DNA of 64,000 bases from Kribbella pratensis (GTDB lineage Bacteria > Actinomycetota > Actinomycetes > Propionibacteriales > Kribbellaceae): NCBI RefSeq assembly GCF_004365355.1, contig NZ_SODP01000001.1, positions 372,001 to 436,000 on the forward strand, in the 5' to 3' direction. Of this stretch, positions 1 to 64,000 are shown piece by piece. The translations under genes were made by a program, and so were the position numbers. The stretch's first letter is position 1; each line of letters starts with the position of its first letter. The notes beneath the pieces were generated by a model. That model did no database searches. It was not told where the DNA came from and was given only the letters and a program-made list of their open reading frames with translations.

Positions 1-110
1 GGATAGGTGCCGCGGATGACGCCGCTGATCACGAACGTCAGCCCGGCTGCGACCGCGGCGGCGAGCACCGGCCACTGTCGCCGGATCCGGGCCCCGGGAC
101 CTCGCCTCAT
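1..110 (-). CDS. Membrane protein, N-terminal fragment (gene continues beyond window start)
   Basis: Reading leftward from an ATG at 110, the first 36 codons encode a basic N-terminus (MRRGPGARIRRQW) followed by a hydrophobic segment rich in Ala, Val and Leu. This looks like the first transmembrane helix of an integral membrane protein. The ATG overlaps the stop codon of the upstream glycosyltransferase by four bases (ATGA), so the two are probably translationally coupled in one operon. In such pairs the second gene is often a multi-spanning glycosyltransferase or a flippase-like protein, but too little is present to name it. Confidence 0.6.
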   Translation of the reverse strand, partial: MRRGPGARIRRQWPVLAAAVAAGLTFVISGVIRGTY

Positions 111-1099
111 CCCACCGTCCGGCGTGCGTCGACACCGGCCTCTGCAGACTCGAGGAACTGCGTCGGCGCGGGGTGCCGGAGGTAGCTCAGCCGCGCCGCC
201 TCCTGCCGGTTCCGGCCGACTGCGTCGAGCAGATAGCCGAGCACCGCCAGCAGAATCGCGACCAGTCCGATCGACGACGCCAGGATCGCTGTCGGGAAGC
301 GTGGGACCAACCCGGTGTCGAGGTACTCGAGGACGACAGGCAGGCCGAGCACCAGAGCCAGCAGACCGAACGCCGCCGCAAGAGCGCCATGGAACAAGGT
401 CGGTCGCTCGAGCCGCGCCAGGTGCAGGATCCACCCCAGGATCCGCACACCGTCGCGATACGTCCGGAGCTTGCTCTCGCCGCCCTCCGGCCGCTCCTTG
501 TACCCGACCTCGACCTCGGCCACCGGGACCCGCAGGTGCAGCGAGTGGATCGTCAGCTCGGTCTCGATCTCGAACTCCTGGGACAACGCGGGGAACGACT
601 TGACGTAGCGCCGGGAGAAGGCGCGGTACCCGCTCAGCATGTCGGTGATTTCGCGGCCGAACAGCGTGCCGACGGCACCGGTCAGCATCCGGTTCCCGAG
701 CGTGTGCCCCGGGCGGTACGCCGCCACGGTCGAGTGGCGTCGTACGCCGACGACGTGGTCGTACGGCCCGGTCAGGAGGACCTCGACCAGGTCGGCCGCG
801 CGGGCGGCGTCGTAGGTGTCGTCACCGTCGATCAGCAGGTACACGTCGGCCTCCACGTCGGCGAACGCGCGCCGGATCACGTTGCCCTTGCCCTTGCGCG
901 TGACCAGTCGAACGATCGCGCCGGCGTCCGCGGCGATCGCCGCGGTGCCGTCGGTCGAGTTGTTGTCGTACACGTAGATCCGCGCCGTCGGCAACGAGTC
1001 GCGCAGCTCGGTGACCACCTTCCGCACCGCCGCCGCCTCGTTGTAACACGGCACGATCACGGCGATCTCGGCTTCCCCCGTGGTGTGCACCTGTCTCAT
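107..1099 (-). CDS. Family 2 glycosyltransferase, dolichol-phosphate mannose synthase-like, with C-terminal membrane anchor
   Basis: A 330-residue protein. The N-terminal GT-A domain begins with IAVIVPCYNE (residues 12-21), has the NNSTDGT nucleotide-binding loop near 46-52 and a DGD metal-binding motif at 91-93. Two hydrophobic helices near residues 240-300 would anchor it in the membrane. Family members transfer a sugar from a nucleotide sugar to a polyprenyl phosphate or other membrane acceptor for cell-envelope glycans; the donor cannot be told from the sequence. The ATG at 1099 is chosen over an upstream in-frame start at 1129 because a GGAGGGG ribosome site lies just before it and homology starts there. 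It overlaps the next membrane-protein gene by ATGA. Confidence 0.85.
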   Translation of the reverse strand: MRQVHTTGEAEIAVIVPCYNEAAAVRKVVTELRDSLPTARIYVYDNNSTDGTAAIAADAGAIVRLVTRKGKGNVIRRAFADVEADVYLLIDGDDTYDAARAADLVEVLLTGPYDHVVGVRRHSTVAAYRPGHTLGNRMLTGAVGTLFGREITDMLSGYRAFSRRYVKSFPALSQEFEIETELTIHSLHLRVPVAEVEVGYKERPEGGESKLRTYRDGVRILGWILHLARLERPTLFHGALAAAFGLLALVLGLPVVLEYLDTGLVPRFPTAILASSIGLVAILLAVLGYLLDAVGRNRQEAARLSYLRHPAPTQFLESAEAGVDARRTVG

Positions 1100-1255
1100 G
1101 TCCCCTCCGTCACCTCCCCCGAGGTACACACGACAGATGCTCCGGGCCGGCTTTTCGGTTGCATGAATCGCAGAAATAGTTATCTAGACCAGAAATCTTT
1201 ACATTCGGTGAGCTGTCTGCGACGTGACGCTCACCACGGGTCAGGGAACGGAGTT

Positions 1256-1284
1256 GAAGTTAGTAGTTACTACCTACTAACTTC
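1256..1284. promoter_or_regulatory. Probable TetR operator overlapping a leaderless promoter
   Basis: A perfect inverted repeat with 11-base arms, GAAGTTAGTAG and CTACTAACTTC, separated by 7 bases. A second overlapping palindrome (GTAG-TTA-CTAC, 1263-1273) lies inside it. It ends 6 bases before the tetR ATG. A plausible -35 TTGAAG (1254-1259) and -10 TAACTT (1278-1283) put the transcription start at about the ATG, so the message would be leaderless and the repressor would cover the whole promoter. The rest of the 190-base intergenic stretch (1100-1255) is AT-richer and probably holds the divergent glycosyltransferase promoter. Confidence 0.75.
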
Positions 1285-1290
1285 GTTGGT

Positions 1291-1863
1291 ATGCGGATGA
1301 CTGGGCGGGAGCGGCGTGAGCAGATTCTCGGGATTGCCGAGGAGGAGTTTGCGACCGCCGGGTTGTACGGCGCGTCGACCGAGACGATCGCGCGGCGGGC
1401 GGGGATCACGCAGGCGTACGTGTTCCGGCTGTTCGGGACGAAGAAGCAACTGTTCCTGGCGTGTGTGGATGCCGCGTTCGGGCGGATGGCACTGGCGATG
1501 CTGGCGGCCGCGGGCGGGTCGTCCGGGATCGAGGCGCTGACGGCGATGGGGCAGGAGTACAACGACATGCTCGCCGATCGGACGACGCTGCTGCTCCAGC
1601 TCCAGGGCACCGCAGCCGCCGCAGCCGGTGACGGCGAGGTGCGCGACGCCGTCCGGGCAAGCTTCGCCCGGTTGTGGCAGGCCGTCGCCGACACCGCGCA
1701 ACTGGATCCGGTCACGATCAAGTCGTTCCTTGCCTTCGGCATGCTTCTCAACACCAACGCCGCCCTCGACCTGTCACAGGTCGACGAATCGTGGTCCCAA
1801 CAGGCCAGAACCCGAATAAAACCAGGCCTTTTCAACCACATCACCACCGAGACGAACCGATGA
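1291..1863 (+). CDS. TetR family transcriptional regulator
   Basis: A 190-residue protein of usual TetR size. The N-terminal helix-turn-helix is visible at about residues 9-50 (REQILGIAEEEFATAGLYGA, then TETIARRAGITQAYVFRLFGTKKQLF). The C-terminal ligand-binding half is variable. There is no convincing ribosome site before the ATG, in agreement with a leaderless transcript. Its stop overlaps the start of the MFS exporter (ATGA at 1860-1863), and a strong palindrome lies directly in front of the gene. The simplest reading is an auto-repressor that is released by a toxic ligand and so switches on the downstream efflux pump. Confidence 0.9.
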   Translation: MRMTGRERREQILGIAEEEFATAGLYGASTETIARRAGITQAYVFRLFGTKKQLFLACVDAAFGRMALAMLAAAGGSSGIEALTAMGQEYNDMLADRTTLLLQLQGTAAAAAGDGEVRDAVRASFARLWQAVADTAQLDPVTIKSFLAFGMLLNTNAALDLSQVDESWSQQARTRIKPGLFNHITTETNR

Positions 1864-3242
1864 ACACCGCCACCAGGCACGCCCCGGCGCCGGGACTGCT
1901 GGCCGGGTTCCTGGTGTCCGTCGGCCTGGCCGGCGCGGTGATCGGCAGCCTCGGTGCACCCCTGATCACGGCGGTCTCCGAGGAGTACGACGTTTCGCTC
2001 GCCGCCTCGCAGTGGACGTTGACGATCGCGCTGCTGGCGGGAGCCGTCGCGACGCCGGTGTTCGGTCGGCTCGGGGCCGGCCCGCGGCGGCGTACCGTCG
2101 TCCTCGGGATGCTCGGGGCCGAGGTCGTCGGCAGCCTGCTGACGGTTCTGCCGTTGCCGTTCGCGTTCCTGCTGATCGGCCGCGCGTTGCAGGGATCCGG
2201 GCTCGGTCTGGTGGTGCTGATGATGGCCGTTGCGCGGGACCATCTCGAGGAGCACCGCGCGGCGCGGACGATCGCCTTGCTGTCGGTCGCGTCGACGGCG
2301 GGGATCGGGATCGGCTACCCGTTGTCCGGTTTGCTGACCGACCTCGCCGGCGTCCGCGCGGCGTACGGGCTCGGCCTCCTGATCACCGCGGCCGCGTTCA
2401 TCGCCGCGGTGGTCGCCCTGCCGCACGCACCAGAGCGCCCGGCGGCGCGGCTCGATATCCGCGGCGCGATCCTGCTGGCGATCGCGTTGCCTGCCCTGCT
2501 GCTCGTCATCGGCGATACCGGCCTCTGGCGGCATCACGCGGGCCTGGCGATCGGCATCCTGGCGGCTGCACTCCTGCTCCTCGTCGGTTGGACAATCCTC
2601 GAGGCTCACACCGAGAAGCCGCTGGTCGACGTACGCCTGCTCCGTCATCCTGCGGTCGCTGCCGCCAACCTGGTGATGCTGACCGGCGGCGTCGGGATGT
2701 ACCTGCTCTTCAGCCTCATCACCCGCTACGTGCAGACCCCCGTCGACGCCGGCTACGGATTCGGGCTGAACACCTTCGAAGCCGGTCTGGTGCTCGTCCC
2801 GTTCTCGATCCTCGGCTTCGTCGCCGGCCGCCTCGTCCCCGGTTGGCGCGACCGCCTCGGCGCCCGATGGTTGCTGGCAGCAAGTACTGCGGTGGTCCTC
2901 GCGGCGTTCGTACTCTTCGCGGTCACCCGCTCACACCTGATTGAACCGATCCTTGCCATCGGCATCCTCGGGTTCGGCGTCGGCGCGTTCTCCGCGGCTA
3001 TGCCCGCCGTCATCCTGGCTGTGACACCGACAGCGGAGACCGCGAGCGCGATGAGCGTGAACGCCGTCGTACGCAGCGTTGGCTTCTCCACCGGCAGCGC
3101 CCTCGGCGGCCTCATCCTCGCCGCCCACACCACCGGCGTCTTCCCCAGCGAGTCCGGGTACGGCGCTGCCGCGTGGATCGGCGCCGCCGCGACCGCGGCA
3201 ACCCTGGTGATCATCGCCATACTCCCGCTCAAGCGGCAATAA
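1860..3242 (+). CDS. MFS multidrug efflux transporter
   Basis: A 460-residue, very hydrophobic protein of the major facilitator superfamily, with about 14 predicted membrane spans like the DHA2 drug:H+ antiporters. The N-half has the conserved loop 2-3 region (PVFGRLGAGPRRR, near residues 62-75) and a long run of helices to the C-terminus. It is probably a plasma-membrane proton-coupled exporter of small toxic compounds. The ATG is fixed by its four-base overlap with the tetR stop. Coupling to a TetR gene with its own operator is the classical arrangement for inducible efflux; the substrate is unknown. Confidence 0.88.
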   Translation: MNTATRHAPAPGLLAGFLVSVGLAGAVIGSLGAPLITAVSEEYDVSLAASQWTLTIALLAGAVATPVFGRLGAGPRRRTVVLGMLGAEVVGSLLTVLPLPFAFLLIGRALQGSGLGLVVLMMAVARDHLEEHRAARTIALLSVASTAGIGIGYPLSGLLTDLAGVRAAYGLGLLITAAAFIAAVVALPHAPERPAARLDIRGAILLAIALPALLLVIGDTGLWRHHAGLAIGILAAALLLLVGWTILEAHTEKPLVDVRLLRHPAVAAANLVMLTGGVGMYLLFSLITRYVQTPVDAGYGFGLNTFEAGLVLVPFSILGFVAGRLVPGWRDRLGARWLLAASTAVVLAAFVLFAVTRSHLIEPILAIGILGFGVGAFSAAMPAVILAVTPTAETASAMSVNAVVRSVGFSTGSALGGLILAAHTTGVFPSESGYGAAAWIGAAATAATLVIIAILPLKRQ

Positions 3243-3282
3243 ACCAGTGGTTCGCGGCCGGGCGGCCGGGGAGGATGCTGGT

Positions 3283-3909
3283 ATGCGCGTTCTGACGGTC
3301 AATGTGGTGGAGAAGCTGATTCCGGGTCCGAAGGACACGGGATTCACCGCGATCGACAAGCGGCCGCAGCCCGGCCGGGTCCGCGTCGGTGAGCTCGGCC
3401 TGGCCGGCGACCGCGTCTGCGACACCGAGAACCACGGCGGTCCGGATCTCGCCCTCTACGCGTACGCCGAAGAGGATGCGAACTGGTGGGCCGCCCAACT
3501 CGATCGCGACATCCCGACAGGCCTGTTCGGCGAGAACCTGCGCACCGAGGGGCTCGACATCAACGGTGCGCTGCTCGGTGAAGTGTGGCGGATCGGTGAC
3601 GAGGTCGAGGTCATGGTCCGTGCGCCGCGCATCCCGTGTATCACCTTCCAGCACCGCATGCAGGAGCCCCACTGGGTCAAGCGCTTCCACCAGGCGGGCC
3701 GTCCCGGGGCTTACTTGAAGGTGCTGCGCGAAGGCACGATCGGCGCCGGCGACCCGATCGAGATCGTCAGCCGCCCGGAGCACGAGGTCACCATCGCGCT
3801 GATGTTCGCCGAGCAGGATGCCCCGAAGATGCAGCAAATGCTCAGCTCCGGCGTCGACCTGATGGAGGAACTCCGCGACGTCGCGCAACGCGTGGCAGCA
3901 CGCGGATGA
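3283..3909 (+). CDS. MOSC domain-containing protein (YiiM-like)
   Basis: A 208-residue protein matching the MOSC (molybdenum cofactor sulfurase C-terminal) fold. Recognisable blocks are GDRVCDTENHGGPDLALYAY (residues 42-61), GLFGENL (80-86) and the conserved cysteine in RIPCITF (Cys119), which in this superfamily carries or accepts sulfur. Family members such as YiiM take part in molybdenum-cofactor enzymes that reduce N-hydroxylated compounds. The ATG at 3283 is preferred to a GTG at 3247 because a GGGGAGG site lies 8 bases before it and homology starts there. Its stop overlaps the following MFS gene by ATGA. Confidence 0.85.
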   Translation: MRVLTVNVVEKLIPGPKDTGFTAIDKRPQPGRVRVGELGLAGDRVCDTENHGGPDLALYAYAEEDANWWAAQLDRDIPTGLFGENLRTEGLDINGALLGEVWRIGDEVEVMVRAPRIPCITFQHRMQEPHWVKRFHQAGRPGAYLKVLREGTIGAGDPIEIVSRPEHEVTIALMFAEQDAPKMQQMLSSGVDLMEELRDVAQRVAARG

Positions 3910-5159
3910 GCGCCCCGTCGGGGGCGCAGTCGGGGACGCGGTCTGTACGCCGGGGAGTCCTGCCCGAGCCCGGACCGTTGCGGCCATTAGCTCTCGCCAC
4001 TCTGCTCAGCCGGGTCGGCAACGGCCTGTTGATGACGGTCAGCGTCCTGTACTTCAACCGGATCGTCGGACTGTCGATCGCACAGGTCGGGCTCGGTCTC
4101 ACGGTCGCGGGGTTGTTCGGGCTGCTGTCCGCCGTGCCGCTCGGGCATCTGGCGGACCGGCGTGGGCCGCGCGGTCTGTTCGTCGTCCTGAGCCTGATGG
4201 TGTGCGGCCTGTCGCTGCTCTACCTCGGTGTGCACAACTTCTGGCAGTTCCTCGTCGTGAGCATCGTGCTGACGATGATCGATCGCGGCGCGGGTGCTGT
4301 CCGGGCAGCGTTGATCGCCGCGGTGACGGTCGGCGCGGGACGGGTCGCGGCTCGTGCGTACCTGCGGGCCGTCACGAACATCGGCATCATGGCCGGCGCC
4401 GCGGTCGGCGCTTTCGCGCTGCATTTCGACACCGCCACGGCGTACCGCCTGATGTTCGTCCTCGACGCGGTGCTGAGCAGCATCGCGGCCTTCGTCGTAC
4501 TGGCGATTCCGCGGGTCGCACCGCACCATCGTGATGACGACGGACCGGTGTGGATCGCGCTGCGCGACCGCGGCTACCTCGCGGTCGCGGCGCTCAACGC
4601 GGGCATGAGCATCCACTTCGCCGTTCTCGATGTCGCGATTCCGCTGTGGGTGGTCGACCACACCGACGCCCCGCGCTGGACGGTCGCGTTGCTGCTGACC
4701 ATCAACACCGTGGTGGTCTCGCTGTTCCAGGTGCGGTCGTCGCGCGGCATCGCCGATCCCACCACAGCCGCGCGCGCCACCCGCACCGCCGGGTTGTTGC
4801 TGCTGGCCTCGATGGTGCTGCTGGCCGGCGCGACGTGGGGCAACGCGCTGATCGCGGTCGCGCTGCTTGCCGCGGGCGCGCTGGTCCAGGTGATCGCCGA
4901 GCTGATGCAGTCCTCCGGCTCGTTCCTGCTCAGCTTCGACCTGGCGCCGAACCACGCTCAGGGTCAGTACCAGGGCGTCTGGAACACCAGCATGTCGATC
5001 AGCACGATGATCGCGCCGACCGTTCTGGCTCTGTTGCCGCTCGGGCTCGGCGTCCCCGGCTGGATCATCCTCGGCGTCTGGTTCGCCCTCACCGGCGCGC
5101 TGTTCGTGCCGGTGGTCCGGTGGGCGGAGAGTCGTCGGCCGGCACCGGTCGCGGTGTAG
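3906..5159 (+). CDS. MFS transporter
   Basis: A 417-residue major facilitator protein with about 12 predicted membrane spans and the loop 2-3 signature GHLADRRGPRG (near residues 79-89). It is shorter than the MFS protein at 1860 and only distantly similar to it, closer to the MdtH/YjiJ-type single-component exporters. The ATG overlaps the MOSC stop by four bases, so the two genes are probably co-translated; no functional link between them is obvious. The substrate is not predictable. Confidence 0.85.
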   Translation: MSAPSGAQSGTRSVRRGVLPEPGPLRPLALATLLSRVGNGLLMTVSVLYFNRIVGLSIAQVGLGLTVAGLFGLLSAVPLGHLADRRGPRGLFVVLSLMVCGLSLLYLGVHNFWQFLVVSIVLTMIDRGAGAVRAALIAAVTVGAGRVAARAYLRAVTNIGIMAGAAVGAFALHFDTATAYRLMFVLDAVLSSIAAFVVLAIPRVAPHHRDDDGPVWIALRDRGYLAVAALNAGMSIHFAVLDVAIPLWVVDHTDAPRWTVALLLTINTVVVSLFQVRSSRGIADPTTAARATRTAGLLLLASMVLLAGATWGNALIAVALLAAGALVQVIAELMQSSGSFLLSFDLAPNHAQGQYQGVWNTSMSISTMIAPTVLALLPLGLGVPGWIILGVWFALTGALFVPVVRWAESRRPAPVAV

Positions 5160-5162
5160 CCC

Positions 5163-5927
5163 TCAGTTGGTTGGTTCGCGGTAGCCGAGGGCGGCCGAGA
5201 TCTTCCGGGCGGCCTCGATCGCGGCCGGGGCCATCAGAGCCACCTGGGCGATCGACTGCTCCAGCGACAGCGTGGAGATGCTGACGGCGGCGACGGCCGC
5301 GCCGGTGTGGTCGTGGATGACGGCGGCCACACAGCGGATGCCGGGCTCGTTCTCCTCGTCGTCGAGCGCGTAGCCACGGGCGCGCACCTGCGCGAGATCG
5401 GCCTTGAGCGCGGCCGCGGTGGTGTGCGTGAGCGGCGTACGCGCCGGCAGACCTGTTCGGGTGATGTGGACGTCGAGCTCCTCTTCGTCCTTCTCCGCAA
5501 GAAGCGCCTTGCCGATGCCGGTGCAGTGCAGCCAGATCGCCTTGCCGACGCGCGACGGCATCCGGTACGGCTTCGGGCCGTCGAGACGGGCGACATAGAT
5601 CGCCTCGTCGCCGTTCAGCAGCCCGACGTGCACCGTGCAGCGCGTCTGCGCGACGAGGTCCGCCAGGACCGGGCGGGCGACGGTGGCCAGGTCGACGTTG
5701 GTCAACGCGTGACCGGCCAGCCGCAGCGCCTTCGGGCCCGGGTGGTACGACCCGTCGTCGGCCTGCGTGACGAACTCGTGCTCGACCAGCGACGCCATGA
5801 TCCGATGCACGGTCGACTTGGCCAGCCCGGTCGCGTTCACCACGTCGGTGAACCGCGAGTGCTCCAGTACGGCGTCCAGCACCATCAACGTCTTGTCGAT
5901 GGCCGAGGGCGAACTCATGTCGCTCAT
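5163..5927 (-). CDS. IclR family regulator, KdgR-like
   Basis: A 254-residue IclR-family protein. The N-terminal winged helix spans roughly residues 8-65 (DVVNATGLAKSTVHRIMASL is the HTH) and the C-terminal GAF-like effector domain fills the rest. The stop of kduD lies 24 bases upstream and the strand is the same, so it closes a kduI-kduD-iclR operon. KdgR-type IclR proteins control pectin/uronate catabolism and respond to 2-keto-3-deoxygluconate; that role is inferred here from the neighbours. The ATG at 5927 has GGAGAGGAG 7 bases before it. Confidence 0.88.
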   Translation of the reverse strand: MSDMSSPSAIDKTLMVLDAVLEHSRFTDVVNATGLAKSTVHRIMASLVEHEFVTQADDGSYHPGPKALRLAGHALTNVDLATVARPVLADLVAQTRCTVHVGLLNGDEAIYVARLDGPKPYRMPSRVGKAIWLHCTGIGKALLAEKDEEELDVHITRTGLPARTPLTHTTAAALKADLAQVRARGYALDDEENEPGIRCVAAVIHDHTGAAVAAVSISTLSLEQSIAQVALMAPAAIEAARKISAALGYREPTN

Positions 5928-5950
5928 CCTGCCACTCCTCTCCGGACGAA

Positions 5951-6703
5951 TTATCTGGCCAGCCAGCCGCCGTCGACGGCGAGAACGTGGCCGTTGACGT
6001 AGTCGGCCGCCGTGGAAGCGAGGAACACCGCCGCGCCGACGACGTCCTCAGGCCGTCCCCAGCGACCGGCCGGGATGCGCTGCCGGATCGCGGCCTCACG
6101 GGCCGGGTCCGCGCGCAGCTCGGTGGTGTTGTCGGTACTGATGTACCCGGGCGCGATCGCGTTGACCTGCACACCGGCCGGACCCCACTCGTTGGCCAGC
6201 GCCCGGGTCAGTCCCGCCACCGCATGCTTGCTGGCAGTGTAGGCCGGAACCGAGATCCCACCCTGGAAGCTCAGCAGCGAGGCGACCGTGATGATCTTCC
6301 CGGTACTGCGTTCGGCCATCGCGGCCCCGATCGGCCGGGTGACTGCCCAGGTGGAGTTGAGGTTGACGTCGATCACGTGCTGCCAGTCCGCGGTCGTCGT
6401 CTCGGCCGCCGGCGTGCGCCGGATCGTACCGGCGTTGTTGACCAGGATGTCGATCGTGCGTTCCCTGGCCAGCCCGGCAGCGGTCGCTTCGACCGCGGCA
6501 GGATCCGCGAAATCGGCGATCACCACGCTCGCCTCGCCGCCGCCGTTCTGCTTGATCGCCTCGAGAGTGTCCTCGAGCGCCGCGTCCCGCGCCATCAGGA
6601 TCAGCTCGGCGCCGGCCGCGGCGTACCCCGCTGCGATGGCGGCGCCGATGCCGCGACGCGCGCCGGTGACGAGCGCAGTACGCCCCTCGAGGCTGAACGT
6701 CAC
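5951..6703 (-). CDS. kduD: 2-dehydro-3-deoxy-D-gluconate 5-dehydrogenase (KduD), SDR family
   Basis: A 250-residue classical short-chain dehydrogenase with cofactor motif GARRGIG (14-20), NNAG (89-92) and a catalytic Ser142-Tyr155-Lys159 set (YTASK). KduD reduces 3-deoxy-D-glycero-2,5-hexodiulosonate to 2-keto-3-deoxygluconate, the step after KduI in the breakdown of unsaturated uronates from pectin. The start is a GTG at 6703 that overlaps the kduI stop (GTGA); a longer reading to 6928 would overlap kduI extensively. The length matches KduD proteins closely. The specific name rests mainly on the kduI neighbour, since SDR sequences alone are ambiguous. Confidence 0.85.
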   Translation of the reverse strand: MTFSLEGRTALVTGARRGIGAAIAAGYAAAGAELILMARDAALEDTLEAIKQNGGGEASVVIADFADPAAVEATAAGLARERTIDILVNNAGTIRRTPAAETTTADWQHVIDVNLNSTWAVTRPIGAAMAERSTGKIITVASLLSFQGGISVPAYTASKHAVAGLTRALANEWGPAGVQVNAIAPGYISTDNTTELRADPAREAAIRQRIPAGRWGRPEDVVGAAVFLASTAADYVNGHVLAVDGGWLAR

Positions 6704-7524
6704 CGCAGGTCCTGTACGTCGACACCGTCCATGTCGCCGAATGCCTGGTTCTCGCCGGCCATCGCCCAGACGAAGCTGTACGACGACGTCCCGCAGCCGG
6801 AGTGGATCGACCAGCTCGGCGAGATGATCGCCTGCCGATCCGCGACCAGCACATGCCGGGTCTCGTCGGGTTCGCCGAGGAGGTGGACGATCCGCTCGGT
6901 CTCGGGCAGACCGAAGTACAGATAGCACTCGGTACGGCGGTCGTGGGTGTGGGCGGGCATGGTGTTCCAGGTGCTGCCTGCGTGCAGTGTCGTCACGCCG
7001 AGCACGACCTGGCAGCTCTGGACGCCGTCCGCGTGGATGTACTGGTCGATGGTGCGACGGTTCGCGGTCTGCTGATCGCCGAGCTCGAGCCGATTGCCTT
7101 CACCGGGGTTGACCTGTGCGGTCGGGAAGGCGGTATGCGCGGGCGCGGAGAAGAGGTAGAACGCCGCATCAGGCCCCTCGAAGACGACCTCGCGTACGCC
7201 GCGTCCGACGTACAGGCAGGCGCCGGTGGTCAGCTCGTACTTCGTGCCGTCCGCGGTGACCGTGCCGGGGCCGCCGACGTTGACGATGCCGGCTTCGCGG
7301 CGTTCGAGGAAGTACTCGCTGCGCAGCTGTGGATATGTCTCCAACGTCAGGGGCCCGTTCGTGGGGCGGGCGCCGGCGAGCACGATCCGGTCGTGGTGGG
7401 TGAGCACCGCGGTGATCGCGTCCGGGACGAAGAGGTCGTCCACCAGATAGTGGCGGCGCAGCGCGGCGGTGTCGAAACCGGGCAGCTGCTCGGGATGGGT
7501 GGCGTGCCTGATCTGCAGAGTCAC
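6700..7524 (-). CDS. kduI: 5-dehydro-4-deoxy-D-glucuronate isomerase (KduI)
   Basis: A 274-residue cupin-type isomerase, matching the roughly 276-280 residues usual for KduI. The metal-site block MPAHTHDRRTECYLYF (near residues 187-202) with its two histidines and glutamate, and a further histidine in SWSIHSGCG, are characteristic. The enzyme interconverts 5-keto-4-deoxyuronate and 3-deoxy-D-glycero-2,5-hexodiulosonate in the cytosol during pectin and alginate-type polyuronate use. It heads the operon kduI-kduD-iclR. The promoter region at 7525-7672 carries palindromes that fit IclR control. Confidence 0.93.
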   Translation of the reverse strand: MTLQIRHATHPEQLPGFDTAALRRHYLVDDLFVPDAITAVLTHHDRIVLAGARPTNGPLTLETYPQLRSEYFLERREAGIVNVGGPGTVTADGTKYELTTGACLYVGRGVREVVFEGPDAAFYLFSAPAHTAFPTAQVNPGEGNRLELGDQQTANRRTIDQYIHADGVQSCQVVLGVTTLHAGSTWNTMPAHTHDRRTECYLYFGLPETERIVHLLGEPDETRHVLVADRQAIISPSWSIHSGCGTSSYSFVWAMAGENQAFGDMDGVDVQDLR

Positions 7525-7532
7525 AGAACTAG

Positions 7533-7635
7533 GTTCTATATAACGGAACCACTATGTCAATCGTCGAACCGTTGCAACGCGACGCGGAATGTTCCATGTT
7601 CCGTGTCTTGACACTGAGTTCTGGTCCACGGAACC
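7533..7635. promoter_or_regulatory. Divergent kdu promoter region with three palindromic candidate IclR/KdgR operators
   Basis: Three palindromes share the same 9-base gap. Site 1 (7533-7550) is GTTC-N9-GAAC and site 3 (7618-7635) is GTTC-N9-GAAC. The two 18-mers agree at GTTCT and at ACGGAACC. Site 2 (7585-7603) is CGGAA-N9-TTCCG. Site 1 lies between a minus-strand -35 TTGACA (complement of 7555-7560) and the kduI start. Site 3 overlaps the expected -10 of a plus-strand promoter with -35 TTGACA (7608-7613). One regulator, most likely the IclR protein at 5163-5927, could therefore control both directions. Confidence 0.65.
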
Positions 7636-7672
7636 TTCCAGTCAATCGCCCATCGCCCCTGGGAGGATCCTG

Positions 7673-8083
7673 ATGACCACTCTGGACTGGACGCTCCTGG
7701 TCGCGTACTTCGTGTTGATGGTGCTGATCGGGCTCCGGTCGCGCACCAAGATCAAGACCGTCGTCGACCTGGTCGCCGCGACGATGGGGCCGATCGCGAT
7801 CCCGCTGATGCTCGGCCTGCTGCCGTGGTTCCGGCGGAGCGGACTGCGCGCCGCGCTGGCATCGTGGGCGATCGGCCTGATCGCGTGGGCGATCGTCAAG
7901 TACGGCGCCGGCTCCACCGACCAGACCGTGGTCGTTGCGTTGCCGCTGGCAACTTCCTTGGTCGTGTACATCGGCCTCGGCGTGCTCCTGCCGGAGAACC
8001 GCTCGGAGGTCGACGACCTGGTCGACTCGCTCAACACCGACCCGGACGAGACCGCCGCCCGCCCCGCCGCGGTCCTGTCCTGA
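7673..8083 (+). CDS. Remnant of a sodium:solute symporter (SSS family) with a large in-frame internal deletion
   Basis: A 136-residue membrane protein. The first 30 residues (LDWTLLVAYFVLMVLIGLRS) look like transmembrane helix 1 of an SSS-family symporter. From about residue 36 the sequence (ATMGPIAIPLMLGLLPWF, GLRAALASWAIGLIAWAIV) looks like the late helices and C-terminus of the same family. Full SSS transporters have about 500 residues, so some 350 in the middle are missing while the frame is kept. The ATG has GGGAGGA 5 bases before it, and its promoter region is shared with kduI. An intact symporter here would have imported uronates; this product probably cannot transport. Confidence 0.65.
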   Translation: MTTLDWTLLVAYFVLMVLIGLRSRTKIKTVVDLVAATMGPIAIPLMLGLLPWFRRSGLRAALASWAIGLIAWAIVKYGAGSTDQTVVVALPLATSLVVYIGLGVLLPENRSEVDDLVDSLNTDPDETAARPAAVLS

Positions 8084-8121
8084 AACACTGGCCCGACCCC
8101 AACCCTCAGGAGAACAACCCC

Positions 8122-9458
<1,337 letters not shown>

Positions 9459-9635
9459 GCAGTGCGACGCTGGGCCGGAGACGATCAGCACGGATAGTGA
9501 GACGAATGCCACCCGCCGTGTGTGCATGTTGCGGAAACGTAATGGAGAAGGTGCACCCGGGCGAGCGAGTGCCATGGTCAGGACCGGTCGCTTGCGATTA
9601 CCCTCCGGTTACTTGACCCCCGATGGAGGCCAGTT

Positions 9636-11471
9636 ATGAAGCCTGTCGCCGATTCCGGCCAGCTTGCTCTCCTGAGCAACCGCAAGGACACGATGGCCCA
9701 GATGTTCCTGGAGCGCGTGGAGGCGACTCCTGCGCGGGAGGCGTTCCGGTTCCCGCGGGGGGAGCAATGGACGTCGGTGACCTGGCGCGAGACCGAGGAG
9801 CTGACTCGCCGGCGCGCGGCCGGGCTGATCGCGCTCGGCGTCGAGCCGGAGCAGCGGGTCGCGATCGCCTCCAGCACCCGGATCGAGTGGATCGAGTGCT
9901 ACCTGGCCGCCGTACTCGCGGCTGCCGCGACCACCACGATCTACCCGACGACGATCTCGTCCGACGTGGCTTTCATCGTGGCCGATGCCGACGTACAACT
10001 CGTGTTCGCCGAGGACGCGGGCCAGGTCGACAAGCTCCGCGAGCACCGGACGGAGACGCCGTCGCTGCGCAAGGTCGTCCTGATCGACGGTACGCCGGTG
10101 GAGAGCGACGGCGACTGGGTCATCTCCCTGGGGGACCTCGACGCGCTCGGCGACGAGTACCTCGCTGAGCACCCGTCCGCGGTCGACGAGCGGATCGCGG
10201 CGATCAAGCCGGACGATCTGTGCACACTGATCTACACCTCAGGTACGACGGGCCGGCCGAAGGGCGTGCGGTTGCCGCACTCGGCGTGGACGTACGAAGG
10301 CGTCGCGGTCGAGGGGATGCGGGTGCTGTCGCCGGACGACCTGCAGTTCCTCTGGCTGCCGCTGTCGCACGTGTTCGGGCAGGTGCTGCTCGCCGTACAG
10401 TGCCAGATCGGGTTCGCGACCGCGGTGGACGGCCGGATCGACAAGATCGTCGACAACGCGGCCGTTGTCCAACCGACGTTCATGGCGGCGGCGCCGCGGA
10501 TCTTTGAGAAGGCGCACGCGCGGATCCGGACGATGATCCAGTCCGAGGGAGGCGCGCGGGCGCGGATGTTCGACTGGGCGTTCGGGGTGGGGGCCAAGGT
10601 CTCCGCATTGCGGCAGGCGGGGCGGGAGCCTTCGGGTGTGCTCGCGGCGCAGTTCGCGGTCGCGGATCGGTTGGTGCTGTCGAAGATCCGGGCGCGCTTC
10701 GGCGGGCGGATCCGGTTCTTCGTGTCGGGTTCGGCGGCGTTGGACAAGACGCTGGCCGAGTGGTTCCACGCGGCCGGGTTGCTGATCCTCGAGGGGTACG
10801 GGCTGTCCGAGACGTCGGCGGGCTCGACGTTGAACCGGCCCTCGCAGTACCGGCTCGGGAGCGTCGGGCCGGCGTTCCCGGGGACGCAGTTCAAGATCGC
10901 CGAGGACGGGGAGATCCTGATCAAGGGCGACGGCGTGATGAGCGGGTACCACAACCAGCCCGCGCAGACGGCCGAAGTACTGGACGTCGACGGGTGGTTC
11001 CACACCGGGGACATCGGCCACTTCGAGGACGAGTTCCTGTTCATCACCGACCGCAAGAAGGATCTGTTCAAGACGTCGGGCGGGAAGTACGTCGCGCCGC
11101 AGGTGATCGAGGGCCGCTTCAAGACGATCTGCCCGTATGCGAGCCAGTTCATCGTCCACGGGAACAAGCGGAACTTCGTCTCCGCGCTGGTGACGCTGGA
11201 CCCCGACGCCGTCGAGGGCTGGGCTGCGGCGAACGGCATGGGCGGGAAGCCGTACGCCGAGATCGTGACGTCCGACGCGGCGCAGGCGATGGTCCAGGGC
11301 TACGTCGACGAACTCAACGCGACTCTCAACCGCTGGGAGACGATCAAGAAGTTCACGATCCTCGACCGGGACCTGACGGTCGAGTCCGGCGAGATGACAC
11401 CGAGCCTCAAACTCAAACGCAAGTACGTCGAAACCGAGTACGCCGACGTTCTCGACAAGATGTACGAGTAG
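9636..11471 (+). CDS. Long-chain fatty acid--CoA ligase (FadD15-like), AMP-forming
   Basis: A 611-residue adenylate-forming enzyme. The AMP/ATP P-loop LIYTSGTTGRPKG is at 198-210, the central YGLSETSAG motif lies near 387-395, the hinge and Asp motif GWFHTGDIG near 450, and the C-terminal catalytic lysine in the PSLKLKRK stretch close to the end. It activates long-chain fatty acids as acyl-CoA for lipid synthesis or beta-oxidation. The length and C-terminal sequence match the FadD15 type common in actinobacteria. GGAGG lies 6 bases before the ATG. It stands alone: asd is 177 bases upstream and the next gene is convergent. Confidence 0.93.
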   Translation: MKPVADSGQLALLSNRKDTMAQMFLERVEATPAREAFRFPRGEQWTSVTWRETEELTRRRAAGLIALGVEPEQRVAIASSTRIEWIECYLAAVLAAAATTTIYPTTISSDVAFIVADADVQLVFAEDAGQVDKLREHRTETPSLRKVVLIDGTPVESDGDWVISLGDLDALGDEYLAEHPSAVDERIAAIKPDDLCTLIYTSGTTGRPKGVRLPHSAWTYEGVAVEGMRVLSPDDLQFLWLPLSHVFGQVLLAVQCQIGFATAVDGRIDKIVDNAAVVQPTFMAAAPRIFEKAHARIRTMIQSEGGARARMFDWAFGVGAKVSALRQAGREPSGVLAAQFAVADRLVLSKIRARFGGRIRFFVSGSAALDKTLAEWFHAAGLLILEGYGLSETSAGSTLNRPSQYRLGSVGPAFPGTQFKIAEDGEILIKGDGVMSGYHNQPAQTAEVLDVDGWFHTGDIGHFEDEFLFITDRKKDLFKTSGGKYVAPQVIEGRFKTICPYASQFIVHGNKRNFVSALVTLDPDAVEGWAAANGMGGKPYAEIVTSDAAQAMVQGYVDELNATLNRWETIKKFTILDRDLTVESGEMTPSLKLKRKYVETEYADVLDKMYE

Positions 11472-11493
11472 CCGTCTGCGACTGCAGAGGGCG

Positions 11494-12174
11494 TCACCTG
11501 TGCTGCAAGCGGACCTCGCCGAAGGCGGGAGTATCGAGGCGAACGGTGATGGCTGCGACGCGGAGAGATGGTTGCAATGACCGCCAGACGAGGTCGGTGA
11601 GGTCGGACCAAGTGAAGGGGACGGCGACCACCTGCGGATGGCCGTTGGTCACGATCTGGGCCGCGGAGCCGGAGTAGGTGGTTGTGGTGACTGCCGTAGC
11701 GGTGGCGACCTGGGATGTGTAGAGGGACGGGTGCTGGGTCAGCTCGGGTGCGCCGTCGTACGCCCGCGCCGAGCCGACCACTACCTCGTTGAGTTCAAAG
11801 CCGGTGATTGTCGCCGCGGCGGTGATGCGTGGCGTGCGGATGGGTGGGTCGGGCTCGTAGGTCAGGTGGCGGAGAGCGAGTTGCAGATCGGGTTGCTGGG
11901 GGCGGAGCGCGGTGAGGTCGCTGACCTGGGTGCCGTTGCCGACTATGACCCAGTGGTCGCCGCGGGTGGCGGCGGTGTAGTGGCGTAGGTCGTCGGTCGG
12001 GCCGCCCGAGGTGTCGCGGACGACGATCTCCCGCTCGTGGACGACGAGCTCACGCGACTGCGATGCGGGTGAGCGGCCGGTCAGCCAGTAGGTGAAGAAC
12101 GGTACGCCGTCGGCGTCGCGGCCGATCGCGAGCCCGCGGCCGGGGTACTCGACTGATTCTCCGAGTGAGCGCAC
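11494..12174 (-). CDS. IMP cyclohydrolase-like protein (PurO fold)
   Basis: A 226-residue protein resembling the archaeal-type PurO IMP cyclohydrolase family. Visible family features are YPGRGLAIGRD (10-20), TYWLTGRSPASQSR (near 28-41), GNGTQ (near 79-83) and the TPRI motif (near 112-115). PurO closes FAICAR to IMP. Most bacteria use the PurH cyclohydrolase domain instead, so this may be a paralogue with another cyclic-amide substrate. The start is a GTG 3 bases after the stop of the alpha/beta hydrolase gene, so the two are probably co-transcribed. I am fairly sure of the fold, not of the reaction. Confidence 0.65.
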   Translation of the reverse strand: MRSLGESVEYPGRGLAIGRDADGVPFFTYWLTGRSPASQSRELVVHEREIVVRDTSGGPTDDLRHYTAATRGDHWVIVGNGTQVSDLTALRPQQPDLQLALRHLTYEPDPPIRTPRITAAATITGFELNEVVVGSARAYDGAPELTQHPSLYTSQVATATAVTTTTYSGSAAQIVTNGHPQVVAVPFTWSDLTDLVWRSLQPSLRVAAITVRLDTPAFGEVRLQHR

Positions 12175-12177
12175 GCC

Positions 12178-13053
12178 TCAGCGCCCCAGGAACTTGCGGA
12201 TCGACTCGACGTACTTCGTCGGTTCCTCGTCATGGATCGAGTGGGCCGAGCGATCGAAGATCTCGAGGGTGGACTGCGGGAGGCGGGTGGCGAGGTCGCG
12301 GGGGAGGTCGAAGCCGACGTGGCGGTCCCACAGCGCGGCGAGGATAAGGGTGGGTACTTCGATGCCGGCCAGATCGTCGGCCAGGTCCGCGCGCTCGGTG
12401 CCCACCAGGGCCATTGCCATCTCCGGATTGGATTCCGGGGCGTCGGGGTCGTCGGCGGGGATGTTGGCCGGGTCGTAGTAGAAGAAGTCGGCCGCGTTCT
12501 CGCTCTGGGCGATGGCGCCGATGGCGGCGAAAGTGCGCTCGATCGGGTCGGTGAGAGGCTCGAGTTGATCGCGAAGAGCAGTGCGCTCGTCCGGGGTGAG
12601 GATCGGGTCGACCGCGGCCGGGCGCATCGTCCACAGGCCGGGGTGGAGCGGGTCGACGATCGGGGGAGCGTGCAGGATCAGCCCATCCACATGATTGCTG
12701 TGGGCAACGGCGTACTCCGCGGCCAGCAGGCAGCCGAACGAGGCGCCCCACGGCACGATCCGCTCGACGCCCAGCGCCGTACGCAGGTCGTCCAGGTCGG
12801 CGACCAGCTGCGCCATCGTGTACGTGCTCGGGTCCGACGGACGCGCCGTTCGCCCACACCCGCGCTGGTCGTAGAAGACGACCGGCGCGAACTCCGCGAC
12901 CGCGCCACCGACGGAGCGTTCGATCGAGTACGAGCTCTCGCCCGGCCCGCCGTGCACCAAGACCAGCGGTACTCCGTCATGCGAACCGCCCGCGACCCGG
13001 ACCCAGTGATCGACCCCACCTGCGGAGATCGTCCGCACTCCGTCACTCAACAT
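12178..13053 (-). CDS. Alpha/beta hydrolase, proline iminopeptidase-like
   Basis: A 291-residue alpha/beta hydrolase. HGGPG (34-38) forms the oxyanion region typical of proline iminopeptidases, DQRGCGRT follows at 62-69, and the nucleophile elbow GASFG places the catalytic serine at 105. The acid and histidine are expected near residues 240-270 (RSAHSIHDEE). There is no signal peptide, so it is cytosolic. It is the upstream member of a two-gene unit with the PurO-like gene. Either an aminopeptidase or another small-substrate esterase is possible. Confidence 0.85.
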   Translation of the reverse strand: MLSDGVRTISAGGVDHWVRVAGGSHDGVPLVLVHGGPGESSYSIERSVGGAVAEFAPVVFYDQRGCGRTARPSDPSTYTMAQLVADLDDLRTALGVERIVPWGASFGCLLAAEYAVAHSNHVDGLILHAPPIVDPLHPGLWTMRPAAVDPILTPDERTALRDQLEPLTDPIERTFAAIGAIAQSENAADFFYYDPANIPADDPDAPESNPEMAMALVGTERADLADDLAGIEVPTLILAALWDRHVGFDLPRDLATRLPQSTLEIFDRSAHSIHDEEPTKYVESIRKFLGR

Positions 13054-13070
13054 GGGTGCGAGGATACGGC

Positions 13071-13412
13071 TCAGCGGTTCAGATACGCGAGGACGGCCAG
13101 AACGCGACGGTTTCGTCGTCGGACGCGGGCAGGTCGAGCTTGGCGAAGATCGCGGCGATGTGTTTGGTGACGGCGCTGATGGACAGCGTGAGTTGTTGCC
13201 CGATCGCGGAGCTTGGCGACGAGCTGCGGATCCATCGCGGTACCGCCGGCGGCCACCGACCGTACCGCCTCGACGAACTGTTCGGTGTTGAACACCCTGT
13301 CCTTCAGCAGATAACCGACCGAACCATTGCCATCAGCAAGAAGTTCGCGCGCATAGAGCTGCTCGACGTCCTGCGACTGCCCAACCACCCTGCACTTATC
13401 CCCACCCAGCAT
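13071..13412 (-). pseudogene. Broken LuxR/NarL-type response regulator
   Basis: The minus strand encodes the second half of a receiver domain (ARELLADGNGSVGYLLKDRV, then FVEAVRSVAAGGTAMDPQLV) with no start of the receiver before it. After VAKL the HTH continues in another frame (LTLSISAVTKHIAAIFAKLD). The last 13 residues (NRRVLAVLAYLNR) return to the first frame. The phosphoacceptor half of the receiver and about half of the HTH are missing, and two frame changes are needed. It cannot make a working regulator. No partner kinase is present, so it is probably a decaying relic. Confidence 0.8.
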
Positions 13413-13426
13413 CGCAATCCCGTGGG

Positions 13427-13861
13427 TCAGTGCGGAGTCTGTTCGAGGAGTTGCTTCAGTGCGGCGAGGTTTGCGGCGACCGCTGATTTGATGCGGCCGG
13501 CGGCGATCGGGGCCAAGAGCTTTGACGGACCCGATGGCTGGAGGTTGACCGTGTTGGTGAGGATCACACCACCGTCGACCGCTTCGAGGGTGTAGGTGAG
13601 GACGGCCGGGAGGGAGCTGAGCGTGCCCGAGACGGTCAGTTTTTGGTCAGGGACGAGCTCGGTGATTTCCAGGGATTCCTCGCTGTGCACAGGGATCGTG
13701 CGGGTCTGCAGGTAGCGGGTGCCCACGCCGGGTGGTCCGGGGGTGAGCTGCCGGGTTTCGGATAGCGCGTAGTTCCACCGCGGGAGGTTCTCGAGGTTCG
13801 CCAGGTAGGCGAAGACCGTGGCCGGCGGGCGCTCGATGGTGATCGTGTTGGTGAATTTCAT
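13427..13861 (-). CDS. SRPBCC family protein (START-like lipid/ligand-binding fold)
   Basis: A 144-residue protein with the pattern of the SRPBCC/polyketide-cyclase superfamily: it starts with IERPPATVFAYLANLENLPRW (residues 9-29), has a central beta-sheet region and ends with a long amphipathic helix. These proteins bind hydrophobic ligands in a deep cavity, and some are enzymes. The start overlaps the lactonase-like gene by four bases (ATGA at 13858-13861), so the two are coupled. No ligand can be proposed. Confidence 0.82.
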   Translation of the reverse strand: MKFTNTITIERPPATVFAYLANLENLPRWNYALSETRQLTPGPPGVGTRYLQTRTIPVHSEESLEITELVPDQKLTVSGTLSSLPAVLTYTLEAVDGGVILTNTVNLQPSGPSKLLAPIAAGRIKSAVAANLAALKQLLEQTPH

Positions 13862-14754
13862 TGCGGCCGCCGTGAGCTGTCGACGAGGCGCTGAGCCGCG
13901 GTCGGATCGTGGGCGGGGAGAACGACCAGGCCCGGCAGGTGGTCGGCGAGGGTCAGGACCTTGTCGGTGGTCCGTGCGAGTTCGCCGCGGTCGCCGACTC
14001 CGGGTAGCTGGCGGCGTTCGAGCAGCCCGGCCTCGTACGTCAGGTCGCCAACCATCAGCAGTGGCGGCAGCTCGCGCCGGCGTACGAGCATCGAGATCGA
14101 CCCAGGCGTGTGACCGGGCGTCGGGAACAGGAGGATCGATCCGTCACCCATGACGTCGTACGCTCGAGGAAACGGCGTCAGGTCGACGTCGGTGGTGAAG
14201 TCGATGTGCTTCCAGCGCGCCCCCGGTACGTCGATGTGCGACCGGAGGAAGCCGCGCGCCTCGGGGGAGAAGCCGGACAGCTGGTCCCATTCCGCTCGGG
14301 TGATCAGCAGTTCGCTGCCGCCGAGGTGGGGGATCCCGCCGATGTGGTCCTGGTGCAGGTGCGAGATGACTGCCTTGTCGACGTCGGCGGTCGAGTACCC
14401 GAGGGTGCCCAGTTGCGCGTCGAGTGTTTCCTGCTCGGCAATGTGGAACTTGGCCAACCGGTCGTACACGACCCCATTGAACCCGCCCGGGAAGTACGAC
14501 GGATCGGTCACCGAGGCGCGGTCCTGACCGGTGTCGAACAACACCAGTCCGTTCGCGTGCTCGATGACGTACACGTTGATCGGGCGGGGCGGCAGCCAGC
14601 GGCGGGACGTGAGCAGCCACCAGTACAACGGCTTCCGCGAGCCGTAGGCGTGTTCGGGGTGGATCTCGACGCTGCCGGTGCTGATCACCGATACCGCCCG
14701 GACCGGGTCACCGGTGCCGGTGCGCGCCGGCAATCTGGTCGCTTCCGTGGACAC
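13858..14754 (-). CDS. Metallo-beta-lactamase fold hydrolase, N-acyl homoserine lactonase-like
   Basis: A 298-residue metallo-hydrolase. The zinc-binding motif HLHQDHIGG gives His132, His134, Asp136 and His137. Further ligands are expected in the PTPGHTPGS block (near 211-219), at the aspartate in MVGDLTYE (near 235) and at the late histidine in PAHDP. The layout resembles AiiA/AttM-type lactonases that open acyl-homoserine-lactone rings, although many relatives hydrolyse other lactones. There is no signal peptide. It is the first gene of a pair with the SRPBCC protein; a Crp/Fnr regulator lies 104 bases upstream on the same strand. Confidence 0.82.
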   Translation of the reverse strand: MSTEATRLPARTGTGDPVRAVSVISTGSVEIHPEHAYGSRKPLYWWLLTSRRWLPPRPINVYVIEHANGLVLFDTGQDRASVTDPSYFPGGFNGVVYDRLAKFHIAEQETLDAQLGTLGYSTADVDKAVISHLHQDHIGGIPHLGGSELLITRAEWDQLSGFSPEARGFLRSHIDVPGARWKHIDFTTDVDLTPFPRAYDVMGDGSILLFPTPGHTPGSISMLVRRRELPPLLMVGDLTYEAGLLERRQLPGVGDRGELARTTDKVLTLADHLPGLVVLPAHDPTAAQRLVDSSRRPQ

Positions 14755-14768
14755 TTGAACTCCCTTCG

Positions 14769-14789
14769 GGCCCCGACGGATTCGGGGCC
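14769..14789. terminator. Small GC-rich hairpin between the Crp-like gene and the lactonase gene
   Basis: A perfect 8-base stem, GGCCCCGA and TCGGGGCC, with a 5-base loop, in the 104-base gap. It could end the upstream minus-strand transcript or lie in the leader of the lactonase gene. There is no U-run on either strand. Confidence 0.4.
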
Positions 14790-14858
14790 GAGGGCATCAG
14801 TCTTCGGGAGAGCCGCGGCCGCGTCTGTGACTTTTGTAGTGCGCGGGCGTAACCGAGG

Positions 14859-15545
14859 TCACGCGTCGTCGGGGTTCCAGGTCTGGTCGTGGAGACCGGT
14901 CGGATCGAGGATGTGGACCTTGTCGGCCGACGTGGCAACCAGCCCGGCCAGCCGGAACTCCCGCAGTACGCGCGCCACCACCTCGCGGACCGAACCGACG
15001 GAATCCGCGAGGTCCTGCTGGGACACTCGGGCGACGAGCTCGCCGCGTGGACCCTGCTGGGTCGACGCGAGGTCGAGCAGGTGAGAGGCGACCCGCTGTC
15101 GCACCGTGCCGAAGGCGTTCACCGCGGTCTGCTGCAGGTTCTCGTACAGCCGCCGGCTGAGCTCCTCCGCCAGCGCCCACCCGACCCGGCTGTCGGCACG
15201 CGCCGCAGTCGTCAGCAGCCCCGCGTCGATCCGGAAGATGGTGCACTCGGCCAGCGTCTGTACGCCGACGTCGGCCGGACCCGCGACAAGTACGGCGATC
15301 CCGAGTACGTCGCGAGCCCGCGCGTACCGGACTGTCACCTGGCGCCCTTCCGGCGAGGACATGTAAACGCGCAGCAACCCCCGAACAACCAGCACTGCGC
15401 GCGGCGTGGACCGCTCCCGGTACAGCGTGCTGCCGGCCGGGTAATCGATCCGATCACCCGTCGCCAGCAACCGCTCGATCAGCTCAGCCGGCAATCCTCC
15501 GAGGAAGCTGCCGGCCAGAGCCGCCGCCACGTCCCCATCAGCCAT
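14859..15545 (-). CDS. Crp/Fnr family transcriptional regulator
   Basis: A 228-residue protein with an N-terminal cyclic-nucleotide-binding-like beta-roll (residues about 10-120, including YPAGSTLYRERSTPRAVLVV) and a C-terminal winged helix (about 150-215, HTH QQDLADSVGSVREVVARVLR). No cysteine cluster for an iron-sulfur centre is visible at the N-terminus, so it is not a classical oxygen-sensing FNR. The effector is unknown. The ATG at 15545 is preferred; an in-frame GTG at 15569 would add 8 residues. It probably controls the lactonase/SRPBCC pair immediately downstream. Confidence 0.85.
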   Translation of the reverse strand: MADGDVAAALAGSFLGGLPAELIERLLATGDRIDYPAGSTLYRERSTPRAVLVVRGLLRVYMSSPEGRQVTVRYARARDVLGIAVLVAGPADVGVQTLAECTIFRIDAGLLTTAARADSRVGWALAEELSRRLYENLQQTAVNAFGTVRQRVASHLLDLASTQQGPRGELVARVSQQDLADSVGSVREVVARVLREFRLAGLVATSADKVHILDPTGLHDQTWNPDDA

Positions 15546-15577
15546 CCCCCAAGCATGGGGCACCGGCACCGGCGAAG

Positions 15578-18891
<3,314 letters not shown>

Positions 18892-18957
18892 ATTGATCAG
18901 AAGCGATCACAGCAGGCCGTTGACGACTGTTGTGAGCAGACCCCTCGAAGGATGTCC

Positions 18958-19754
18958 TCAGTGGCCGAGTTCGGCCAATCGGCGCTCCGGTGCGGGAGAC
19001 GCCTCGGCGAGCAGCTGCGTGTACTCGTGCTGCGGGTTCAGGATCACGTCGTCGGCCGACCCGTGCTCGACCACTGCGCCGTGGTACAGAACCATGATCT
19101 CGTCGCTGAAATGGCGTGCGGTCGCGAGGTCGTGGGTGATGTAGAGAACCCCGAGGTTCTCCTCCCGCTGCAGGGCGGCCAGCAGGTTGAGCACGCCGAG
19201 CCGGATCGACACGTCGAGCATCGACACCGGCTCGTCGGCGACCAGGATCGCCGGCTCCGGTGCGAGCGCCCGTGCGATCGCCACTCGTTGCCGTTGGCCA
19301 CCAGATAGTTCGTGCGGCTTCCGGCCGACGTAGTCCTCGTCCAGCCGAACCCGCCGCAGCAGCTCCAGTACGCGCTCGTCCACCTGCTCACGGGTGAAGT
19401 CCGGATGGTGCAGTGTCACCGGCCGGGCCAGATGATGGCCGATCGTGTGGTAGGGATTCAGCGACCCGAACGGGTCCTGGAAGACCATCTGCACAGCCTT
19501 CCGGTACGCCGCCGCGCGCGCACCGCGATACTGCATCGGCTCGCCGTCGACGAGGATCGATCCGGACGTCGGCCGTTCGAGCTGCATCAGCAGCTTGGCG
19601 ATCGTCGACTTGCCCGAGCCGGACTGACCGACGAGCGCGATCGTGCGCCCCGGCGTCAGCTCGAAGCTGACGTTGTCGACCGCTCGCAATCGCGTCGTCC
19701 GCAGGCCTTCGCGGAGCCGGTACTCCTTCACCATCTCGCGCATTTCGAGGACAC

Positions 19755-19758
<4 letters not shown>
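18958..19758 (-). CDS. ABC transporter ATP-binding protein (OppF/DppF type)
   Basis: A 266-residue ABC ATPase with Walker A GQSGSGKST (near 43-51), signature LSGGQRQRVAIARAL, Walker B AILVADEPVSMLDV and the switch histidine in YITHDL. It is the second ATPase of a peptide/nickel-type importer and works as a heterodimer with the product of 19755-20657 at the inner face of the membrane. Its start overlaps that gene by ATGA. Usual OppF proteins have a C-terminal dicluster region with cysteines; this short form lacks it. Confidence 0.92.
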
Positions 19759-20653
<895 letters not shown>

Positions 20654-20657
<4 letters not shown>

Positions 20658-21574
20658 GACTTCACGCTCCACTTGTTGCGCTCGGCGCGCGTCTGCGAGC
20701 GCAGCTTCGGGTTGATGATCTCGTCGATCGAGAAGTTGATCAGCGACAAGGCCGCGCCGAAGAGCGCGATCGCCAGACCGGGTGGCGCGAACCACCACCA
20801 GGCGCCGAGCCGGAGCGCGAGCCCGTTCTGCGCGTAGAACAGCATCGTGCCCCACGTGAACGATCCCGATGCGCCCAGGCCGAGGAACGACAGCCCGGCC
20901 TCCCCGAGGATCGCGAAGATCACCGCGAACACCACCTGCGACGCGAGCAGCGGGATCAGGTTCGGCAGGATCTCGACGAACAGGATCCGCCAGCGTTTCT
21001 CACCGCTGATCCGGGCGGCGAGCACGTAGTCCCGGCTGCGCACGCTCAGGGTGAAGCCGCGCAGGACGCGCGCCGACCCGGCCCAACTGGTGATCGCGAG
21101 GACCGCGGCCACCAGCCAGATGGACTTGTTCGGCACGTAGCTGGAGATCAGGATCACCAGCGGCAGGCCGGGAATGACGAGCATGATGTTGGTGAACAGC
21201 GAGAACGCCTCGTCCGCCCAGCCGCCGACGAACGCCCCGACGATGCCGAAGAACGACGACAGCAGCAAGGTGAGCGCGCCGACCACGACGCCGATGATCA
21301 GCGATCCGCGGGTCGCGTAGGCGAGCTGGGCGAAGACGTCCTGACCGGTCTGCGTGGTGCCGAGCAGGAAGCCGTTGCCGGGGCCGGTCAGTCCCAGGTC
21401 CCGGACGGTCGACGGATTGCCGACGAGCAGCGGGCCGACGACACCGAACACGACGATGATGCCGGCGATGCCGAGGCCGACGGCCAGCTTGAGCGTCATC
21501 GGCGGCAGCCGGCGCCGGGCCGGCGCCGCTTGCGAGGTCGCCGCCTGCGCCGCCCCTTCAGTGGTGATGGCCAA
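20654..21574 (-). CDS. ABC transporter permease (DppC/OppC type)
   Basis: A 306-residue integral membrane protein. An N-terminal cytosolic tail and first helix (near 30-52) are followed by the LLGTTQTGQDVF block typical of DppC proteins and by the BPD permease core (five helices) with the EAA loop (near 175-205, VLAARISGEKRWRILFVEI), which contacts the ATPases. It pairs with the permease at 21590-22579. Only 15 bases separate it from that gene, in the same operon. Confidence 0.92.
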
Positions 21575-21589
21575 ATCAGTTCACCCCGT

Positions 21590-22579
21590 TCAGGATCGCG
21601 CGCGGGTGCGCGGGTCGATGACGCCGTACAGCAGATCGACGAGCAGGTTGGCTCCGAGGACCGCGAGCGTGATGATCAGGAAGACGCCTTGCATCAGCGC
21701 GTAGTCGTTGTTGCCGACGGCAAGCAACAGGGCGGAGCCGATCCCGGGGTAGGTGAACACCGCCTCGGTGACGATCGAACCGGCGACCACGAAGCCGAGC
21801 GAGATCGCGAACCCGGAGATCGACGGCAGGATCGCGTTGCGGGCCACGTAGCGCGAACGGATCCGGCGTGGCGTGAGTCCTTTCGCCTCGGCGGTGACGA
21901 CGAAGTCCTCGGACAGGGTCGAGACCATCATGTTGCGCATCCCGAGCATCCAGCCGCCGATCGACGAGATGACGATGGTCAGCGCCGGGAGCGCGCCGTG
22001 GTACACGACCGACTGCGCGAACGGCAGGTTCCACCCCGGCGTCACGGAGTACACGTCGTACCCGCCGTTGAGGGGGAAGACCGGCCACGTGCTGCCGAGC
22101 AGGAACAGCAGCAGCAACGCCAGCCAGAAGTACGGCACCGACTGCAGCATCGTGGTGACGGGGATCAGGTTGTCGATCCACGATCCGCGGCGCCAGCCGG
22201 CGGCCCGGCCGAGCAGGATGCCGACGGCGAACGAGATCACCGTCGCCAGCCCGATCAGGCCGACGGTCCAGGGCAGCGTCTGGCCGATGACCTGGGAAAC
22301 CGGCTCCGGGAAGTACGCGATCGAGGTCCCGAGGTTCCCGGACACGAGCTGGTGCAAGTACGTCCAGTACTGCGCCCACAGGGACGAGTGCGTGTCCGTC
22401 CCGAGCAGCGCCTCGATGGCCGCCCGGGTCGTCGGGGTGACCGGACCTTTCGTCGCCAGCTTGGACAGCATGAGGTCGACCGGGTTCCCCGGCATCAGCC
22501 GGGGAATCAGGAAGTTCAGCGTCAGTGCTGCCCAGAGGGCGGCGACGTAGAAGACGAGCTTTCGCAGCAGATAGCGCAC
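21590..22579 (-). CDS. ABC transporter permease (DppB/OppB type)
   Basis: A 329-residue membrane protein starting with the typical MRYLLRKLVFYVAALWAALT, then NFLIPRLMPGNPVD, and later the EAA-type loop TAEAKGLTPRRIRSRYVARN (near 232-251). Six membrane spans are expected. It forms the translocation channel with the DppC-type permease. The binding-protein gene is 9 bases upstream. Confidence 0.92.
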   Translation of the reverse strand: MRYLLRKLVFYVAALWAALTLNFLIPRLMPGNPVDLMLSKLATKGPVTPTTRAAIEALLGTDTHSSLWAQYWTYLHQLVSGNLGTSIAYFPEPVSQVIGQTLPWTVGLIGLATVISFAVGILLGRAAGWRRGSWIDNLIPVTTMLQSVPYFWLALLLLFLLGSTWPVFPLNGGYDVYSVTPGWNLPFAQSVVYHGALPALTIVISSIGGWMLGMRNMMVSTLSEDFVVTAEAKGLTPRRIRSRYVARNAILPSISGFAISLGFVVAGSIVTEAVFTYPGIGSALLLAVGNNDYALMQGVFLIITLAVLGANLLVDLLYGVIDPRTRARS

Positions 22580-22588
22580 AGTCGGCCG

Positions 22589-24283
22589 CTACTTCGCCGG
22601 GGTGATCGTCTTGAGCACGATCCCGGCGTCCCACGCCTTCCAGGCCGCGGGCAGGACGTAGGTGTTGTCCTTGGTCGGCCAGCCGGTCGCGCGCGAGGTG
22701 TTGAACTCGGTCAGCATCGAGTTCACGTAGACCGGGATGTAGGGCAGCTGGTCGGCGATGATGCTCTGGATCTTCGCGTACGCCGCCTTCTGCGCGGCCT
22801 GGTCCGTGGTCCCGGCAGCCGCCGTCAGGGCGGCGTCGACGGTCGGGTTCGAGAACCGCGACTGGTTGCCGGCCGAGGCGCTCTTGCCGACCGCGGCGGT
22901 GTTCGTCGAGGCGAGCTTGCTGTCGTAGGTGAAGTACGGGTTCGTGGAGGCGCCGAGTCCGACGGAGTCGAGCGACAACTGGAATTTGCCGTTCGTCTGG
23001 GCGGCGTTCCACTCGTTCCACGAGACCTGGCTGGGCTTCAGCTCGATGCCGACCGCGGCCAGCTGCTGCTTGAGTGTGTCGTTGATCGAGATGTAGTCAC
23101 TCCAGCCCGTCACGGTCTGGACGGTCAGCGTCAGGCGCTTGCCGGCCTTGGTCCGTACGCCGTCGCTGCCCTTGGTCCAGCCGGCCGCGTCGAGGAGCTT
23201 GCCCGCCTCGTCGGCGTTGGCGCTCTGCGGAAGCTTGGCGGAACCGGGGTCCGCGATCCACTGGTCGTCCCGGCCCGGGAGCAACAGCGTCGGCGATCCG
23301 ACACCTGCGACTCCGCCGCCGGCCAGCTTGGCGAGCTGCTCGCGGTTCATCGCCAGGTAGATCGCCTTGCGTACGGCGGGATCGGTCTGTGGGCCGGAAC
23401 ATCCGAGCTGGGCGTTGGAGCACGTCACGATCACCGTCGTCATGACCGGGGTGTTGACGTAGGTCAGGTCCTTGTTGGACTTCATGATGTTGTCGATCCC
23501 GGGCAGGTACGCACTCGCCCAGTCGACCTTGCCGGCGACGAGTGCCGCGCTGGCCGCGTCCGCCGACTGCACCGGCAGATAGCGGACCTCCTTGATCGTG
23601 GGTTTGCCCGTCTCCCAGTACTGGTCGTTCTTGGTCAGCACGTAGCTCTGCGGCGTGAACGACTTCAGCTTGAACGGGCCGGTGCCGACCGGGTTCTCGT
23701 TGAGGTTCGTGGTCGGGTCCTTGATGTCCTTCCAGATGTGCTCGGGCACGATCGCCTGGTTCGCGAGGACGGCCGGCTCCTGCATCAGGGACTTCGACTT
23801 GAAGGTCAGTACGGCGGTGTCGTCCGCGGTGGCCTTGGCCGTCGCGGCGAGGCCGGACGGGTTCAGCGCGGGGGTCTTCGCGACCAGGTTGAACGTGTAG
23901 GCGACGTCCTTCGCGGTGAACGGCTGGCCGTCGTTCCACTTGACGCCGTGGCGGAGCTTGATGGTGAGCTCGGTGCCGGCGGCGTTCCAGGAGTAGCCGG
24001 TCGCAAGCACCGGGGTCGCCTCGGACTGCTTGGCGAAGTTGTACCAGTACAGCGGCTCGTAGATGACGCCGAGCGTCGGCTGCAGCGCGGTGCTGCTGAA
24101 CGGGTTGAAGTTCTTGGCCGTGATGTCGCCGGCCGCGACGGTGATCGAGGCGTCCTTCGCGGTCGCCTGGCCACCGGTGGCGGCGCCCGAGCAGGCGCCG
24201 AGCGTGAGGGCCGTCGCGGTCACGGCGGCGACGGCGCTCACCAGGCGTCGTAGCGGCGGGCGGTTCGTGGAGTTCCGGAGCAT
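22589..24283 (-). CDS. Family 5 solute-binding lipoprotein of a peptide-type ABC importer
   Basis: A 564-residue extracellular binding protein. The signal peptide ends in the lipobox LTLGAC (Cys31), so the mature protein is lipid-anchored outside the cytoplasmic membrane. SBP family 5 features are IYEPLYWYNF (near 73-82), LRHGVKWNDGQPFTAKDVAYT and the LNENPVGTGPFKL block. The family binds peptides, nickel or oligosaccharides. With the ROK sugar-type regulator next door, a sugar (for example beta-glucoside or mannoside) ligand is at least as likely as a peptide. It is the first gene of the five-gene importer operon. Confidence 0.92.
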   Translation of the reverse strand: MLRNSTNRPPLRRLVSAVAAVTATALTLGACSGAATGGQATAKDASITVAAGDITAKNFNPFSSTALQPTLGVIYEPLYWYNFAKQSEATPVLATGYSWNAAGTELTIKLRHGVKWNDGQPFTAKDVAYTFNLVAKTPALNPSGLAATAKATADDTAVLTFKSKSLMQEPAVLANQAIVPEHIWKDIKDPTTNLNENPVGTGPFKLKSFTPQSYVLTKNDQYWETGKPTIKEVRYLPVQSADAASAALVAGKVDWASAYLPGIDNIMKSNKDLTYVNTPVMTTVIVTCSNAQLGCSGPQTDPAVRKAIYLAMNREQLAKLAGGGVAGVGSPTLLLPGRDDQWIADPGSAKLPQSANADEAGKLLDAAGWTKGSDGVRTKAGKRLTLTVQTVTGWSDYISINDTLKQQLAAVGIELKPSQVSWNEWNAAQTNGKFQLSLDSVGLGASTNPYFTYDSKLASTNTAAVGKSASAGNQSRFSNPTVDAALTAAAGTTDQAAQKAAYAKIQSIIADQLPYIPVYVNSMLTEFNTSRATGWPTKDNTYVLPAAWKAWDAGIVLKTITPAK

Positions 24284-24372
24284 GGGGGGATTCCTTTCCG
24301 GGCATGCAGGGACCGCGCCGAACGCGGTCCTTGGAACGCGTCACCCGGCACCGGCCAGGGAAGCTGGGCGGT

Positions 24373-24394
24373 AACTTAGTTGGCCTAATAAACT
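24373..24394. promoter_or_regulatory. Candidate ROK operator/promoter upstream of the ABC operon
   Basis: In the 216-base gap between the binding-protein and ROK genes, an AT-rich segment contains the partial palindrome TTAG-TTGGC-CTAA (24376-24388). On the minus strand it overlaps a possible -10 TAAGTT with TTGCGC 18 bases further upstream. The TTAGTT word recurs at 25738-25743 in front of the ROK gene itself, which suggests one regulator at both places. The rest of the gap shows nothing I can name. Confidence 0.35.
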
Positions 24395-24499
24395 CGGCGC
24401 AAGGGTTCGCGGGGGTAACGATTTGACCGCGCAGGGTCGCGAGCGGGCGACGGCGCGCGCCTGAGGGCGGCGCGAGAGTGCGATGCCGCGAGGCGGTTG

Positions 24500-25714
24500 C
24501 TAGGCGGAGATGGCGTGCTCGGACTTGAGCATCATCAGCGCGGCGCCGATCGCCGCCGCGTCGTGCCCGCGCTCGTCCAGCACCACTTTGGTGCCGACGC
24601 TGCGCCCGAAGACCGAGCTCAGGATCCGCTCCTGCAGGATCGGCAGGTAGATCGTCCCGGCGACGGCGAAGGCCGGCCCGGTGAGGACCAGCAGTTGTAC
24701 GTCGTACATGTTCGCGATCGTCTGCGCGCCGAGCGCGATCCAGGCGGCGCTGTCCCGGATGATCGCCTCCGCGCGCGAGTCCCCGCTCAAGGCCAGCCGC
24801 GCGATGGCGGCGAAGGCCGCAACACCGGAATGCCGGTGCGACCCGAGATCGAGCCCGGCCGCGCGGGCCTTCGCGACGACGGCGGCCGGACCGGCGAGCG
24901 CCTCAAGGCAGCCGGTGCCTCCACACCAGCAGCGGGGACCGCCGATCTGGACGCAGATGTGCCCGACCTCGCCGGCGTTGCCGTGCGCGCCCTGGTAGAC
25001 GTTGCCGTTGAGTCGCAGGCCGGAACCGATGCCCTCGCTCATGAACAACGCGGCCATCACCGAGACGTCGTGGCTGGTGGTGAGGCGGGTGCCCGCGGCG
25101 GCCGCGGTCGCATCGTTCTCGAGGAGTACGGGCATGCCGAGCCGCTCCTCGAGGCGGCTGCGGATCGGGAAGCCGACCCAGCGCGTCATCGACGGCGGCG
25201 CCGACGTCACTCCGCGGTTGCGGATCAGCGGGCCGGGGCAGACGAAGCCGAGCCCGAGCACGAGCGCCGGATCGACGCCGGAGCTCGCGATCAGCTCGCC
25301 CGTCTCGATCGCCACCCGCGCGACGACCTGCTCGGGGTCGCTGTCGTCGCCCGGACCGTCCCGCCGCCAGCGCGCGACCACGCCGCCGGCGTAGTCGACC
25401 AGCACGTACGTCAGGTGGTCCTCGCTCAGATGCACGCCGACGACGTACCGCGCCGCCGCGCGGATCTGCAGCAGGGTGCGGGGTTTGCCGCCGATGGACG
25501 TCGAGGCGCCGCGACCGGTCTCGGCGACCAGGCCGTCGTCGATCAGCCGGCGGACGACCGCGGTGACCGATGGTGCCTTCAGGCCGGTCAGCTGGGTAAG
25601 TTCGACCCGGCTGAGGGTGCCGGCGGAGCGGATGCGGTCGACGATGAGGCCGCGACTGCTCGTCGGCGCCGGATCGTAGCCCGGCGACTGCGAGGAGTCG
25701 CTGACCTGCTGCAT
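24500..25714 (-). CDS. ROK family transcriptional regulator
   Basis: A 404-residue protein. An N-terminal winged helix (about residues 20-75, LTQLTGLKAPSVTAVVRRLI) is fused to a ROK sugar-kinase-like domain with the zinc motif GHICVQIGGPRCWCGGTGCL near 252-271. ROK repressors such as NagC, Mlc and XylR bind sugars or sugar phosphates. It lies just upstream of the family-5 ABC operon on the same strand and is divergent from the LacI-type ligand-binding protein. It most likely controls the importer. An ATG at 25714 is used. Confidence 0.9.
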   Translation of the reverse strand: MQQVSDSSQSPGYDPAPTSSRGLIVDRIRSAGTLSRVELTQLTGLKAPSVTAVVRRLIDDGLVAETGRGASTSIGGKPRTLLQIRAAARYVVGVHLSEDHLTYVLVDYAGGVVARWRRDGPGDDSDPEQVVARVAIETGELIASSGVDPALVLGLGFVCPGPLIRNRGVTSAPPSMTRWVGFPIRSRLEERLGMPVLLENDATAAAAGTRLTTSHDVSVMAALFMSEGIGSGLRLNGNVYQGAHGNAGEVGHICVQIGGPRCWCGGTGCLEALAGPAAVVAKARAAGLDLGSHRHSGVAAFAAIARLALSGDSRAEAIIRDSAAWIALGAQTIANMYDVQLLVLTGPAFAVAGTIYLPILQERILSSVFGRSVGTKVVLDERGHDAAAIGAALMMLKSEHAISA

Positions 25715-25754
25715 CGGTCCATCCGCCTTCTGTCCGGTTAGTTAGATCTGTGAA

Positions 25755-25760
25755 TATAGT
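25755..25760 (+). promoter_or_regulatory. -10 box before the stand-alone LacI-type ligand-binding gene
   Basis: TATAGT, a near-perfect -10 hexamer, lies 27 bases before the ATG at 25788. A TTGGAGGG ribosome site sits in the short leader. No convincing -35 is seen. It lies 41 bases from the divergent ROK start, so the two promoters probably share regulatory DNA. Confidence 0.45.
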
Positions 25761-25787
25761 GGGAACAGCCGTCTTGGAGGGCAGTTT

Positions 25788-26651
25788 ATGCAGGACACGA
25801 AGCCCCGGGATCGTATTGCCGGGCTGGTGCTGGCGCGTCCTGACCGGGTCCTCGGGATGGAGCCGTTCATGGCCGATGTCGTCCAGGGCATCGAGGAGTA
25901 CTTCGCCGGGCGGCGCTGCAGCCTGCTGATCGAGTTCACCGCGGACGTCGCCGGCGAGATCGAGATCTGGCGTCGCTGGGTGGCGCACGAGTACGTCGAC
26001 GGGATCGTCATGGTCGATCTCCGCAGCGACGACCCCCGGCTGGACGAGCTGGTCCGCCTGCGGACGCCGGGGGTGTTGCTCGGCGGACCTGAACTCCAGG
26101 CGCCGATCACTAACGTGCTGGTCGACAACGCCGAAGGCGCCCGGGCGGCCGTTCGGGCGCTCGCCGACCTCGGGCACCGGGAGATCGCCAGGGTGAGCGG
26201 TCCACGCGACATGGTGCATTGCCAGGCGCGGGACGAGGCGTTCATCGCCACCTGTGCGGAGCGCGACGTACAAGGGCAGGTGATCGAGGGGGATTACTCC
26301 GAGGAGTCCGGCCGGGAGGCGACCCGGCAGTTGCTGACCGGCGGCCCGATGCCGAGTGCTGTTGTCTATGACAACGACCTGATGGCGATCGGTGGCCTCA
26401 GTGTCGCGAAGGAGCTGGGAGTCGCGGTTCCCGAGGAGTTGTCGATCATCGCGTGGGACGACACCGCCGTGGCCCGGCTCGCGCATCCGCCGTTGAGCGT
26501 GGTCACGGTCGACGTCCACGGGCTGGGCGCGATCGTCGGCGAGGCGATCCTCGCGGCGATGGACGGCGCCGACGTGACGACGTACCACGTGCCGAAGCCG
26601 ACGATCCGGCTGACGCAATCGGTCAGCCGCGCGGTGATCACTCACAGCTAA
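25788..26651 (+). CDS. LacI-type ligand-binding domain protein lacking the DNA-binding headpiece
   Basis: A 287-residue protein that begins almost directly with the periplasmic-binding-like domain (DRIAGLVLARPDRVLG, residues 8-23). It contains DGIVMVDL, VLVDNAEGARAAVRALADLG, VVYDNDLMAIGGL and the LSIIAWDDTAVARL block of LacI/GalR regulators. The roughly 55-residue N-terminal HTH and hinge are absent, and no upstream in-frame sequence could supply them, since the ROK gene starts 73 bases away. There is no signal peptide. It could be a co-effector or sugar sensor that works through protein contact, or a degraded regulator. The intact frame and good ribosome site argue against decay. Confidence 0.75.
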   Translation: MQDTKPRDRIAGLVLARPDRVLGMEPFMADVVQGIEEYFAGRRCSLLIEFTADVAGEIEIWRRWVAHEYVDGIVMVDLRSDDPRLDELVRLRTPGVLLGGPELQAPITNVLVDNAEGARAAVRALADLGHREIARVSGPRDMVHCQARDEAFIATCAERDVQGQVIEGDYSEESGREATRQLLTGGPMPSAVVYDNDLMAIGGLSVAKELGVAVPEELSIIAWDDTAVARLAHPPLSVVTVDVHGLGAIVGEAILAAMDGADVTTYHVPKPTIRLTQSVSRAVITHS

Positions 26652-26759
26652 CTCGCAGGTAGTGCATCCCTCGGTGATCGTCGGGATTCGCAGCGTGACC
26701 AGGGGTGACACTATGTCAGGACCTGGTGGGGCTCGTATCTCAGCGTGACCGGGGGGTGC

Positions 26760-26820
26760 TTGACATATCCGGTTTGGACGATTGAGACTCAGGTCACTTT
26801 CGCGATCCGAGAGCGCTCTC
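26760..26820. promoter_or_regulatory. Promoter and LacI-type operator of the sugar-binding lipoprotein gene
   Basis: A perfect 12-base palindrome, GAGAGCGCTCTC (26809-26820), matches the style of actinobacterial CebR-like LacI operators, which centre on GAGCGCTC. A consensus -35 TTGACA lies at 26760-26765; the -10 about 18 bases on is weak. The operator lies 31 bases before the gene start, where a repressor would block transcription. The remainder of the 200-base gap (26652-26759) holds no recognisable gene. Confidence 0.7.
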
Positions 26821-26851
26821 AACTCCGTCCAAGTTCCAGGGAGCACGTCAC

Positions 26852-28177
26852 ATGCGGCCCAGTGCCCGCTACCGCCCCATCGCCGGACTGCTGGCCTGCG
26901 CCGCGGTCGTGCTCGTCACCGCGGCGTGCGGCGGCGGTTCCAGTTCGTCCGATCCGAGCGCCGCCGCGACGGACGGGCCGAAGATCGAGCTGACCATCGC
27001 AACCTTCAACGAGTTCGGGTACGACGACCTGTACGCGGAGTACGAGGCCGCGCATCCGAACATCACGATCGTCGAGCAGCACGCCAAGACGGTCGACGAC
27101 CACGTCAAGAACCTCGACGCGAACCTGGCGTCCGGGACCGGGCTGGCCGACATCGAGGCGATGGAGGTCAGTTGGATCTACAAGTACCTGGCCAAGGCCG
27201 ACAAGTTCGTCGACCTGCGGCAGTACGGCGCGAACGACCTGAAGGACCGCTGGCTGGACTGGAAGGTGGCCGGCGCGACCACGCAGGACGGGAAGATCAT
27301 CGGGTACGGCACCGACATCGGGCCGGAGGCGATCTGCTACCGGCGCGACCTGTTCGCGAAGGCCGGGCTGCCGACCGACCGGACGCAGGTGGCGAAGCTG
27401 TTCCAGGACTGGCCGTCGTACTTCGCGACCGGGCGGAAGTTCAAGCAGCGGGTTCCCGGTTCGGCGTGGTACGACTCCGCCGTACTGACCTGGGAGGCGA
27501 TGCGCAACCAGCTGATCCAGGCGTACTACTCGAACGAGGACCGCTTCCTCGCCGACGAGAACCCGCGACTGAAGTCGACCTGGAAGCAGGTGGTGGCCGG
27601 GAGCAAGGACGGTCTGTCCGCCGGGCTGGTCGCCTGGAGCGACGAGTGGAACGCGGCCTTCCGCACCGACAAGTTCGCGACGATGGCATGCCCGGGCTGG
27701 CTGCTCGGCGTGATCCAGGACAACGCGGGCAGCTTCGGGAAGGGCAAGTGGGACGTCGCCGACGTGTTCCCCGGCGGTGGCGGCAACTGGGGCGGCTCGT
27801 ACCTGACCGTGCCGATCCAGTCGCCCCAGCCAGAAGAGGCAGCGAAGCTGGCTGCCTGGCTGACCGCTCCCGAGCAGCAGGTCAAGGTGTTCAAGAAGAT
27901 CGGGTCGTTCCCGTCGACGCTCGACGCGTACAACGACCCGCAGGTGAAGTCTCAGGTCAATGCGTACTTCAACAAGGCGCCAGTGGGACAGATCTTCATC
28001 AACCGGGCTCGGAACGTGATCCTCAAGCAGCACAAGGGTCCTCGCGACGGTGAGATCAACCAGATCTTCAGCGCCGCGCTCGCTCGGGTGGACAACGGCA
28101 AGCAGTCGCCGGATGCTGCATGGGAGCAGGCCCTCGACCAGGCAGAGAAGGTTGCGGAGACGCGGGTCGGGAACTGA
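26852..28177 (+). CDS. Family 1 sugar-binding lipoprotein (CebE/BxlE-like), without permease genes
   Basis: A 441-residue extracellular solute-binding protein. The signal peptide ends in VTAAC (lipobox, Cys26), followed by a Gly/Ser-rich linker. The mature part resembles oligosaccharide-binding proteins of CUT1 ABC importers (YEAAHPNITIVEQ near 65-77, then GTDIGPEAICYRRDLFAKAG). In related operons the next two genes encode permeases; here the next gene is a LacI regulator and no permease is near. The protein may serve a transporter encoded elsewhere. A perfect LacI-type palindrome lies upstream. The start ATG follows AGGGAGCACGTCAC. Confidence 0.9.
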   Translation: MRPSARYRPIAGLLACAAVVLVTAACGGGSSSSDPSAAATDGPKIELTIATFNEFGYDDLYAEYEAAHPNITIVEQHAKTVDDHVKNLDANLASGTGLADIEAMEVSWIYKYLAKADKFVDLRQYGANDLKDRWLDWKVAGATTQDGKIIGYGTDIGPEAICYRRDLFAKAGLPTDRTQVAKLFQDWPSYFATGRKFKQRVPGSAWYDSAVLTWEAMRNQLIQAYYSNEDRFLADENPRLKSTWKQVVAGSKDGLSAGLVAWSDEWNAAFRTDKFATMACPGWLLGVIQDNAGSFGKGKWDVADVFPGGGGNWGGSYLTVPIQSPQPEEAAKLAAWLTAPEQQVKVFKKIGSFPSTLDAYNDPQVKSQVNAYFNKAPVGQIFINRARNVILKQHKGPRDGEINQIFSAALARVDNGKQSPDAAWEQALDQAEKVAETRVGN

Positions 28178-28282
28178 AGAAATCTGTCAACACGCCCCGT
28201 GGGGTGGCCAACGGCTGACGCGCGTTCGACCGAGGACGTACTACCGTGTGAACGCAGGCCGATCGACAGCCGAGGAGGGCCG

Positions 28283-29290
28283 ATGGACGGGTCTGGTTCT
28301 CCGACGCTGGAACAGGTCGCGGCCGTCGCCGGGGTGTCGCGCGCCACGGTCTCGCGGGTCGTGAACGGCTCGCCGAAGGTGTTGCCGGAGACGGTCGCCG
28401 CGGTTGAGCAGGCGATCCGGCAGTTGGGGTATGTACCGAACCGGGCGGCTCGCGCGCTGGTGACACGTCGTACGGATTCGGTGGCGATCGTCGTACCCGA
28501 GCCGGACAGCCGGGTGTTCTCGGACCCTTTCTTCGCTGGGATGCTGAGCGGGGTCAGCCGGACGTTGGCGCCGACGTCGTCGCAGTTGGTGCTGTTGATC
28601 GAGCCGGCTGAGGGGGACGACCAGCGGTTCATGCGGTACCTGCGCGGCGGGCATGTGGATGGCGCGATCATCATCAGCCATCACGGTCGTGACAACGTGC
28701 TGCAGGAGTTGGCGCAGTTGCCGCTTCCGATCGTTTTCAGCGCGCGGCCGCTCGGGGTCGACGTACCGGTGGCCAGCGTCGACGTGGACAACGTGGCCGG
28801 CGCGCGGACGGGTGTCGAGCATCTGCTCGCGATCGGTCGGCGGAAGGTCGCGACGATTGCCGGGCCGCTCGACATGACTGCTGGTCTTGACCGCCTGACC
28901 GGCTACAAGGACGTGATGAAGGAAGCCGGCCTGCCGGCGCTGATCGAGTACGGCGACTTCACGGCTGACGGCGGCGAGCAGGCGACGCTGCGGTTGCTGG
29001 ATGCGCATCCGGATCTTGACGGGCTGTTCGTCGCGTCGGACCTGATGGCGACTGCTGCTCTTCGCGTGCTGTCCGAGCGCGGGCGTCGGGTTCCTTCCGA
29101 TGTCGCGGTGGTCGGCTTCGACGACTCGGTCCTGGCCACCATGACCACCCCCAAACTCACCACCGTCCGCCAACCGGTCGAACAACTCGGCGCCCGCCTG
29201 GCCGAAATCCTCCTGGCCAAGATCGGCGGAGCGAACCTCACCAGCCCCGAGATCTACAACACCGAACTCATCATCCGCGACAGCGCCTGA
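28283..29290 (+). CDS. LacI family transcriptional regulator, CebR-like
   Basis: A 335-residue LacI/GalR regulator. The headpiece HTH is TLEQVAAVAGVSRATVSRVV (residues 8-27), with the hinge helix near 48-58 (NRAARALVTRR), and the effector domain runs to the end. GGAGGG lies 4 bases before the ATG at 28283. It follows the sugar-binding lipoprotein gene on the same strand and is the obvious candidate to bind GAGAGCGCTCTC in front of it. The likely inducer is an oligosaccharide such as cellobiose, by analogy with CebR only. Confidence 0.9.
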   Translation: MDGSGSPTLEQVAAVAGVSRATVSRVVNGSPKVLPETVAAVEQAIRQLGYVPNRAARALVTRRTDSVAIVVPEPDSRVFSDPFFAGMLSGVSRTLAPTSSQLVLLIEPAEGDDQRFMRYLRGGHVDGAIIISHHGRDNVLQELAQLPLPIVFSARPLGVDVPVASVDVDNVAGARTGVEHLLAIGRRKVATIAGPLDMTAGLDRLTGYKDVMKEAGLPALIEYGDFTADGGEQATLRLLDAHPDLDGLFVASDLMATAALRVLSERGRRVPSDVAVVGFDDSVLATMTTPKLTTVRQPVEQLGARLAEILLAKIGGANLTSPEIYNTELIIRDSA

Positions 29291-29318
29291 CCTCCGTCCG
29301 ACCTGGGGGAGCTCGGGG

Positions 29319-30155
29319 CTAGGGCGGGTCGTTCTGGAACTGGAACTGGACGCGGATCGAGTCGTCGAGGGGGATGACGACGGTGGTGTTGGACGGCGAC
29401 CAGGTCTGGGGGACCAGGAAGAGGCGGTTCTGGCCTACGACGAGGAGGCGGAGGCCTCGGTAGCGGTAGTTGAAGGTCTGGCCGGTGCCCGCCCGGAGGG
29501 TGGTTTCTTCGATGCCGGGGGAGCGGAGGGCCAGCTTCTCCTTGGTGTCGAGGATGACGACCGGGAAGCGGTTCAGGTGGCGGGCGTCGGCGCGGGCCAG
29601 GCCACGGCCGGAGTACTGCGCCGTGGTCGCGGTTGCCCAGAAGGCGCAGGTGACGGTCGCGACGGCGAGGAGCGCGATGAGGATGTGTTGCGGGCCGAGG
29701 GTCGGGTCGGCTTTGCGGCGGAGATAGGTGAGGTAGGCAAGCGCCGCGGCCGCGAACCCGATCACGACGGGGACGATCAGGGCGTAGTACGGGAGCTGGC
29801 CGATGAGTGGATAGGCGAGGAGGCCGGCTACGCCCACCACGAGGATCACTACGGCGACGCGGGCGGCGCGGCGTACGGCGCCCGGGGTCGGGTGGATCGC
29901 GTTGTGCAGAAGAAGAGCGGCCACCGCGAGCAACGTGATCACCAGGAGCGGGACCAGGAGCGGTTGTGGACTGCGCATCACGTAGTCCTGCGTGCTCAGG
30001 CCGATCGTGTCGACGTCGATCCCGAAGTACTCGTACTGCGAACGCGACGAGACGTACCCGAAGTAGAACAGCAGTGCGCTGAGCAGCGTCACCGGGGTGA
30101 TGATGCCGGCGGCGAAGCTGATCCAGCGCTCGGCCTGCGACCGTTCGTCGGCCAT
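29319..30155 (-). CDS. Multi-spanning membrane protein of unknown function
   Basis: A 278-residue protein with about five predicted membrane helices (near residues 13-34, 66-86, 97-120, 123-146 and 158-176) and a C-terminal domain of about 95 residues predicted to be mostly beta-strand (VVILDTKEKLALRSPGIEET, then LRLLVVGQNRLFLVPQTW). I do not recognise a named family. The start is 1 base from the stop of the lipoprotein gene upstream on the same strand, so the two are co-transcribed. Both are divergent from the patatin-like gene. It is convergent with the LacI regulator (28-base gap). Confidence 0.75.
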   Translation of the reverse strand: MADERSQAERWISFAAGIITPVTLLSALLFYFGYVSSRSQYEYFGIDVDTIGLSTQDYVMRSPQPLLVPLLVITLLAVAALLLHNAIHPTPGAVRRAARVAVVILVVGVAGLLAYPLIGQLPYYALIVPVVIGFAAAALAYLTYLRRKADPTLGPQHILIALLAVATVTCAFWATATTAQYSGRGLARADARHLNRFPVVILDTKEKLALRSPGIEETTLRAGTGQTFNYRYRGLRLLVVGQNRLFLVPQTWSPSNTTVVIPLDDSIRVQFQFQNDPP

Positions 30156-30156
30156 C

Positions 30157-30753
30157 TCAGCTCGTCGGTGTTTCAGGCGTTTCGGGGGTTTCAGGGGTTT
30201 CAGGAGTCTCGCTCGGCAAGGCCGTCAGGACGATCTGACTGCCACTCCGGCCGAGCAGACTGTCGCAGTCCGACTGACTCTCGCACGTTGCCTGGCCCGG
30301 AACCTCGAGAGTGGTGCTGCCGGAGCCGGCGAGCTGGCGGACACCGACATAGCAGGTGTCGTGCTGATCGGCTGTCCACCGAACGCCGCTGCAGGCCGGA
30401 AGGTCACCGGGACAGGACTGCTGGTCGGCCGCGAAGACCCCCTCGGGCTTGAAGGTTGCCGAGCCCAACTCGATCGTGGTGCCGTCCGGGAGCGAGGTGT
30501 CGGTCAAGCTGACCGAGTAGCAGTTCGGATGCTGGTCGTCGACGGACGAGCCGCCGATCGGGAGCGAGGCGATGCTGATCGACGGTTGCTTCTGTTCCGG
30601 TTGGGTCGACTCGGCAGCGGTCGGTTCGGGTGCCGGTTCGGCGGTGTCGTCGGCGGTCGCGGTCACCACCGGCGTCGGCGTACCCCCGTCGCTCGACGAG
30701 CATCCCGTCAGCAACAGCACTGTCACCGAAACCGTCGCAACCAACGCTCGCAT
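30157..30753 (-). CDS. Small lipoprotein with Glu-Thr-Pro repeat tail
   Basis: A 198-residue exported protein. The signal peptide ends in the lipobox LLTGC (near Cys18). A Thr/Pro/Glu-rich linker runs to about residue 60 and a globular domain with several cysteines follows (NCYSVSL, QQSCPGDLPACSG, DTCYVGV, ATCESQSDCDS), probably in disulfides. The end is a tandem ETP repeat. The ATG at 30753 is used because it directly precedes the signal peptide. I do not recognise the globular domain. It pairs with the membrane protein at 29319. Confidence 0.75.
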   Translation of the reverse strand: MRALVATVSVTVLLLTGCSSSDGGTPTPVVTATADDTAEPAPEPTAAESTQPEQKQPSISIASLPIGGSSVDDQHPNCYSVSLTDTSLPDGTTIELGSATFKPEGVFAADQQSCPGDLPACSGVRWTADQHDTCYVGVRQLAGSGSTTLEVPGQATCESQSDCDSLLGRSGSQIVLTALPSETPETPETPETPETPTS

Positions 30754-30802
30754 GACAACCACCCCCACGACCCAGAATGACCCTCTGTGCAGACCGCGAC
30801 AA

Positions 30803-30862
30803 CCTTTTGTTCACTCTCCGCTGCGACAACGGTGCATCCGTGATATCCCTAAGAACAAAAGG
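30803..30862. promoter_or_regulatory. Long-spaced inverted repeat between the lipoprotein and patatin genes
   Basis: A perfect 10-base inverted repeat, CCTTTTGTTC (30803-30812) and GAACAAAAGG (30853-30862), with 40 bases between the arms, in the 118-base divergent intergenic region. The arms are unusually AT-rich for this genome. One arm lies next to each gene, so it may be a pair of operator half-sites or a site for DNA looping. The GGGGGA that follows the right arm is the ribosome site of the patatin gene. Confidence 0.55.
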
Positions 30863-30871
30863 GGGACGTGA

Positions 30872-33448
30872 ATGACCGACCACGAGATCCGGATCGCGCT
30901 GGTTCTGAACGGTGGCGTCAGCCTGGCGGTCTGGATGGGCGGGGTGACGCACGAGCTGGATCTGATCCGGCGTGCGTCCGGCGGGTCCGATGCGCCGCCG
31001 TCCCAGCCGTACGACGCTGTGCTCGCGGACCGCTGGCGGGAGTTGTGCCATCGGGGCGAGGAGCGGCGGCGTGTGGTGGTCGACGTGATCGCGGGGACGA
31101 GTGCCGGCGGCCTCAACGGTTCGTTGCTGGCGACAGCGATCGCGAACGGTTCGACGCTGGACCCCGACGGCGACAACGGTCCCTGGCTGCGACAGAAGTG
31201 GGTCGGGCTCGGATCGCTCGACGTCGGCAAGCTGGTGCCGTCGGCCGGCGTGAAGACGACATCGGTGCTCGACGGCAAGTACTTCCTGCAGCAGCTCGAG
31301 GACCTGCTCAAGGGCGTGGCCGACGCGGGTGACAGCGACGCCGAGGAGCCGGTGACGTTGTTCGTCACGGCGTCGGGGCTGGGCGTGCAGCAGTTCAAGG
31401 CCAAGGACGCGGCCGGGCAGGCGTTCGTCGTACCGGATCATCGGTACCTGTACGGGTTCACGAGCGAGGACGCGCCGACGTACGACGGGGCCAGGCGCAA
31501 GTTCTCGGTCAAGGACAAGAACGGGCTGAAGGACACCGAGCTGCTCGCGCGGGCGGCGCGCGCATCCGCGTCGTTCCCGGCCGCGTTCGGTCCGGTTCTG
31601 GAGACGCCCGAGCTGGCCGCGAGCCCGCCGCGGATGCAGCCCGGTCCGGCCGAGGCGGGATCGTGGCTGGTGGACGGCGGCGTGCTCGACAACGCGCCGT
31701 TCGGTCCCGTGCTCGACGTGGTCGCCCGGCGGCCGGTGACCGGCAAGGCCACCCGCTACGTGCTGTACGTCGTACCGTCCGCGGGGATCGGGCACGCGTC
31801 GACTGCGTTGCCCGGTGCAAAGGAGCCGAGCTGGCGGGTGGCCGCATTGTCCGCGGTGCAGTTCCCGCGCGAAGTGGACTTCCGGTCCGACGTCGAGCAG
31901 CTCGAGCGGTTGCTGCTGGAGGCGGACGCGTCCTGGTCCGACACCCAGCGGCTCTTTGACCGTTGCCTGAAGCAACCAGAAGAGCGGGCCCGGTTGAAGG
32001 CGGCGGCGACGGCGCTGCAACCGGCGTACTCGCGCGGTCGTGCGGCCGGCGGCGTGTGGGAGGCCGTGACGATCGCGAGCCACGACCAGTCGACCGTGCT
32101 GGATGCCGCGACCGCGCTGTCGGAGCCGGAGATCGACGAGATCCTCGCGACCGACCATCCGTGGGTGCCGGGGCCGGACGGTTCGACGACCGCCGTACGC
32201 AACGATGCCGACGGCAACCCGAGCTGGCTGTGGGGGACCGGGGCGGCCGAGCGCACCGTCCGGCTGATCCTGCGTTCGCTGCGGAATCAGATCAGCAAGG
32301 CGCCGCGCGCCGAGCGTGCGGAGTTGGACAAACGGCTGACCGCCACGAGCGACTGTCTGATGAAGGTGCAGGCTGTCCGCGACGCTCTCGACGACGCGTT
32401 GGCTGCGGCGCATCTGGACCTGCGACCGGCCGGTGGGGCGGAGGCGGTTGCGGTTGGGTTGAACGACATCTTCGAGCAGTTGCAGATCCAGCGGGCGCTC
32501 GGTGACGCCTTCGCCGAGCTGGTCGCGATCGTCGGCTGGGAGCTCGTCGACACAGCGCTCGAAGTAGAGATCGTGTCTCGCTGTACGTCGGCGCGCACGC
32601 CGCAGCAGCGCAGCGCGCCGTTCCAGTTCCTGCGGCTCGGGCCGGACATTCCACTCGCCGTACTCGACGAACTCCAGGAAGGCTCGATCGCGAACCAGCT
32701 CAACGAGCGCATCCTGTACGGCAGTCAGGTCGGGCATTTCGGCGCGTTCGGCGCGGCCGACTGGCGGCGGTGGGACTGGTTGATGGGCCGGCTGCACTGC
32801 GTCGCGCATCTCGGCGCGATGCTCGGTGCGGACGGGGACTGGATCCGCGAGACCCAGCGGCAGGTGCTTCAGGCCGAGGGCTGGGAGATCAAAGCTGTCG
32901 CCGAGCGGATCGAGCGGCTGGCCCAGGACTTCCCGGTCGATGCCGGGATCGGGGCGCTGGTGACGATGCGCAACGAGCTCAACGCGTCGCCCGAGGGCCG
33001 TGCGATCACCAAGGGCATTGCGGACCGGATGGTCGACGTCTCGTCCGGTCTCGGTCCCGAGGTCGGCAACTGGGTGAAGGCTGCCGCGGGCCGCAAGCAT
33101 CAGCCCGGTTCGTGGCTGCTGCGCACGGCGCGCTGGTTCACCGAGCCGGCCCGGCAGACGGCCTGGGAGCGGATGGTCCGCGGCGCCAAGCTGACTCCGG
33201 CGCAGCGGCCGCAGATCTTCGAGCCATGGTTGCCTGTAGCAACAGCTGTGATCGGCATCCTGCTGCTGATCCTCGCGGGCACCGTCGACTCCTTACGGCT
33301 CCTCACAGCGCTTCTCGCCGGAGCGGTGCTTGCTTTGAGCGCCGTACTCGGTGTCGTCACCTGGTACGTACGGCGCGCCCGCCGGCGGATCCGCGGGTGG
33401 CTCGAGCGGCGGATGCCGGAGATCAGTCCAGAGTCACGAAATCAATGA
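30872..33448 (+). CDS. Patatin-like phospholipase with C-terminal membrane anchor
   Basis: An 858-residue protein. The patatin fold is at the N-terminus: oxyanion loop NGGVSLAVWMGG (13-24), nucleophile elbow GTSAGG with Ser77, and the catalytic aspartate in the VDGGVLDN motif (Asp268). A long helical region (DUF3376-like) fills residues about 300-780. Two membrane helices (about 786-805 and 808-830) and a basic tail follow. Ser/Asp-dyad patatins hydrolyse acyl esters of membrane lipids; this one would be anchored with the active site on the cytosolic side. No signal peptide is seen. Its 3' end overlaps the convergent DUF3097 gene by 26 bases. Confidence 0.88.
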   Translation: MTDHEIRIALVLNGGVSLAVWMGGVTHELDLIRRASGGSDAPPSQPYDAVLADRWRELCHRGEERRRVVVDVIAGTSAGGLNGSLLATAIANGSTLDPDGDNGPWLRQKWVGLGSLDVGKLVPSAGVKTTSVLDGKYFLQQLEDLLKGVADAGDSDAEEPVTLFVTASGLGVQQFKAKDAAGQAFVVPDHRYLYGFTSEDAPTYDGARRKFSVKDKNGLKDTELLARAARASASFPAAFGPVLETPELAASPPRMQPGPAEAGSWLVDGGVLDNAPFGPVLDVVARRPVTGKATRYVLYVVPSAGIGHASTALPGAKEPSWRVAALSAVQFPREVDFRSDVEQLERLLLEADASWSDTQRLFDRCLKQPEERARLKAAATALQPAYSRGRAAGGVWEAVTIASHDQSTVLDAATALSEPEIDEILATDHPWVPGPDGSTTAVRNDADGNPSWLWGTGAAERTVRLILRSLRNQISKAPRAERAELDKRLTATSDCLMKVQAVRDALDDALAAAHLDLRPAGGAEAVAVGLNDIFEQLQIQRALGDAFAELVAIVGWELVDTALEVEIVSRCTSARTPQQRSAPFQFLRLGPDIPLAVLDELQEGSIANQLNERILYGSQVGHFGAFGAADWRRWDWLMGRLHCVAHLGAMLGADGDWIRETQRQVLQAEGWEIKAVAERIERLAQDFPVDAGIGALVTMRNELNASPEGRAITKGIADRMVDVSSGLGPEVGNWVKAAAGRKHQPGSWLLRTARWFTEPARQTAWERMVRGAKLTPAQRPQIFEPWLPVATAVIGILLLILAGTVDSLRLLTALLAGAVLALSAVLGVVTWYVRRARRRIRGWLERRMPEISPESRNQ

Positions 33449-34247
33449 GCTCCTCGACCCGGCCGAGCAGCGCCGGGTCGAGGTCGGCGAAGCTGTTGAC
33501 CTTGGACAGGATGTGCTTCCAGGCGGCGGCGACGTCGGCCTGATCGGTGGCCGGCCAGCCGAAGGACTGCAGCACGCCCTTCTTCCAGTCCTGACCCTTC
33601 GGGATCCGCGGCCACGCCTTGATCCCGACCGACGACGGCTTCACCGCTTCCCAGATGTCGATGAACGGGTGGCCGACAACGCGCACATAGCGGTTGCTGA
33701 CCTGCGCGGCGATCTTCGATTCCTTCGATCCCTCGACCAGGTGATCGACGAGTACGCCGAGGCGCCGGCCGGGGGCGGGCTGGAACCGGTTGACGATCTC
33801 GACCAGATCGTCGACGCCCTCGAGGTACTCGACCACGACGCCCTCGATCCGCAGGTCGTCGCCCCAGACCTTCTCGACCAGCTCGGCGTCGTGCCGGCCC
33901 TCGACGTAGATCCGGCTGGCGCGCGCGACCTTGGCCCGGACGTTGTCGACCGCGACCGAGCCGGACGCGGTGCGGGTCTTCTTCGCCGGGCCGGCCTTCT
34001 TCGGCGGCTTCAGGCTGACCGGCTTGCCGTCGATCCAGAAGCCCGGACCGAGCGGGTACGTGCGGATCTTGCCGTGCCGGTCCTCGAGGTCGACGACGCC
34101 GTGCTCCCAGCGCACGATCGCGCCGACGAACCCCGACGTGGGCTCCTCGACGACCATCCCCTTCTCGATCTCGACCTCGACGGTCCGCCCGTTCTTCGGC
34201 TTACGCCAGTCCCCACTGAGCACGTCGTTCCCATACCTGTCAGCCAC
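33423..34247 (-). CDS. DUF3097 family protein with TOPRIM-like domain
   Basis: A 274-residue protein of a family confined largely to actinobacteria. The N-terminal part (residues 1-80) is a small beta-rich domain. Residues about 110-200 look like a TOPRIM nucleotidyl-binding fold: Glu116 in RIYVEGRHDAELVEKVWGD and Asp168 in LGVLVDHLVEGSKES stand where the metal-binding acids occur. TOPRIM domains act in topoisomerases, primases and nucleases, but no activity is established for this family. In many actinobacteria it sits beside hemW; here it is about 14.5 kb away. Its tail overlaps the patatin gene tail. Confidence 0.85.
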   Translation of the reverse strand: MADRYGNDVLSGDWRKPKNGRTVEVEIEKGMVVEEPTSGFVGAIVRWEHGVVDLEDRHGKIRTYPLGPGFWIDGKPVSLKPPKKAGPAKKTRTASGSVAVDNVRAKVARASRIYVEGRHDAELVEKVWGDDLRIEGVVVEYLEGVDDLVEIVNRFQPAPGRRLGVLVDHLVEGSKESKIAAQVSNRYVRVVGHPFIDIWEAVKPSSVGIKAWPRIPKGQDWKKGVLQSFGWPATDQADVAAAWKHILSKVNSFADLDPALLGRVEELIDFVTLD

Positions 34248-34345
34248 GCGCCCAACGCTATGACCCCCGTCTGTCCTTCCCCCTCAACCACACACCCCTT
34301 TCTCGCCGAGTCGCGCAGATGACGGCGGGGTTCCGGGTCCCGGGA

Positions 34346-34404
34346 GGTGTGGACATGGTCTGGGGGTGTGGACATTGTCTCGGGAGTGTGGACATTGTCT
34401 GGGG
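34346..34404. repeat. Three tandem 19-20-base repeats
   Basis: Copies at 34346-34364, 34365-34384 and 34385-34404 begin GTGTGGACAT followed by T or G, GTCT and a G-run. The TGTGGACAT word also precedes the related hairpin at 53504-53543, so the two belong to one compound element. The copies abut with no spacers, so this is not a CRISPR array. Confidence 0.85.
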
Positions 34405-34438
34405 GATGGGGACAGGAAATAGCTTGTCTCCAGGCCCC
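34399..34438. repeat. Hairpin element, copy A of a dispersed repeat
   Basis: Two 17-base arms, TGGGGGATGGGGACAGG and CTTGTCTCCAGGCCCCA, flank the loop AAATAG. Several mismatches at DNA level become G:U pairs in RNA. It aligns over its whole length with copy B at 53504-53543, including the flanking TGTGGACAT on the left and a TGTCTCC/TGTCCCC word on the right. Since the permease gene (minus strand) ends 134 bases away, a role as transcript end is possible. Confidence 0.75.
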
Positions 34439-34572
34439 ATGGGATGTCTCCCGCCACCGCACTATCCACCTAGAGGAACCACATCACGCCCGTGTCCACG
34501 CCTCACACCGCAACGACCGGCAGCATCATGCAGCCCGGGGACGGACCACATCCGGCCCAGAAACCCCAACTG

Positions 34573-36108
34573 CTAGTACGTGGGAGCGGCGTGCGTGGCT
34601 GTGGTCCGCCGGCTGGAAGCGGTCGCCGTGAGGGCGAAGTACGCGAGGAAACCGACGGCCAGGCCGACGGCCCACGAGTAGTCGTAGAGCGGTTTGAGGA
34701 ACGGGATCAGGCCGTCCTGTGGGAACGGGCCGGCGCCCGGGTTCGAGTACGCGCCGCCGACGGCGAGCAGTGAGCCGAGGAGGGTCGCGACGACACCGCG
34801 CCAGTTCCAGCCGGCGGCGTACCAGTAGCGGCCGTTCGGTTGATAGAGGTCGGCGAGGAACAAGTTGGTCCGGTCGATCAGCCAGTACCCCGCGATCAGC
34901 ACACCGGCCACCGATGCGAGCAGACCGCCGTAGAACGACAGCCAGACGAAGATGTAGATCGACGGGTCCGAGATCAGCCGCCACGGCTGGATCACGATGC
35001 CGATCACGCCGGTCACCAGACCCGCGGTCCGGAAGTTCAGCCAGCGCGGCAACGCGTTCGCGAAGTCGTACGACGGACTCACCACGTTGGCTGCGACGTT
35101 GCAGGACATCGTCGCGAGGATCGCCATAATCAGGCCGATCGTGACGATCACCGGGTTCTCGAACCGGCGGGTGAGCTCGACCGGGTCCCAGATCGCCGAG
35201 CCGTACAGCACGACCGTGCCGGAGGTGGTGATGATCGAGACCAGCGCGATGAACGACATCGTCGTCGGCAGGCCGATGATCTGCCCCCAGACCTGTTGCC
35301 GCTGGCCCTTTCCGAACCGGGTGAAGTCCGGCATGTTCAGCGACAGCGTGGCCCAGAACGCGATCATGCCCATCAGCGACGGTGCGAAGATCTTCCAGAA
35401 GTCGGCGTCCCAGCCGAGCTTCGACGGCTGCGACAGGATCGGCCCGAAACCGCCGGCCTTGACCAGGATCGCGACCATCAGCGCCACGAACGCGACCGTC
35501 ACCAGCGGCGCCGCCCAGTTCTCGAACCGGCGCAGACCCTCGATACCGCGGAAGATCAGCACCATCTGCAGCACCCAGAAGAACGCGAAGCTCAGCCACA
35601 TCGTCCACGGATGACCGCCGATCGCCGACGCGTTCAGCCAGCCCTTGCCGAACAGCTCGCCGACGATCACGTAGATCGCCTGGCCGCCGATCCAGGTCTG
35701 GATCCCGAACCAGCCGCAGGCGATGAACGCCCGCAGCAGCGCCGGGAAGTTCGCGCCGCGGACGCCGTAGAACGCCCGCGCGAACACCGGGAACGGGATG
35801 CCGTACTTCGTTCCCGCGTGACTGTTCAGCAGCAGCGGGACGAGCACGATCAGGTTCCCCAGCGTGATGGTGAGGAACGCCTGCAACCAGTTCATCCCGA
35901 TCGCGACCAGCCCGGACGCGAGCAGGTAGCTGGGGATGTTGTGCGCCATCCCCATCCACAGCGCCGCGTAGTTGTACGTCGTCCACGTCCGCTCGGGCAA
36001 CCGGGTCGGCGCGAGCTCGGCATTCGCGTACGGACTGTTCGCCAGCGCGCCGGGATCGGTCAGTTCGACCCGTCCGTCGGAGTGAACAGTCTGCTCAATC
36101 GTGGCCAT
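34573..36108 (-). CDS. NCS1 family permease (nucleobase/hydantoin/allantoin type)
   Basis: A 511-residue, 12-span transporter of the nucleobase:cation symporter-1 family. Family landmarks are the ERTWTTYNYAALWMGMAHNI start (residues about 38-57), the substrate-site helix GWFGIQTWIGGQAIY (near 130) and the SLNMPDFTRFGKG block (near 245). Relatives such as Mhp1, PucI and CodB take up hydantoins, allantoin or cytosine with Na+ or H+. No purine or hydantoin catabolic enzyme is adjacent, so the substrate is open. The ATG at 36108 is preferred to 36186 because the family N-terminus starts there. Confidence 0.88.
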   Translation of the reverse strand: MATIEQTVHSDGRVELTDPGALANSPYANAELAPTRLPERTWTTYNYAALWMGMAHNIPSYLLASGLVAIGMNWLQAFLTITLGNLIVLVPLLLNSHAGTKYGIPFPVFARAFYGVRGANFPALLRAFIACGWFGIQTWIGGQAIYVIVGELFGKGWLNASAIGGHPWTMWLSFAFFWVLQMVLIFRGIEGLRRFENWAAPLVTVAFVALMVAILVKAGGFGPILSQPSKLGWDADFWKIFAPSLMGMIAFWATLSLNMPDFTRFGKGQRQQVWGQIIGLPTTMSFIALVSIITTSGTVVLYGSAIWDPVELTRRFENPVIVTIGLIMAILATMSCNVAANVVSPSYDFANALPRWLNFRTAGLVTGVIGIVIQPWRLISDPSIYIFVWLSFYGGLLASVAGVLIAGYWLIDRTNLFLADLYQPNGRYWYAAGWNWRGVVATLLGSLLAVGGAYSNPGAGPFPQDGLIPFLKPLYDYSWAVGLAVGFLAYFALTATASSRRTTATHAAPTY

Positions 36109-36198
36109 GAGGTACCACCCCATCCGGTCGGGCGATGTCCGTTCCGAACAAGTTGCGCGACGAGATGACGTCGTGTCAACGGACAACTACCCGAAAGG

Positions 36199-36969
36199 TC
36201 ATCCCGGGCCGAGAAGCGGCAGGCTCGGGCGTTGCGGCGTGCCCAAGACCTGGTAGCCGCGACGGATCGCGTCCTGGAGTTTCTCGACCGGCCATGGCCA
36301 GTCCTCGGTGTGCTTGAGCGCGTCGTCGAGCGGCGTACCGGCGTGGTGCAGCGTCGAGATCGTGTTGGCGACCTTGCCCAGGTCGATCGCCTGGTCGCGG
36401 GCGAACTCGATGTCGACGACGGCGCCGTGCCCGGGGACGATCTTGGTTGCCGCGGTCATCATCCCGACCGCGGCTTCGATCGTGTCCGGCCACTCGAGCG
36501 GGAACGAGTCCTCGCCGTACGACGGCGGCGCCGACTCCTCGAGCAGATCGCCGACGAAGACCACTTCCACATCCGGTACGACGACGACCGTGTCGCCGGA
36601 CGTGTGCGCGTTGCCGACGTACAGGAGCTCGACGCGACGGTCGCCGAGGTCGATCACCTTGGCGGCGGCGAACGTCGTACCGGCGAGGTTCTCCTCGGCC
36701 GCGGCGTTCTCGTGCAGGTAGACGGTGGCGTCGGTGAAGACGCCGTTACCGGCGACGTGGTCGAAGTGTGCGTGGGTGTTGACGACCCAGCGGACGGGCA
36801 GGTCGGTCAGCTCGCGGATGTGTTCACGCAGCTGCTCGGCCTCTTCGGTGGTGGCGCGGGTGTCGATCACCAGTGCGCCATCGGATCCGACGACCAGGCC
36901 GACGTTCAGGTCCCATTCGTCGTACCGCCGAACCCAGGTGCGATCGCCGATCTCGGCCCACTCACTCAT
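36199..36969 (-). CDS. Metallo-beta-lactamase fold hydrolase
   Basis: A 256-residue metallo-hydrolase with the zinc motif THAHFDH (His66, His68, Asp70, His71), a further histidine in GNAHTSGD, an aspartate in VFVGDLLE and a histidine in VPGHG. The layout resembles class B beta-lactamase/glyoxalase II relatives of the QuiP/PqqB-like type. There is no signal peptide. The gene is followed by the NCS1 permease on the same strand (90-base gap) and divergent from the ThuA gene. The substrate is unknown. Confidence 0.85.
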   Translation of the reverse strand: MSEWAEIGDRTWVRRYDEWDLNVGLVVGSDGALVIDTRATTEEAEQLREHIRELTDLPVRWVVNTHAHFDHVAGNGVFTDATVYLHENAAAEENLAGTTFAAAKVIDLGDRRVELLYVGNAHTSGDTVVVVPDVEVVFVGDLLEESAPPSYGEDSFPLEWPDTIEAAVGMMTAATKIVPGHGAVVDIEFARDQAIDLGKVANTISTLHHAGTPLDDALKHTEDWPWPVEKLQDAIRRGYQVLGTPQRPSLPLLGPG

Positions 36970-37038
36970 GCCCCCGACACTACTTGCTGAGCACGTCGCC
37001 CTTGGCAAGCCCTCTCCCCGGGACTTAGGCTCGCAAGT

Positions 37039-37066
37039 GTTCCGATCGGAACGTCGAAACTTTCGA
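37039..37066. promoter_or_regulatory. Two adjacent palindromes before the ThuA gene
   Basis: GTTCCGATCGGAAC (37039-37052) is a perfect 14-base palindrome and TCGAAACTTTCGA (37054-37066) a perfect 13-base palindrome with one central base. They lie 13-40 bases before the ThuA start codon. The second has the shape of actinobacterial LacI-family operators. They may be sites for two regulators or for cooperative binding; no regulator gene is adjacent. Confidence 0.65.
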
Positions 37067-37078
37067 AGGGTGGTCGGT

Positions 37079-37729
37079 GTGACGACACGACGTGCTGTGG
37101 TGGTCCGGGGCGGCTGGGAAGGGCACTCCCCGGTCGAGGCGACCGACCTGTTCATCCCGTTCCTGAAGGAGAACGGCTACGAGGTCACGGTCTCCGACAC
37201 GACCGCGACCTACCTCGAGCTCGACGGCGTCGACCTCATCGTGCAGTGCGTGACGATGAGCGAGATCGAGCCCGAGCACTTCAAGGGCCTGGAGGCGGCG
37301 ATCCGGCGCGGCACCGGGTTCGCCGGCTGGCACGGCGGTATCGCGGACTCGTTCCGCAAGAACGTTGACTACAGCTTCATCACCGGCGGGCAGTTCATCT
37401 CACACCCGCACGGCTTCACCGACTACCGGGTCGACATCGTGCCTGAGAAGGCCGACCACCCGATCGTCCAGGGCATCGAGCACTTCGACGTGCACACCGA
37501 GCAGTACTACGTGCACTACGACCCGACCAACAACGTGCTCGCGACGACGACGTTCGAGTCGCACCCGGACTACCCGTGGATCGAGGGCGCGGTGATGCCG
37601 GCGGTCTGGACCCGCACCTGGGGTGAGGGCAAGGTCTTCGTCTGCACGGTCGGCCACAAGCTGGACGACCTGGAGACGCCCGAGGTACGCACGATCATCG
37701 AGCGGGGGCTGCTGTGGGCGAGCAAGTGA
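37079..37729 (+). CDS. ThuA domain protein (trehalose-utilisation type)
   Basis: A 216-residue protein of the ThuA family, which has a class I glutamine amidotransferase-like fold but usually no complete catalytic triad. Conserved pieces are VVVRGGWEGHSPVEA (residues 7-21), GTGFAGWHGGI (near 79-89) and a final VGHKLDD block. In rhizobia ThuAB converts trehalose and related disaccharides to 3-keto derivatives. The downstream overlapping Gfo/Idh/MocA oxidoreductase is the expected ThuB-type partner. The start is a GTG at 37079 preceded by GAAGGGTGG. Confidence 0.85.
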   Translation: MTTRRAVVVRGGWEGHSPVEATDLFIPFLKENGYEVTVSDTTATYLELDGVDLIVQCVTMSEIEPEHFKGLEAAIRRGTGFAGWHGGIADSFRKNVDYSFITGGQFISHPHGFTDYRVDIVPEKADHPIVQGIEHFDVHTEQYYVHYDPTNNVLATTTFESHPDYPWIEGAVMPAVWTRTWGEGKVFVCTVGHKLDDLETPEVRTIIERGLLWASK

Positions 37730-38817
37730 CCAACATCGGCATCGTCGGCACCGGAGTCATCTCCGGCACGTACCTCGACCACCTGGGCAAGCTGCCAGGT
37801 GTCGACGTGGTCGCAGTGGCCGACCTGGACCGTAGCCGCGCCGAAGCGATCGCGGACCAGCACGAGGGCATCCGCGCACTCACACCGGACGAGCTGTACG
37901 CCGCGGACGACGTCGAGATCGTGCTCAACCTGACCATCCCGGCGGCGCACGCTCCGGTGCACCAGGCCGCGATGGAAGCTGGCAAGCACGTGTACGGCGA
38001 GAAGCCGCTGGCTGCGGACCGCACCGCCGCGGAGCCGCTGCTCAAGTACGCCGCCGCGAACAACCTCCGGGTCGGCTGCGCACCGGACACCGTGCTCGGG
38101 ACGGGAACCCAGACCGCTCGCGCAGTGATCGACCGCGGCGACATCGGCGTACCGCATGCGGCTTTTGCGGCCTTCACCACACCAGGCCACGAGCTGTGGC
38201 ACCCGGCGCCGGAGTTCTACTACCAGCCGGGTGGCGGCCCGGTCCTCGACATGGGGCCGTACTACGTGACCAGTCTGGTCACCCTGCTCGGTCCGGTACG
38301 CCGGGTCACCGCGCGAGCTGGTCAGTCGAAGCAGGAGCGCAAGATCCACACCGGTCCGCGGGCGGGTACGACGTTCCCGGTCGAGGTGCCGACGCACGTC
38401 ACCGGCGTGCTTGAGCACGAGTCCGGTGCGTTGACCACGGTGTTGATGTCGTTCGACGTCTGGGCCGCCCGGCTGCCGCGGATCGAAGTACACGGGACCG
38501 AGGGCAGCCTGTCGGTGCCGGACCCCAATACCTTCGACGGCACGGTCGAGATCGCCACGGCGGCGCAGCGCGAGTGGACCGAGGTCTCCGTCGCCGGTGG
38601 GTACGCCGGTGCTGGTCGGGGCGTCGGTGTGGCGGACATGGCGCGGGCACTGCGTCGCGGTGAGCCACACCGTGCTGACGGAGCGTTGGCGTACCACGTG
38701 CTCGACGTACTCGAGTCACTGCTCGACGCGGCGGTCCAGGATCAGCCTGTGGACGTCGCGAGTACGGTCGAGCGGCCTGCCGCCGTACCGTTGGGAGCGT
38801 CGCCCGAGACAGCATGA
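37726..38817 (+). CDS. Gfo/Idh/MocA family oxidoreductase (ThuB-like)
   Basis: A 363-residue NAD(P)-dependent sugar oxidoreductase. The Rossmann motif GIVGTGVISG is at 4-13 and the EKPLA motif, with the catalytic lysine, near 93-97; the C-terminal half is the substrate domain (GGGPVLDMGPYYV). It probably oxidises a sugar at C3 or a similar position, working with the ThuA protein. The GTG at 37726 overlaps the ThuA stop (GTGA); an upstream GTG at 37714 with GGGGG before it is an alternative. Confidence 0.87.
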   Translation: MTNIGIVGTGVISGTYLDHLGKLPGVDVVAVADLDRSRAEAIADQHEGIRALTPDELYAADDVEIVLNLTIPAAHAPVHQAAMEAGKHVYGEKPLAADRTAAEPLLKYAAANNLRVGCAPDTVLGTGTQTARAVIDRGDIGVPHAAFAAFTTPGHELWHPAPEFYYQPGGGPVLDMGPYYVTSLVTLLGPVRRVTARAGQSKQERKIHTGPRAGTTFPVEVPTHVTGVLEHESGALTTVLMSFDVWAARLPRIEVHGTEGSLSVPDPNTFDGTVEIATAAQREWTEVSVAGGYAGAGRGVGVADMARALRRGEPHRADGALAYHVLDVLESLLDAAVQDQPVDVASTVERPAAVPLGASPETA

Positions 38818-38864
38818 GATCCGCCCCACGCCGCAACGTGTCCGTGTCGGCTCCCACGGCTCGG

Positions 38865-38894
38865 TAGACTGGCACTCGGAACTTTCGAGTGCCA
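38865..38894 (+). promoter_or_regulatory. hrcA promoter with CIRCE element
   Basis: TGGCACTC (38870-38877), a 9-base gap and GAGTGCCA (38887-38894) form the CIRCE operator, the established binding site of HrcA. The -10 box TAGACT (38865-38870) touches its left end. HrcA therefore represses its own hrcA-dnaJ operon until heat or misfolded protein titrates GroE. Confidence 0.92.
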
Positions 38895-38922
38895 AGGTCG
38901 ATCGAGAAAGGGTGGTGCGCGC

Positions 38923-39945
38923 GTGCTGGACGACCGCAAGCTGGATGTGCTCCGCGCCATCGTCGAGGACTATGTGGCGACCCATGAGCCGATCGGGTCG
39001 AAGGCGCTGGTGGACCGGCACAACCTCGGCGTCTCGCCGGCCACGGTCCGCAACGACATGGCCGCGCTGGAGGAGGAGGGGTACATCACCCAGCCGCACA
39101 CCAGCGCCGGCCGGATCCCGACCGACGCCGGGTACCGGCTGTTCGTGGACAAGCTGAGCACGGTCAAGACGTTGTCGGTCGCGGAGAAGAAGGCGATCAC
39201 GTCGTTCCTGGCCGGTGCGGTCGACCTGGACGACGTCGTCCGCCGTACGGTCCGGCTGCTCGCGCAGATCACCCGCCAGGTCGCGATCGTGCAGTATCCG
39301 TCGCTCAACCGGTCGAGCGTGCGGCACATCGAGGTCGTCACGATGAGCCCGCGGCGGCTGTTGCTGGTGCTGATCACCAGCAACGGCCGCGTCGAGCAGC
39401 GGATCGTCGAGCACCCGCACGACGTCGACGAGCAGCTGATCGCCGACCTGCGTTCACGGCTCAACACCGTCCTGGCCGGGCAACGGCTGACCGACGCGAC
39501 CACGTCGCTGGCCGGCGTGCCCGAGCTGTTCGCGCCTGCGGACCGGTCGCTGGTCGCGTCGATCGTCACCACGCTGCTCGAAGCGTTCACCGACGAGGTC
39601 GGCGAGCAGCGGATCGCGGTCGGCGGCGCCGCCAACCTGACGCGGTACGGCGACGACTTCGAGCGCAACGTCAAGCCGGTGCTGGAGGCGCTCGAGGAGC
39701 ACGTCATCCTGCTCCGGCTGCTCGGCGAGGCGACCAACCCGCAGACCCTGACCGTCCGCATCGGTCACGAGAACCCGTTCGAGGAGCTGGCCACCACCTC
39801 GGTGGTCGCGACCGGCTACGGGTCCAAGTCGGAGGCGCTGGCCACCCTCGGCATCGTCGGCCCGACCCACATGGACTACCCGAGCACAATGGGCGCGGTG
39901 AGGGCTGTCGCGCGCTACGTCAGCCAGATCCTGGCCGAATCCTGA
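38923..39945 (+). CDS. hrcA: Heat-inducible transcriptional repressor HrcA
   Basis: A 340-residue repressor. The N-terminal winged helix ([20 protein letters not shown], then [18 protein letters not shown]) is followed by the [18 protein letters not shown] motif and a GAF-like C-terminal domain. It binds CIRCE and needs GroEL for full activity. The start is a GTG at 38923 with AAAGGGTGG before it. It forms an operon with dnaJ 25 bases downstream. Confidence 0.95.
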
Positions 39946-39970
39946 TGATTACAACCCCCTGGTCTGGAGT

Positions 39971-41113
39971 ATGAGCACCGATTACTACGCCGTCCTCGGC
40001 GTCAGCCGTGACGCGTCAGCGGACGAGATCAAGAAGGCGTACCGCAAGCTGGCACGCCAGTACCACCCGGATGTGAACGACTCCGAGGATGCGCACCAGA
40101 AGTTCCAGGAGATCGGGCGCGCGTTCCAGGTGCTCAGCGATCCGCAGAAGCGGCAGATGCACGACCTCGGCGGCGATCCGTTCGCGACCGCGGGCGCCGG
40201 GCCCGGCGGTGCCGGGTTCGGGCAGGCGTTCACGTTCACCGACATCATGGACGCGTTCTTCGGCCAGACCGGCGGCGCGACCCGTGGGCCGCGACCGCGG
40301 ACGCGGCGCGGCCAGGATGCACTGATCCCGCTGCGGATCGACCTGGCCGAGGCGGCCTTCGGTACGACGCGGGAGCTCAAGGTCGACACCGCCGTACTGT
40401 GTCCGACCTGTAGCGGGTCCGGCGCTGCTGCCGGGTCCGAGCCGGTCACGTGCGAGATCTGCCACGGGCGTGGCGAGGTCACCCACACGCAGCGGTCGTT
40501 CCTCGGCGAGGTGCGGACGATGCGCCCGTGCCCGAACTGCCGCGGCTACGGCACCACGATCCCGAGCCCGTGCGTCGAGTGCGCCGGCGACGGGCGGGTG
40601 CGCTCGCGCCGGACCGTTACCGTGAAGATCCCCGGCGGCGTAGACAGCGGGACCCGGGTGCAGCTGTCCGGCCAGGGCGAGGTCGGCCCCGGCGGTGGAC
40701 CGGCCGGCGACCTGTACGTCGAGATCGAGGTCGAACCGCACGACATCTTCACCCGCAACGGCGACGACCTGCACTGCACGGTCACGCTCCCGATGACGGC
40801 GGCCGCGCTGGGTACGACGATCGACCTGCCGACCCTCGAGGGCGAGACGACGCCGCTGGAGATCCGGCCGGGTACGCAGTCCGGGACCGGACTGACCTTG
40901 ACCGCGCGCGGCGTACCGAGGCTGCGTCACGCCGGCCGCGGCGACCTGATCGTCCAGGTGATCGTCGAAACCCCGACGAAGCTCGACGACGCCCAAGCCG
41001 ACCTCCTGCGCCAGCTCGCCGTAGCCCGCGACGAGGAACGCCCCCAGGGCCAGGTCCAAGCCACCCACAAGGGCGTCTTCGGCCGCCTCCGCGACGCCTT
41101 CGGCACCCACTAG
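39971..41113 (+). CDS. dnaJ: Chaperone protein DnaJ (DnaJ2)
   Basis: A 380-residue type I J-protein. The J domain carries His32-Pro33-Asp34, which stimulates DnaK ATPase. A Gly-rich region follows, then four zinc repeats ([32 protein letters not shown], about residues 144-215) and the client-binding beta domains. Being in the hrcA operon marks it as the second actinobacterial DnaJ rather than the dnaK-linked copy. GGAG lies immediately upstream of the ATG, closer than ideal. Confidence 0.95.
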
Positions 41114-41210
41114 ATGCCAAACCGGCGCCGCCGGCGCACTCCCGCGCCGCCGGCCGGTCGAACCCCCGGCCCGGCACGCGCCCGGTCCGGCCGTCCGGCT
41201 CACCTGGACG

Positions 41211-41297
41211 TCTCAGGGGTCAACCCCTCGGCTGGTCGGTTGCCCCCTGAGAATCTGAGGGGGCAACGCACCATCTCAGGGGTTGACCCCTCAGATG
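41211..41297. repeat. Nested inverted repeats between dnaJ and rsmE
   Basis: Three hairpins lie side by side. The left one has AGGGGT-CA-ACCCCT inside 41211-41229. The middle one has arms GTTGCCCCCT and AGGGGGCAAC (41239-41267). The right one has CATCT and AGATG around AGGGGT-TG-ACCCCT (41272-41297). The left and right cores are reverse complements of each other, so the block can also fold as one large cruciform. It ends 27 bases before the rsmE GTG and could serve as terminator of hrcA-dnaJ, attenuator, or protein-binding site. Confidence 0.7.
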
Positions 41298-41323
41298 GCC
41301 GACGGTGTGGAGGTGTGCGGTAG

Positions 41324-42040
41324 GTGGGTGTCGCGGTGTTTTTCCGGGCGGAGCTGGGCGGCGAGGAGCTGGTGCTCGACGGCGCCGAGGGTCGGCACGC
41401 GGCGGTCGTACGGCGGATCGGGCCCGGGGAGCGCGTTCGGTTGACGGATGGGTGTGGCGCCTGGGCCGAAGGGCCGGTGGTGGCTGCTTCGAAGGCTGCG
41501 CTGACGGTGGCAGTCGACGAGCGCGGGACGGTGCCGGCGGCTGATCCGCGGGTGGTCGTGGTGCAGGCGTTGCCCAAGGGGGAGCGGGGCGAGCTTGCGG
41601 TAGAGATGCTGACCGAGGTCGGCGCTGATGTGATCGTGCCGTGGAACGCGGAGCGGAGTCAGTTCCGGGCGAACCCCGAGCGGGTGGAGAAGACGGTCGC
41701 GAAGTGGCGGGCGTGGGCGTTCGAGGCGAGTAAGCAGTCGCGGCGTACGTGGTTCGCGGAGGTCGCACCGATCGCGTCCACGGCCGACGTCGCGGAACGG
41801 CTCGCCCGCGCGGCGCTGCCCGTCGTACTGCATGAAGACGCAACCGCCCCGCTGGCGTCGCTGCAGGTCCCGTCGTCCGGCGACATCGTGCTCGTCATCG
41901 GCCCCGAAGGCGGTATTGCCCCGACCGAGCTGAAGACCTTCGACGTCGAACCGGTACGCCTCGGCGACACCGTACTGCGGACTTCGACCGCCGGCGTCGC
42001 CGCCGCAGCCGCTCTCCTCGCGCCGACCCGGTGGGCCTGA
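41324..42040 (+). CDS. rsmE: 16S rRNA (uracil1498-N3)-methyltransferase RsmE
   Basis: A 238-residue SPOUT-class methyltransferase. The N-terminal PUA-like part contains GRHAAVVRRIGPGERV (residues 23-38), and the C-terminal knot contains the SAM-binding VIGPEGGIAPTEL (near 193-205) and LGDTVLRTSTA. It methylates U1498 of 16S rRNA in assembled small subunits. Its position after dnaJ is conserved in actinobacteria. The start is a GTG with GGAGG about 9 bases before it. Confidence 0.93.
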   Translation: MGVAVFFRAELGGEELVLDGAEGRHAAVVRRIGPGERVRLTDGCGAWAEGPVVAASKAALTVAVDERGTVPAADPRVVVVQALPKGERGELAVEMLTEVGADVIVPWNAERSQFRANPERVEKTVAKWRAWAFEASKQSRRTWFAEVAPIASTADVAERLARAALPVVLHEDATAPLASLQVPSSGDIVLVIGPEGGIAPTELKTFDVEPVRLGDTVLRTSTAGVAAAAALLAPTRWA

Positions 42041-42079
42041 CCCACGGCCGTCGCCTGCGCCAACGACAGGAGGTGTCGG

Positions 42080-42120
42080 ACGCGCGGATAGTGCACCTGA
42101 GCGTGGTGGCGTCCGCGCGT
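42080..42120. terminator. Hairpin between convergent rsmE and SnoaL-like genes
   Basis: Perfect 9-base arms ACGCGCGGA (42080-42088) and TCCGCGCGT (42112-42120) with a 23-base loop, in the 109-base gap between two genes that read toward each other. A two-way terminator is the simplest reading; there is no U-run. Confidence 0.5.
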
Positions 42121-42149
42121 ACAGTGTCTCGCCGGTGTACTACCTGTCC

Positions 42150-42632
42150 TTAGGTCACCGCTCGTTGGTAAGCCGCGAGCGCATCCGCGTCGTCGATGCT
42201 TCCGTGGTGGTGGACCTGCTGCCACACCCCGTCGTACCGGAAGATCCGTGTTGTCCGGATGTGTAGCGGCTGCTCGCCCAACGCCGGATGGCGGTACGTG
42301 CCGACCTCGCGTCCCGCGAACACCACCGAGCCGTCCAGCCAGTACGTCGCCGCGTCGCCGAACGTCACCTGCACATCCAGCGAGCCCGCGAACACCCGCT
42401 CGTAGAGCGACCGCACAGCCTCCCGCGACCGCAGGATCCCGCCGATCGGGTTGTTCAACTGCACCAGCGGATCATCGGCCCAGCCGGCGACCAGCGTCTC
42501 CAGGTCCTTCCCGTTGAGCGCGTAGTAGAACGTCTCCAGCGCCGCCAGCGCACCCTCCCGACCCGGCAGGCGCGCCTCGTCCGCCCGCAACCGCGCTCCC
42601 GGCCCGAATCCGTAGTCGACCAGCTCGATCAT
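42150..42632 (-). CDS. SnoaL-like / nuclear transport factor 2-fold protein
   Basis: A 160-residue protein with the cone-shaped NTF2-like pattern: an N-terminal helix (ALAALETFYYALNGKDLETL, near 28-47), DDPLVQLNNPIGG, and a C-terminal sheet (IRTTRIFRYDGVWQQVHHHG). Fold members include SnoaL-like cyclases, ketosteroid-isomerase-like enzymes and stress proteins; sequence alone does not separate them. It is divergent from the ArsR-type regulator and probably controlled by it. Confidence 0.8.
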   Translation of the reverse strand: MIELVDYGFGPGARLRADEARLPGREGALAALETFYYALNGKDLETLVAGWADDPLVQLNNPIGGILRSREAVRSLYERVFAGSLDVQVTFGDAATYWLDGSVVFAGREVGTYRHPALGEQPLHIRTTRIFRYDGVWQQVHHHGSIDDADALAAYQRAVT

Positions 42633-42646
42633 CGCGAACCCCTCGC

Positions 42647-42661
42647 TAGACTGTTAGACAG
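42647..42661. promoter_or_regulatory. Palindrome and -10 box in the SnoaL/ArsR divergent promoter
   Basis: CTGT-TAG-ACAG (42651-42661) is a short perfect palindrome that overlaps a TAGACT hexamer (42647-42652) in the 65-base divergent gap. It is a plausible site for the ArsR-type repressor next to it. Confidence 0.4.
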
Positions 42662-42697
42662 GAACCGAACACAACTGTACGACAAGGATCGAACACC

Positions 42698-43027
42698 ATG
42701 GTCGTCGAGTCAGCCCGCGCCCGCACGCTCAGCCACGTGGATCCGGCCGAGGTGCCGCTGCAGTCGGCCCTGGACGCGCTCGCGGACCCGGTCCGGCGCT
42801 CGATCCTGCGCGACCTCGCCACCCACGACGACTGGACCCGCGCCTGCGGCACGTTCGACCTCCCGGTCAAGAAGGCGACCGCCAGCCACCACTTCGCCGT
42901 ACTGCGTTCCGCCGGCCTGATCGAGCAACGCGACGAAGGCGCCCGTCGCCTCAACCGCCTCCGCCGCGAGGAGTTCGACCGGTCCTTCCCCGGCCTGCTG
43001 TCCGCCACCATCGACCGCGCGGACTGA
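42698..43027 (+). CDS. ArsR-type winged-helix transcriptional regulator
   Basis: A 109-residue regulator of the ArsR/SmtB fold. Residues about 22-95 form the winged helix (LDALADPVRRSILRDLATHD, then HHFAVLRSAGLIEQRDEG). The metal-binding cysteine pair of true ArsR sensors is missing, so it probably responds to an organic ligand or is constitutive. It is divergent from the SnoaL-like gene across a 65-base promoter region. Confidence 0.88.
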   Translation: MVVESARARTLSHVDPAEVPLQSALDALADPVRRSILRDLATHDDWTRACGTFDLPVKKATASHHFAVLRSAGLIEQRDEGARRLNRLRREEFDRSFPGLLSATIDRAD

Positions 43028-43088
43028 CGAACTCTTACAAACCCCGAACACTGTCCCGAACCTCCTCGAACGCCTGCCGGGGAGAGTT

Positions 43089-43121
43089 GTTCTCGTCAGC
43101 ACGACAAGCACGAACGAGAAC
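43089..43121. promoter_or_regulatory. Inverted repeat in the leader of the exported-protein / two-component operon
   Basis: GTTCTCGT (43089-43096) and ACGAGAAC (43114-43121) form perfect 8-base arms with a 17-base spacer, ending just before the GAGGAG ribosome site of the first gene. It could be a binding site for the operon's own response regulator or an RNA hairpin in the leader. Confidence 0.45.
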
Positions 43122-43133
43122 GAGGAGCAGAAC

Positions 43134-43562
43134 ATGCGCAGGTCTGTGCGCGGCGCGATCGCGGCCGGTACGTCGGCCGTCGTCCTGGTGGGCGGACTCG
43201 TCGGGAGTACGACGATCGCCGCGGCCGATCCGACTCCGACCCCGTCGCCCTCGGCGGCTACGTCGTACAAGCCAGTCACGCTGAGCCCCGAGGAGTCGCA
43301 GAAGCTGTGCGCGGAGCGGCTGCCGAAGATGATCGCCCGGCGCGACAAGCTGGCGCAGCGGATCAACGGTGGCGCCGACGTGAAGGGTTCGGTCGCGTGG
43401 CTCAAGGCGCGCGCGGCCAAGCAGAAGGCGGACGGCCACGACAAGGTGGCCGCGCGACTCGAGAAGCGGGCCGAGCGCCGCTCGGAGCGACTGAAGGAAC
43501 TCGGCATGGTGAAGACCAAGCTCGAGTCCTTCAAGACCGAGCACTGCCAGGTAGCCAAGTGA
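43134..43562 (+). CDS. Small secreted charged helical protein
   Basis: A 142-residue exported protein. The Sec signal peptide has a basic start (MRRSVRG) and hydrophobic core ending near IAAADP (cleavage about residue 32). A Pro/Thr linker follows, then a highly charged region rich in Lys, Arg and Glu (residues 50-140), predicted as long helices. Only two cysteines remain in the mature part (KLCAERL and EHCQVA), near the two ends of the helical region, and could form one disulfide. No family is recognised. It leads an operon with a small lipoprotein and a two-component system, suggesting a role as signal or accessory sensor. Confidence 0.75.
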   Translation: MRRSVRGAIAAGTSAVVLVGGLVGSTTIAAADPTPTPSPSAATSYKPVTLSPEESQKLCAERLPKMIARRDKLAQRINGGADVKGSVAWLKARAAKQKADGHDKVAARLEKRAERRSERLKELGMVKTKLESFKTEHCQVAK

Positions 43563-43780
43563 TGCGTAAGGCGCTGGCCGTGCTGCTCGGTACGGCGTGT
43601 CTCGGCCTCGGACTGTCCGCCTGTGGCAGCTCGGGGGACAGGCACGGCAACCAGCCCGGTGGGCAGGGCACCGGTCCTGCTCCGGCGACCCAACAGGTGG
43701 GGTCGCCGGAGCAGGAGCTGGATCAGATCGGGTCTACCCTGGACGCGATCGATCGCGAACTGGCCGGGGACGCACCCTGA
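43562..43780 (+). CDS. Small lipoprotein
   Basis: A 72-residue protein. The signal peptide MRKALAVLLGTACLGLG ends in the lipobox LSAC (Cys21), so the mature part is about 52 residues: a Gly/Pro/Gln-rich tether followed by an acidic helix (PEQELDQIGSTLDAIDREL). The ATG shares one base with the stop of the upstream secreted protein gene (TGATG). No family is recognised. Its place between that gene and the response regulator suggests an extracytoplasmic accessory of the sensor kinase. Confidence 0.75.
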   Translation: MRKALAVLLGTACLGLGLSACGSSGDRHGNQPGGQGTGPAPATQQVGSPEQELDQIGSTLDAIDRELAGDAP

Positions 43781-43803
43781 CCGAGAGTCTCCAGGAGCAG
43801 AGG

Positions 43804-44493
43804 ATGGCCGAACCCGGCCGCGGGCTGGTTCTGGTGGTGGAGGACGAGGCAGCGATCGCCGAGGTGATCGAGCTGTACCTGCGCCGGGACGGTTTCGACG
43901 TCCGGATCGAGTCCGACGGCGAGGCGGCTCTCGCGGCGTGGCGTCGGTTGCACCCGGTCGCGGTGATCCTCGACATCGGTCTCCCGGGCCGCGACGGCGC
44001 GGACGTGTGCCGGACGATGCGGGCGGCGGGGGACTGGACGCCGGTCCTGTTCGTCACCGCCAGGGACGACGAAGTCGATCGTCTGCTGGGGCTGGAACTC
44101 GGCGCGGACGACTACATCACGAAGCCGTTCAGCCCGCGCGAGCTGGCCGCCCGCGTCCGGACCGTCCTCCGGCGCACGGCAGGCGGCGTTCCGGCGGCGG
44201 GCGAGGTGCTCTCGGTGGGTCTGGTGCGGGTCGATATCGGCCGCCGCCGGGCCTGGGCGGGTGAGACCGAGGTGAGCTTGACGTCGACCGAGTTCGACCT
44301 GCTGGCGCAGCTGTTCCGGCGCCCGGGCCGGGTGTTCGAACGCGACGAGCTGCTCAGTTCGGTCTGGGGATACCAGTCCGCCGCAGGCACGCGGACCGTT
44401 GACGTGCACATCGCCCAGTTGCGCGCGAAGCTCGGGGCGGCCAGCCCGATCCGTACCGTCCGCGGCGTCGGCTACGCGGCCGACCGCGATTGA
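43804..44493 (+). CDS. OmpR-family response regulator
   Basis: A 229-residue regulator. The receiver has acidic residues Glu13-Asp14, phosphoacceptor Asp57 (AVILDIGLPG) and Lys107 (YITKPFS). The C-terminal OmpR/PhoB winged helix spans about 135-225 (LTSTEFDLLAQLFRRPGRVF, then RTVDVHIAQLRAKLG). It is preceded by the two small exported-protein genes and followed 10 bases later by its kinase. The target is unknown, possibly its own operon. Confidence 0.93.
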   Translation: MAEPGRGLVLVVEDEAAIAEVIELYLRRDGFDVRIESDGEAALAAWRRLHPVAVILDIGLPGRDGADVCRTMRAAGDWTPVLFVTARDDEVDRLLGLELGADDYITKPFSPRELAARVRTVLRRTAGGVPAAGEVLSVGLVRVDIGRRRAWAGETEVSLTSTEFDLLAQLFRRPGRVFERDELLSSVWGYQSAAGTRTVDVHIAQLRAKLGAASPIRTVRGVGYAADRD

Positions 44494-44503
44494 TGGCCGA
44501 CTG

Positions 44504-45898
44504 ATGCCCGTCGAGGTCCGGGCCCCCGACGAGGCCGGCCGTGGCTCCCTGGCCACCCGGATCGTGTTGACGTGTGTGGCTGTCGCAGGGGTCGCTGTGC
44601 TGGTGGCGGGTCTGGTCATGGCAGGGCTCGCGAAGCGGTCCGCGCAGACCGTGCTGCAGCAGTCGCTGGCCGCGCAGGCGGACGTGATCGCCGGCCAGGT
44701 GGATCAGCGTGGCCTGAGTTCGCGTGCGGCCGGGCTCGGAAGGGTTGCGCAGGTCGTCCGCGGCCAGGGCATCGTCGTCGTACTGCTCCTGCCGCGGAGG
44801 GGGATCCAGTCGACCGACGGATCCTCGACCCAGGCTGCAATCACGGCCGGCCTCGAGGGCATCGGCAGCACGCAACGGATCTCCACCGAGGTACGGGTCG
44901 GCGGTACCGACTACCTGGTCGAAGCTCGCGGTCTCGGCGACAGCTCGGGGTTCGCTCTGGTCGAACCGGTCCGGCTGGCCGCCGACACCCAGCGGATCCT
45001 CATCCGCAACATCCTGTTCGCACTCGGCGCCGGTCTGCTGGTCGCCACTCTCGCTGGTGCCCTACTCGGACGGCTCCTGGGCCGTCCACTGCGCCGTACG
45101 GCGGACGTCGCGGCCGCGATGCGTCAGGGCCGGCGTGATCTCCGAGCACCGGTCGAAGGACCGACCGAGGTCGCCGAGGTCGCGGCCGCGGTCAACGAAC
45201 TCTCGATCGCCCTGCAGCACAGCGAGGCGCGGCAGCGCGAGTTCCTGCTGTCGGTCTCGCACGAGTTGCGTACTCCGCTGACCGCGGTTCACGGGTTCGC
45301 CGAGTCGCTCGCCGACGGGGTCGCGACCGATCCGCGGCATGCCGGTCAGGTGATCCAGCAGGAATCGCAGCGGCTCGAACGGCTGGTCAGCGACCTGCTG
45401 GACCTGGCGCGGATCGGTGCGGATCAGTTCCGGCTCGACCTCGCCCAGGTGGATCTGCGCGAGACGCTCGTCGCCTGCGCCGAAGTCTGGCGCGTGCGCT
45501 GCGAGCGCCAGGGCGTCCGGTTCCACCTCGAGCTGCCGCCGGTGCCGGCCGTCGCGACCACGGACCCGCGAAGGATCCGGCAGGTCCTGGACGGTCTGGC
45601 CGAGAATGCTCTCCGCGTCACCCCGGCAGGCGCACAGCTGACGATGTGGTTGGGGCGGACGCCGGGACACGTCACGATCCAGGTCCGCGACGGCGGTCCG
45701 GGCCTGTCGCCGGAGGACTACGCGGTCGCTTTCCAGCCCGGCGTACTCAACCAGAAGTACCGCGGGCGACGGCCGGTCGGTTCGGGGATCGGGCTCGCGC
45801 TGGCTCAGGGGCTGGTCACCAGACTGGGCGGCACGCTCACGGCCGGACCGGCGCCGGAGGGCGGCGCCGGGTTCACGATCGTGCTGCCGGCTACTTGA
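44504..45898 (+). CDS. Sensor histidine kinase
   Basis: A 464-residue membrane kinase. Helix 1 (about 18-42) and helix 2 (about 167-190) frame an extracytoplasmic sensor of about 125 residues. A HAMP linker follows, then the H-box with His253 (SVSHELRTPL), an N-box (AENALRVTPAG), G1 (DGGPGLSPED) and G2 (GSGIGLALAQG). It phosphorylates the adjacent response regulator. The gene before the pair encodes a lipoprotein that could contact the external loop. The last 8 bases overlap the convergent GerMN-protein gene. Confidence 0.93.
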   Translation: MPVEVRAPDEAGRGSLATRIVLTCVAVAGVAVLVAGLVMAGLAKRSAQTVLQQSLAAQADVIAGQVDQRGLSSRAAGLGRVAQVVRGQGIVVVLLLPRRGIQSTDGSSTQAAITAGLEGIGSTQRISTEVRVGGTDYLVEARGLGDSSGFALVEPVRLAADTQRILIRNILFALGAGLLVATLAGALLGRLLGRPLRRTADVAAAMRQGRRDLRAPVEGPTEVAEVAAAVNELSIALQHSEARQREFLLSVSHELRTPLTAVHGFAESLADGVATDPRHAGQVIQQESQRLERLVSDLLDLARIGADQFRLDLAQVDLRETLVACAEVWRVRCERQGVRFHLELPPVPAVATTDPRRIRQVLDGLAENALRVTPAGAQLTMWLGRTPGHVTIQVRDGGPGLSPEDYAVAFQPGVLNQKYRGRRPVGSGIGLALAQGLVTRLGGTLTAGPAPEGGAGFTIVLPAT

Positions 45899-47033
45899 CC
45901 AGGATCGTCTTCGAATCGGTGTTGGTGACGCTGCCGTCGGCGTCGGAGATCAGATACGCCTCGATCTGCCACGGCCCGGGCGTCAGCGAGACCGAGAACG
46001 CGAACGGCGAGAACTTCTGACCTTCCGTGGTGGTGGTGAAGCTCTTCTTGGTCTCGCGGGTCTTCAGGTTCGTCAGCTGGTAGTTGACGGTCGCCTCGAA
46101 CGCGCTCGCGGTGCCCTGGACGGTGACCTTGCCGCCGGTGACCGCGCCCTCGCTGGGCGAGGTGATCCAGACGAGCGCCTGGACATCCGCCGCCTGCGCG
46201 CGGCCGAGCGGAGTACTGGTGTCGACCTGGCCGAAGAGCTTCTGGACCGCCCGGCCGGCCTGGGTGACCTGGATCGACGTGGTGTCGTCCTGGAGCGCGC
46301 CCTGCACGGTGTAGATCAGCTGCTGGGCGGCGACCTTGGCGAGATCGGGGTCCAGGTCGGTCTTCGGGAGTTGCTTGAAATCGACCGTGACGACGCCGTC
46401 CGAGCGGGTGACCCGGTTCACTGCGGCGCCGCGCCAGACCGAGTAGTAGTCCGGGTCCTCGGGCTGCTTGGTGGTCATGATCCGGACCGCTTCTTCGGCC
46501 GGGCGGCCGCTGACCTTCGCCCACGTGCGGTACAGCTTCGCGGCGGACTTCTTCGGTACGCCGACCTGCTGGCCGAGCCAGTAGACCGGGACGAGGGCGC
46601 TACGGACCGGCTGCTCGGGGACGCCGCCTGCGGTCGGGCCGACCGTTTTCACCGCTGCCGATGTCGACGCGGTCGGCGGCTGGGTGGCCGCGGTCGGGAC
46701 CGGCGACGGTGCGGGGGAGGCGACGGACGGCGTCTGACTGGGGAGTACGCCGGTCGCGCTGGTCGTCGTACCCGGGCCGGCGACCGCGTCGCCGTCGTTC
46801 GCGGTGGTGTCGTTCCCGTTGAACACCGTGAACGCGCCGACCGCCGCGGCCGTACCCAGTGCGGCCACGCCGGCGGTCAGGAGCCAGGGGCGTCGGGCGA
46901 CCGGCCGGCGCTGGGCGTGCGCGCGGGCGCGGATCTCCGGCAGCGCGTCGGCCGGCTCGATCCGGTCCGCCTCGTCCCGCAGGGCCCGGCGCATCAGCTC
47001 GTCGAACGGATCGTTCGGGTTCTGGTCGTTCAT
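45891..47033 (-). CDS. Membrane protein with GerMN and Gmad2 domains, probable anti-sigma partner
   Basis: A 380-residue single-pass protein. A cytosolic N-terminus of about 48 residues (DPFDELMRRALRDEADRIEP) precedes one membrane helix (about 49-71), a long Thr/Pro/Ser-rich extracellular linker, a GerMN-like domain (about 145-270) and a C-terminal Ig-like Gmad2 domain (about 285-380, WITSPSEGAVTGGKVTVQG). GerMN/Gmad2 occurs in spore germination and cell-surface proteins. The start overlaps the sigma-factor stop (ATGA), and the short cytosolic segment sits where zinc-free anti-sigma domains are found. I infer it restrains that sigma factor in response to an envelope signal. Confidence 0.75.
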   Translation of the reverse strand: MNDQNPNDPFDELMRRALRDEADRIEPADALPEIRARAHAQRRPVARRPWLLTAGVAALGTAAAVGAFTVFNGNDTTANDGDAVAGPGTTTSATGVLPSQTPSVASPAPSPVPTAATQPPTASTSAAVKTVGPTAGGVPEQPVRSALVPVYWLGQQVGVPKKSAAKLYRTWAKVSGRPAEEAVRIMTTKQPEDPDYYSVWRGAAVNRVTRSDGVVTVDFKQLPKTDLDPDLAKVAAQQLIYTVQGALQDDTTSIQVTQAGRAVQKLFGQVDTSTPLGRAQAADVQALVWITSPSEGAVTGGKVTVQGTASAFEATVNYQLTNLKTRETKKSFTTTTEGQKFSPFAFSVSLTPGPWQIEAYLISDADGSVTNTDSKTILVK

Positions 47034-47539
47034 AGGTTCTGCTCCAGGAGCTGGCGCAGCGACTTGGTCGCGCGCGCGGCGTGGCTCTTCACGGAGCCCC
47101 GGCTGATGCCCATCGTGTCGGCGATCTCGGCCTCCGACAGGTCGCCGTAGTACCGGAGCACCATCACGGTGCGCTGCTTCTCCGGCAAGGTCCGCATCGC
47201 CTCGATGACGCGGTCGGTCTCGGCGGTCCGCAGTACCGCCTGCTCCGCGCTCGGCTCATCGGGAAGGGTCTTCGGGGTGTGCTTGTCCACCACCACCAGG
47301 TGCCGCTGGCGGGACCGACAGCGGTTCACCACCGCGGTCCGCAGGTACGCGAGTGCCTTGTGGGGGTCGCGCAGCCGGTGCCAGCGTCCGTGCATCGCGA
47401 CGAACGCGTCCTGCACGATCTCCTCCGCCGCGCCGGTGTCGCGCAGCAACAGGGCGCCGAGGCGGACGAGCGAGGTGTAATGAGCGGTGTAGACAGCCGT
47501 CAGCGCCTCGTCGGCATCCCACGAGGACTCATGTGTCAC
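47030..47539 (-). CDS. ECF RNA polymerase sigma factor, SigE family
   Basis: A 169-residue extracytoplasmic-function sigma factor. Region 2 spans about residues 15-85 (LVRLGALLLRDTGAAEEIVQ, HKALAYLRTAVVNRCRSRQR) and region 4 about 115-165 (LPEKQRTVMVLRYYGDLSEA, then ISRGSVKSHAARATKSLR). The start is uncertain: a GTG at 47539 with GAAGAG before it is preferred, and another GTG at 47572 would add 11 residues. It is followed with an ATGA overlap by the GerMN membrane protein, the expected regulator. Confidence 0.9.
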   Translation of the reverse strand: MTHESSWDADEALTAVYTAHYTSLVRLGALLLRDTGAAEEIVQDAFVAMHGRWHRLRDPHKALAYLRTAVVNRCRSRQRHLVVVDKHTPKTLPDEPSAEQAVLRTAETDRVIEAMRTLPEKQRTVMVLRYYGDLSEAEIADTMGISRGSVKSHAARATKSLRQLLEQNL

Positions 47540-47642
47540 GCACTCTTCGTACACCACGGCCGGTTGAGCCACGAAAAGACGACGCCAAGACCCCGTCCCA
47601 GGTTGACAACAGGTTGGCCCGATCTGGTGGGAACCTGAAGGG

Positions 47643-48593
47643 ATGAAGCAGCGCGGTGACGGCCGGTGGTCGGGCCATCACGACATCACGTACGCCGCGG
47701 TGGCGCGGCTGTACCAGCACGTTGCCGCACCGGATCGGACTGTCCGCGGTCTGCGACAGGACGAGTACGCCGCCGCCGTCGACAAGGCCCAGGCCTATCA
47801 GGACCGCCCGTTCGGCGTGGGCGTGATCACGAACTTCGGCGGACTCGGCAAGTCCTTCCCGTACGTCGGCCTCGGCCCGACCACGCACTCGGCGTACTCG
47901 AACCCGGACGCGCAGCGCGAGCACTTCATGGCCGACCCGTTCCGCAAGGGCTGGGACAACCTGGACACGAACGCGGCGTACATCCTCGAGCAGTTGACGG
48001 CCGCGCACGCCTCGCCACACCTCGAGTTCGGCCATCTCGGTGCGGCCGCTCATGCCCTGCAGGACAGCTATTCCGGAGCGCACGCCTGGCGCGAGGACTC
48101 GGTGTACGACGGTGATCCGACCGCCCCGGTCGTCTCGCTGCACGTGTTCACACCGGCGCACGCGGTGGGAGTCGACGACGGCAGGAACACCCACTCCGAC
48201 GAGTTCGACACCCCGCCGGCGACCTCCGGGTCCACTCGTGCGGCGGTCGAGGCGACGTACCGGATGCTGCGTTCCTACGAGCTCAACCGGGGATCTTCGC
48301 TGGAGAATGCGCTGCAGGCCGACCTCGGCCCGATGCTTCAACCGTCCCCGGCCGGTGTCACCGTCAGCCTGCACCCGAGCCGGGAGTGGACCCTCGAACG
48401 GAACCGGCGGCTCGCGCTCGAGCACGGTGTGATCACGCCCGGTCCGGAGGCGGACGAAGTCGCCCGGTTGAGCGGGATCCTGGCCCCGAGCGCCGCGCCG
48501 GGCCGGGCGGGCAAGCAGCAGGCAACGCCCCGGAGGCCCTCCGGGAGCGTGTCCCGGGGAATTACGAGTGAGGCTGTCGGACGGGGCGGCTAG
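47643..48593 (+). CDS. Zinc-dependent phospholipase C-like protein without signal peptide
   Basis: A 316-residue protein. The N-terminus has GHHDITYAAVARL (residues 11-23) and the centre has FGHLGAAAHALQDSYSGAHA (129-148). The spacing His131-x5-His137-x3-Asp141-x5-His147 together with His12/His13 resembles the tri-zinc site of bacterial phospholipase C and S1/P1-type nucleases. Those enzymes are secreted, but no signal peptide is seen here. The last 50 residues look disordered. It stands alone between the divergent sigma factor and phoH. Substrate and location are unknown. Confidence 0.65.
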   Translation: MKQRGDGRWSGHHDITYAAVARLYQHVAAPDRTVRGLRQDEYAAAVDKAQAYQDRPFGVGVITNFGGLGKSFPYVGLGPTTHSAYSNPDAQREHFMADPFRKGWDNLDTNAAYILEQLTAAHASPHLEFGHLGAAAHALQDSYSGAHAWREDSVYDGDPTAPVVSLHVFTPAHAVGVDDGRNTHSDEFDTPPATSGSTRAAVEATYRMLRSYELNRGSSLENALQADLGPMLQPSPAGVTVSLHPSREWTLERNRRLALEHGVITPGPEADEVARLSGILAPSAAPGRAGKQQATPRRPSGSVSRGITSEAVGRGG

Positions 48594-48626
48594 CATGGGA
48601 GGTCACATCACCCGTACTCAGGAGGA
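48591..48626 (+). promoter_or_regulatory. phoH promoter -10 and ribosome binding site
   Basis: A TAGCAT -10 box (48591-48596) is followed by a strong AGGAGGA (48620-48626). That ribosome site is 5 bases before a CTG codon at 48632 that opens the phoH frame. The first in-frame GTG is 93 bases further on and has no ribosome site, so this site decides the start in favour of CTG. Confidence 0.6.
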
Positions 48627-48631
48627 AGAGC

Positions 48632-49669
48632 CTGTCCAGGCCACGCAGTATCGAACCGGAGGCGCGCGCGAACGGCACAGTTCAAGGCGCCGCCGCCAGT
48701 GCGCAGGCATCACACAAGATCGTCGTGCCGAACAGCATCGACATGGTGGCCCTGCTCGGAGCCCGGGACGAGTTCCTCCGCATCGTCGAGAAGGAGTTCG
48801 CCGCCGACATCATGGTCCGCGGCAACGAGATCACGCTCAACGGTGAGCCGGCCGAACTGGCCCTGGCCGAGCGGCTGATCGACGAGCTGATCGCGGTGGT
48901 CCGGACCGGGCACGGGCTGACCGCCGACTCGGTCGAGCGCAGCATCGCGATGATCAAGCAGGCCACGGCCGAGAGCCCGGCCGACGTGCTGACGCAGAAC
49001 ATCCTGTCCAGCCGCGGCCGCACGATCCGCCCGAAGACGCTGAACCAGAAGCGGTACGTCGACGCGATCGACAAGAATACGATCGTCTTCGGCATCGGCC
49101 CGGCCGGCACCGGCAAGACCTATCTGGCGGTCGCCAAGGCGGTCCAGGCGCTGCAGGCCAAGGAGGTCAACCGGATCATCCTGACCCGGCCGGCCGTCGA
49201 GGCCGGCGAGCGGCTCGGGTTCCTGCCCGGCACCCTGTCGGAGAAGATCGACCCGTACCTGCGCCCGCTGTACGACGCCCTGCACGACATGCTCGACCCG
49301 GAGTCGATCCCGCGGCTGATGACGGCCGGCACGATCGAGATCGCGCCGCTGGCCTACATGCGCGGCCGGACGCTGAACGACGCCTACATCATCCTGGACG
49401 AGGCCCAGAACACCTCGCCGGAGCAGATGAAGATGTTCCTCACCCGGCTCGGTTTCGGCTCGAAGATGGTCGTCACCGGCGACGTCACCCAGGTCGACCT
49501 GCCGACCGGGACGAACTCGGGTCTGCGCGTCGTCCAGGACATCCTCGAGGGCGTGCAGGACCTGACCTTCTGCCGGCTGACCTCGCACGACGTGGTCCGG
49601 CACAAGCTGGTCGGACGGATCGTCTCGGCGTACGAAAACTATGAAGGTAGTGCTGACAACCACCGATGA
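48632..49669 (+). CDS. phoH: PhoH family ATPase/RNA helicase-like protein, probable CTG start
   Basis: A 345-residue PhoH-like P-loop ATPase if started at CTG (48632), or 314 residues from a GTG at 48725. The Walker A GPAGTGKT is at 156-163 and Walker B is the LDEAQN motif (YIILDEAQNTS). PhoH-like proteins are linked to RNA metabolism and ribosome maturation together with YbeY. The CTG start is chosen because AGGAGGA lies just before it, the reading is open with no stop, and the resulting length fits actinobacterial homologues. The stop overlaps the ybeY start (ATGA). Confidence 0.88.
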   Translation: MSRPRSIEPEARANGTVQGAAASAQASHKIVVPNSIDMVALLGARDEFLRIVEKEFAADIMVRGNEITLNGEPAELALAERLIDELIAVVRTGHGLTADSVERSIAMIKQATAESPADVLTQNILSSRGRTIRPKTLNQKRYVDAIDKNTIVFGIGPAGTGKTYLAVAKAVQALQAKEVNRIILTRPAVEAGERLGFLPGTLSEKIDPYLRPLYDALHDMLDPESIPRLMTAGTIEIAPLAYMRGRTLNDAYIILDEAQNTSPEQMKMFLTRLGFGSKMVVTGDVTQVDLPTGTNSGLRVVQDILEGVQDLTFCRLTSHDVVRHKLVGRIVSAYENYEGSADNHR

Positions 49670-50145
49670 ACGTCGAGGTCAACAACGAGTCCGGGGTGGA
49701 GATCGACGCCCACGGACTGATGCGGCTCAGCCGGTTCGTGATGTCGTCCCTGAAGCTGCACCCGGAGTGTGAGCTGTCGATCAAGCTGGTCGACGAGGAC
49801 ACCATGGCGCGGTATCACGTCGAGTTCCTGGACCTGCCGGGTCCGACCGACGTGATGTCGTGGCCGATGGACGAGCTGCGCCCCGGTCCGTCCGACGACG
49901 ACGACGGCGACCTGCCGCTCGGACATCTCGGCGACATCGCGCTCTGCCCGACCGTCGCGGCCGCGCAGGGCGCGAAGGCCGGCCACGGCACGTGGGCCGA
50001 GCTGGAACTGCTGACGGTGCACGGCATCCTGCACCTGCTCGGGTACGACCACGCGGAACCCGCCGAGAAAGCGGAGATGTGGGACGTCCAGGGCCGCCTG
50101 CTGGAAGCATGGCGGGCACCTGGGAACCGGCTCGAGAGTGTCTGA
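49666..50145 (+). CDS. ybeY: Endoribonuclease YbeY
   Basis: A 159-residue metalloprotein with the zinc motif HGILHLLGYDH (His119, His123, His129). YbeY takes part in 16S rRNA 3'-end processing and ribosome quality control. The ATG overlaps phoH by four bases. The order phoH-ybeY-corC-era is conserved widely, and this stretch keeps it. Confidence 0.95.
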   Translation: MNVEVNNESGVEIDAHGLMRLSRFVMSSLKLHPECELSIKLVDEDTMARYHVEFLDLPGPTDVMSWPMDELRPGPSDDDDGDLPLGHLGDIALCPTVAAAQGAKAGHGTWAELELLTVHGILHLLGYDHAEPAEKAEMWDVQGRLLEAWRAPGNRLESV

Positions 50146-50163
50146 GGCAGGAGTGACGTTGCG

Positions 50164-51468
50164 GTGACCTCCCACGACCTCGTTCTCCTGGTTGTGGCTG
50201 CGGTGCTTGTCCTGCTCGCCGGCTTGTTCGCCGGCGCCGAGGCAGCGCTGTCGTCGTACTCGAAGGTGCGCGCGAACGAGCAGGTCGAGCTGGGCAACCT
50301 GCGGGCCGTTCGGCTGCGGGACCTGCTGTCCGACGCCCCGCGGTACCTGAACTCGCTGCTCCTGCTGCGGCTGATCTGCGAGATCACTGCGATCGTGCTG
50401 GTCACCCAGGCGCTGTCCGGAGTCCTCTCGGTGACCTGGGAGCACATCCTGATCACCGCCGTGGTGATGGTGCTGGTGTCGTACGTGATCATCGGGGTCG
50501 CGCCACGGACGCTCGGCCGGCAGCACTCGGACCGGTTCGCGATCATCTCGGCCGGGCCGGTGATGGCGCTGACCAAGATCCTCGGGCCGCTGCCGAAGTT
50601 CCTGATCCTGATCGGCAACGCGCTGACCCCGGGCAAGGGGTTCGCCGAAGGCCCGTTCGCGACCGAGGCCGAGCTGCGGGCGCTGGTCGACTACGCGGAG
50701 AAGTCCGCGGTGATCGAGTCCGGCGAGCGGCAGATGATCCACTCGGTCTTCGAGCTCGGTGACACGATCGTCCGCGAGGTGATGGTGCCGCGGACCGATA
50801 TGGTCTACATCGAGCGGCACAAGAAGCTCCGCCAGCTCACCTCGCTGGCGCTGCGGTCCGGCTACTCGCGGATCCCGGTGATCGGCGAGTCGCTCGACGA
50901 CATCCTCGGCGTCGCCTACCTCAAGGACGTGATGCGCCGCGTCTACGACAATGCGCAGGCCGAGTCGACCGAGCGGGTCGAGTCGGTGATGCGGCCGTGT
51001 ATGTACGTCCCGGACTCCAAGCCGGTCGACGAGCTGCTCCGCGAGATGCAGGCGGCCCGGATGCACCTGGCGATCGTCGTCGACGAGTACGGCGGTACGG
51101 CGGGACTCGTGGCGATCGAGGACATCCTCGAGGAGATCGTCGGCGAGATCACCGACGAGTACGACGAGGATCCCGACTCGGTGCAGGAGCTGTCCGACGG
51201 CTCGTACCGGGTGTCGAGCCGGTTGCCGATCGACGAGCTCGGCGAGCTGTTCGGCGTACCGCTGGACGACGACGATGTGGACACGGTCGGCGGCCTGATG
51301 GCCAAGCTGCTCGGCAAGGTGCCGATCCCCGGCGCCGAGGTCGCGATCGCGGGCCTGTCGCTGACGGCGGAGCGGCCGTCCGGCCGCCGCAACCAGGTAG
51401 GTACGGTTCTGGTACGACGCGAGGAGCCCACTCCCGCGCCCCAGGACCAGAACCACCAGCACGCCTAG
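50164..51468 (+). CDS. CorC/HlyC-type membrane protein with CNNM (DUF21), CBS and CorC_HlyC domains
   Basis: A 434-residue protein. An N-terminal CNNM membrane domain with 3-4 helices (residues about 1-150) is followed by a tandem CBS pair (about 205-335, including VMVPRTDMVYI and DEYGGTAGLVAIEDI) and a small C-terminal CorC_HlyC domain (about 350-425). Homologues are Mg2+/Co2+ transporters or regulators in the plasma membrane. The GTG at 50164 is the only sensible start, though AGGAG is about 10 bases away. Confidence 0.92.
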   Translation: MTSHDLVLLVVAAVLVLLAGLFAGAEAALSSYSKVRANEQVELGNLRAVRLRDLLSDAPRYLNSLLLLRLICEITAIVLVTQALSGVLSVTWEHILITAVVMVLVSYVIIGVAPRTLGRQHSDRFAIISAGPVMALTKILGPLPKFLILIGNALTPGKGFAEGPFATEAELRALVDYAEKSAVIESGERQMIHSVFELGDTIVREVMVPRTDMVYIERHKKLRQLTSLALRSGYSRIPVIGESLDDILGVAYLKDVMRRVYDNAQAESTERVESVMRPCMYVPDSKPVDELLREMQAARMHLAIVVDEYGGTAGLVAIEDILEEIVGEITDEYDEDPDSVQELSDGSYRVSSRLPIDELGELFGVPLDDDDVDTVGGLMAKLLGKVPIPGAEVAIAGLSLTAERPSGRRNQVGTVLVRREEPTPAPQDQNHQHA

Positions 51469-51501
51469 CCCCTTCCTTCCTTCCTTCCTTTGGAGTTTTT
51501 G

Positions 51502-51834
51502 TTGTCAGACCTCTCGGCGGAGGACGCCAAACTCGTCACGCTCGCACGGGCTGCCCGGGCCCGGACACGGGCCGCTGAAGGAGCCGCGGTCCGCGACTCC
51601 GACGGACGGACGTACGCCGCGTGCACGGTCGCGCTCGACACGGTCGAGCTGACCGCACTGCAGCTTGCGGTCGCGATGGCGCTCGCGTCGGGTGTGAAGG
51701 GTCTGGAAGCCGCCGCGGTCGTCACCGACGCCGATTCCGTCGATGTCGGGGTCGTACGGCACTTCGCCGGCGCCAACATTCCCGTCGTACATGCCAATGG
51801 CACCGGAGAGGCCCGCGATGTCGTCCACACCTGA
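51502..51834 (+). CDS. Cytidine deaminase-fold protein lacking catalytic residues
   Basis: A 110-residue protein found at the cytidine-deaminase position between corC and era. The fold's start (VTLARAARARTRAAEGAAVR) and the following VALDTVELTALQLAVAMALA helix align with the family. However, the catalytic zinc motif (His/Cys-Ala-Glu) and the downstream Pro-Cys-x-x-Cys are absent, so it cannot deaminate by the usual mechanism. The TTG at 51502 is chosen because GGAG lies 6 bases before it. A TTCC-repeat tract (51471-51488) precedes it. It overlaps era by 17 bases. Confidence 0.75.
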   Translation: MSDLSAEDAKLVTLARAARARTRAAEGAAVRDSDGRTYAACTVALDTVELTALQLAVAMALASGVKGLEAAAVVTDADSVDVGVVRHFAGANIPVVHANGTGEARDVVHT

Positions 51835-52747
51835 GAACTTCAAGGCAGGGTTCGCCTGCTTCGTGGGTCGGCCCAACGCCGGCAAGTCCACGCTCACCAA
51901 CGCGCTGGTGGGCAAGAAGATCGTCATCACCTCGTCGAAGCCGCAGACCACGAGGCACGCGGTCCGCGGGATCGTGCACCGGCCGGACGCGCAGCTGATC
52001 CTGGTCGACACCCCGGGGCTGCACAAGCCGCGCACGCTGCTCGGCGAGCGATTGAACGATCTGGTGAAGACCACCTGGGCCGAGGTCGACGTGATCGCGA
52101 TCTGCCTGCCGGCCAGCGACAAGATCGGGCCCGGTGACCGGTTCCTGGTGACGGAGGCGGCGAAGGTCGCGAAGACGCCGAAGGTTGCGCTTGCCACCAA
52201 GGCCGACCTGGTCGAGCCGGATCGGATGGTCGAGCACCTGGCCGACATCGCCAAGCTGGGGGAGTCGGTCGGGATCGAGTGGGCGTCCGTGGTCCCGGTC
52301 TCGGCGACGTCCGGTTACCAGGTCGACGTGGTCGCCGACGAGCTCGTGAAGCTCCTGCCGGCGGGTTTCCCGCTCTACCCGGACGGCGACATCACCGACG
52401 AACCGGAGGAGACGCTCGTCGCCGAGCTGATCCGCGAGGCCGCGCTGGAAGGTGTGCGGGACGAGCTGCCGCACTCGATCGCGGTCACCATCGACGAGAT
52501 GAACCTGCGCGAGGACCGTCCCGAGAACAAGCCGCTGCTGGACATCTACGCGAACATCTTCCTCGAGCGGGAGAGCCAGAAGGGCATCGTGATCGGCCAC
52601 AAGGGCGCCCGCCTGCGCGAGGTCGGCGCGGCGGCCCGGAAGCAGATCGAGGCCCTGCTCGGCACGCCGGTGTACCTCGACCTGCACGTCAAGATCGCCA
52701 AAAACTGGCAGACAGACGCGAAGAACCTGCGCAAACTGGGATTCTGA
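51818..52747 (+). CDS. era: GTPase Era
   Basis: A 309-residue essential GTPase for 30S ribosome assembly. G1 GRPNAGKS is at 17-24, G3 is DTPG, G4 is TKAD, and the C-terminal KH domain contains GIVIGHKGARLREVG. It binds the 3' end of 16S rRNA, consistent with ybeY and phoH upstream. The ATG at 51818 has GGAGAGG 6 bases before it and lies inside the 3' end of the preceding gene. Confidence 0.96.
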   Translation: MSSTPENFKAGFACFVGRPNAGKSTLTNALVGKKIVITSSKPQTTRHAVRGIVHRPDAQLILVDTPGLHKPRTLLGERLNDLVKTTWAEVDVIAICLPASDKIGPGDRFLVTEAAKVAKTPKVALATKADLVEPDRMVEHLADIAKLGESVGIEWASVVPVSATSGYQVDVVADELVKLLPAGFPLYPDGDITDEPEETLVAELIREAALEGVRDELPHSIAVTIDEMNLREDRPENKPLLDIYANIFLERESQKGIVIGHKGARLREVGAAARKQIEALLGTPVYLDLHVKIAKNWQTDAKNLRKLGF

Positions 52748-53415
52748 TGAATCTGCAGAACCCCGTGTACGCCGCTCTCACCGGCCCGCACTCCCAGCTC
52801 GCCGAGTTCCGCGGCAACGCCCGCCGTTACCCGTCGGCCGTAGCGCCGTTCCTCGCGCTGCCCGACCGGCCCACCGAGCAGGACTGGGCCGACGCGACCG
52901 CGCTGCTCGGTCCCGGTACGACGGGCGCCCTGATGCGACCGGCGCTTCCGGTGCCGGACAGCCTGAAGGTGGACCTGGAGATCCCGCTGGTCCAGTTCGT
53001 CGCCCCCGCGTCGCTGCCTGCTCCCGATCCCGAGGTCGTGCTTCTCGGCGTGGACGACGTACCCGAGATGCTCGCGCTCGTCGCCCTCACCGACCCGGGC
53101 CCCTTCCGCGGCCGCACGATCGAGCTCGGCACCTACCTGGGCATCCGCCGCGAGGGCGAGCTGATCGCAATGGCGGGGACGCGGTTCGCCCTCCCCGCCC
53201 ACACCGAGATCAGCGCCGTCTGCACCCACCCGGCCCACCAGGGCCAAGGCCTGGCCACCCGCCTCATCCGCGCAGTAGCCGCCCAGATCGCCACGTCAGG
53301 CCGGACCCCGTTCCTCCACACCGGCGCCTCCAACACCACCGCCATAGCCCTCTACAACAAAGTAGGCTTCACCCTCACCAACCAGATGCACGTAACCATC
53401 GTCCAGCCGGCGTGA
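52747..53415 (+). CDS. GNAT family N-acetyltransferase
   Basis: A 222-residue protein. Residues about 90-220 form a GNAT domain of the FR47-like type with the acetyl-CoA-binding motif HPAHQGQGLATRL and the final beta-strand pair (ALYNKVGFTLTNQMHVTI). The N-terminal 90 residues are an extra domain usual for this subfamily. The ATG shares one base with the era stop (TGATG). A second copy of its 3' end lies 180 bases downstream. The substrate is unknown. Confidence 0.88.
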   Translation: MNLQNPVYAALTGPHSQLAEFRGNARRYPSAVAPFLALPDRPTEQDWADATALLGPGTTGALMRPALPVPDSLKVDLEIPLVQFVAPASLPAPDPEVVLLGVDDVPEMLALVALTDPGPFRGRTIELGTYLGIRREGELIAMAGTRFALPAHTEISAVCTHPAHQGQGLATRLIRAVAAQIATSGRTPFLHTGASNTTAIALYNKVGFTLTNQMHVTIVQPA

Positions 53416-53503
53416 ACGACCTCGCCCACGCCAGAACGGGCCTTGGGCAACCTGTTGCAGCGCGACCGGATGCTCACCACTTCTCGGGGCTGTGGACATG
53501 CTG

Positions 53504-53543
53504 TGGGGTCCGGAGACAGGCAATAACCTGTCTCCGGACCCCA
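53504..53543. repeat. Hairpin element, copy B of a dispersed repeat
   Basis: A perfect 17-base stem, TGGGGTCCGGAGACAGG and CCTGTCTCCGGACCCCA, with the 6-base loop CAATAA. It is preceded by TGTGGACAT at 53491-53499 and followed by CCTGTCCCC. It aligns with copy A at 34399-34438, which shares those flanks and the ACAGG-loop-TGTCTCC core. It lies between a complete acetyltransferase gene and a duplicate of that gene's tail. Confidence 0.85.
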
Positions 53544-53590
53544 GTTCCTGTCCCCAGCGCCGGTTGCTGCCTCAAACCCTTGAGCCTGGG

Positions 53591-53653
53591 TACCGCTTGC
53601 TGGGTTTCACCCTCTCCAGCGAGATGAAGGTCACAGTGGTTCAGGCGGTCTAG
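53591..53653 (+). pseudogene. Duplicated 3' end of a GNAT acetyltransferase gene
   Basis: In frame to a TAG at 53651 this fragment reads YRLLGFTLSSEMKVTVVQAV, matching the end of the gene at 52747-53415 (YNKVGFTLTNQMHVTIVQPA) at more than half of 20 positions. No start and no preceding GNAT domain exist. It is the leftover of a tandem paralogue, with the hairpin repeat at the break. Confidence 0.75.
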
Positions 53654-53770
53654 CCTGGAACTGTTGCAACAAGGTGCAAATGCGGCGCGTTGTGTCCCCC
53701 GCGCGCGTTAAGCTCGCGCACGATCTCGAGGCCCATCGAGGTCACACATGTCCTGAGGGGGACTCCCAGT

Positions 53771-54724
53771 ATGAAACTGCAGCGCTTCGCGCTCGCCCTG
53801 GCCGGGGTCGGCATGCTCGCCGCCACGGCTGCTGCCGGCCCGGCGACCGCCGCCGTCCGGTCCAACCCGACGCCGGCGATCGCCCACTCGGCCGAGGGCA
53901 ACCTGAAGACGACGCCGAACACCAAGCTCGCCTCCGCGGGATGCCTGCAGGATGTCGGCTTCAACACCCCGACGCCGGGGATCAACGACGTCCTGGTCAC
54001 GCCGGCCAAGCCCCCGCGCGGTGAGTGGTTCGGGGAGTTCAAGTTCGTCGGCACCCGTCTCAACACGACGTGGTACGGCGTGCTGACCGACACGCACTTC
54101 TACTACCACAGCCTGTTCGTGCAGGGCGGCACGCTGTACCGCGGTGTTACCTACTTCGACACCGACAACGCCCGGCCGACGTACGCGCGGATCGGCTCCG
54201 GCTGGACCAGCTTCACTCAGCTCGTGACGTCGAACTACGCGATCACCGCGCCGAACCGCTCGTACCTGTACGGGCTGAGCACCAACGGCAGCCTCTACCG
54301 CTACGCGGCGTCGGGTGCCACCTTCCGGGCGCTCGGCCACTTCCCGGGCTTCGAGGGCTTCAAGGCGATGACCGTGATCTCCGAGACCCCGACCTACGAC
54401 ACGCTGCTGATGACCACCAAGGCAGGCGCGCTCTGGACGGTCCGGATCCCGGCCGCGGCCTCGACCAAGCCGATCCTGAAGCTGGTCCGGAGCACGGGCT
54501 TCGCGGCGTACGAGTCGTTGGCCGCCAGGGAGTGCGGCGTCAAGGGCGGCACGCTGGTGACCGGTTTCGACAACGACACCGACTCGGCGTACCAGTACGC
54601 GATGAGCAAGTTCAACGGCTCGGCGACGGCTGTCACGTCCTACGGCCGGGTCACCGGCGGCACCATCCCGGGCACCGGCATCTTCTCGATCACCGGTCAC
54701 TGGAACCAGCTGATCGGCGAGTGA
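53771..54724 (+). CDS. Secreted protein with propeller/tachylectin-like repeats
   Basis: A 317-residue exported protein. The Sec signal peptide (MKLQRFALALAGVGMLAATA) is cleaved near residue 28. The mature part contains short beta-rich repeats with aromatic-Gly patterns (THFYYHSLFVQGGTLYRGVT, then YLYGLSTNGSLYRY and TKAGALWTVRIP) like tachylectin-type five-bladed propellers that bind carbohydrates. Two cysteines (residues 58 and about 257) may pair. GAGGGGGA precedes the ATG. Function is not known; a wall- or sugar-binding role is possible. Confidence 0.7.
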   Translation: MKLQRFALALAGVGMLAATAAAGPATAAVRSNPTPAIAHSAEGNLKTTPNTKLASAGCLQDVGFNTPTPGINDVLVTPAKPPRGEWFGEFKFVGTRLNTTWYGVLTDTHFYYHSLFVQGGTLYRGVTYFDTDNARPTYARIGSGWTSFTQLVTSNYAITAPNRSYLYGLSTNGSLYRYAASGATFRALGHFPGFEGFKAMTVISETPTYDTLLMTTKAGALWTVRIPAAASTKPILKLVRSTGFAAYESLAARECGVKGGTLVTGFDNDTDSAYQYAMSKFNGSATAVTSYGRVTGGTIPGTGIFSITGHWNQLIGE

Positions 54725-54740
54725 GCTTTCAGCAGTAGAA

Positions 54741-54776
54741 GCCGGGGGCGTCGCTGGTTGCGGCGCCCCCGGTCTG
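54741..54776. terminator. Terminator between convergent secreted-protein and double-GNAT genes
   Basis: Arms CCGGGGGCG (54742-54750) and CGCCCCCGG (54764-54772) form a perfect 9-base stem with a 13-base loop, followed on the plus strand by a short T-rich stretch. The gap between the two convergent genes is only 53 bases, so it may serve both. Confidence 0.8.
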
Positions 54777-54777
54777 T

Positions 54778-55782
54778 TCAGAGCTTCTTCTGGTAGGCCA
54801 GGATGCGGGCGATGATCCTGTAGTTGAGTTGTTCGTTGATGCTGATCATGTGGTTGTTGGATTCGGCGTTCCAGGTGTCGACCTGGGTCAGGGCCGGTTC
54901 GGCCTCGCGGAGCCAGAGGAGCATGGCGGACTTCACCAGGGCGCCGAGGCGGTGGCCGCGGTGGGCTCGGTCGACCGCGGTGTCGTGTTGTTCGCCGATG
55001 TGGGGGCGTTCGCGCTCGACCGAGATGACCGTGTGACCGGCCAACGCGCCGGTGGACTTCTCGCGGGCGATCACGCGGTAGACGGTGTGGTCGCTCCTGG
55101 ACTGCGCCTCTTCGTACGCCCGCAGCCGCTCGGGGCTGTAGACGTCGTCCTCCATGTCGAGGTCGTCCTTCGGGGCGTCGTTGATGGAGGCGGTCAGCGT
55201 GACCATGTCCTCCAGCAACTCCTCCGGCAGCGGGCCGGTCAGCTTCGTCAGCTCGTACGCCGTGGACGCCGCGACCGCGTCGTCGTACAGCCGCTGCACC
55301 ACGCCGTAGTCCAGCCCTGTCAGGTCCTGCCGGCGGTTCACCTCGACGGCCTTCTGGACGAACCCGTGCCGCCGGGCGAACGCGTCCGCCTTGGGCAGGT
55401 CGATGCAGCCGTAGCCGATCGTGTCCCGGCCGAGCTCGCGGGCGAACCCCTCGGCGTACTCGATCAGCGCCGACCCGACACCACGACCGCGATGATCCGG
55501 ATGGACGTCGACGTCGACCCAGATCTGGTTCGTGTTGTCGTAGGTGTTGACGCCCACTGCCAGGAGTCCGACGGCGGTCCCGTCCGCCTCCCGCGCCAGG
55601 TAGGCATACTCAGGCTCCATGTCCCACCCGTAGCGCAGCATGTTCGCGAACCCACGCGCCGTGGGCTCCAGCATCTCCGGGCAGTCGAGCTTGAGGCCGG
55701 CGCTCTTCAGCGCAACGGCCTCGGTGCACCCGGCTTCGTCGTCGGGGGACAGTCTCGTGATCTCCACAGGCCCAGCGTCCAC
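54778..55782 (-). CDS. Tandem GNAT acetyltransferase
   Basis: A 334-residue protein with two GNAT domains. The first (about 5-165) carries the complete acetyl-CoA motif HPDHRGRGVGSAL (near 94-106). The second (about 170-330) has the weaker AHRGHRLGALVKSAML. This double layout recalls mycothiol synthase MshD and related actinobacterial enzymes, but overall similarity does not identify it as MshD. The start is taken as the GTG at 55782. No operon partner is obvious. Confidence 0.83.
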   Translation of the reverse strand: MDAGPVEITRLSPDDEAGCTEAVALKSAGLKLDCPEMLEPTARGFANMLRYGWDMEPEYAYLAREADGTAVGLLAVGVNTYDNTNQIWVDVDVHPDHRGRGVGSALIEYAEGFARELGRDTIGYGCIDLPKADAFARRHGFVQKAVEVNRRQDLTGLDYGVVQRLYDDAVAASTAYELTKLTGPLPEELLEDMVTLTASINDAPKDDLDMEDDVYSPERLRAYEEAQSRSDHTVYRVIAREKSTGALAGHTVISVERERPHIGEQHDTAVDRAHRGHRLGALVKSAMLLWLREAEPALTQVDTWNAESNNHMISINEQLNYRIIARILAYQKKL

Positions 55783-55808
55783 CGGGCGACCGGTTTACCG
55801 CGACTGGT

Positions 55809-56792
55809 TTATCCGCGGTCGAGAAGTTCCTCGCTGAGCTTCCACAGCCGCCGCGCGTTCTCCGGGTCGATCGCATACGGCAGTACGCCGAACGCGCCCG
55901 GCGTCACCGCCAGCACGTCGGTGTCCGGTACGTCGGACGCATGCACCGCCGCGATGTCCACGTCCTCGCAGTACACCCCGCCGTACCCGTCGAGCTGCGG
56001 GCTGACCGCGCACCACACCTGCGTCGCCGCGCCCTGCTCGACAGTCTTCAGCCCGCGCGCGGGATCGATGATCGGCTCGTAGTTCTCGTCCAGGAACCCG
56101 CCCTCGCGCAACGTTTCGCGGTTCGAGTAGCGGGCCAGATGCGTGATGATGCTGCCCGGATGGACGGCGAAGGCGCGGATCCCGTTCGCCCGCTCCCGCT
56201 CGTCCAGCTCGACGGCGAAGAGGATGTTCGCGGTCTTCGACTGCCCGTACGCCGAGTACGGCGCATACTCGCGATGCTCGAAGTTCGGGTCGTCGAAATC
56301 GACCGCGCTGTACCGGTGCCCGCGCGACGACACCGCCACCACCCGCGCGCCGCCGGCCTGCCGCAACGCCGGCAGCAACCGCGTCGTGAGCTGGAAGTGC
56401 CCGAGGTGGTTCGTCGCGAACTGCGACTCGTACCCGCGGCCATCCCGGGTCAGCGGATTCGCCATGATCCCCGCACTGTTCACCAGGATGTGCAGCGGCC
56501 GCCTCGACGCCAGGAACCGGTCCGCGAACGCGTCGATGCTCGCCGGATCGAGCAGATCCAGCTGTTCCACGGCAACTCCGTCGATATCCGCCAACTCGGC
56601 AGATGCCCGCGCCACATCCCGCGCCGGCACGATGACGTCGGCTCCCGCGGACCGGAGGGCGCGGACTGTCTCCTTGCCCAGCCCGGAGTACCCGCCGGTG
56701 ACGATCGCGACCTTCCCGTGCAACTCGACGCCTTCGAGTACGTCGTACGTCGTGGAAGCCGCGCTGAATCCTGAACCCATCGGTGTTTGCAT
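55809..56792 (-). CDS. Short-chain dehydrogenase/reductase
   Basis: A 327-residue SDR of the retinol-dehydrogenase/WWOX-like type, longer than classical SDRs. The cofactor motif GGYSGLGKE is near 33-41, NSAG near 108-111, and the active-site Tyr-Lys is in YSAYGQSKTAN (near 180-190). It reduces or oxidises an unknown carbonyl/alcohol. It is divergent from the AraC regulator at 56877 (84-base gap), the usual sign that this regulator controls it. Confidence 0.88.
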   Translation of the reverse strand: MQTPMGSGFSAASTTYDVLEGVELHGKVAIVTGGYSGLGKETVRALRSAGADVIVPARDVARASAELADIDGVAVEQLDLLDPASIDAFADRFLASRRPLHILVNSAGIMANPLTRDGRGYESQFATNHLGHFQLTTRLLPALRQAGGARVVAVSSRGHRYSAVDFDDPNFEHREYAPYSAYGQSKTANILFAVELDERERANGIRAFAVHPGSIITHLARYSNRETLREGGFLDENYEPIIDPARGLKTVEQGAATQVWCAVSPQLDGYGGVYCEDVDIAAVHASDVPDTDVLAVTPGAFGVLPYAIDPENARRLWKLSEELLDRG

Positions 56793-56864
56793 ACTTCGAC
56801 GGTATGCCGGGATATCCGGACGCAGAATGCTTGAGAGTGCCGATAACTTGCGTGATCGTACGGA

Positions 56865-56870
56865 TATAGT
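56865..56870 (+). promoter_or_regulatory. -10 box of a leaderless promoter for the AraC-type regulator
   Basis: TATAGT lies exactly 6 bases before the ATG at 56877, so transcription should begin at the start codon. A GGAGG between them is too close to serve as a ribosome site. An imperfect palindrome around GGATATCC (near 56808-56815) lies in the same divergent region. Confidence 0.55.
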
Positions 56871-56876
56871 GGAGGT

Positions 56877-57851
56877 ATGGCTGATCCGCTCACCGATACC
56901 CTCGCGCTCACCGAGGCACACTGCCACGTCTCGCGCGGCTTCGAGGCGACCGGCGAGTGGGCGCTGCACTATCCGGCGACCAACCGGCTCAAGTTCACCG
57001 CCGCCGTCGAGGGGACGTGCTGGATCGACTTCGACGACGAGCTCGCCACGGGCCGCATCGAGCTCGAGCCGGGGGATGTCGTGCTGTTCGACGGCCGGCA
57101 CGAGTTCGTGAAGGGCAACTCCGACGCCGTACCGGTCGAGGACGCGGTCGCCGCGTTCGGCGCCACCGACGGGCCGATCGCCCGCTTCGGCAGCGGCACC
57201 CTGACCGGAGAAGGTCCACGGGTCGTCGGCGTCGGCGGCCACGTCAGCCTGAATCGCACCGGCGAGGAACTGCTGATGCGCGCCCTCCCGCCGGTCATCC
57301 ATCTCCGCGCCACCGACGAGCAGTCGTCGACGTTCCACTGGCTGCTGAACCGGTTGTTGCATGAGGCAACAACCGCCGAACTCGGCGCGAGCTTGGCCGC
57401 CGACGACGTCGCGCACCTGCTCTTCCTCGAGGCGCTGCGTGCCTGCCTCGCGCAGGCCGAGGACCTCCCGGTCGGCTGGCTGCGCGCGATCGCCGACGAG
57501 CGCATCGCCCCGGCCCTGCGTCTGATGCACGACGAGCCCGGTCGGGCGTGGCAGCTCGACGAGCTCGCCCGGGCCGCCGCGATGTCGCGTACGACGTTCG
57601 CCGAGCGTTTCCGCTCCGTGGCCGGCGTGCCGCCTCTCACCTACCTGCTCAACTGGCGCATGCGCCTCGCCGAGCGAGCGCTGCGCGACGACGATCAGTC
57701 GTTGTCCGCCCTCGCGCACTCGCTCGGTTACACGTCCGACAGCGCCTTCAGCAACGCCTTCAAACGCGTCAACGGCGTCGCTCCCCGGCGATTCCGCGAG
57801 GCCGCGCGGGCGACCCGGGCAGCTCCGGAAGTGGACGAAGCTACGGCTTAG
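56877..57851 (+). CDS. AraC family transcriptional regulator
   Basis: A 324-residue regulator. An N-terminal cupin-like sensor (cupin_6 type, about residues 10-190, including IELEPGDVVLFDGRHEF) is joined to a double HTH (about 210-310, DELARAAAMSRTTFAERFRS, then SALAHSLGYTSDSAFSNAFK). This architecture is usual for regulators of detoxifying reductases. It is divergent from the SDR gene, its likely target. Its last 11 bases overlap the convergent PPOX gene. Confidence 0.9.
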   Translation: MADPLTDTLALTEAHCHVSRGFEATGEWALHYPATNRLKFTAAVEGTCWIDFDDELATGRIELEPGDVVLFDGRHEFVKGNSDAVPVEDAVAAFGATDGPIARFGSGTLTGEGPRVVGVGGHVSLNRTGEELLMRALPPVIHLRATDEQSSTFHWLLNRLLHEATTAELGASLAADDVAHLLFLEALRACLAQAEDLPVGWLRAIADERIAPALRLMHDEPGRAWQLDELARAAAMSRTTFAERFRSVAGVPPLTYLLNWRMRLAERALRDDDQSLSALAHSLGYTSDSAFSNAFKRVNGVAPRRFREAARATRAAPEVDEATA

Positions 57852-58257
57852 GCATTCCGTAGGCGTGGTCGACGGTCATCGAGAACATCAGCCGCTTGTC
57901 CTCGACCATCACCGCGCGGTACTCGTCCCAGTTCGGGTGCTCGCCCGACGCGGTCCGGTAGTAGTCGACGAGGTCCTCGACAACGGCGTCGTGCGGGTCG
58001 GCGGCGACCGGGCTGAGCTCGGCCTTGCCTTCCAGTACGACGTACGTGCGCCCGCGCGGACCGTCGACGTACAGGCTGGCGCGCGGATCGCGGCGCAGGT
58101 TCTTGGTTTTGGCCCGGTCGTCGGTCAGCGAGACCCGGACCCGGGTGCCGTCGAACACATAGGTGACATTGGACAGCTGCGGCCGTCCGTCGCGCTTGAT
58201 GGTGACCAGGACGCCGAGCCCGTGCGTGCCGATCCGGTCGAGGAGGGATTCCGTCAT
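57841..58257 (-). CDS. PPOX-class flavin/F420-dependent protein
   Basis: A 138-residue split-beta-barrel protein of the pyridoxamine 5'-phosphate oxidase superfamily. It contains GLGVLVTIKRDGRPQLSNVT (near 13-32), TKNLRRDPRASLYVDGP and the final MFSMTVDHAYGM. Length and pattern match the F420-dependent reductases (Rv1155/Rv2074-like) of actinobacteria. It probably reduces a small organic substrate such as biliverdin-like compounds or quinones. No F420 enzyme neighbours are present. The message is predicted to be leaderless. Confidence 0.83.
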   Translation of the reverse strand: MTESLLDRIGTHGLGVLVTIKRDGRPQLSNVTYVFDGTRVRVSLTDDRAKTKNLRRDPRASLYVDGPRGRTYVVLEGKAELSPVAADPHDAVVEDLVDYYRTASGEHPNWDEYRAVMVEDKRLMFSMTVDHAYGMPKP

Positions 58258-58265
58258 ACCGACAG

Positions 58266-58294
58266 CTTAAAATTTCAAGTGCCCTTGAAGGCAA
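58266..58294. promoter_or_regulatory. PPOX promoter with MarR-like operator in the spacer
   Basis: TTCAAG-TGCC-CTTGAA (58274-58289) is a perfect inverted repeat. On the minus strand it lies between TTGCCT (-35) and TTTAAG (-10), with a 17-base spacer, and the ATG at 58257 follows 8 bases after the -10. A repressor bound there would occupy the promoter spacer; the form suits MarR- or HxlR-type regulators. No such gene is adjacent. Confidence 0.65.
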
Positions 58295-58360
58295 GGACGA
58301 CGTCACTCTGAGTGTCTCGTCCGGGAGACCCCCGGTTCGACGGGCCGGGGGAGTTGTGCA

Positions 58361-58366
58361 TAGAGT
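58361..58366 (+). promoter_or_regulatory. -10 box upstream of the leu leader peptide
   Basis: TAGAGT fits the TANNNT pattern and lies 10 bases before the leader ATG; a weak TTCGAC is about 19 bases upstream. The transcript would start just ahead of the leader peptide. Confidence 0.4.
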
Positions 58367-58376
58367 GGTTGCCATC

Positions 58377-58405
58377 ATGCGGCACCAGCTTCTCCTCCTT
58401 CGCTG

Positions 58406-58424
<19 letters not shown>
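58377..58424 (+). CDS. leuL: leuA leader peptide (LeuL-type)
   Basis: A 15-codon open reading frame, MRHQLLLLRCRGEAC, ends in TAA and contains four leucine codons in a row. It lies 97 bases before leuA and runs into the first arm of a strong hairpin. Leucine-rich leader peptides ahead of leuA are the known device of ribosome-mediated attenuation in actinobacteria: when leucyl-tRNA is scarce the ribosome stalls at the Leu run and changes RNA folding. It is too short for standard gene callers. Confidence 0.82.
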
Positions 58425-60240
<1,816 letters not shown>

Positions 60241-60264
60241 CCGCGTCACATTCTTCCGGCGAAT

Positions 60265-60296
60265 CGCCCGTCTCTGTTTCAGAGGCGGGCGTTTCC
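60265..60296 (+). terminator. leuA terminator
   Basis: A 12-base stem with arms CGCCCGTCTCTG and CAGAGGCGGGCG (one G:T), loop TTT, followed by TTTCC. It begins 24 bases after the leuA stop and is the most classical intrinsic terminator of the window. Confidence 0.85.
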
Positions 60297-60328
60297 AGTA
60301 CGCCCCGGTACCGTTGCGTCACTGACCG

Positions 60329-60363
60329 CAACGTTGTCTCAACGTTGCCTCAAGACGTTGACT
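60329..60363. promoter_or_regulatory. 11-base direct repeats before the second ABC operon
   Basis: The palindrome CAACGTTG occurs at 60329-60336 and 60340-60347, with a related GACGTTGA at 60354-60361, each spaced about 11 bases, one helical turn. A -35-like TTGACT (60358-60363) overlaps the last copy. This looks like a multi-site operator for the transporter operon that starts at 60488. The remaining leader (60364-60487) shows only the ribosome site. Confidence 0.5.
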
Positions 60364-60487
60364 CGATGACCGAGGTTGCGCACACTGTCGTCACTATGCG
60401 CAGATCCTTGCAAGACAGCGTTACTAAGTCGTGCTGTTGAGTGGTCTGCGCCACCGACTTTCCCTGGCAGTCGCGTGGAGGTGAGCA

Positions 60488-61582
60488 GTGAGCGGTGCGG
60501 TCGAGACACCCGCGTCGAAACTGATCGAAGGACCGGTTGTCGAACCGAGACCCTCGGCTGTTTCGCGCTTCTTCAACGCCTGGCTTGTCCGAAGACTCTT
60601 CAAGGCCGTCCTGACCGTCTTCATCGTCACCAGCGGTACGTTCTTCTTGGTCAGGCTGCTGCCGGGTAACCCGGTCGACACCTACATCCAGACCCAGATC
60701 GCGCAGACCGGCATCTCGTACGAGGCCGCCGCAGCGCAGGCGAAGAACCTGTTCTCCCTGGATCCGAACGCCCCGCTGATCCAGCAGTACGCGACGTACA
60801 TGGTGAACCTGCTGAAAGGCGACTTCGGCAACTCGGCGCTCTCGCCGGGCACGTCCGTTGCCTCGGTCATCAAGACCTACCTGCCCTGGACGCTGTTCTC
60901 CGTGGGGGTGGCGACGGTGCTCGCGTTCGTCATCGGCATCGTCGCGGGCATGATCATGGCGTACCGCCGCGAGACCTGGGTCGACCATTCGCTCACCTCG
61001 ATCGGCGCGTTCCTGCACGCGATCCCGAACTACATCCTGGCGATCCTGATCGTCGTCTTCCTCGGGGTGAAACTGCAATGGTTCAACCTGACCGAGGCGC
61101 GCGGCTCGTACACACCAGGCGTGCATCCGTCGTTCAGCCTGTCCTTCCTGAACGACATCTTCTACCACGCGGCGCTGCCGATCCTGGCCTACACGCTGAC
61201 CACGGTCGGCTCCTGGGCGCTGGTGATGAAGTCGTCGACCGTGGAGACGCTCGGTGAGGACTACGTGACCGTCGCCCGGGCCCGCGGCCTGTCCGACTCG
61301 CGGATCAGGAACGGGTACGTCGGCCGCAACGCCGTCCTGCCGCTGTTCAGCGCGCTCGCGGTCTCGCTCGGATTCGTGGTCGGCGGGGCGATTTTCGTGG
61401 AGAAGATCTTCGGGTACCAGGGCATCGGGTTCAGTCTCTTCAACGCGGTCAACGGTCGGGACTACGCCGTCCTGCAGGGGATCTTCCTGGTCATCACGAT
61501 CTCGGTGGTGGCCGCCAACCTGCTCGCCGACATTCTCTACAGCCGGCTGGATCCGCGGATCCGCGTCCAGGGCAAGGGGTGA
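60488..61582 (+). CDS. ABC transporter permease (DppB/OppB type)
   Basis: A 364-residue membrane protein with a 35-residue cytosolic N-tail, then the typical first helix and LVRLLPGNPVDTYI (near 57-70), and the EAA-type loop VARARGLSDSRIRNGYVGRN (near 260-280). Six spans are expected. It begins a second peptide-type importer operon. The GTG at 60488 has GGAGGTGA just before it. It differs clearly from the permease at 21590, so this is a separate system. Confidence 0.92.
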   Translation: MSGAVETPASKLIEGPVVEPRPSAVSRFFNAWLVRRLFKAVLTVFIVTSGTFFLVRLLPGNPVDTYIQTQIAQTGISYEAAAAQAKNLFSLDPNAPLIQQYATYMVNLLKGDFGNSALSPGTSVASVIKTYLPWTLFSVGVATVLAFVIGIVAGMIMAYRRETWVDHSLTSIGAFLHAIPNYILAILIVVFLGVKLQWFNLTEARGSYTPGVHPSFSLSFLNDIFYHAALPILAYTLTTVGSWALVMKSSTVETLGEDYVTVARARGLSDSRIRNGYVGRNAVLPLFSALAVSLGFVVGGAIFVEKIFGYQGIGFSLFNAVNGRDYAVLQGIFLVITISVVAANLLADILYSRLDPRIRVQGKG

Positions 61583-61586
61583 CGAG

Positions 61587-62483
61587 ATGACTGAAGCAAC
61601 GATCCCGGTCACCGCGATCGGAACCACCGGCGTGTCACGCTTCGCCGGCATCATGAAGTCGCTGCGGCGCAGTCCGGCCGGATTCATCGGCTTCGTGCTG
61701 GTGGCCCTGCTGGTGCTGATCAGCGCGATCGGGCCGTTCTTCACCCCGGAAGTGGCGCCGAACGTCAAGGAGATCCTGCTCCCGGCGGGAACGCCCGGGC
61801 ACCTGCTCGGCACCGACAACGAGGGCAAGGACGTCCTGATCCAGATGATCGCCGGCGGCCGGACGGTGATCTTCGTCGGCTTCGTCGCCGCGGCGATCTC
61901 CACCATCATCGCCATCGTGCTCGGCTCCCTGGCCGCCTACCTCGGCGGCTGGGTCGACTCGGTCGTCGTCACGGCCGCCGACGTCTTCCTGACCGTTCCG
62001 CAGATCGTCCTGCTCGCGGTCCTCGGCGCGTTCTTCAAGCTCGACTCGCCGGTCCTGCTGGCGCTGCTGGTCGGCGGCCTGTCCTGGCCGGTGCTGACCC
62101 GGGCCGTCCGGGCCCAGGTGTTCTCACTGAAGGAACGTGAGTTCGTCGAAGCCGCACGACTGCTGGATCTCGGCACGCCGCGAGTGGTGTTCGTCGAGAT
62201 CCTGCCGAACATGGCCAGCTTCATCCTGATGAACTTCATGATCGGCGTGACGAACGCGATCTATCAGCTGGTCGGCCTCTACCTTCTCGGTCTGGCCCCG
62301 CTGACCGGGTCGAACTGGGGCATCATGCTCAACCGCGCCTGGATCGCCGGCGCGATCTTCAACGACAACAGCCTGGCCTGGATCCTCAGCCCGATTGTCG
62401 CGATCATCCTGCTGCTGCTCGGATTGGTGATGATGACGAGATCCCTCGAAGAGATCCTCAACCCGCGTCTCCGGGACCGGTGA
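61587..62483 (+). CDS. ABC transporter permease (DppC/OppC type)
   Basis: A 298-residue membrane protein. The first helix (about 32-52) is followed by the LLGTDNEGKDVL block and five more helices, with the EAA-type loop FVEAARLLDLGTPRVVFVEI (near 185-204). It pairs with the permease encoded 4 bases upstream. Its stop overlaps the ATPase start (GTGA). Confidence 0.92.
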   Translation: MTEATIPVTAIGTTGVSRFAGIMKSLRRSPAGFIGFVLVALLVLISAIGPFFTPEVAPNVKEILLPAGTPGHLLGTDNEGKDVLIQMIAGGRTVIFVGFVAAAISTIIAIVLGSLAAYLGGWVDSVVVTAADVFLTVPQIVLLAVLGAFFKLDSPVLLALLVGGLSWPVLTRAVRAQVFSLKEREFVEAARLLDLGTPRVVFVEILPNMASFILMNFMIGVTNAIYQLVGLYLLGLAPLTGSNWGIMLNRAWIAGAIFNDNSLAWILSPIVAIILLLLGLVMMTRSLEEILNPRLRDR

Positions 62484-63589
62484 CGATGGTGACGACGACT
62501 CCCTCGGGTAAGACAAGCACGGCGACCGCCCGCGCGGTGCGTGGCGGCGAGGGCAAGCCGCTGCTGTCGATCCGCGACTTCAAGGTCGAGTACCGCACCG
62601 GCGGCGGCGCGACGGTGCAGGCGGTCCGCGGCGTCGACCTCGACCTCTACCCGGGCGAGAGCCTCGCCCTGGTGGGGGAGAGTGGCTGCGGCAAGACGAC
62701 GTTCGGGCTCGGGCTGCTCCGGCTGCTGCCGCGGCTCGGTCACGCGAGCGGCAAGGTGATCTTCAACCGCGGCGACGGCACCGAGATCGACATCCTGGGC
62801 CTGGACGGGCGCGACCTGCGGGAGTTCCGCTGGCGGGACGCGGCGATGGTCTTCCAGGGCGCGATGAACGCGTTCAACCCGGTGCTGAAGATCCGCGCAC
62901 ACATGCATGACACGATGCGCGCGCACACCAAGGCGACCCGCCAGGAGATCGAGGACCGCGCCGGTGAGCTGCTCCGGCTGGTGCGGCTCGAGCCGGAGCG
63001 GGTGATGGACTGCTATCCGCACGAGCTGTCCGGCGGTATGCGGCAGCGCGTGCTGATCGCGATGAGCCTGCTGCTCGAGCCCGAGGTCCTGATCCTGGAC
63101 GAGCCGACCACGGCGCTCGACATCCTCACGCAGCGGTCGATCGTCGACGTACTGCACGAGGTGCGGGAGCGGCTCGGCTTCTCGATGATCTTCATCTCGC
63201 ACGACCTGTCGCTGGCCGCCGAGCTCGCCGACCGGGTCGCCACCATGTACGCCGGACGGCTGGTCGAGACCGGCGGCGTACGGGATCTGTTCTACCGCCC
63301 GCGGCACCCGTACACGCTCGGACTGATCAAGGCCGTGCCGCCGATCGTGGGTGATCTGCCCGACCTGGAGTCGATCCCGGGCGGTCCGCCGAGCCTGGCC
63401 GCGCTGCCGAAGGGCTGCACCTTCAACCCGCGGTGCAAGTTCGCCACGGACGAGTGTCGAGAGGCCGAACCGGACCTGCTCCCGGTGACCGACGAGCCGG
63501 GCAGCGCCCATGACGTCGCCTGCATCCACTGGAAGGACGTGCACCTCGACCGCGAGGTGCCCAACCAAGACTTGGGGACCGCGTCATGA
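62480..63589 (+). CDS. ABC transporter ATP-binding protein (OppD/DppD type)
   Basis: A 369-residue ATPase with Walker A GESGCGKTT (near 65-73), signature LSGGMRQRVLIAMSL, Walker B VLILDEPTTALDI and switch FISHDL. The C-terminal oligopeptide domain is complete and carries cysteines in GCTFNPRCKFATDEC, the site of the putative iron-sulfur or zinc cluster, unlike the shorter ATPases of the first importer. The GTG at 62480 overlaps the permease; its stop overlaps the next ATPase (ATGA). Confidence 0.93.
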   Translation: MTMVTTTPSGKTSTATARAVRGGEGKPLLSIRDFKVEYRTGGGATVQAVRGVDLDLYPGESLALVGESGCGKTTFGLGLLRLLPRLGHASGKVIFNRGDGTEIDILGLDGRDLREFRWRDAAMVFQGAMNAFNPVLKIRAHMHDTMRAHTKATRQEIEDRAGELLRLVRLEPERVMDCYPHELSGGMRQRVLIAMSLLLEPEVLILDEPTTALDILTQRSIVDVLHEVRERLGFSMIFISHDLSLAAELADRVATMYAGRLVETGGVRDLFYRPRHPYTLGLIKAVPPIVGDLPDLESIPGGPPSLAALPKGCTFNPRCKFATDECREAEPDLLPVTDEPGSAHDVACIHWKDVHLDREVPNQDLGTAS

Positions 63590-64000
63590 GCGCGCTGGAG
63601 AAGACCCCGGAGACCACCGCGGAGAGCCGTACGCCGTTGATGACGCTGGCCGGCGTCAGCCAGGTGTTCGACACCAAGGCCGGTCCGATCCGCGCGGTCG
63701 ACAACATCGATCTGTCGGTCAACCCCGGCGAGGTGCTCTGCCTGGTCGGCGAGAGCGGCTCGGGCAAGACCACCGCGGCCCGGATGGCGGCCGGTCTGGC
63801 GCGGCCGACCGACGGGAAGGTCGAGTTCGCCGGCAACGACATCTGGTCGATGAACCGCAGCGACTTCGGCAGGTTCCGCCGCGGCGTGCAGTACGTCCAC
63901 CAGGACCCGTACGCGTCGCTGAATCCGACCCGGACGATCCTGCAGACGATCACCGCCCCGCTGCTCAAGCACCGTGTTGTCAAGGGCAACAAAGCGGCCG
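63586..64000 (+). CDS. ABC transporter ATP-binding protein (OppF/DppF type), cut by window end
   Basis: The first 138 codons of the second ATPase of the importer. Walker A GESGSGKTT is near 51-59 and the Q-loop is in YVHQDPYASLNPTR. The signature and Walker B lie beyond the window. The solute-binding protein of this system is not in the window and is expected downstream. Confidence 0.92.
   Translation, partial: MSALEKTPETTAESRTPLMTLAGVSQVFDTKAGPIRAVDNIDLSVNPGEVLCLVGESGSGKTTAARMAAGLARPTDGKVEFAGNDIWSMNRSDFGRFRRGVQYVHQDPYASLNPTRTILQTITAPLLKHRVVKGNKAA

Follow-up and report, generated by a model that had tools for sequence, protein, structure and literature searches.

The 136-residue frame at positions 7673..8083 (+) of the 64,000-nt stretch of Kribbella pratensis DNA analysed in this study, hereafter called the window, is what an in-frame deletion has left of a 500-aa sodium:solute symporter. 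In all likelihood it records a recent 1092-bp deletion in a uronate-type importer of the SSS family, an instance of ordinary gene decay that has left a non-functional stub. The middle three quarters of the gene have gone, most likely through slippage between short repeats, and many relatives lost it by routes of their own; the short protein is therefore very probably what remains of a dead gene, rather than a small protein newly arisen. The lesion is a real internal deletion in a known kind of transporter, and by itself it is ordinary. Automatic annotation could misread the scar of such a deletion as a small membrane protein. The 37 syntenic loci compared here document one importer that was lost many times while the catabolic enzymes and the promoter stayed in place, and the set is usable for studying how often, and by which lesions, dispensable importers decay. 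A literature search, with most subscription journals outside its reach, found nothing on this locus.

An internal deletion at a short direct repeat

The frame runs uninterrupted from ATG to TGA. K. rubisoli, the nearest relative among those compared, carries an intact syntenic gene (L033:3831-5333; 1503 nt, 500 aa), and with reference to this gene the remnant consists of residues 1-32 joined to residues 397-500. The retained 5' part (7673..7768, +; codons 1-32) is identical to K. rubisoli nt 1-96 at 92 of 96 positions and includes the first helix, residues 3-24 in a predicted model of the intact protein. K. rubisoli nt 1174-1503 agree with the window frame at 310 of 330 positions, the two matches overlapping by 15 nt at the deletion junction, and the retained 3' part (7769..8080, +; codons 397-500) comprises the tail and the three final helices, of which the foremost is trimmed at its start. 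What is missing amounts to 1092 nt, or 364 codons, in frame. The alignment therefore bears out the original prediction that first-helix and last-helices signatures of the SSS family are joined in one frame; its figure of about 350 missing residues compares with the 364 found. The DNA adjoining the gap is 93% identical to K. rubisoli on either side (3770 and 554 columns), dropping to 90% further downstream.

The junction (7754..7768, +) is occupied by a single copy of the 15-bp repeat AAGACCGTCGTCGAC, which matches both K. rubisoli nt 82-96 and nt 1174-1188 at 14 of 15 positions, so that the proposed alignment to a full-length sister gene places the deletion ends on a direct repeat. The two K. 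rubisoli copies, which bound the sequence absent from the window, read AAGACCGTCGTGGAC (nt 82) and AAGATCGTCGTCGAC (nt 1174) and agree with each other at 13 of 15 positions. Among the 15-mer pairs lying at least 200 nt apart in the K. rubisoli gene, 23 reach at least 13/15, two of them 14; in the K. kalugense gene (G013), 11 such pairs reach 13/15, and the two repeat copies, agreeing at 14/15, are the only pair that does so. Since about 0.8 million such pairs are possible by our arithmetic, a junction on this particular pair is unlikely to be a coincidence. Slippage or recombination between the 15-bp copies is most likely the origin of the deletion, and a single internal event of 1092 bp between the two near-identical stretches would have removed codons 33-396. 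Because the copies share their reading frame, each encoding K-x-V-V-D, the in-frame outcome needs no selection for frame. Deletions at short direct repeats are a known kind of lesion in decaying bacterial genes; the window shares with them one clean gap located on a near-repeat of 15 bp, and differs in that its deletion, as it happens, preserves the frame. Elsewhere in the genus, deletion ends overlap by 13 bp at G018 and by 6 bp at one G034 deletion, and no such overlap was found for the G016 and G035 deletions.

A junction lying on a repeat might also point to an assembly or sequencing error in a strain whose gene is in truth intact. However, the locus is internal to a 3.46-Mb contig of the 8.37-Mb genome, a repeat of 15 bp would not by itself make an assembly collapse, and the intact protein, used as query against the genome, recovered none of the missing sequence, its best full-length match elsewhere being a paralogue only 26% identical, which makes an artefact hardly credible.

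The residual protein and tests of selection

The family of the remnant is assigned via its intact relatives, since the 136-aa protein itself gave no match up to E = 10 against Pfam and NCBIfam. The intact orthologue matches PF00474 (SSF; 6e-31, over the cut-off), TIGR00813 (8e-34, yet below the curated cut-off) and PDB 5nv9 (9e-21). Its predicted model (pLDDT 81, pTM 0.81) aligns best with 5nva (TM 0.80/0.85), in keeping with SiaT (5nv9/5nva) as the nearest solved structure of the SSS family (TC 2.A.21; PF00474). In comparison with this family the window protein lacks residues 33-396, and since the Pfam SSF domain extends over residues 33-432 of the intact protein, the deletion has taken away roughly nine tenths of that domain. 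Likewise, 132 of the 163 columns that are invariant in 76 intact homologues fall within the deleted part; this set was drawn from 80 loci, narrowed to 78 that match from residue 1 and then to 76 of 470-540 aa, with L085 (545 aa, for its length only) and the broken L037, L043 and L044 left out of the counts. In the numbering of the intact model, from which the helices were taken, those left are 3-24, 389-411 (trimmed at its start), 422-442 and 448-469, and the window protein itself displays four hydrophobic segments.

Homology and synteny with full-length SSS genes establish the descent of the remnant, and the extensive loss, as judged against the intact orthologue in the syntenic position, is what one expects of a pseudogene. 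It shows neither the PF00474 match over the core helices expected of a functional SSS protein nor the LeuT-type inverted-repeat core, residues 33-396 being gone together with the sodium and substrate sites that we take to lie there. The product would be a four-helix stub lacking the transporter core and would be unable to act as a symporter. The predicted model of the 136-aa protein is weak (pLDDT 74, pTM 0.56) and can only serve as a rough guide, since its input alignment placed window residues 10-30 in the wrong columns; fold comparison of this model returned no matches at E <= 0.001, a vSGLT chain turning up at E = 9.4. Five further SSF genes over the Pfam cut-off are harbored in the window genome, and no close paralogue able to fill in was found there.

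Selection on the retained codons was estimated from ten of the 13 taxa in the tree. On the window branch dN/dS was 0.168 against a background of 0.098 (p = 0.33) and lay below 1 (p = 0.003), a value in between those of two intact branches, K. rubisoli (0.049) and K. jiaozuonensis (L034; 0.232). The retained part is less constrained than the deleted part even when the gene is intact (background dN/dS 0.098 vs 0.038), and on the same branch the neighbouring genes are under strong constraint, with 0.013 (kduI), 0.079 (the kduD-like gene), 0.005 (IclR) and 0.038 (a gene that we presume to be asd). Relaxed selection on the remnant finds no support in the likelihood model, which gives no significant rise over background, although counting by eye, with eight amino-acid changes on the window branch and about one on that of K. 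rubisoli, had suggested relaxation. As relaxation did not emerge, the deletion is probably recent. The low dN/dS of the branch fits a late deletion, and it equally fits a constrained product.

Such a product would be a four-helix membrane protein, repurposed for instance as a regulator or partner of another transporter and held under selection. The open frame with its conserved start and ribosome site, the branch dN/dS below 1 and the four hydrophobic segments agree with this reading, as does an independent in-frame form of 90 aa in G005, but that form retains different segments (two hydrophobic stretches), and among the 32 other Kribbella genomes that gave a match, in which it had been looked for, the 136-aa form did not occur. 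The weak model without a match at the threshold above also speaks against repurposing, as does W22R, which replaces a residue that is aromatic in 76/76 intact homologues; S422L, in turn, alters a position that is P, S or A in 76/76. An excess of in-frame alleles, another possible sign of selection, is not evident and was set aside: in two of the 10 disrupted alleles the symporter frame stays uninterrupted from its start codon all the way through the 3' part, as compared with about a third expected of single random deletions, and ten alleles are too few for a test. We therefore regard a repurposed protein as unlikely. The original prediction had left the choice between a fresh deletion and a small membrane protein that now does something else. 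Our data favour the deletion, as the short form is unique among the 33 genomes with a match, the sister gene is intact and decay is common, and the open frame and the low dN/dS are all that speaks for the second option.

A native family of small proteins was also considered and rejected, there being no orthologue of the same length in the 32 genus genomes or among the best 80 of 121 loci, of which 77 encode 496-545 aa and three are broken genus genes; no native 136-aa homologues unrelated to SSS were found. More distant homologues in G003 and G010 are 40-44% identical, with open frames of 306-607 aa.

Repeated loss of the symporter across Kribbella

Some match to the window protein was detected in 33 of the 38 genus genomes and kduI in 37 of them, G023, which has neither kduI nor a symporter match, standing outside the 37 kduI loci. 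At these loci the symporter is intact in 23, disrupted in 10 and absent in four (G008, G009, G025 and G036). The disrupted genes comprise the two in-frame short forms, those of the window (G000; 136 aa) and of G005 (90 aa, through a different deletion), and eight that are otherwise broken (G015, G016, G018, G024, G026, G033, G034 and G035). In a tree built from IclR, kduD and kduI, genomes that lost the gene are interspersed with genomes that have it intact, and G035 and G036 are the only sister pair in which both members lack a working symporter. Counting by eye on this tree, with gain excluded, gave 13 lost branches, and with G024, G026 and G033, which share an insert at the same place, counted once, the tally comes to at least 11 separate losses, a number to be read with the reservation that several nodes are weakly supported and that allele replacement by recombination would alter it. 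The three insert-bearing genes may represent one event spread by recombination. The window deletion is best explained as one case of this repeated symporter decay in Kribbella.

The same record of at least 11 losses, set beside a kduI kept in 37 of 38 genomes, could mean that in some niches selection promotes loss of the importer, with the enzymes maintained for another source of substrate. This would be compatible with the decay of the window gene described above, but recurrent loss of a dispensable niche gene yields an identical pattern, and we consider selected loss conceivable though rather doubtful. An extended version, in which selection has repeatedly removed the importer of the kdu locus and the window and G005 keep a translated stub with a new dominant or regulatory role, appears very improbable.

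Several lesions at these loci are worth recording in their own right. The shared insert of roughly 200 nt (L162:2910-3112 in G024) occupies the same place in the broken symporters of G026, where it is cut short, and G033. It is a dispersed repeat of the genus, with a match in 9 of the 38 genomes (E <= 0.001), including 14 places in G031 and five in G021. Its 3' end resembles the right end of IS605/TnpB elements; none of the longest frames beside three copies of the insert (L194, L196 and L198) was recognised by eye as TnpB-like, and an Rfam search of nine of the loci gave no match. The G024 gene (L162) additionally harbors, at nt 157, a MITE-like insert, about 165 nt long and bounded by the inverted ends GGGTGGGGCTGATGGTCCA, and small scars are found at this place in G026 and G033. 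In G016 (L120, L171), the frameshifted symporter frame continues in frame into the tautomerase gene, displaying an open frame of 466 aa.

Neighbouring genes, probable substrate and promoter

On the opposite strand of the window lies kduI, encoding 5-dehydro-4-deoxy-D-glucuronate isomerase (6700..7524, -; NF002091, 396 bits with a cut-off of 250). It is accompanied by a frame (5951..6928, -), conserved here in 37/37 kduI loci, whose residues after FSLEGRT form an SDR dehydrogenase that we take to be kduD-like, and by an IclR-family regulator (5163..5927, -) recognised with Pfam and NCBIfam, whose NCBIfam matches include KdgR, below the cut-off. Of the 121 loci that matched, the best 80 were analysed; 65 of these (L048-L112) come from other genera, and kduI and an IclR regulator stand beside the symporter in 18 of these 65, which belong to Planobispora, Actinoplanes, Catenuloplanes, Sphaerisporangium and Planomonospora; 14 of the 18 also have a kduD-like gene and 16 a tautomerase. 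The other 47, from Streptomyces, Umezawaea, Lentzea, Nocardia and Amycolatopsis, show no kduI in the stretch compared and at most a distant SDR (28-32%) or IclR (34%) gene.

For alginate users, SSF proteins have been put forward as putative transporters of uronates (PMC13274419), and a Vibrio pectin-oligomer cluster combines a sodium symporter with kduI and kduD (PMC6537148). In view of these precedents and of its kduI and IclR neighbours, the intact Kribbella symporter is probably a uronate importer. Its likeness to the ToaA-type SSF uronate transporters, SSS proteins proposed for uronate uptake (PMC13274419), is one of neighbourhood alone, with kduI, the kduD-like gene and the IclR gene beside the symporter.

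The divergent promoter region shared by kduI and the symporter gene (7525..7672) was aligned in 19 of the 37 loci, 11 with intact and 8 with broken symporters. In these loci the GGGAGG ribosome site and an upstream TTGACA are conserved, which agrees with the good ribosome site initially described, and two paired sites, GGTTCTA-N6-GGAACC near kduI and GTTCTG...GGAACC near the symporter, are retained with a degree of variation and may be IclR operators. The earlier view that the gene keeps a regulated promoter thus stands for the retention of the paired sites across the 19 aligned loci, with the part of the regulator being putative. The region lies upstream of kduI in one direction and, across the symporter gene, upstream of the tautomerase gene in the other, and the tautomerase may well be read from it. 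Since the promoter also serves kduI and presumably the tautomerase, its conservation needs no working symporter product, and service to the divergent and the downstream gene would be what keeps it in place.

The tautomerase-family gene (8122..8307, +) is intact, encodes 61 aa and has its own ribosome site; it matches Pfam Tautomerase over the cut-off, and the NCBIfam tautomerase models below theirs. A full 61-aa frame is present in the window and in all eight otherwise broken loci, and residues 1-60 are matched in G005 and G008. Among the loci without a symporter, kduI directly adjoins the tautomerase gene in G008, and no tautomerase was found within the 6-kb stretch in G009, G025 and G036. 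The reverse of the usual pattern was observed in G007 (L185), where the symporter is intact and the tautomerase is broken after about 10 residues, in a frame of 39 aa.
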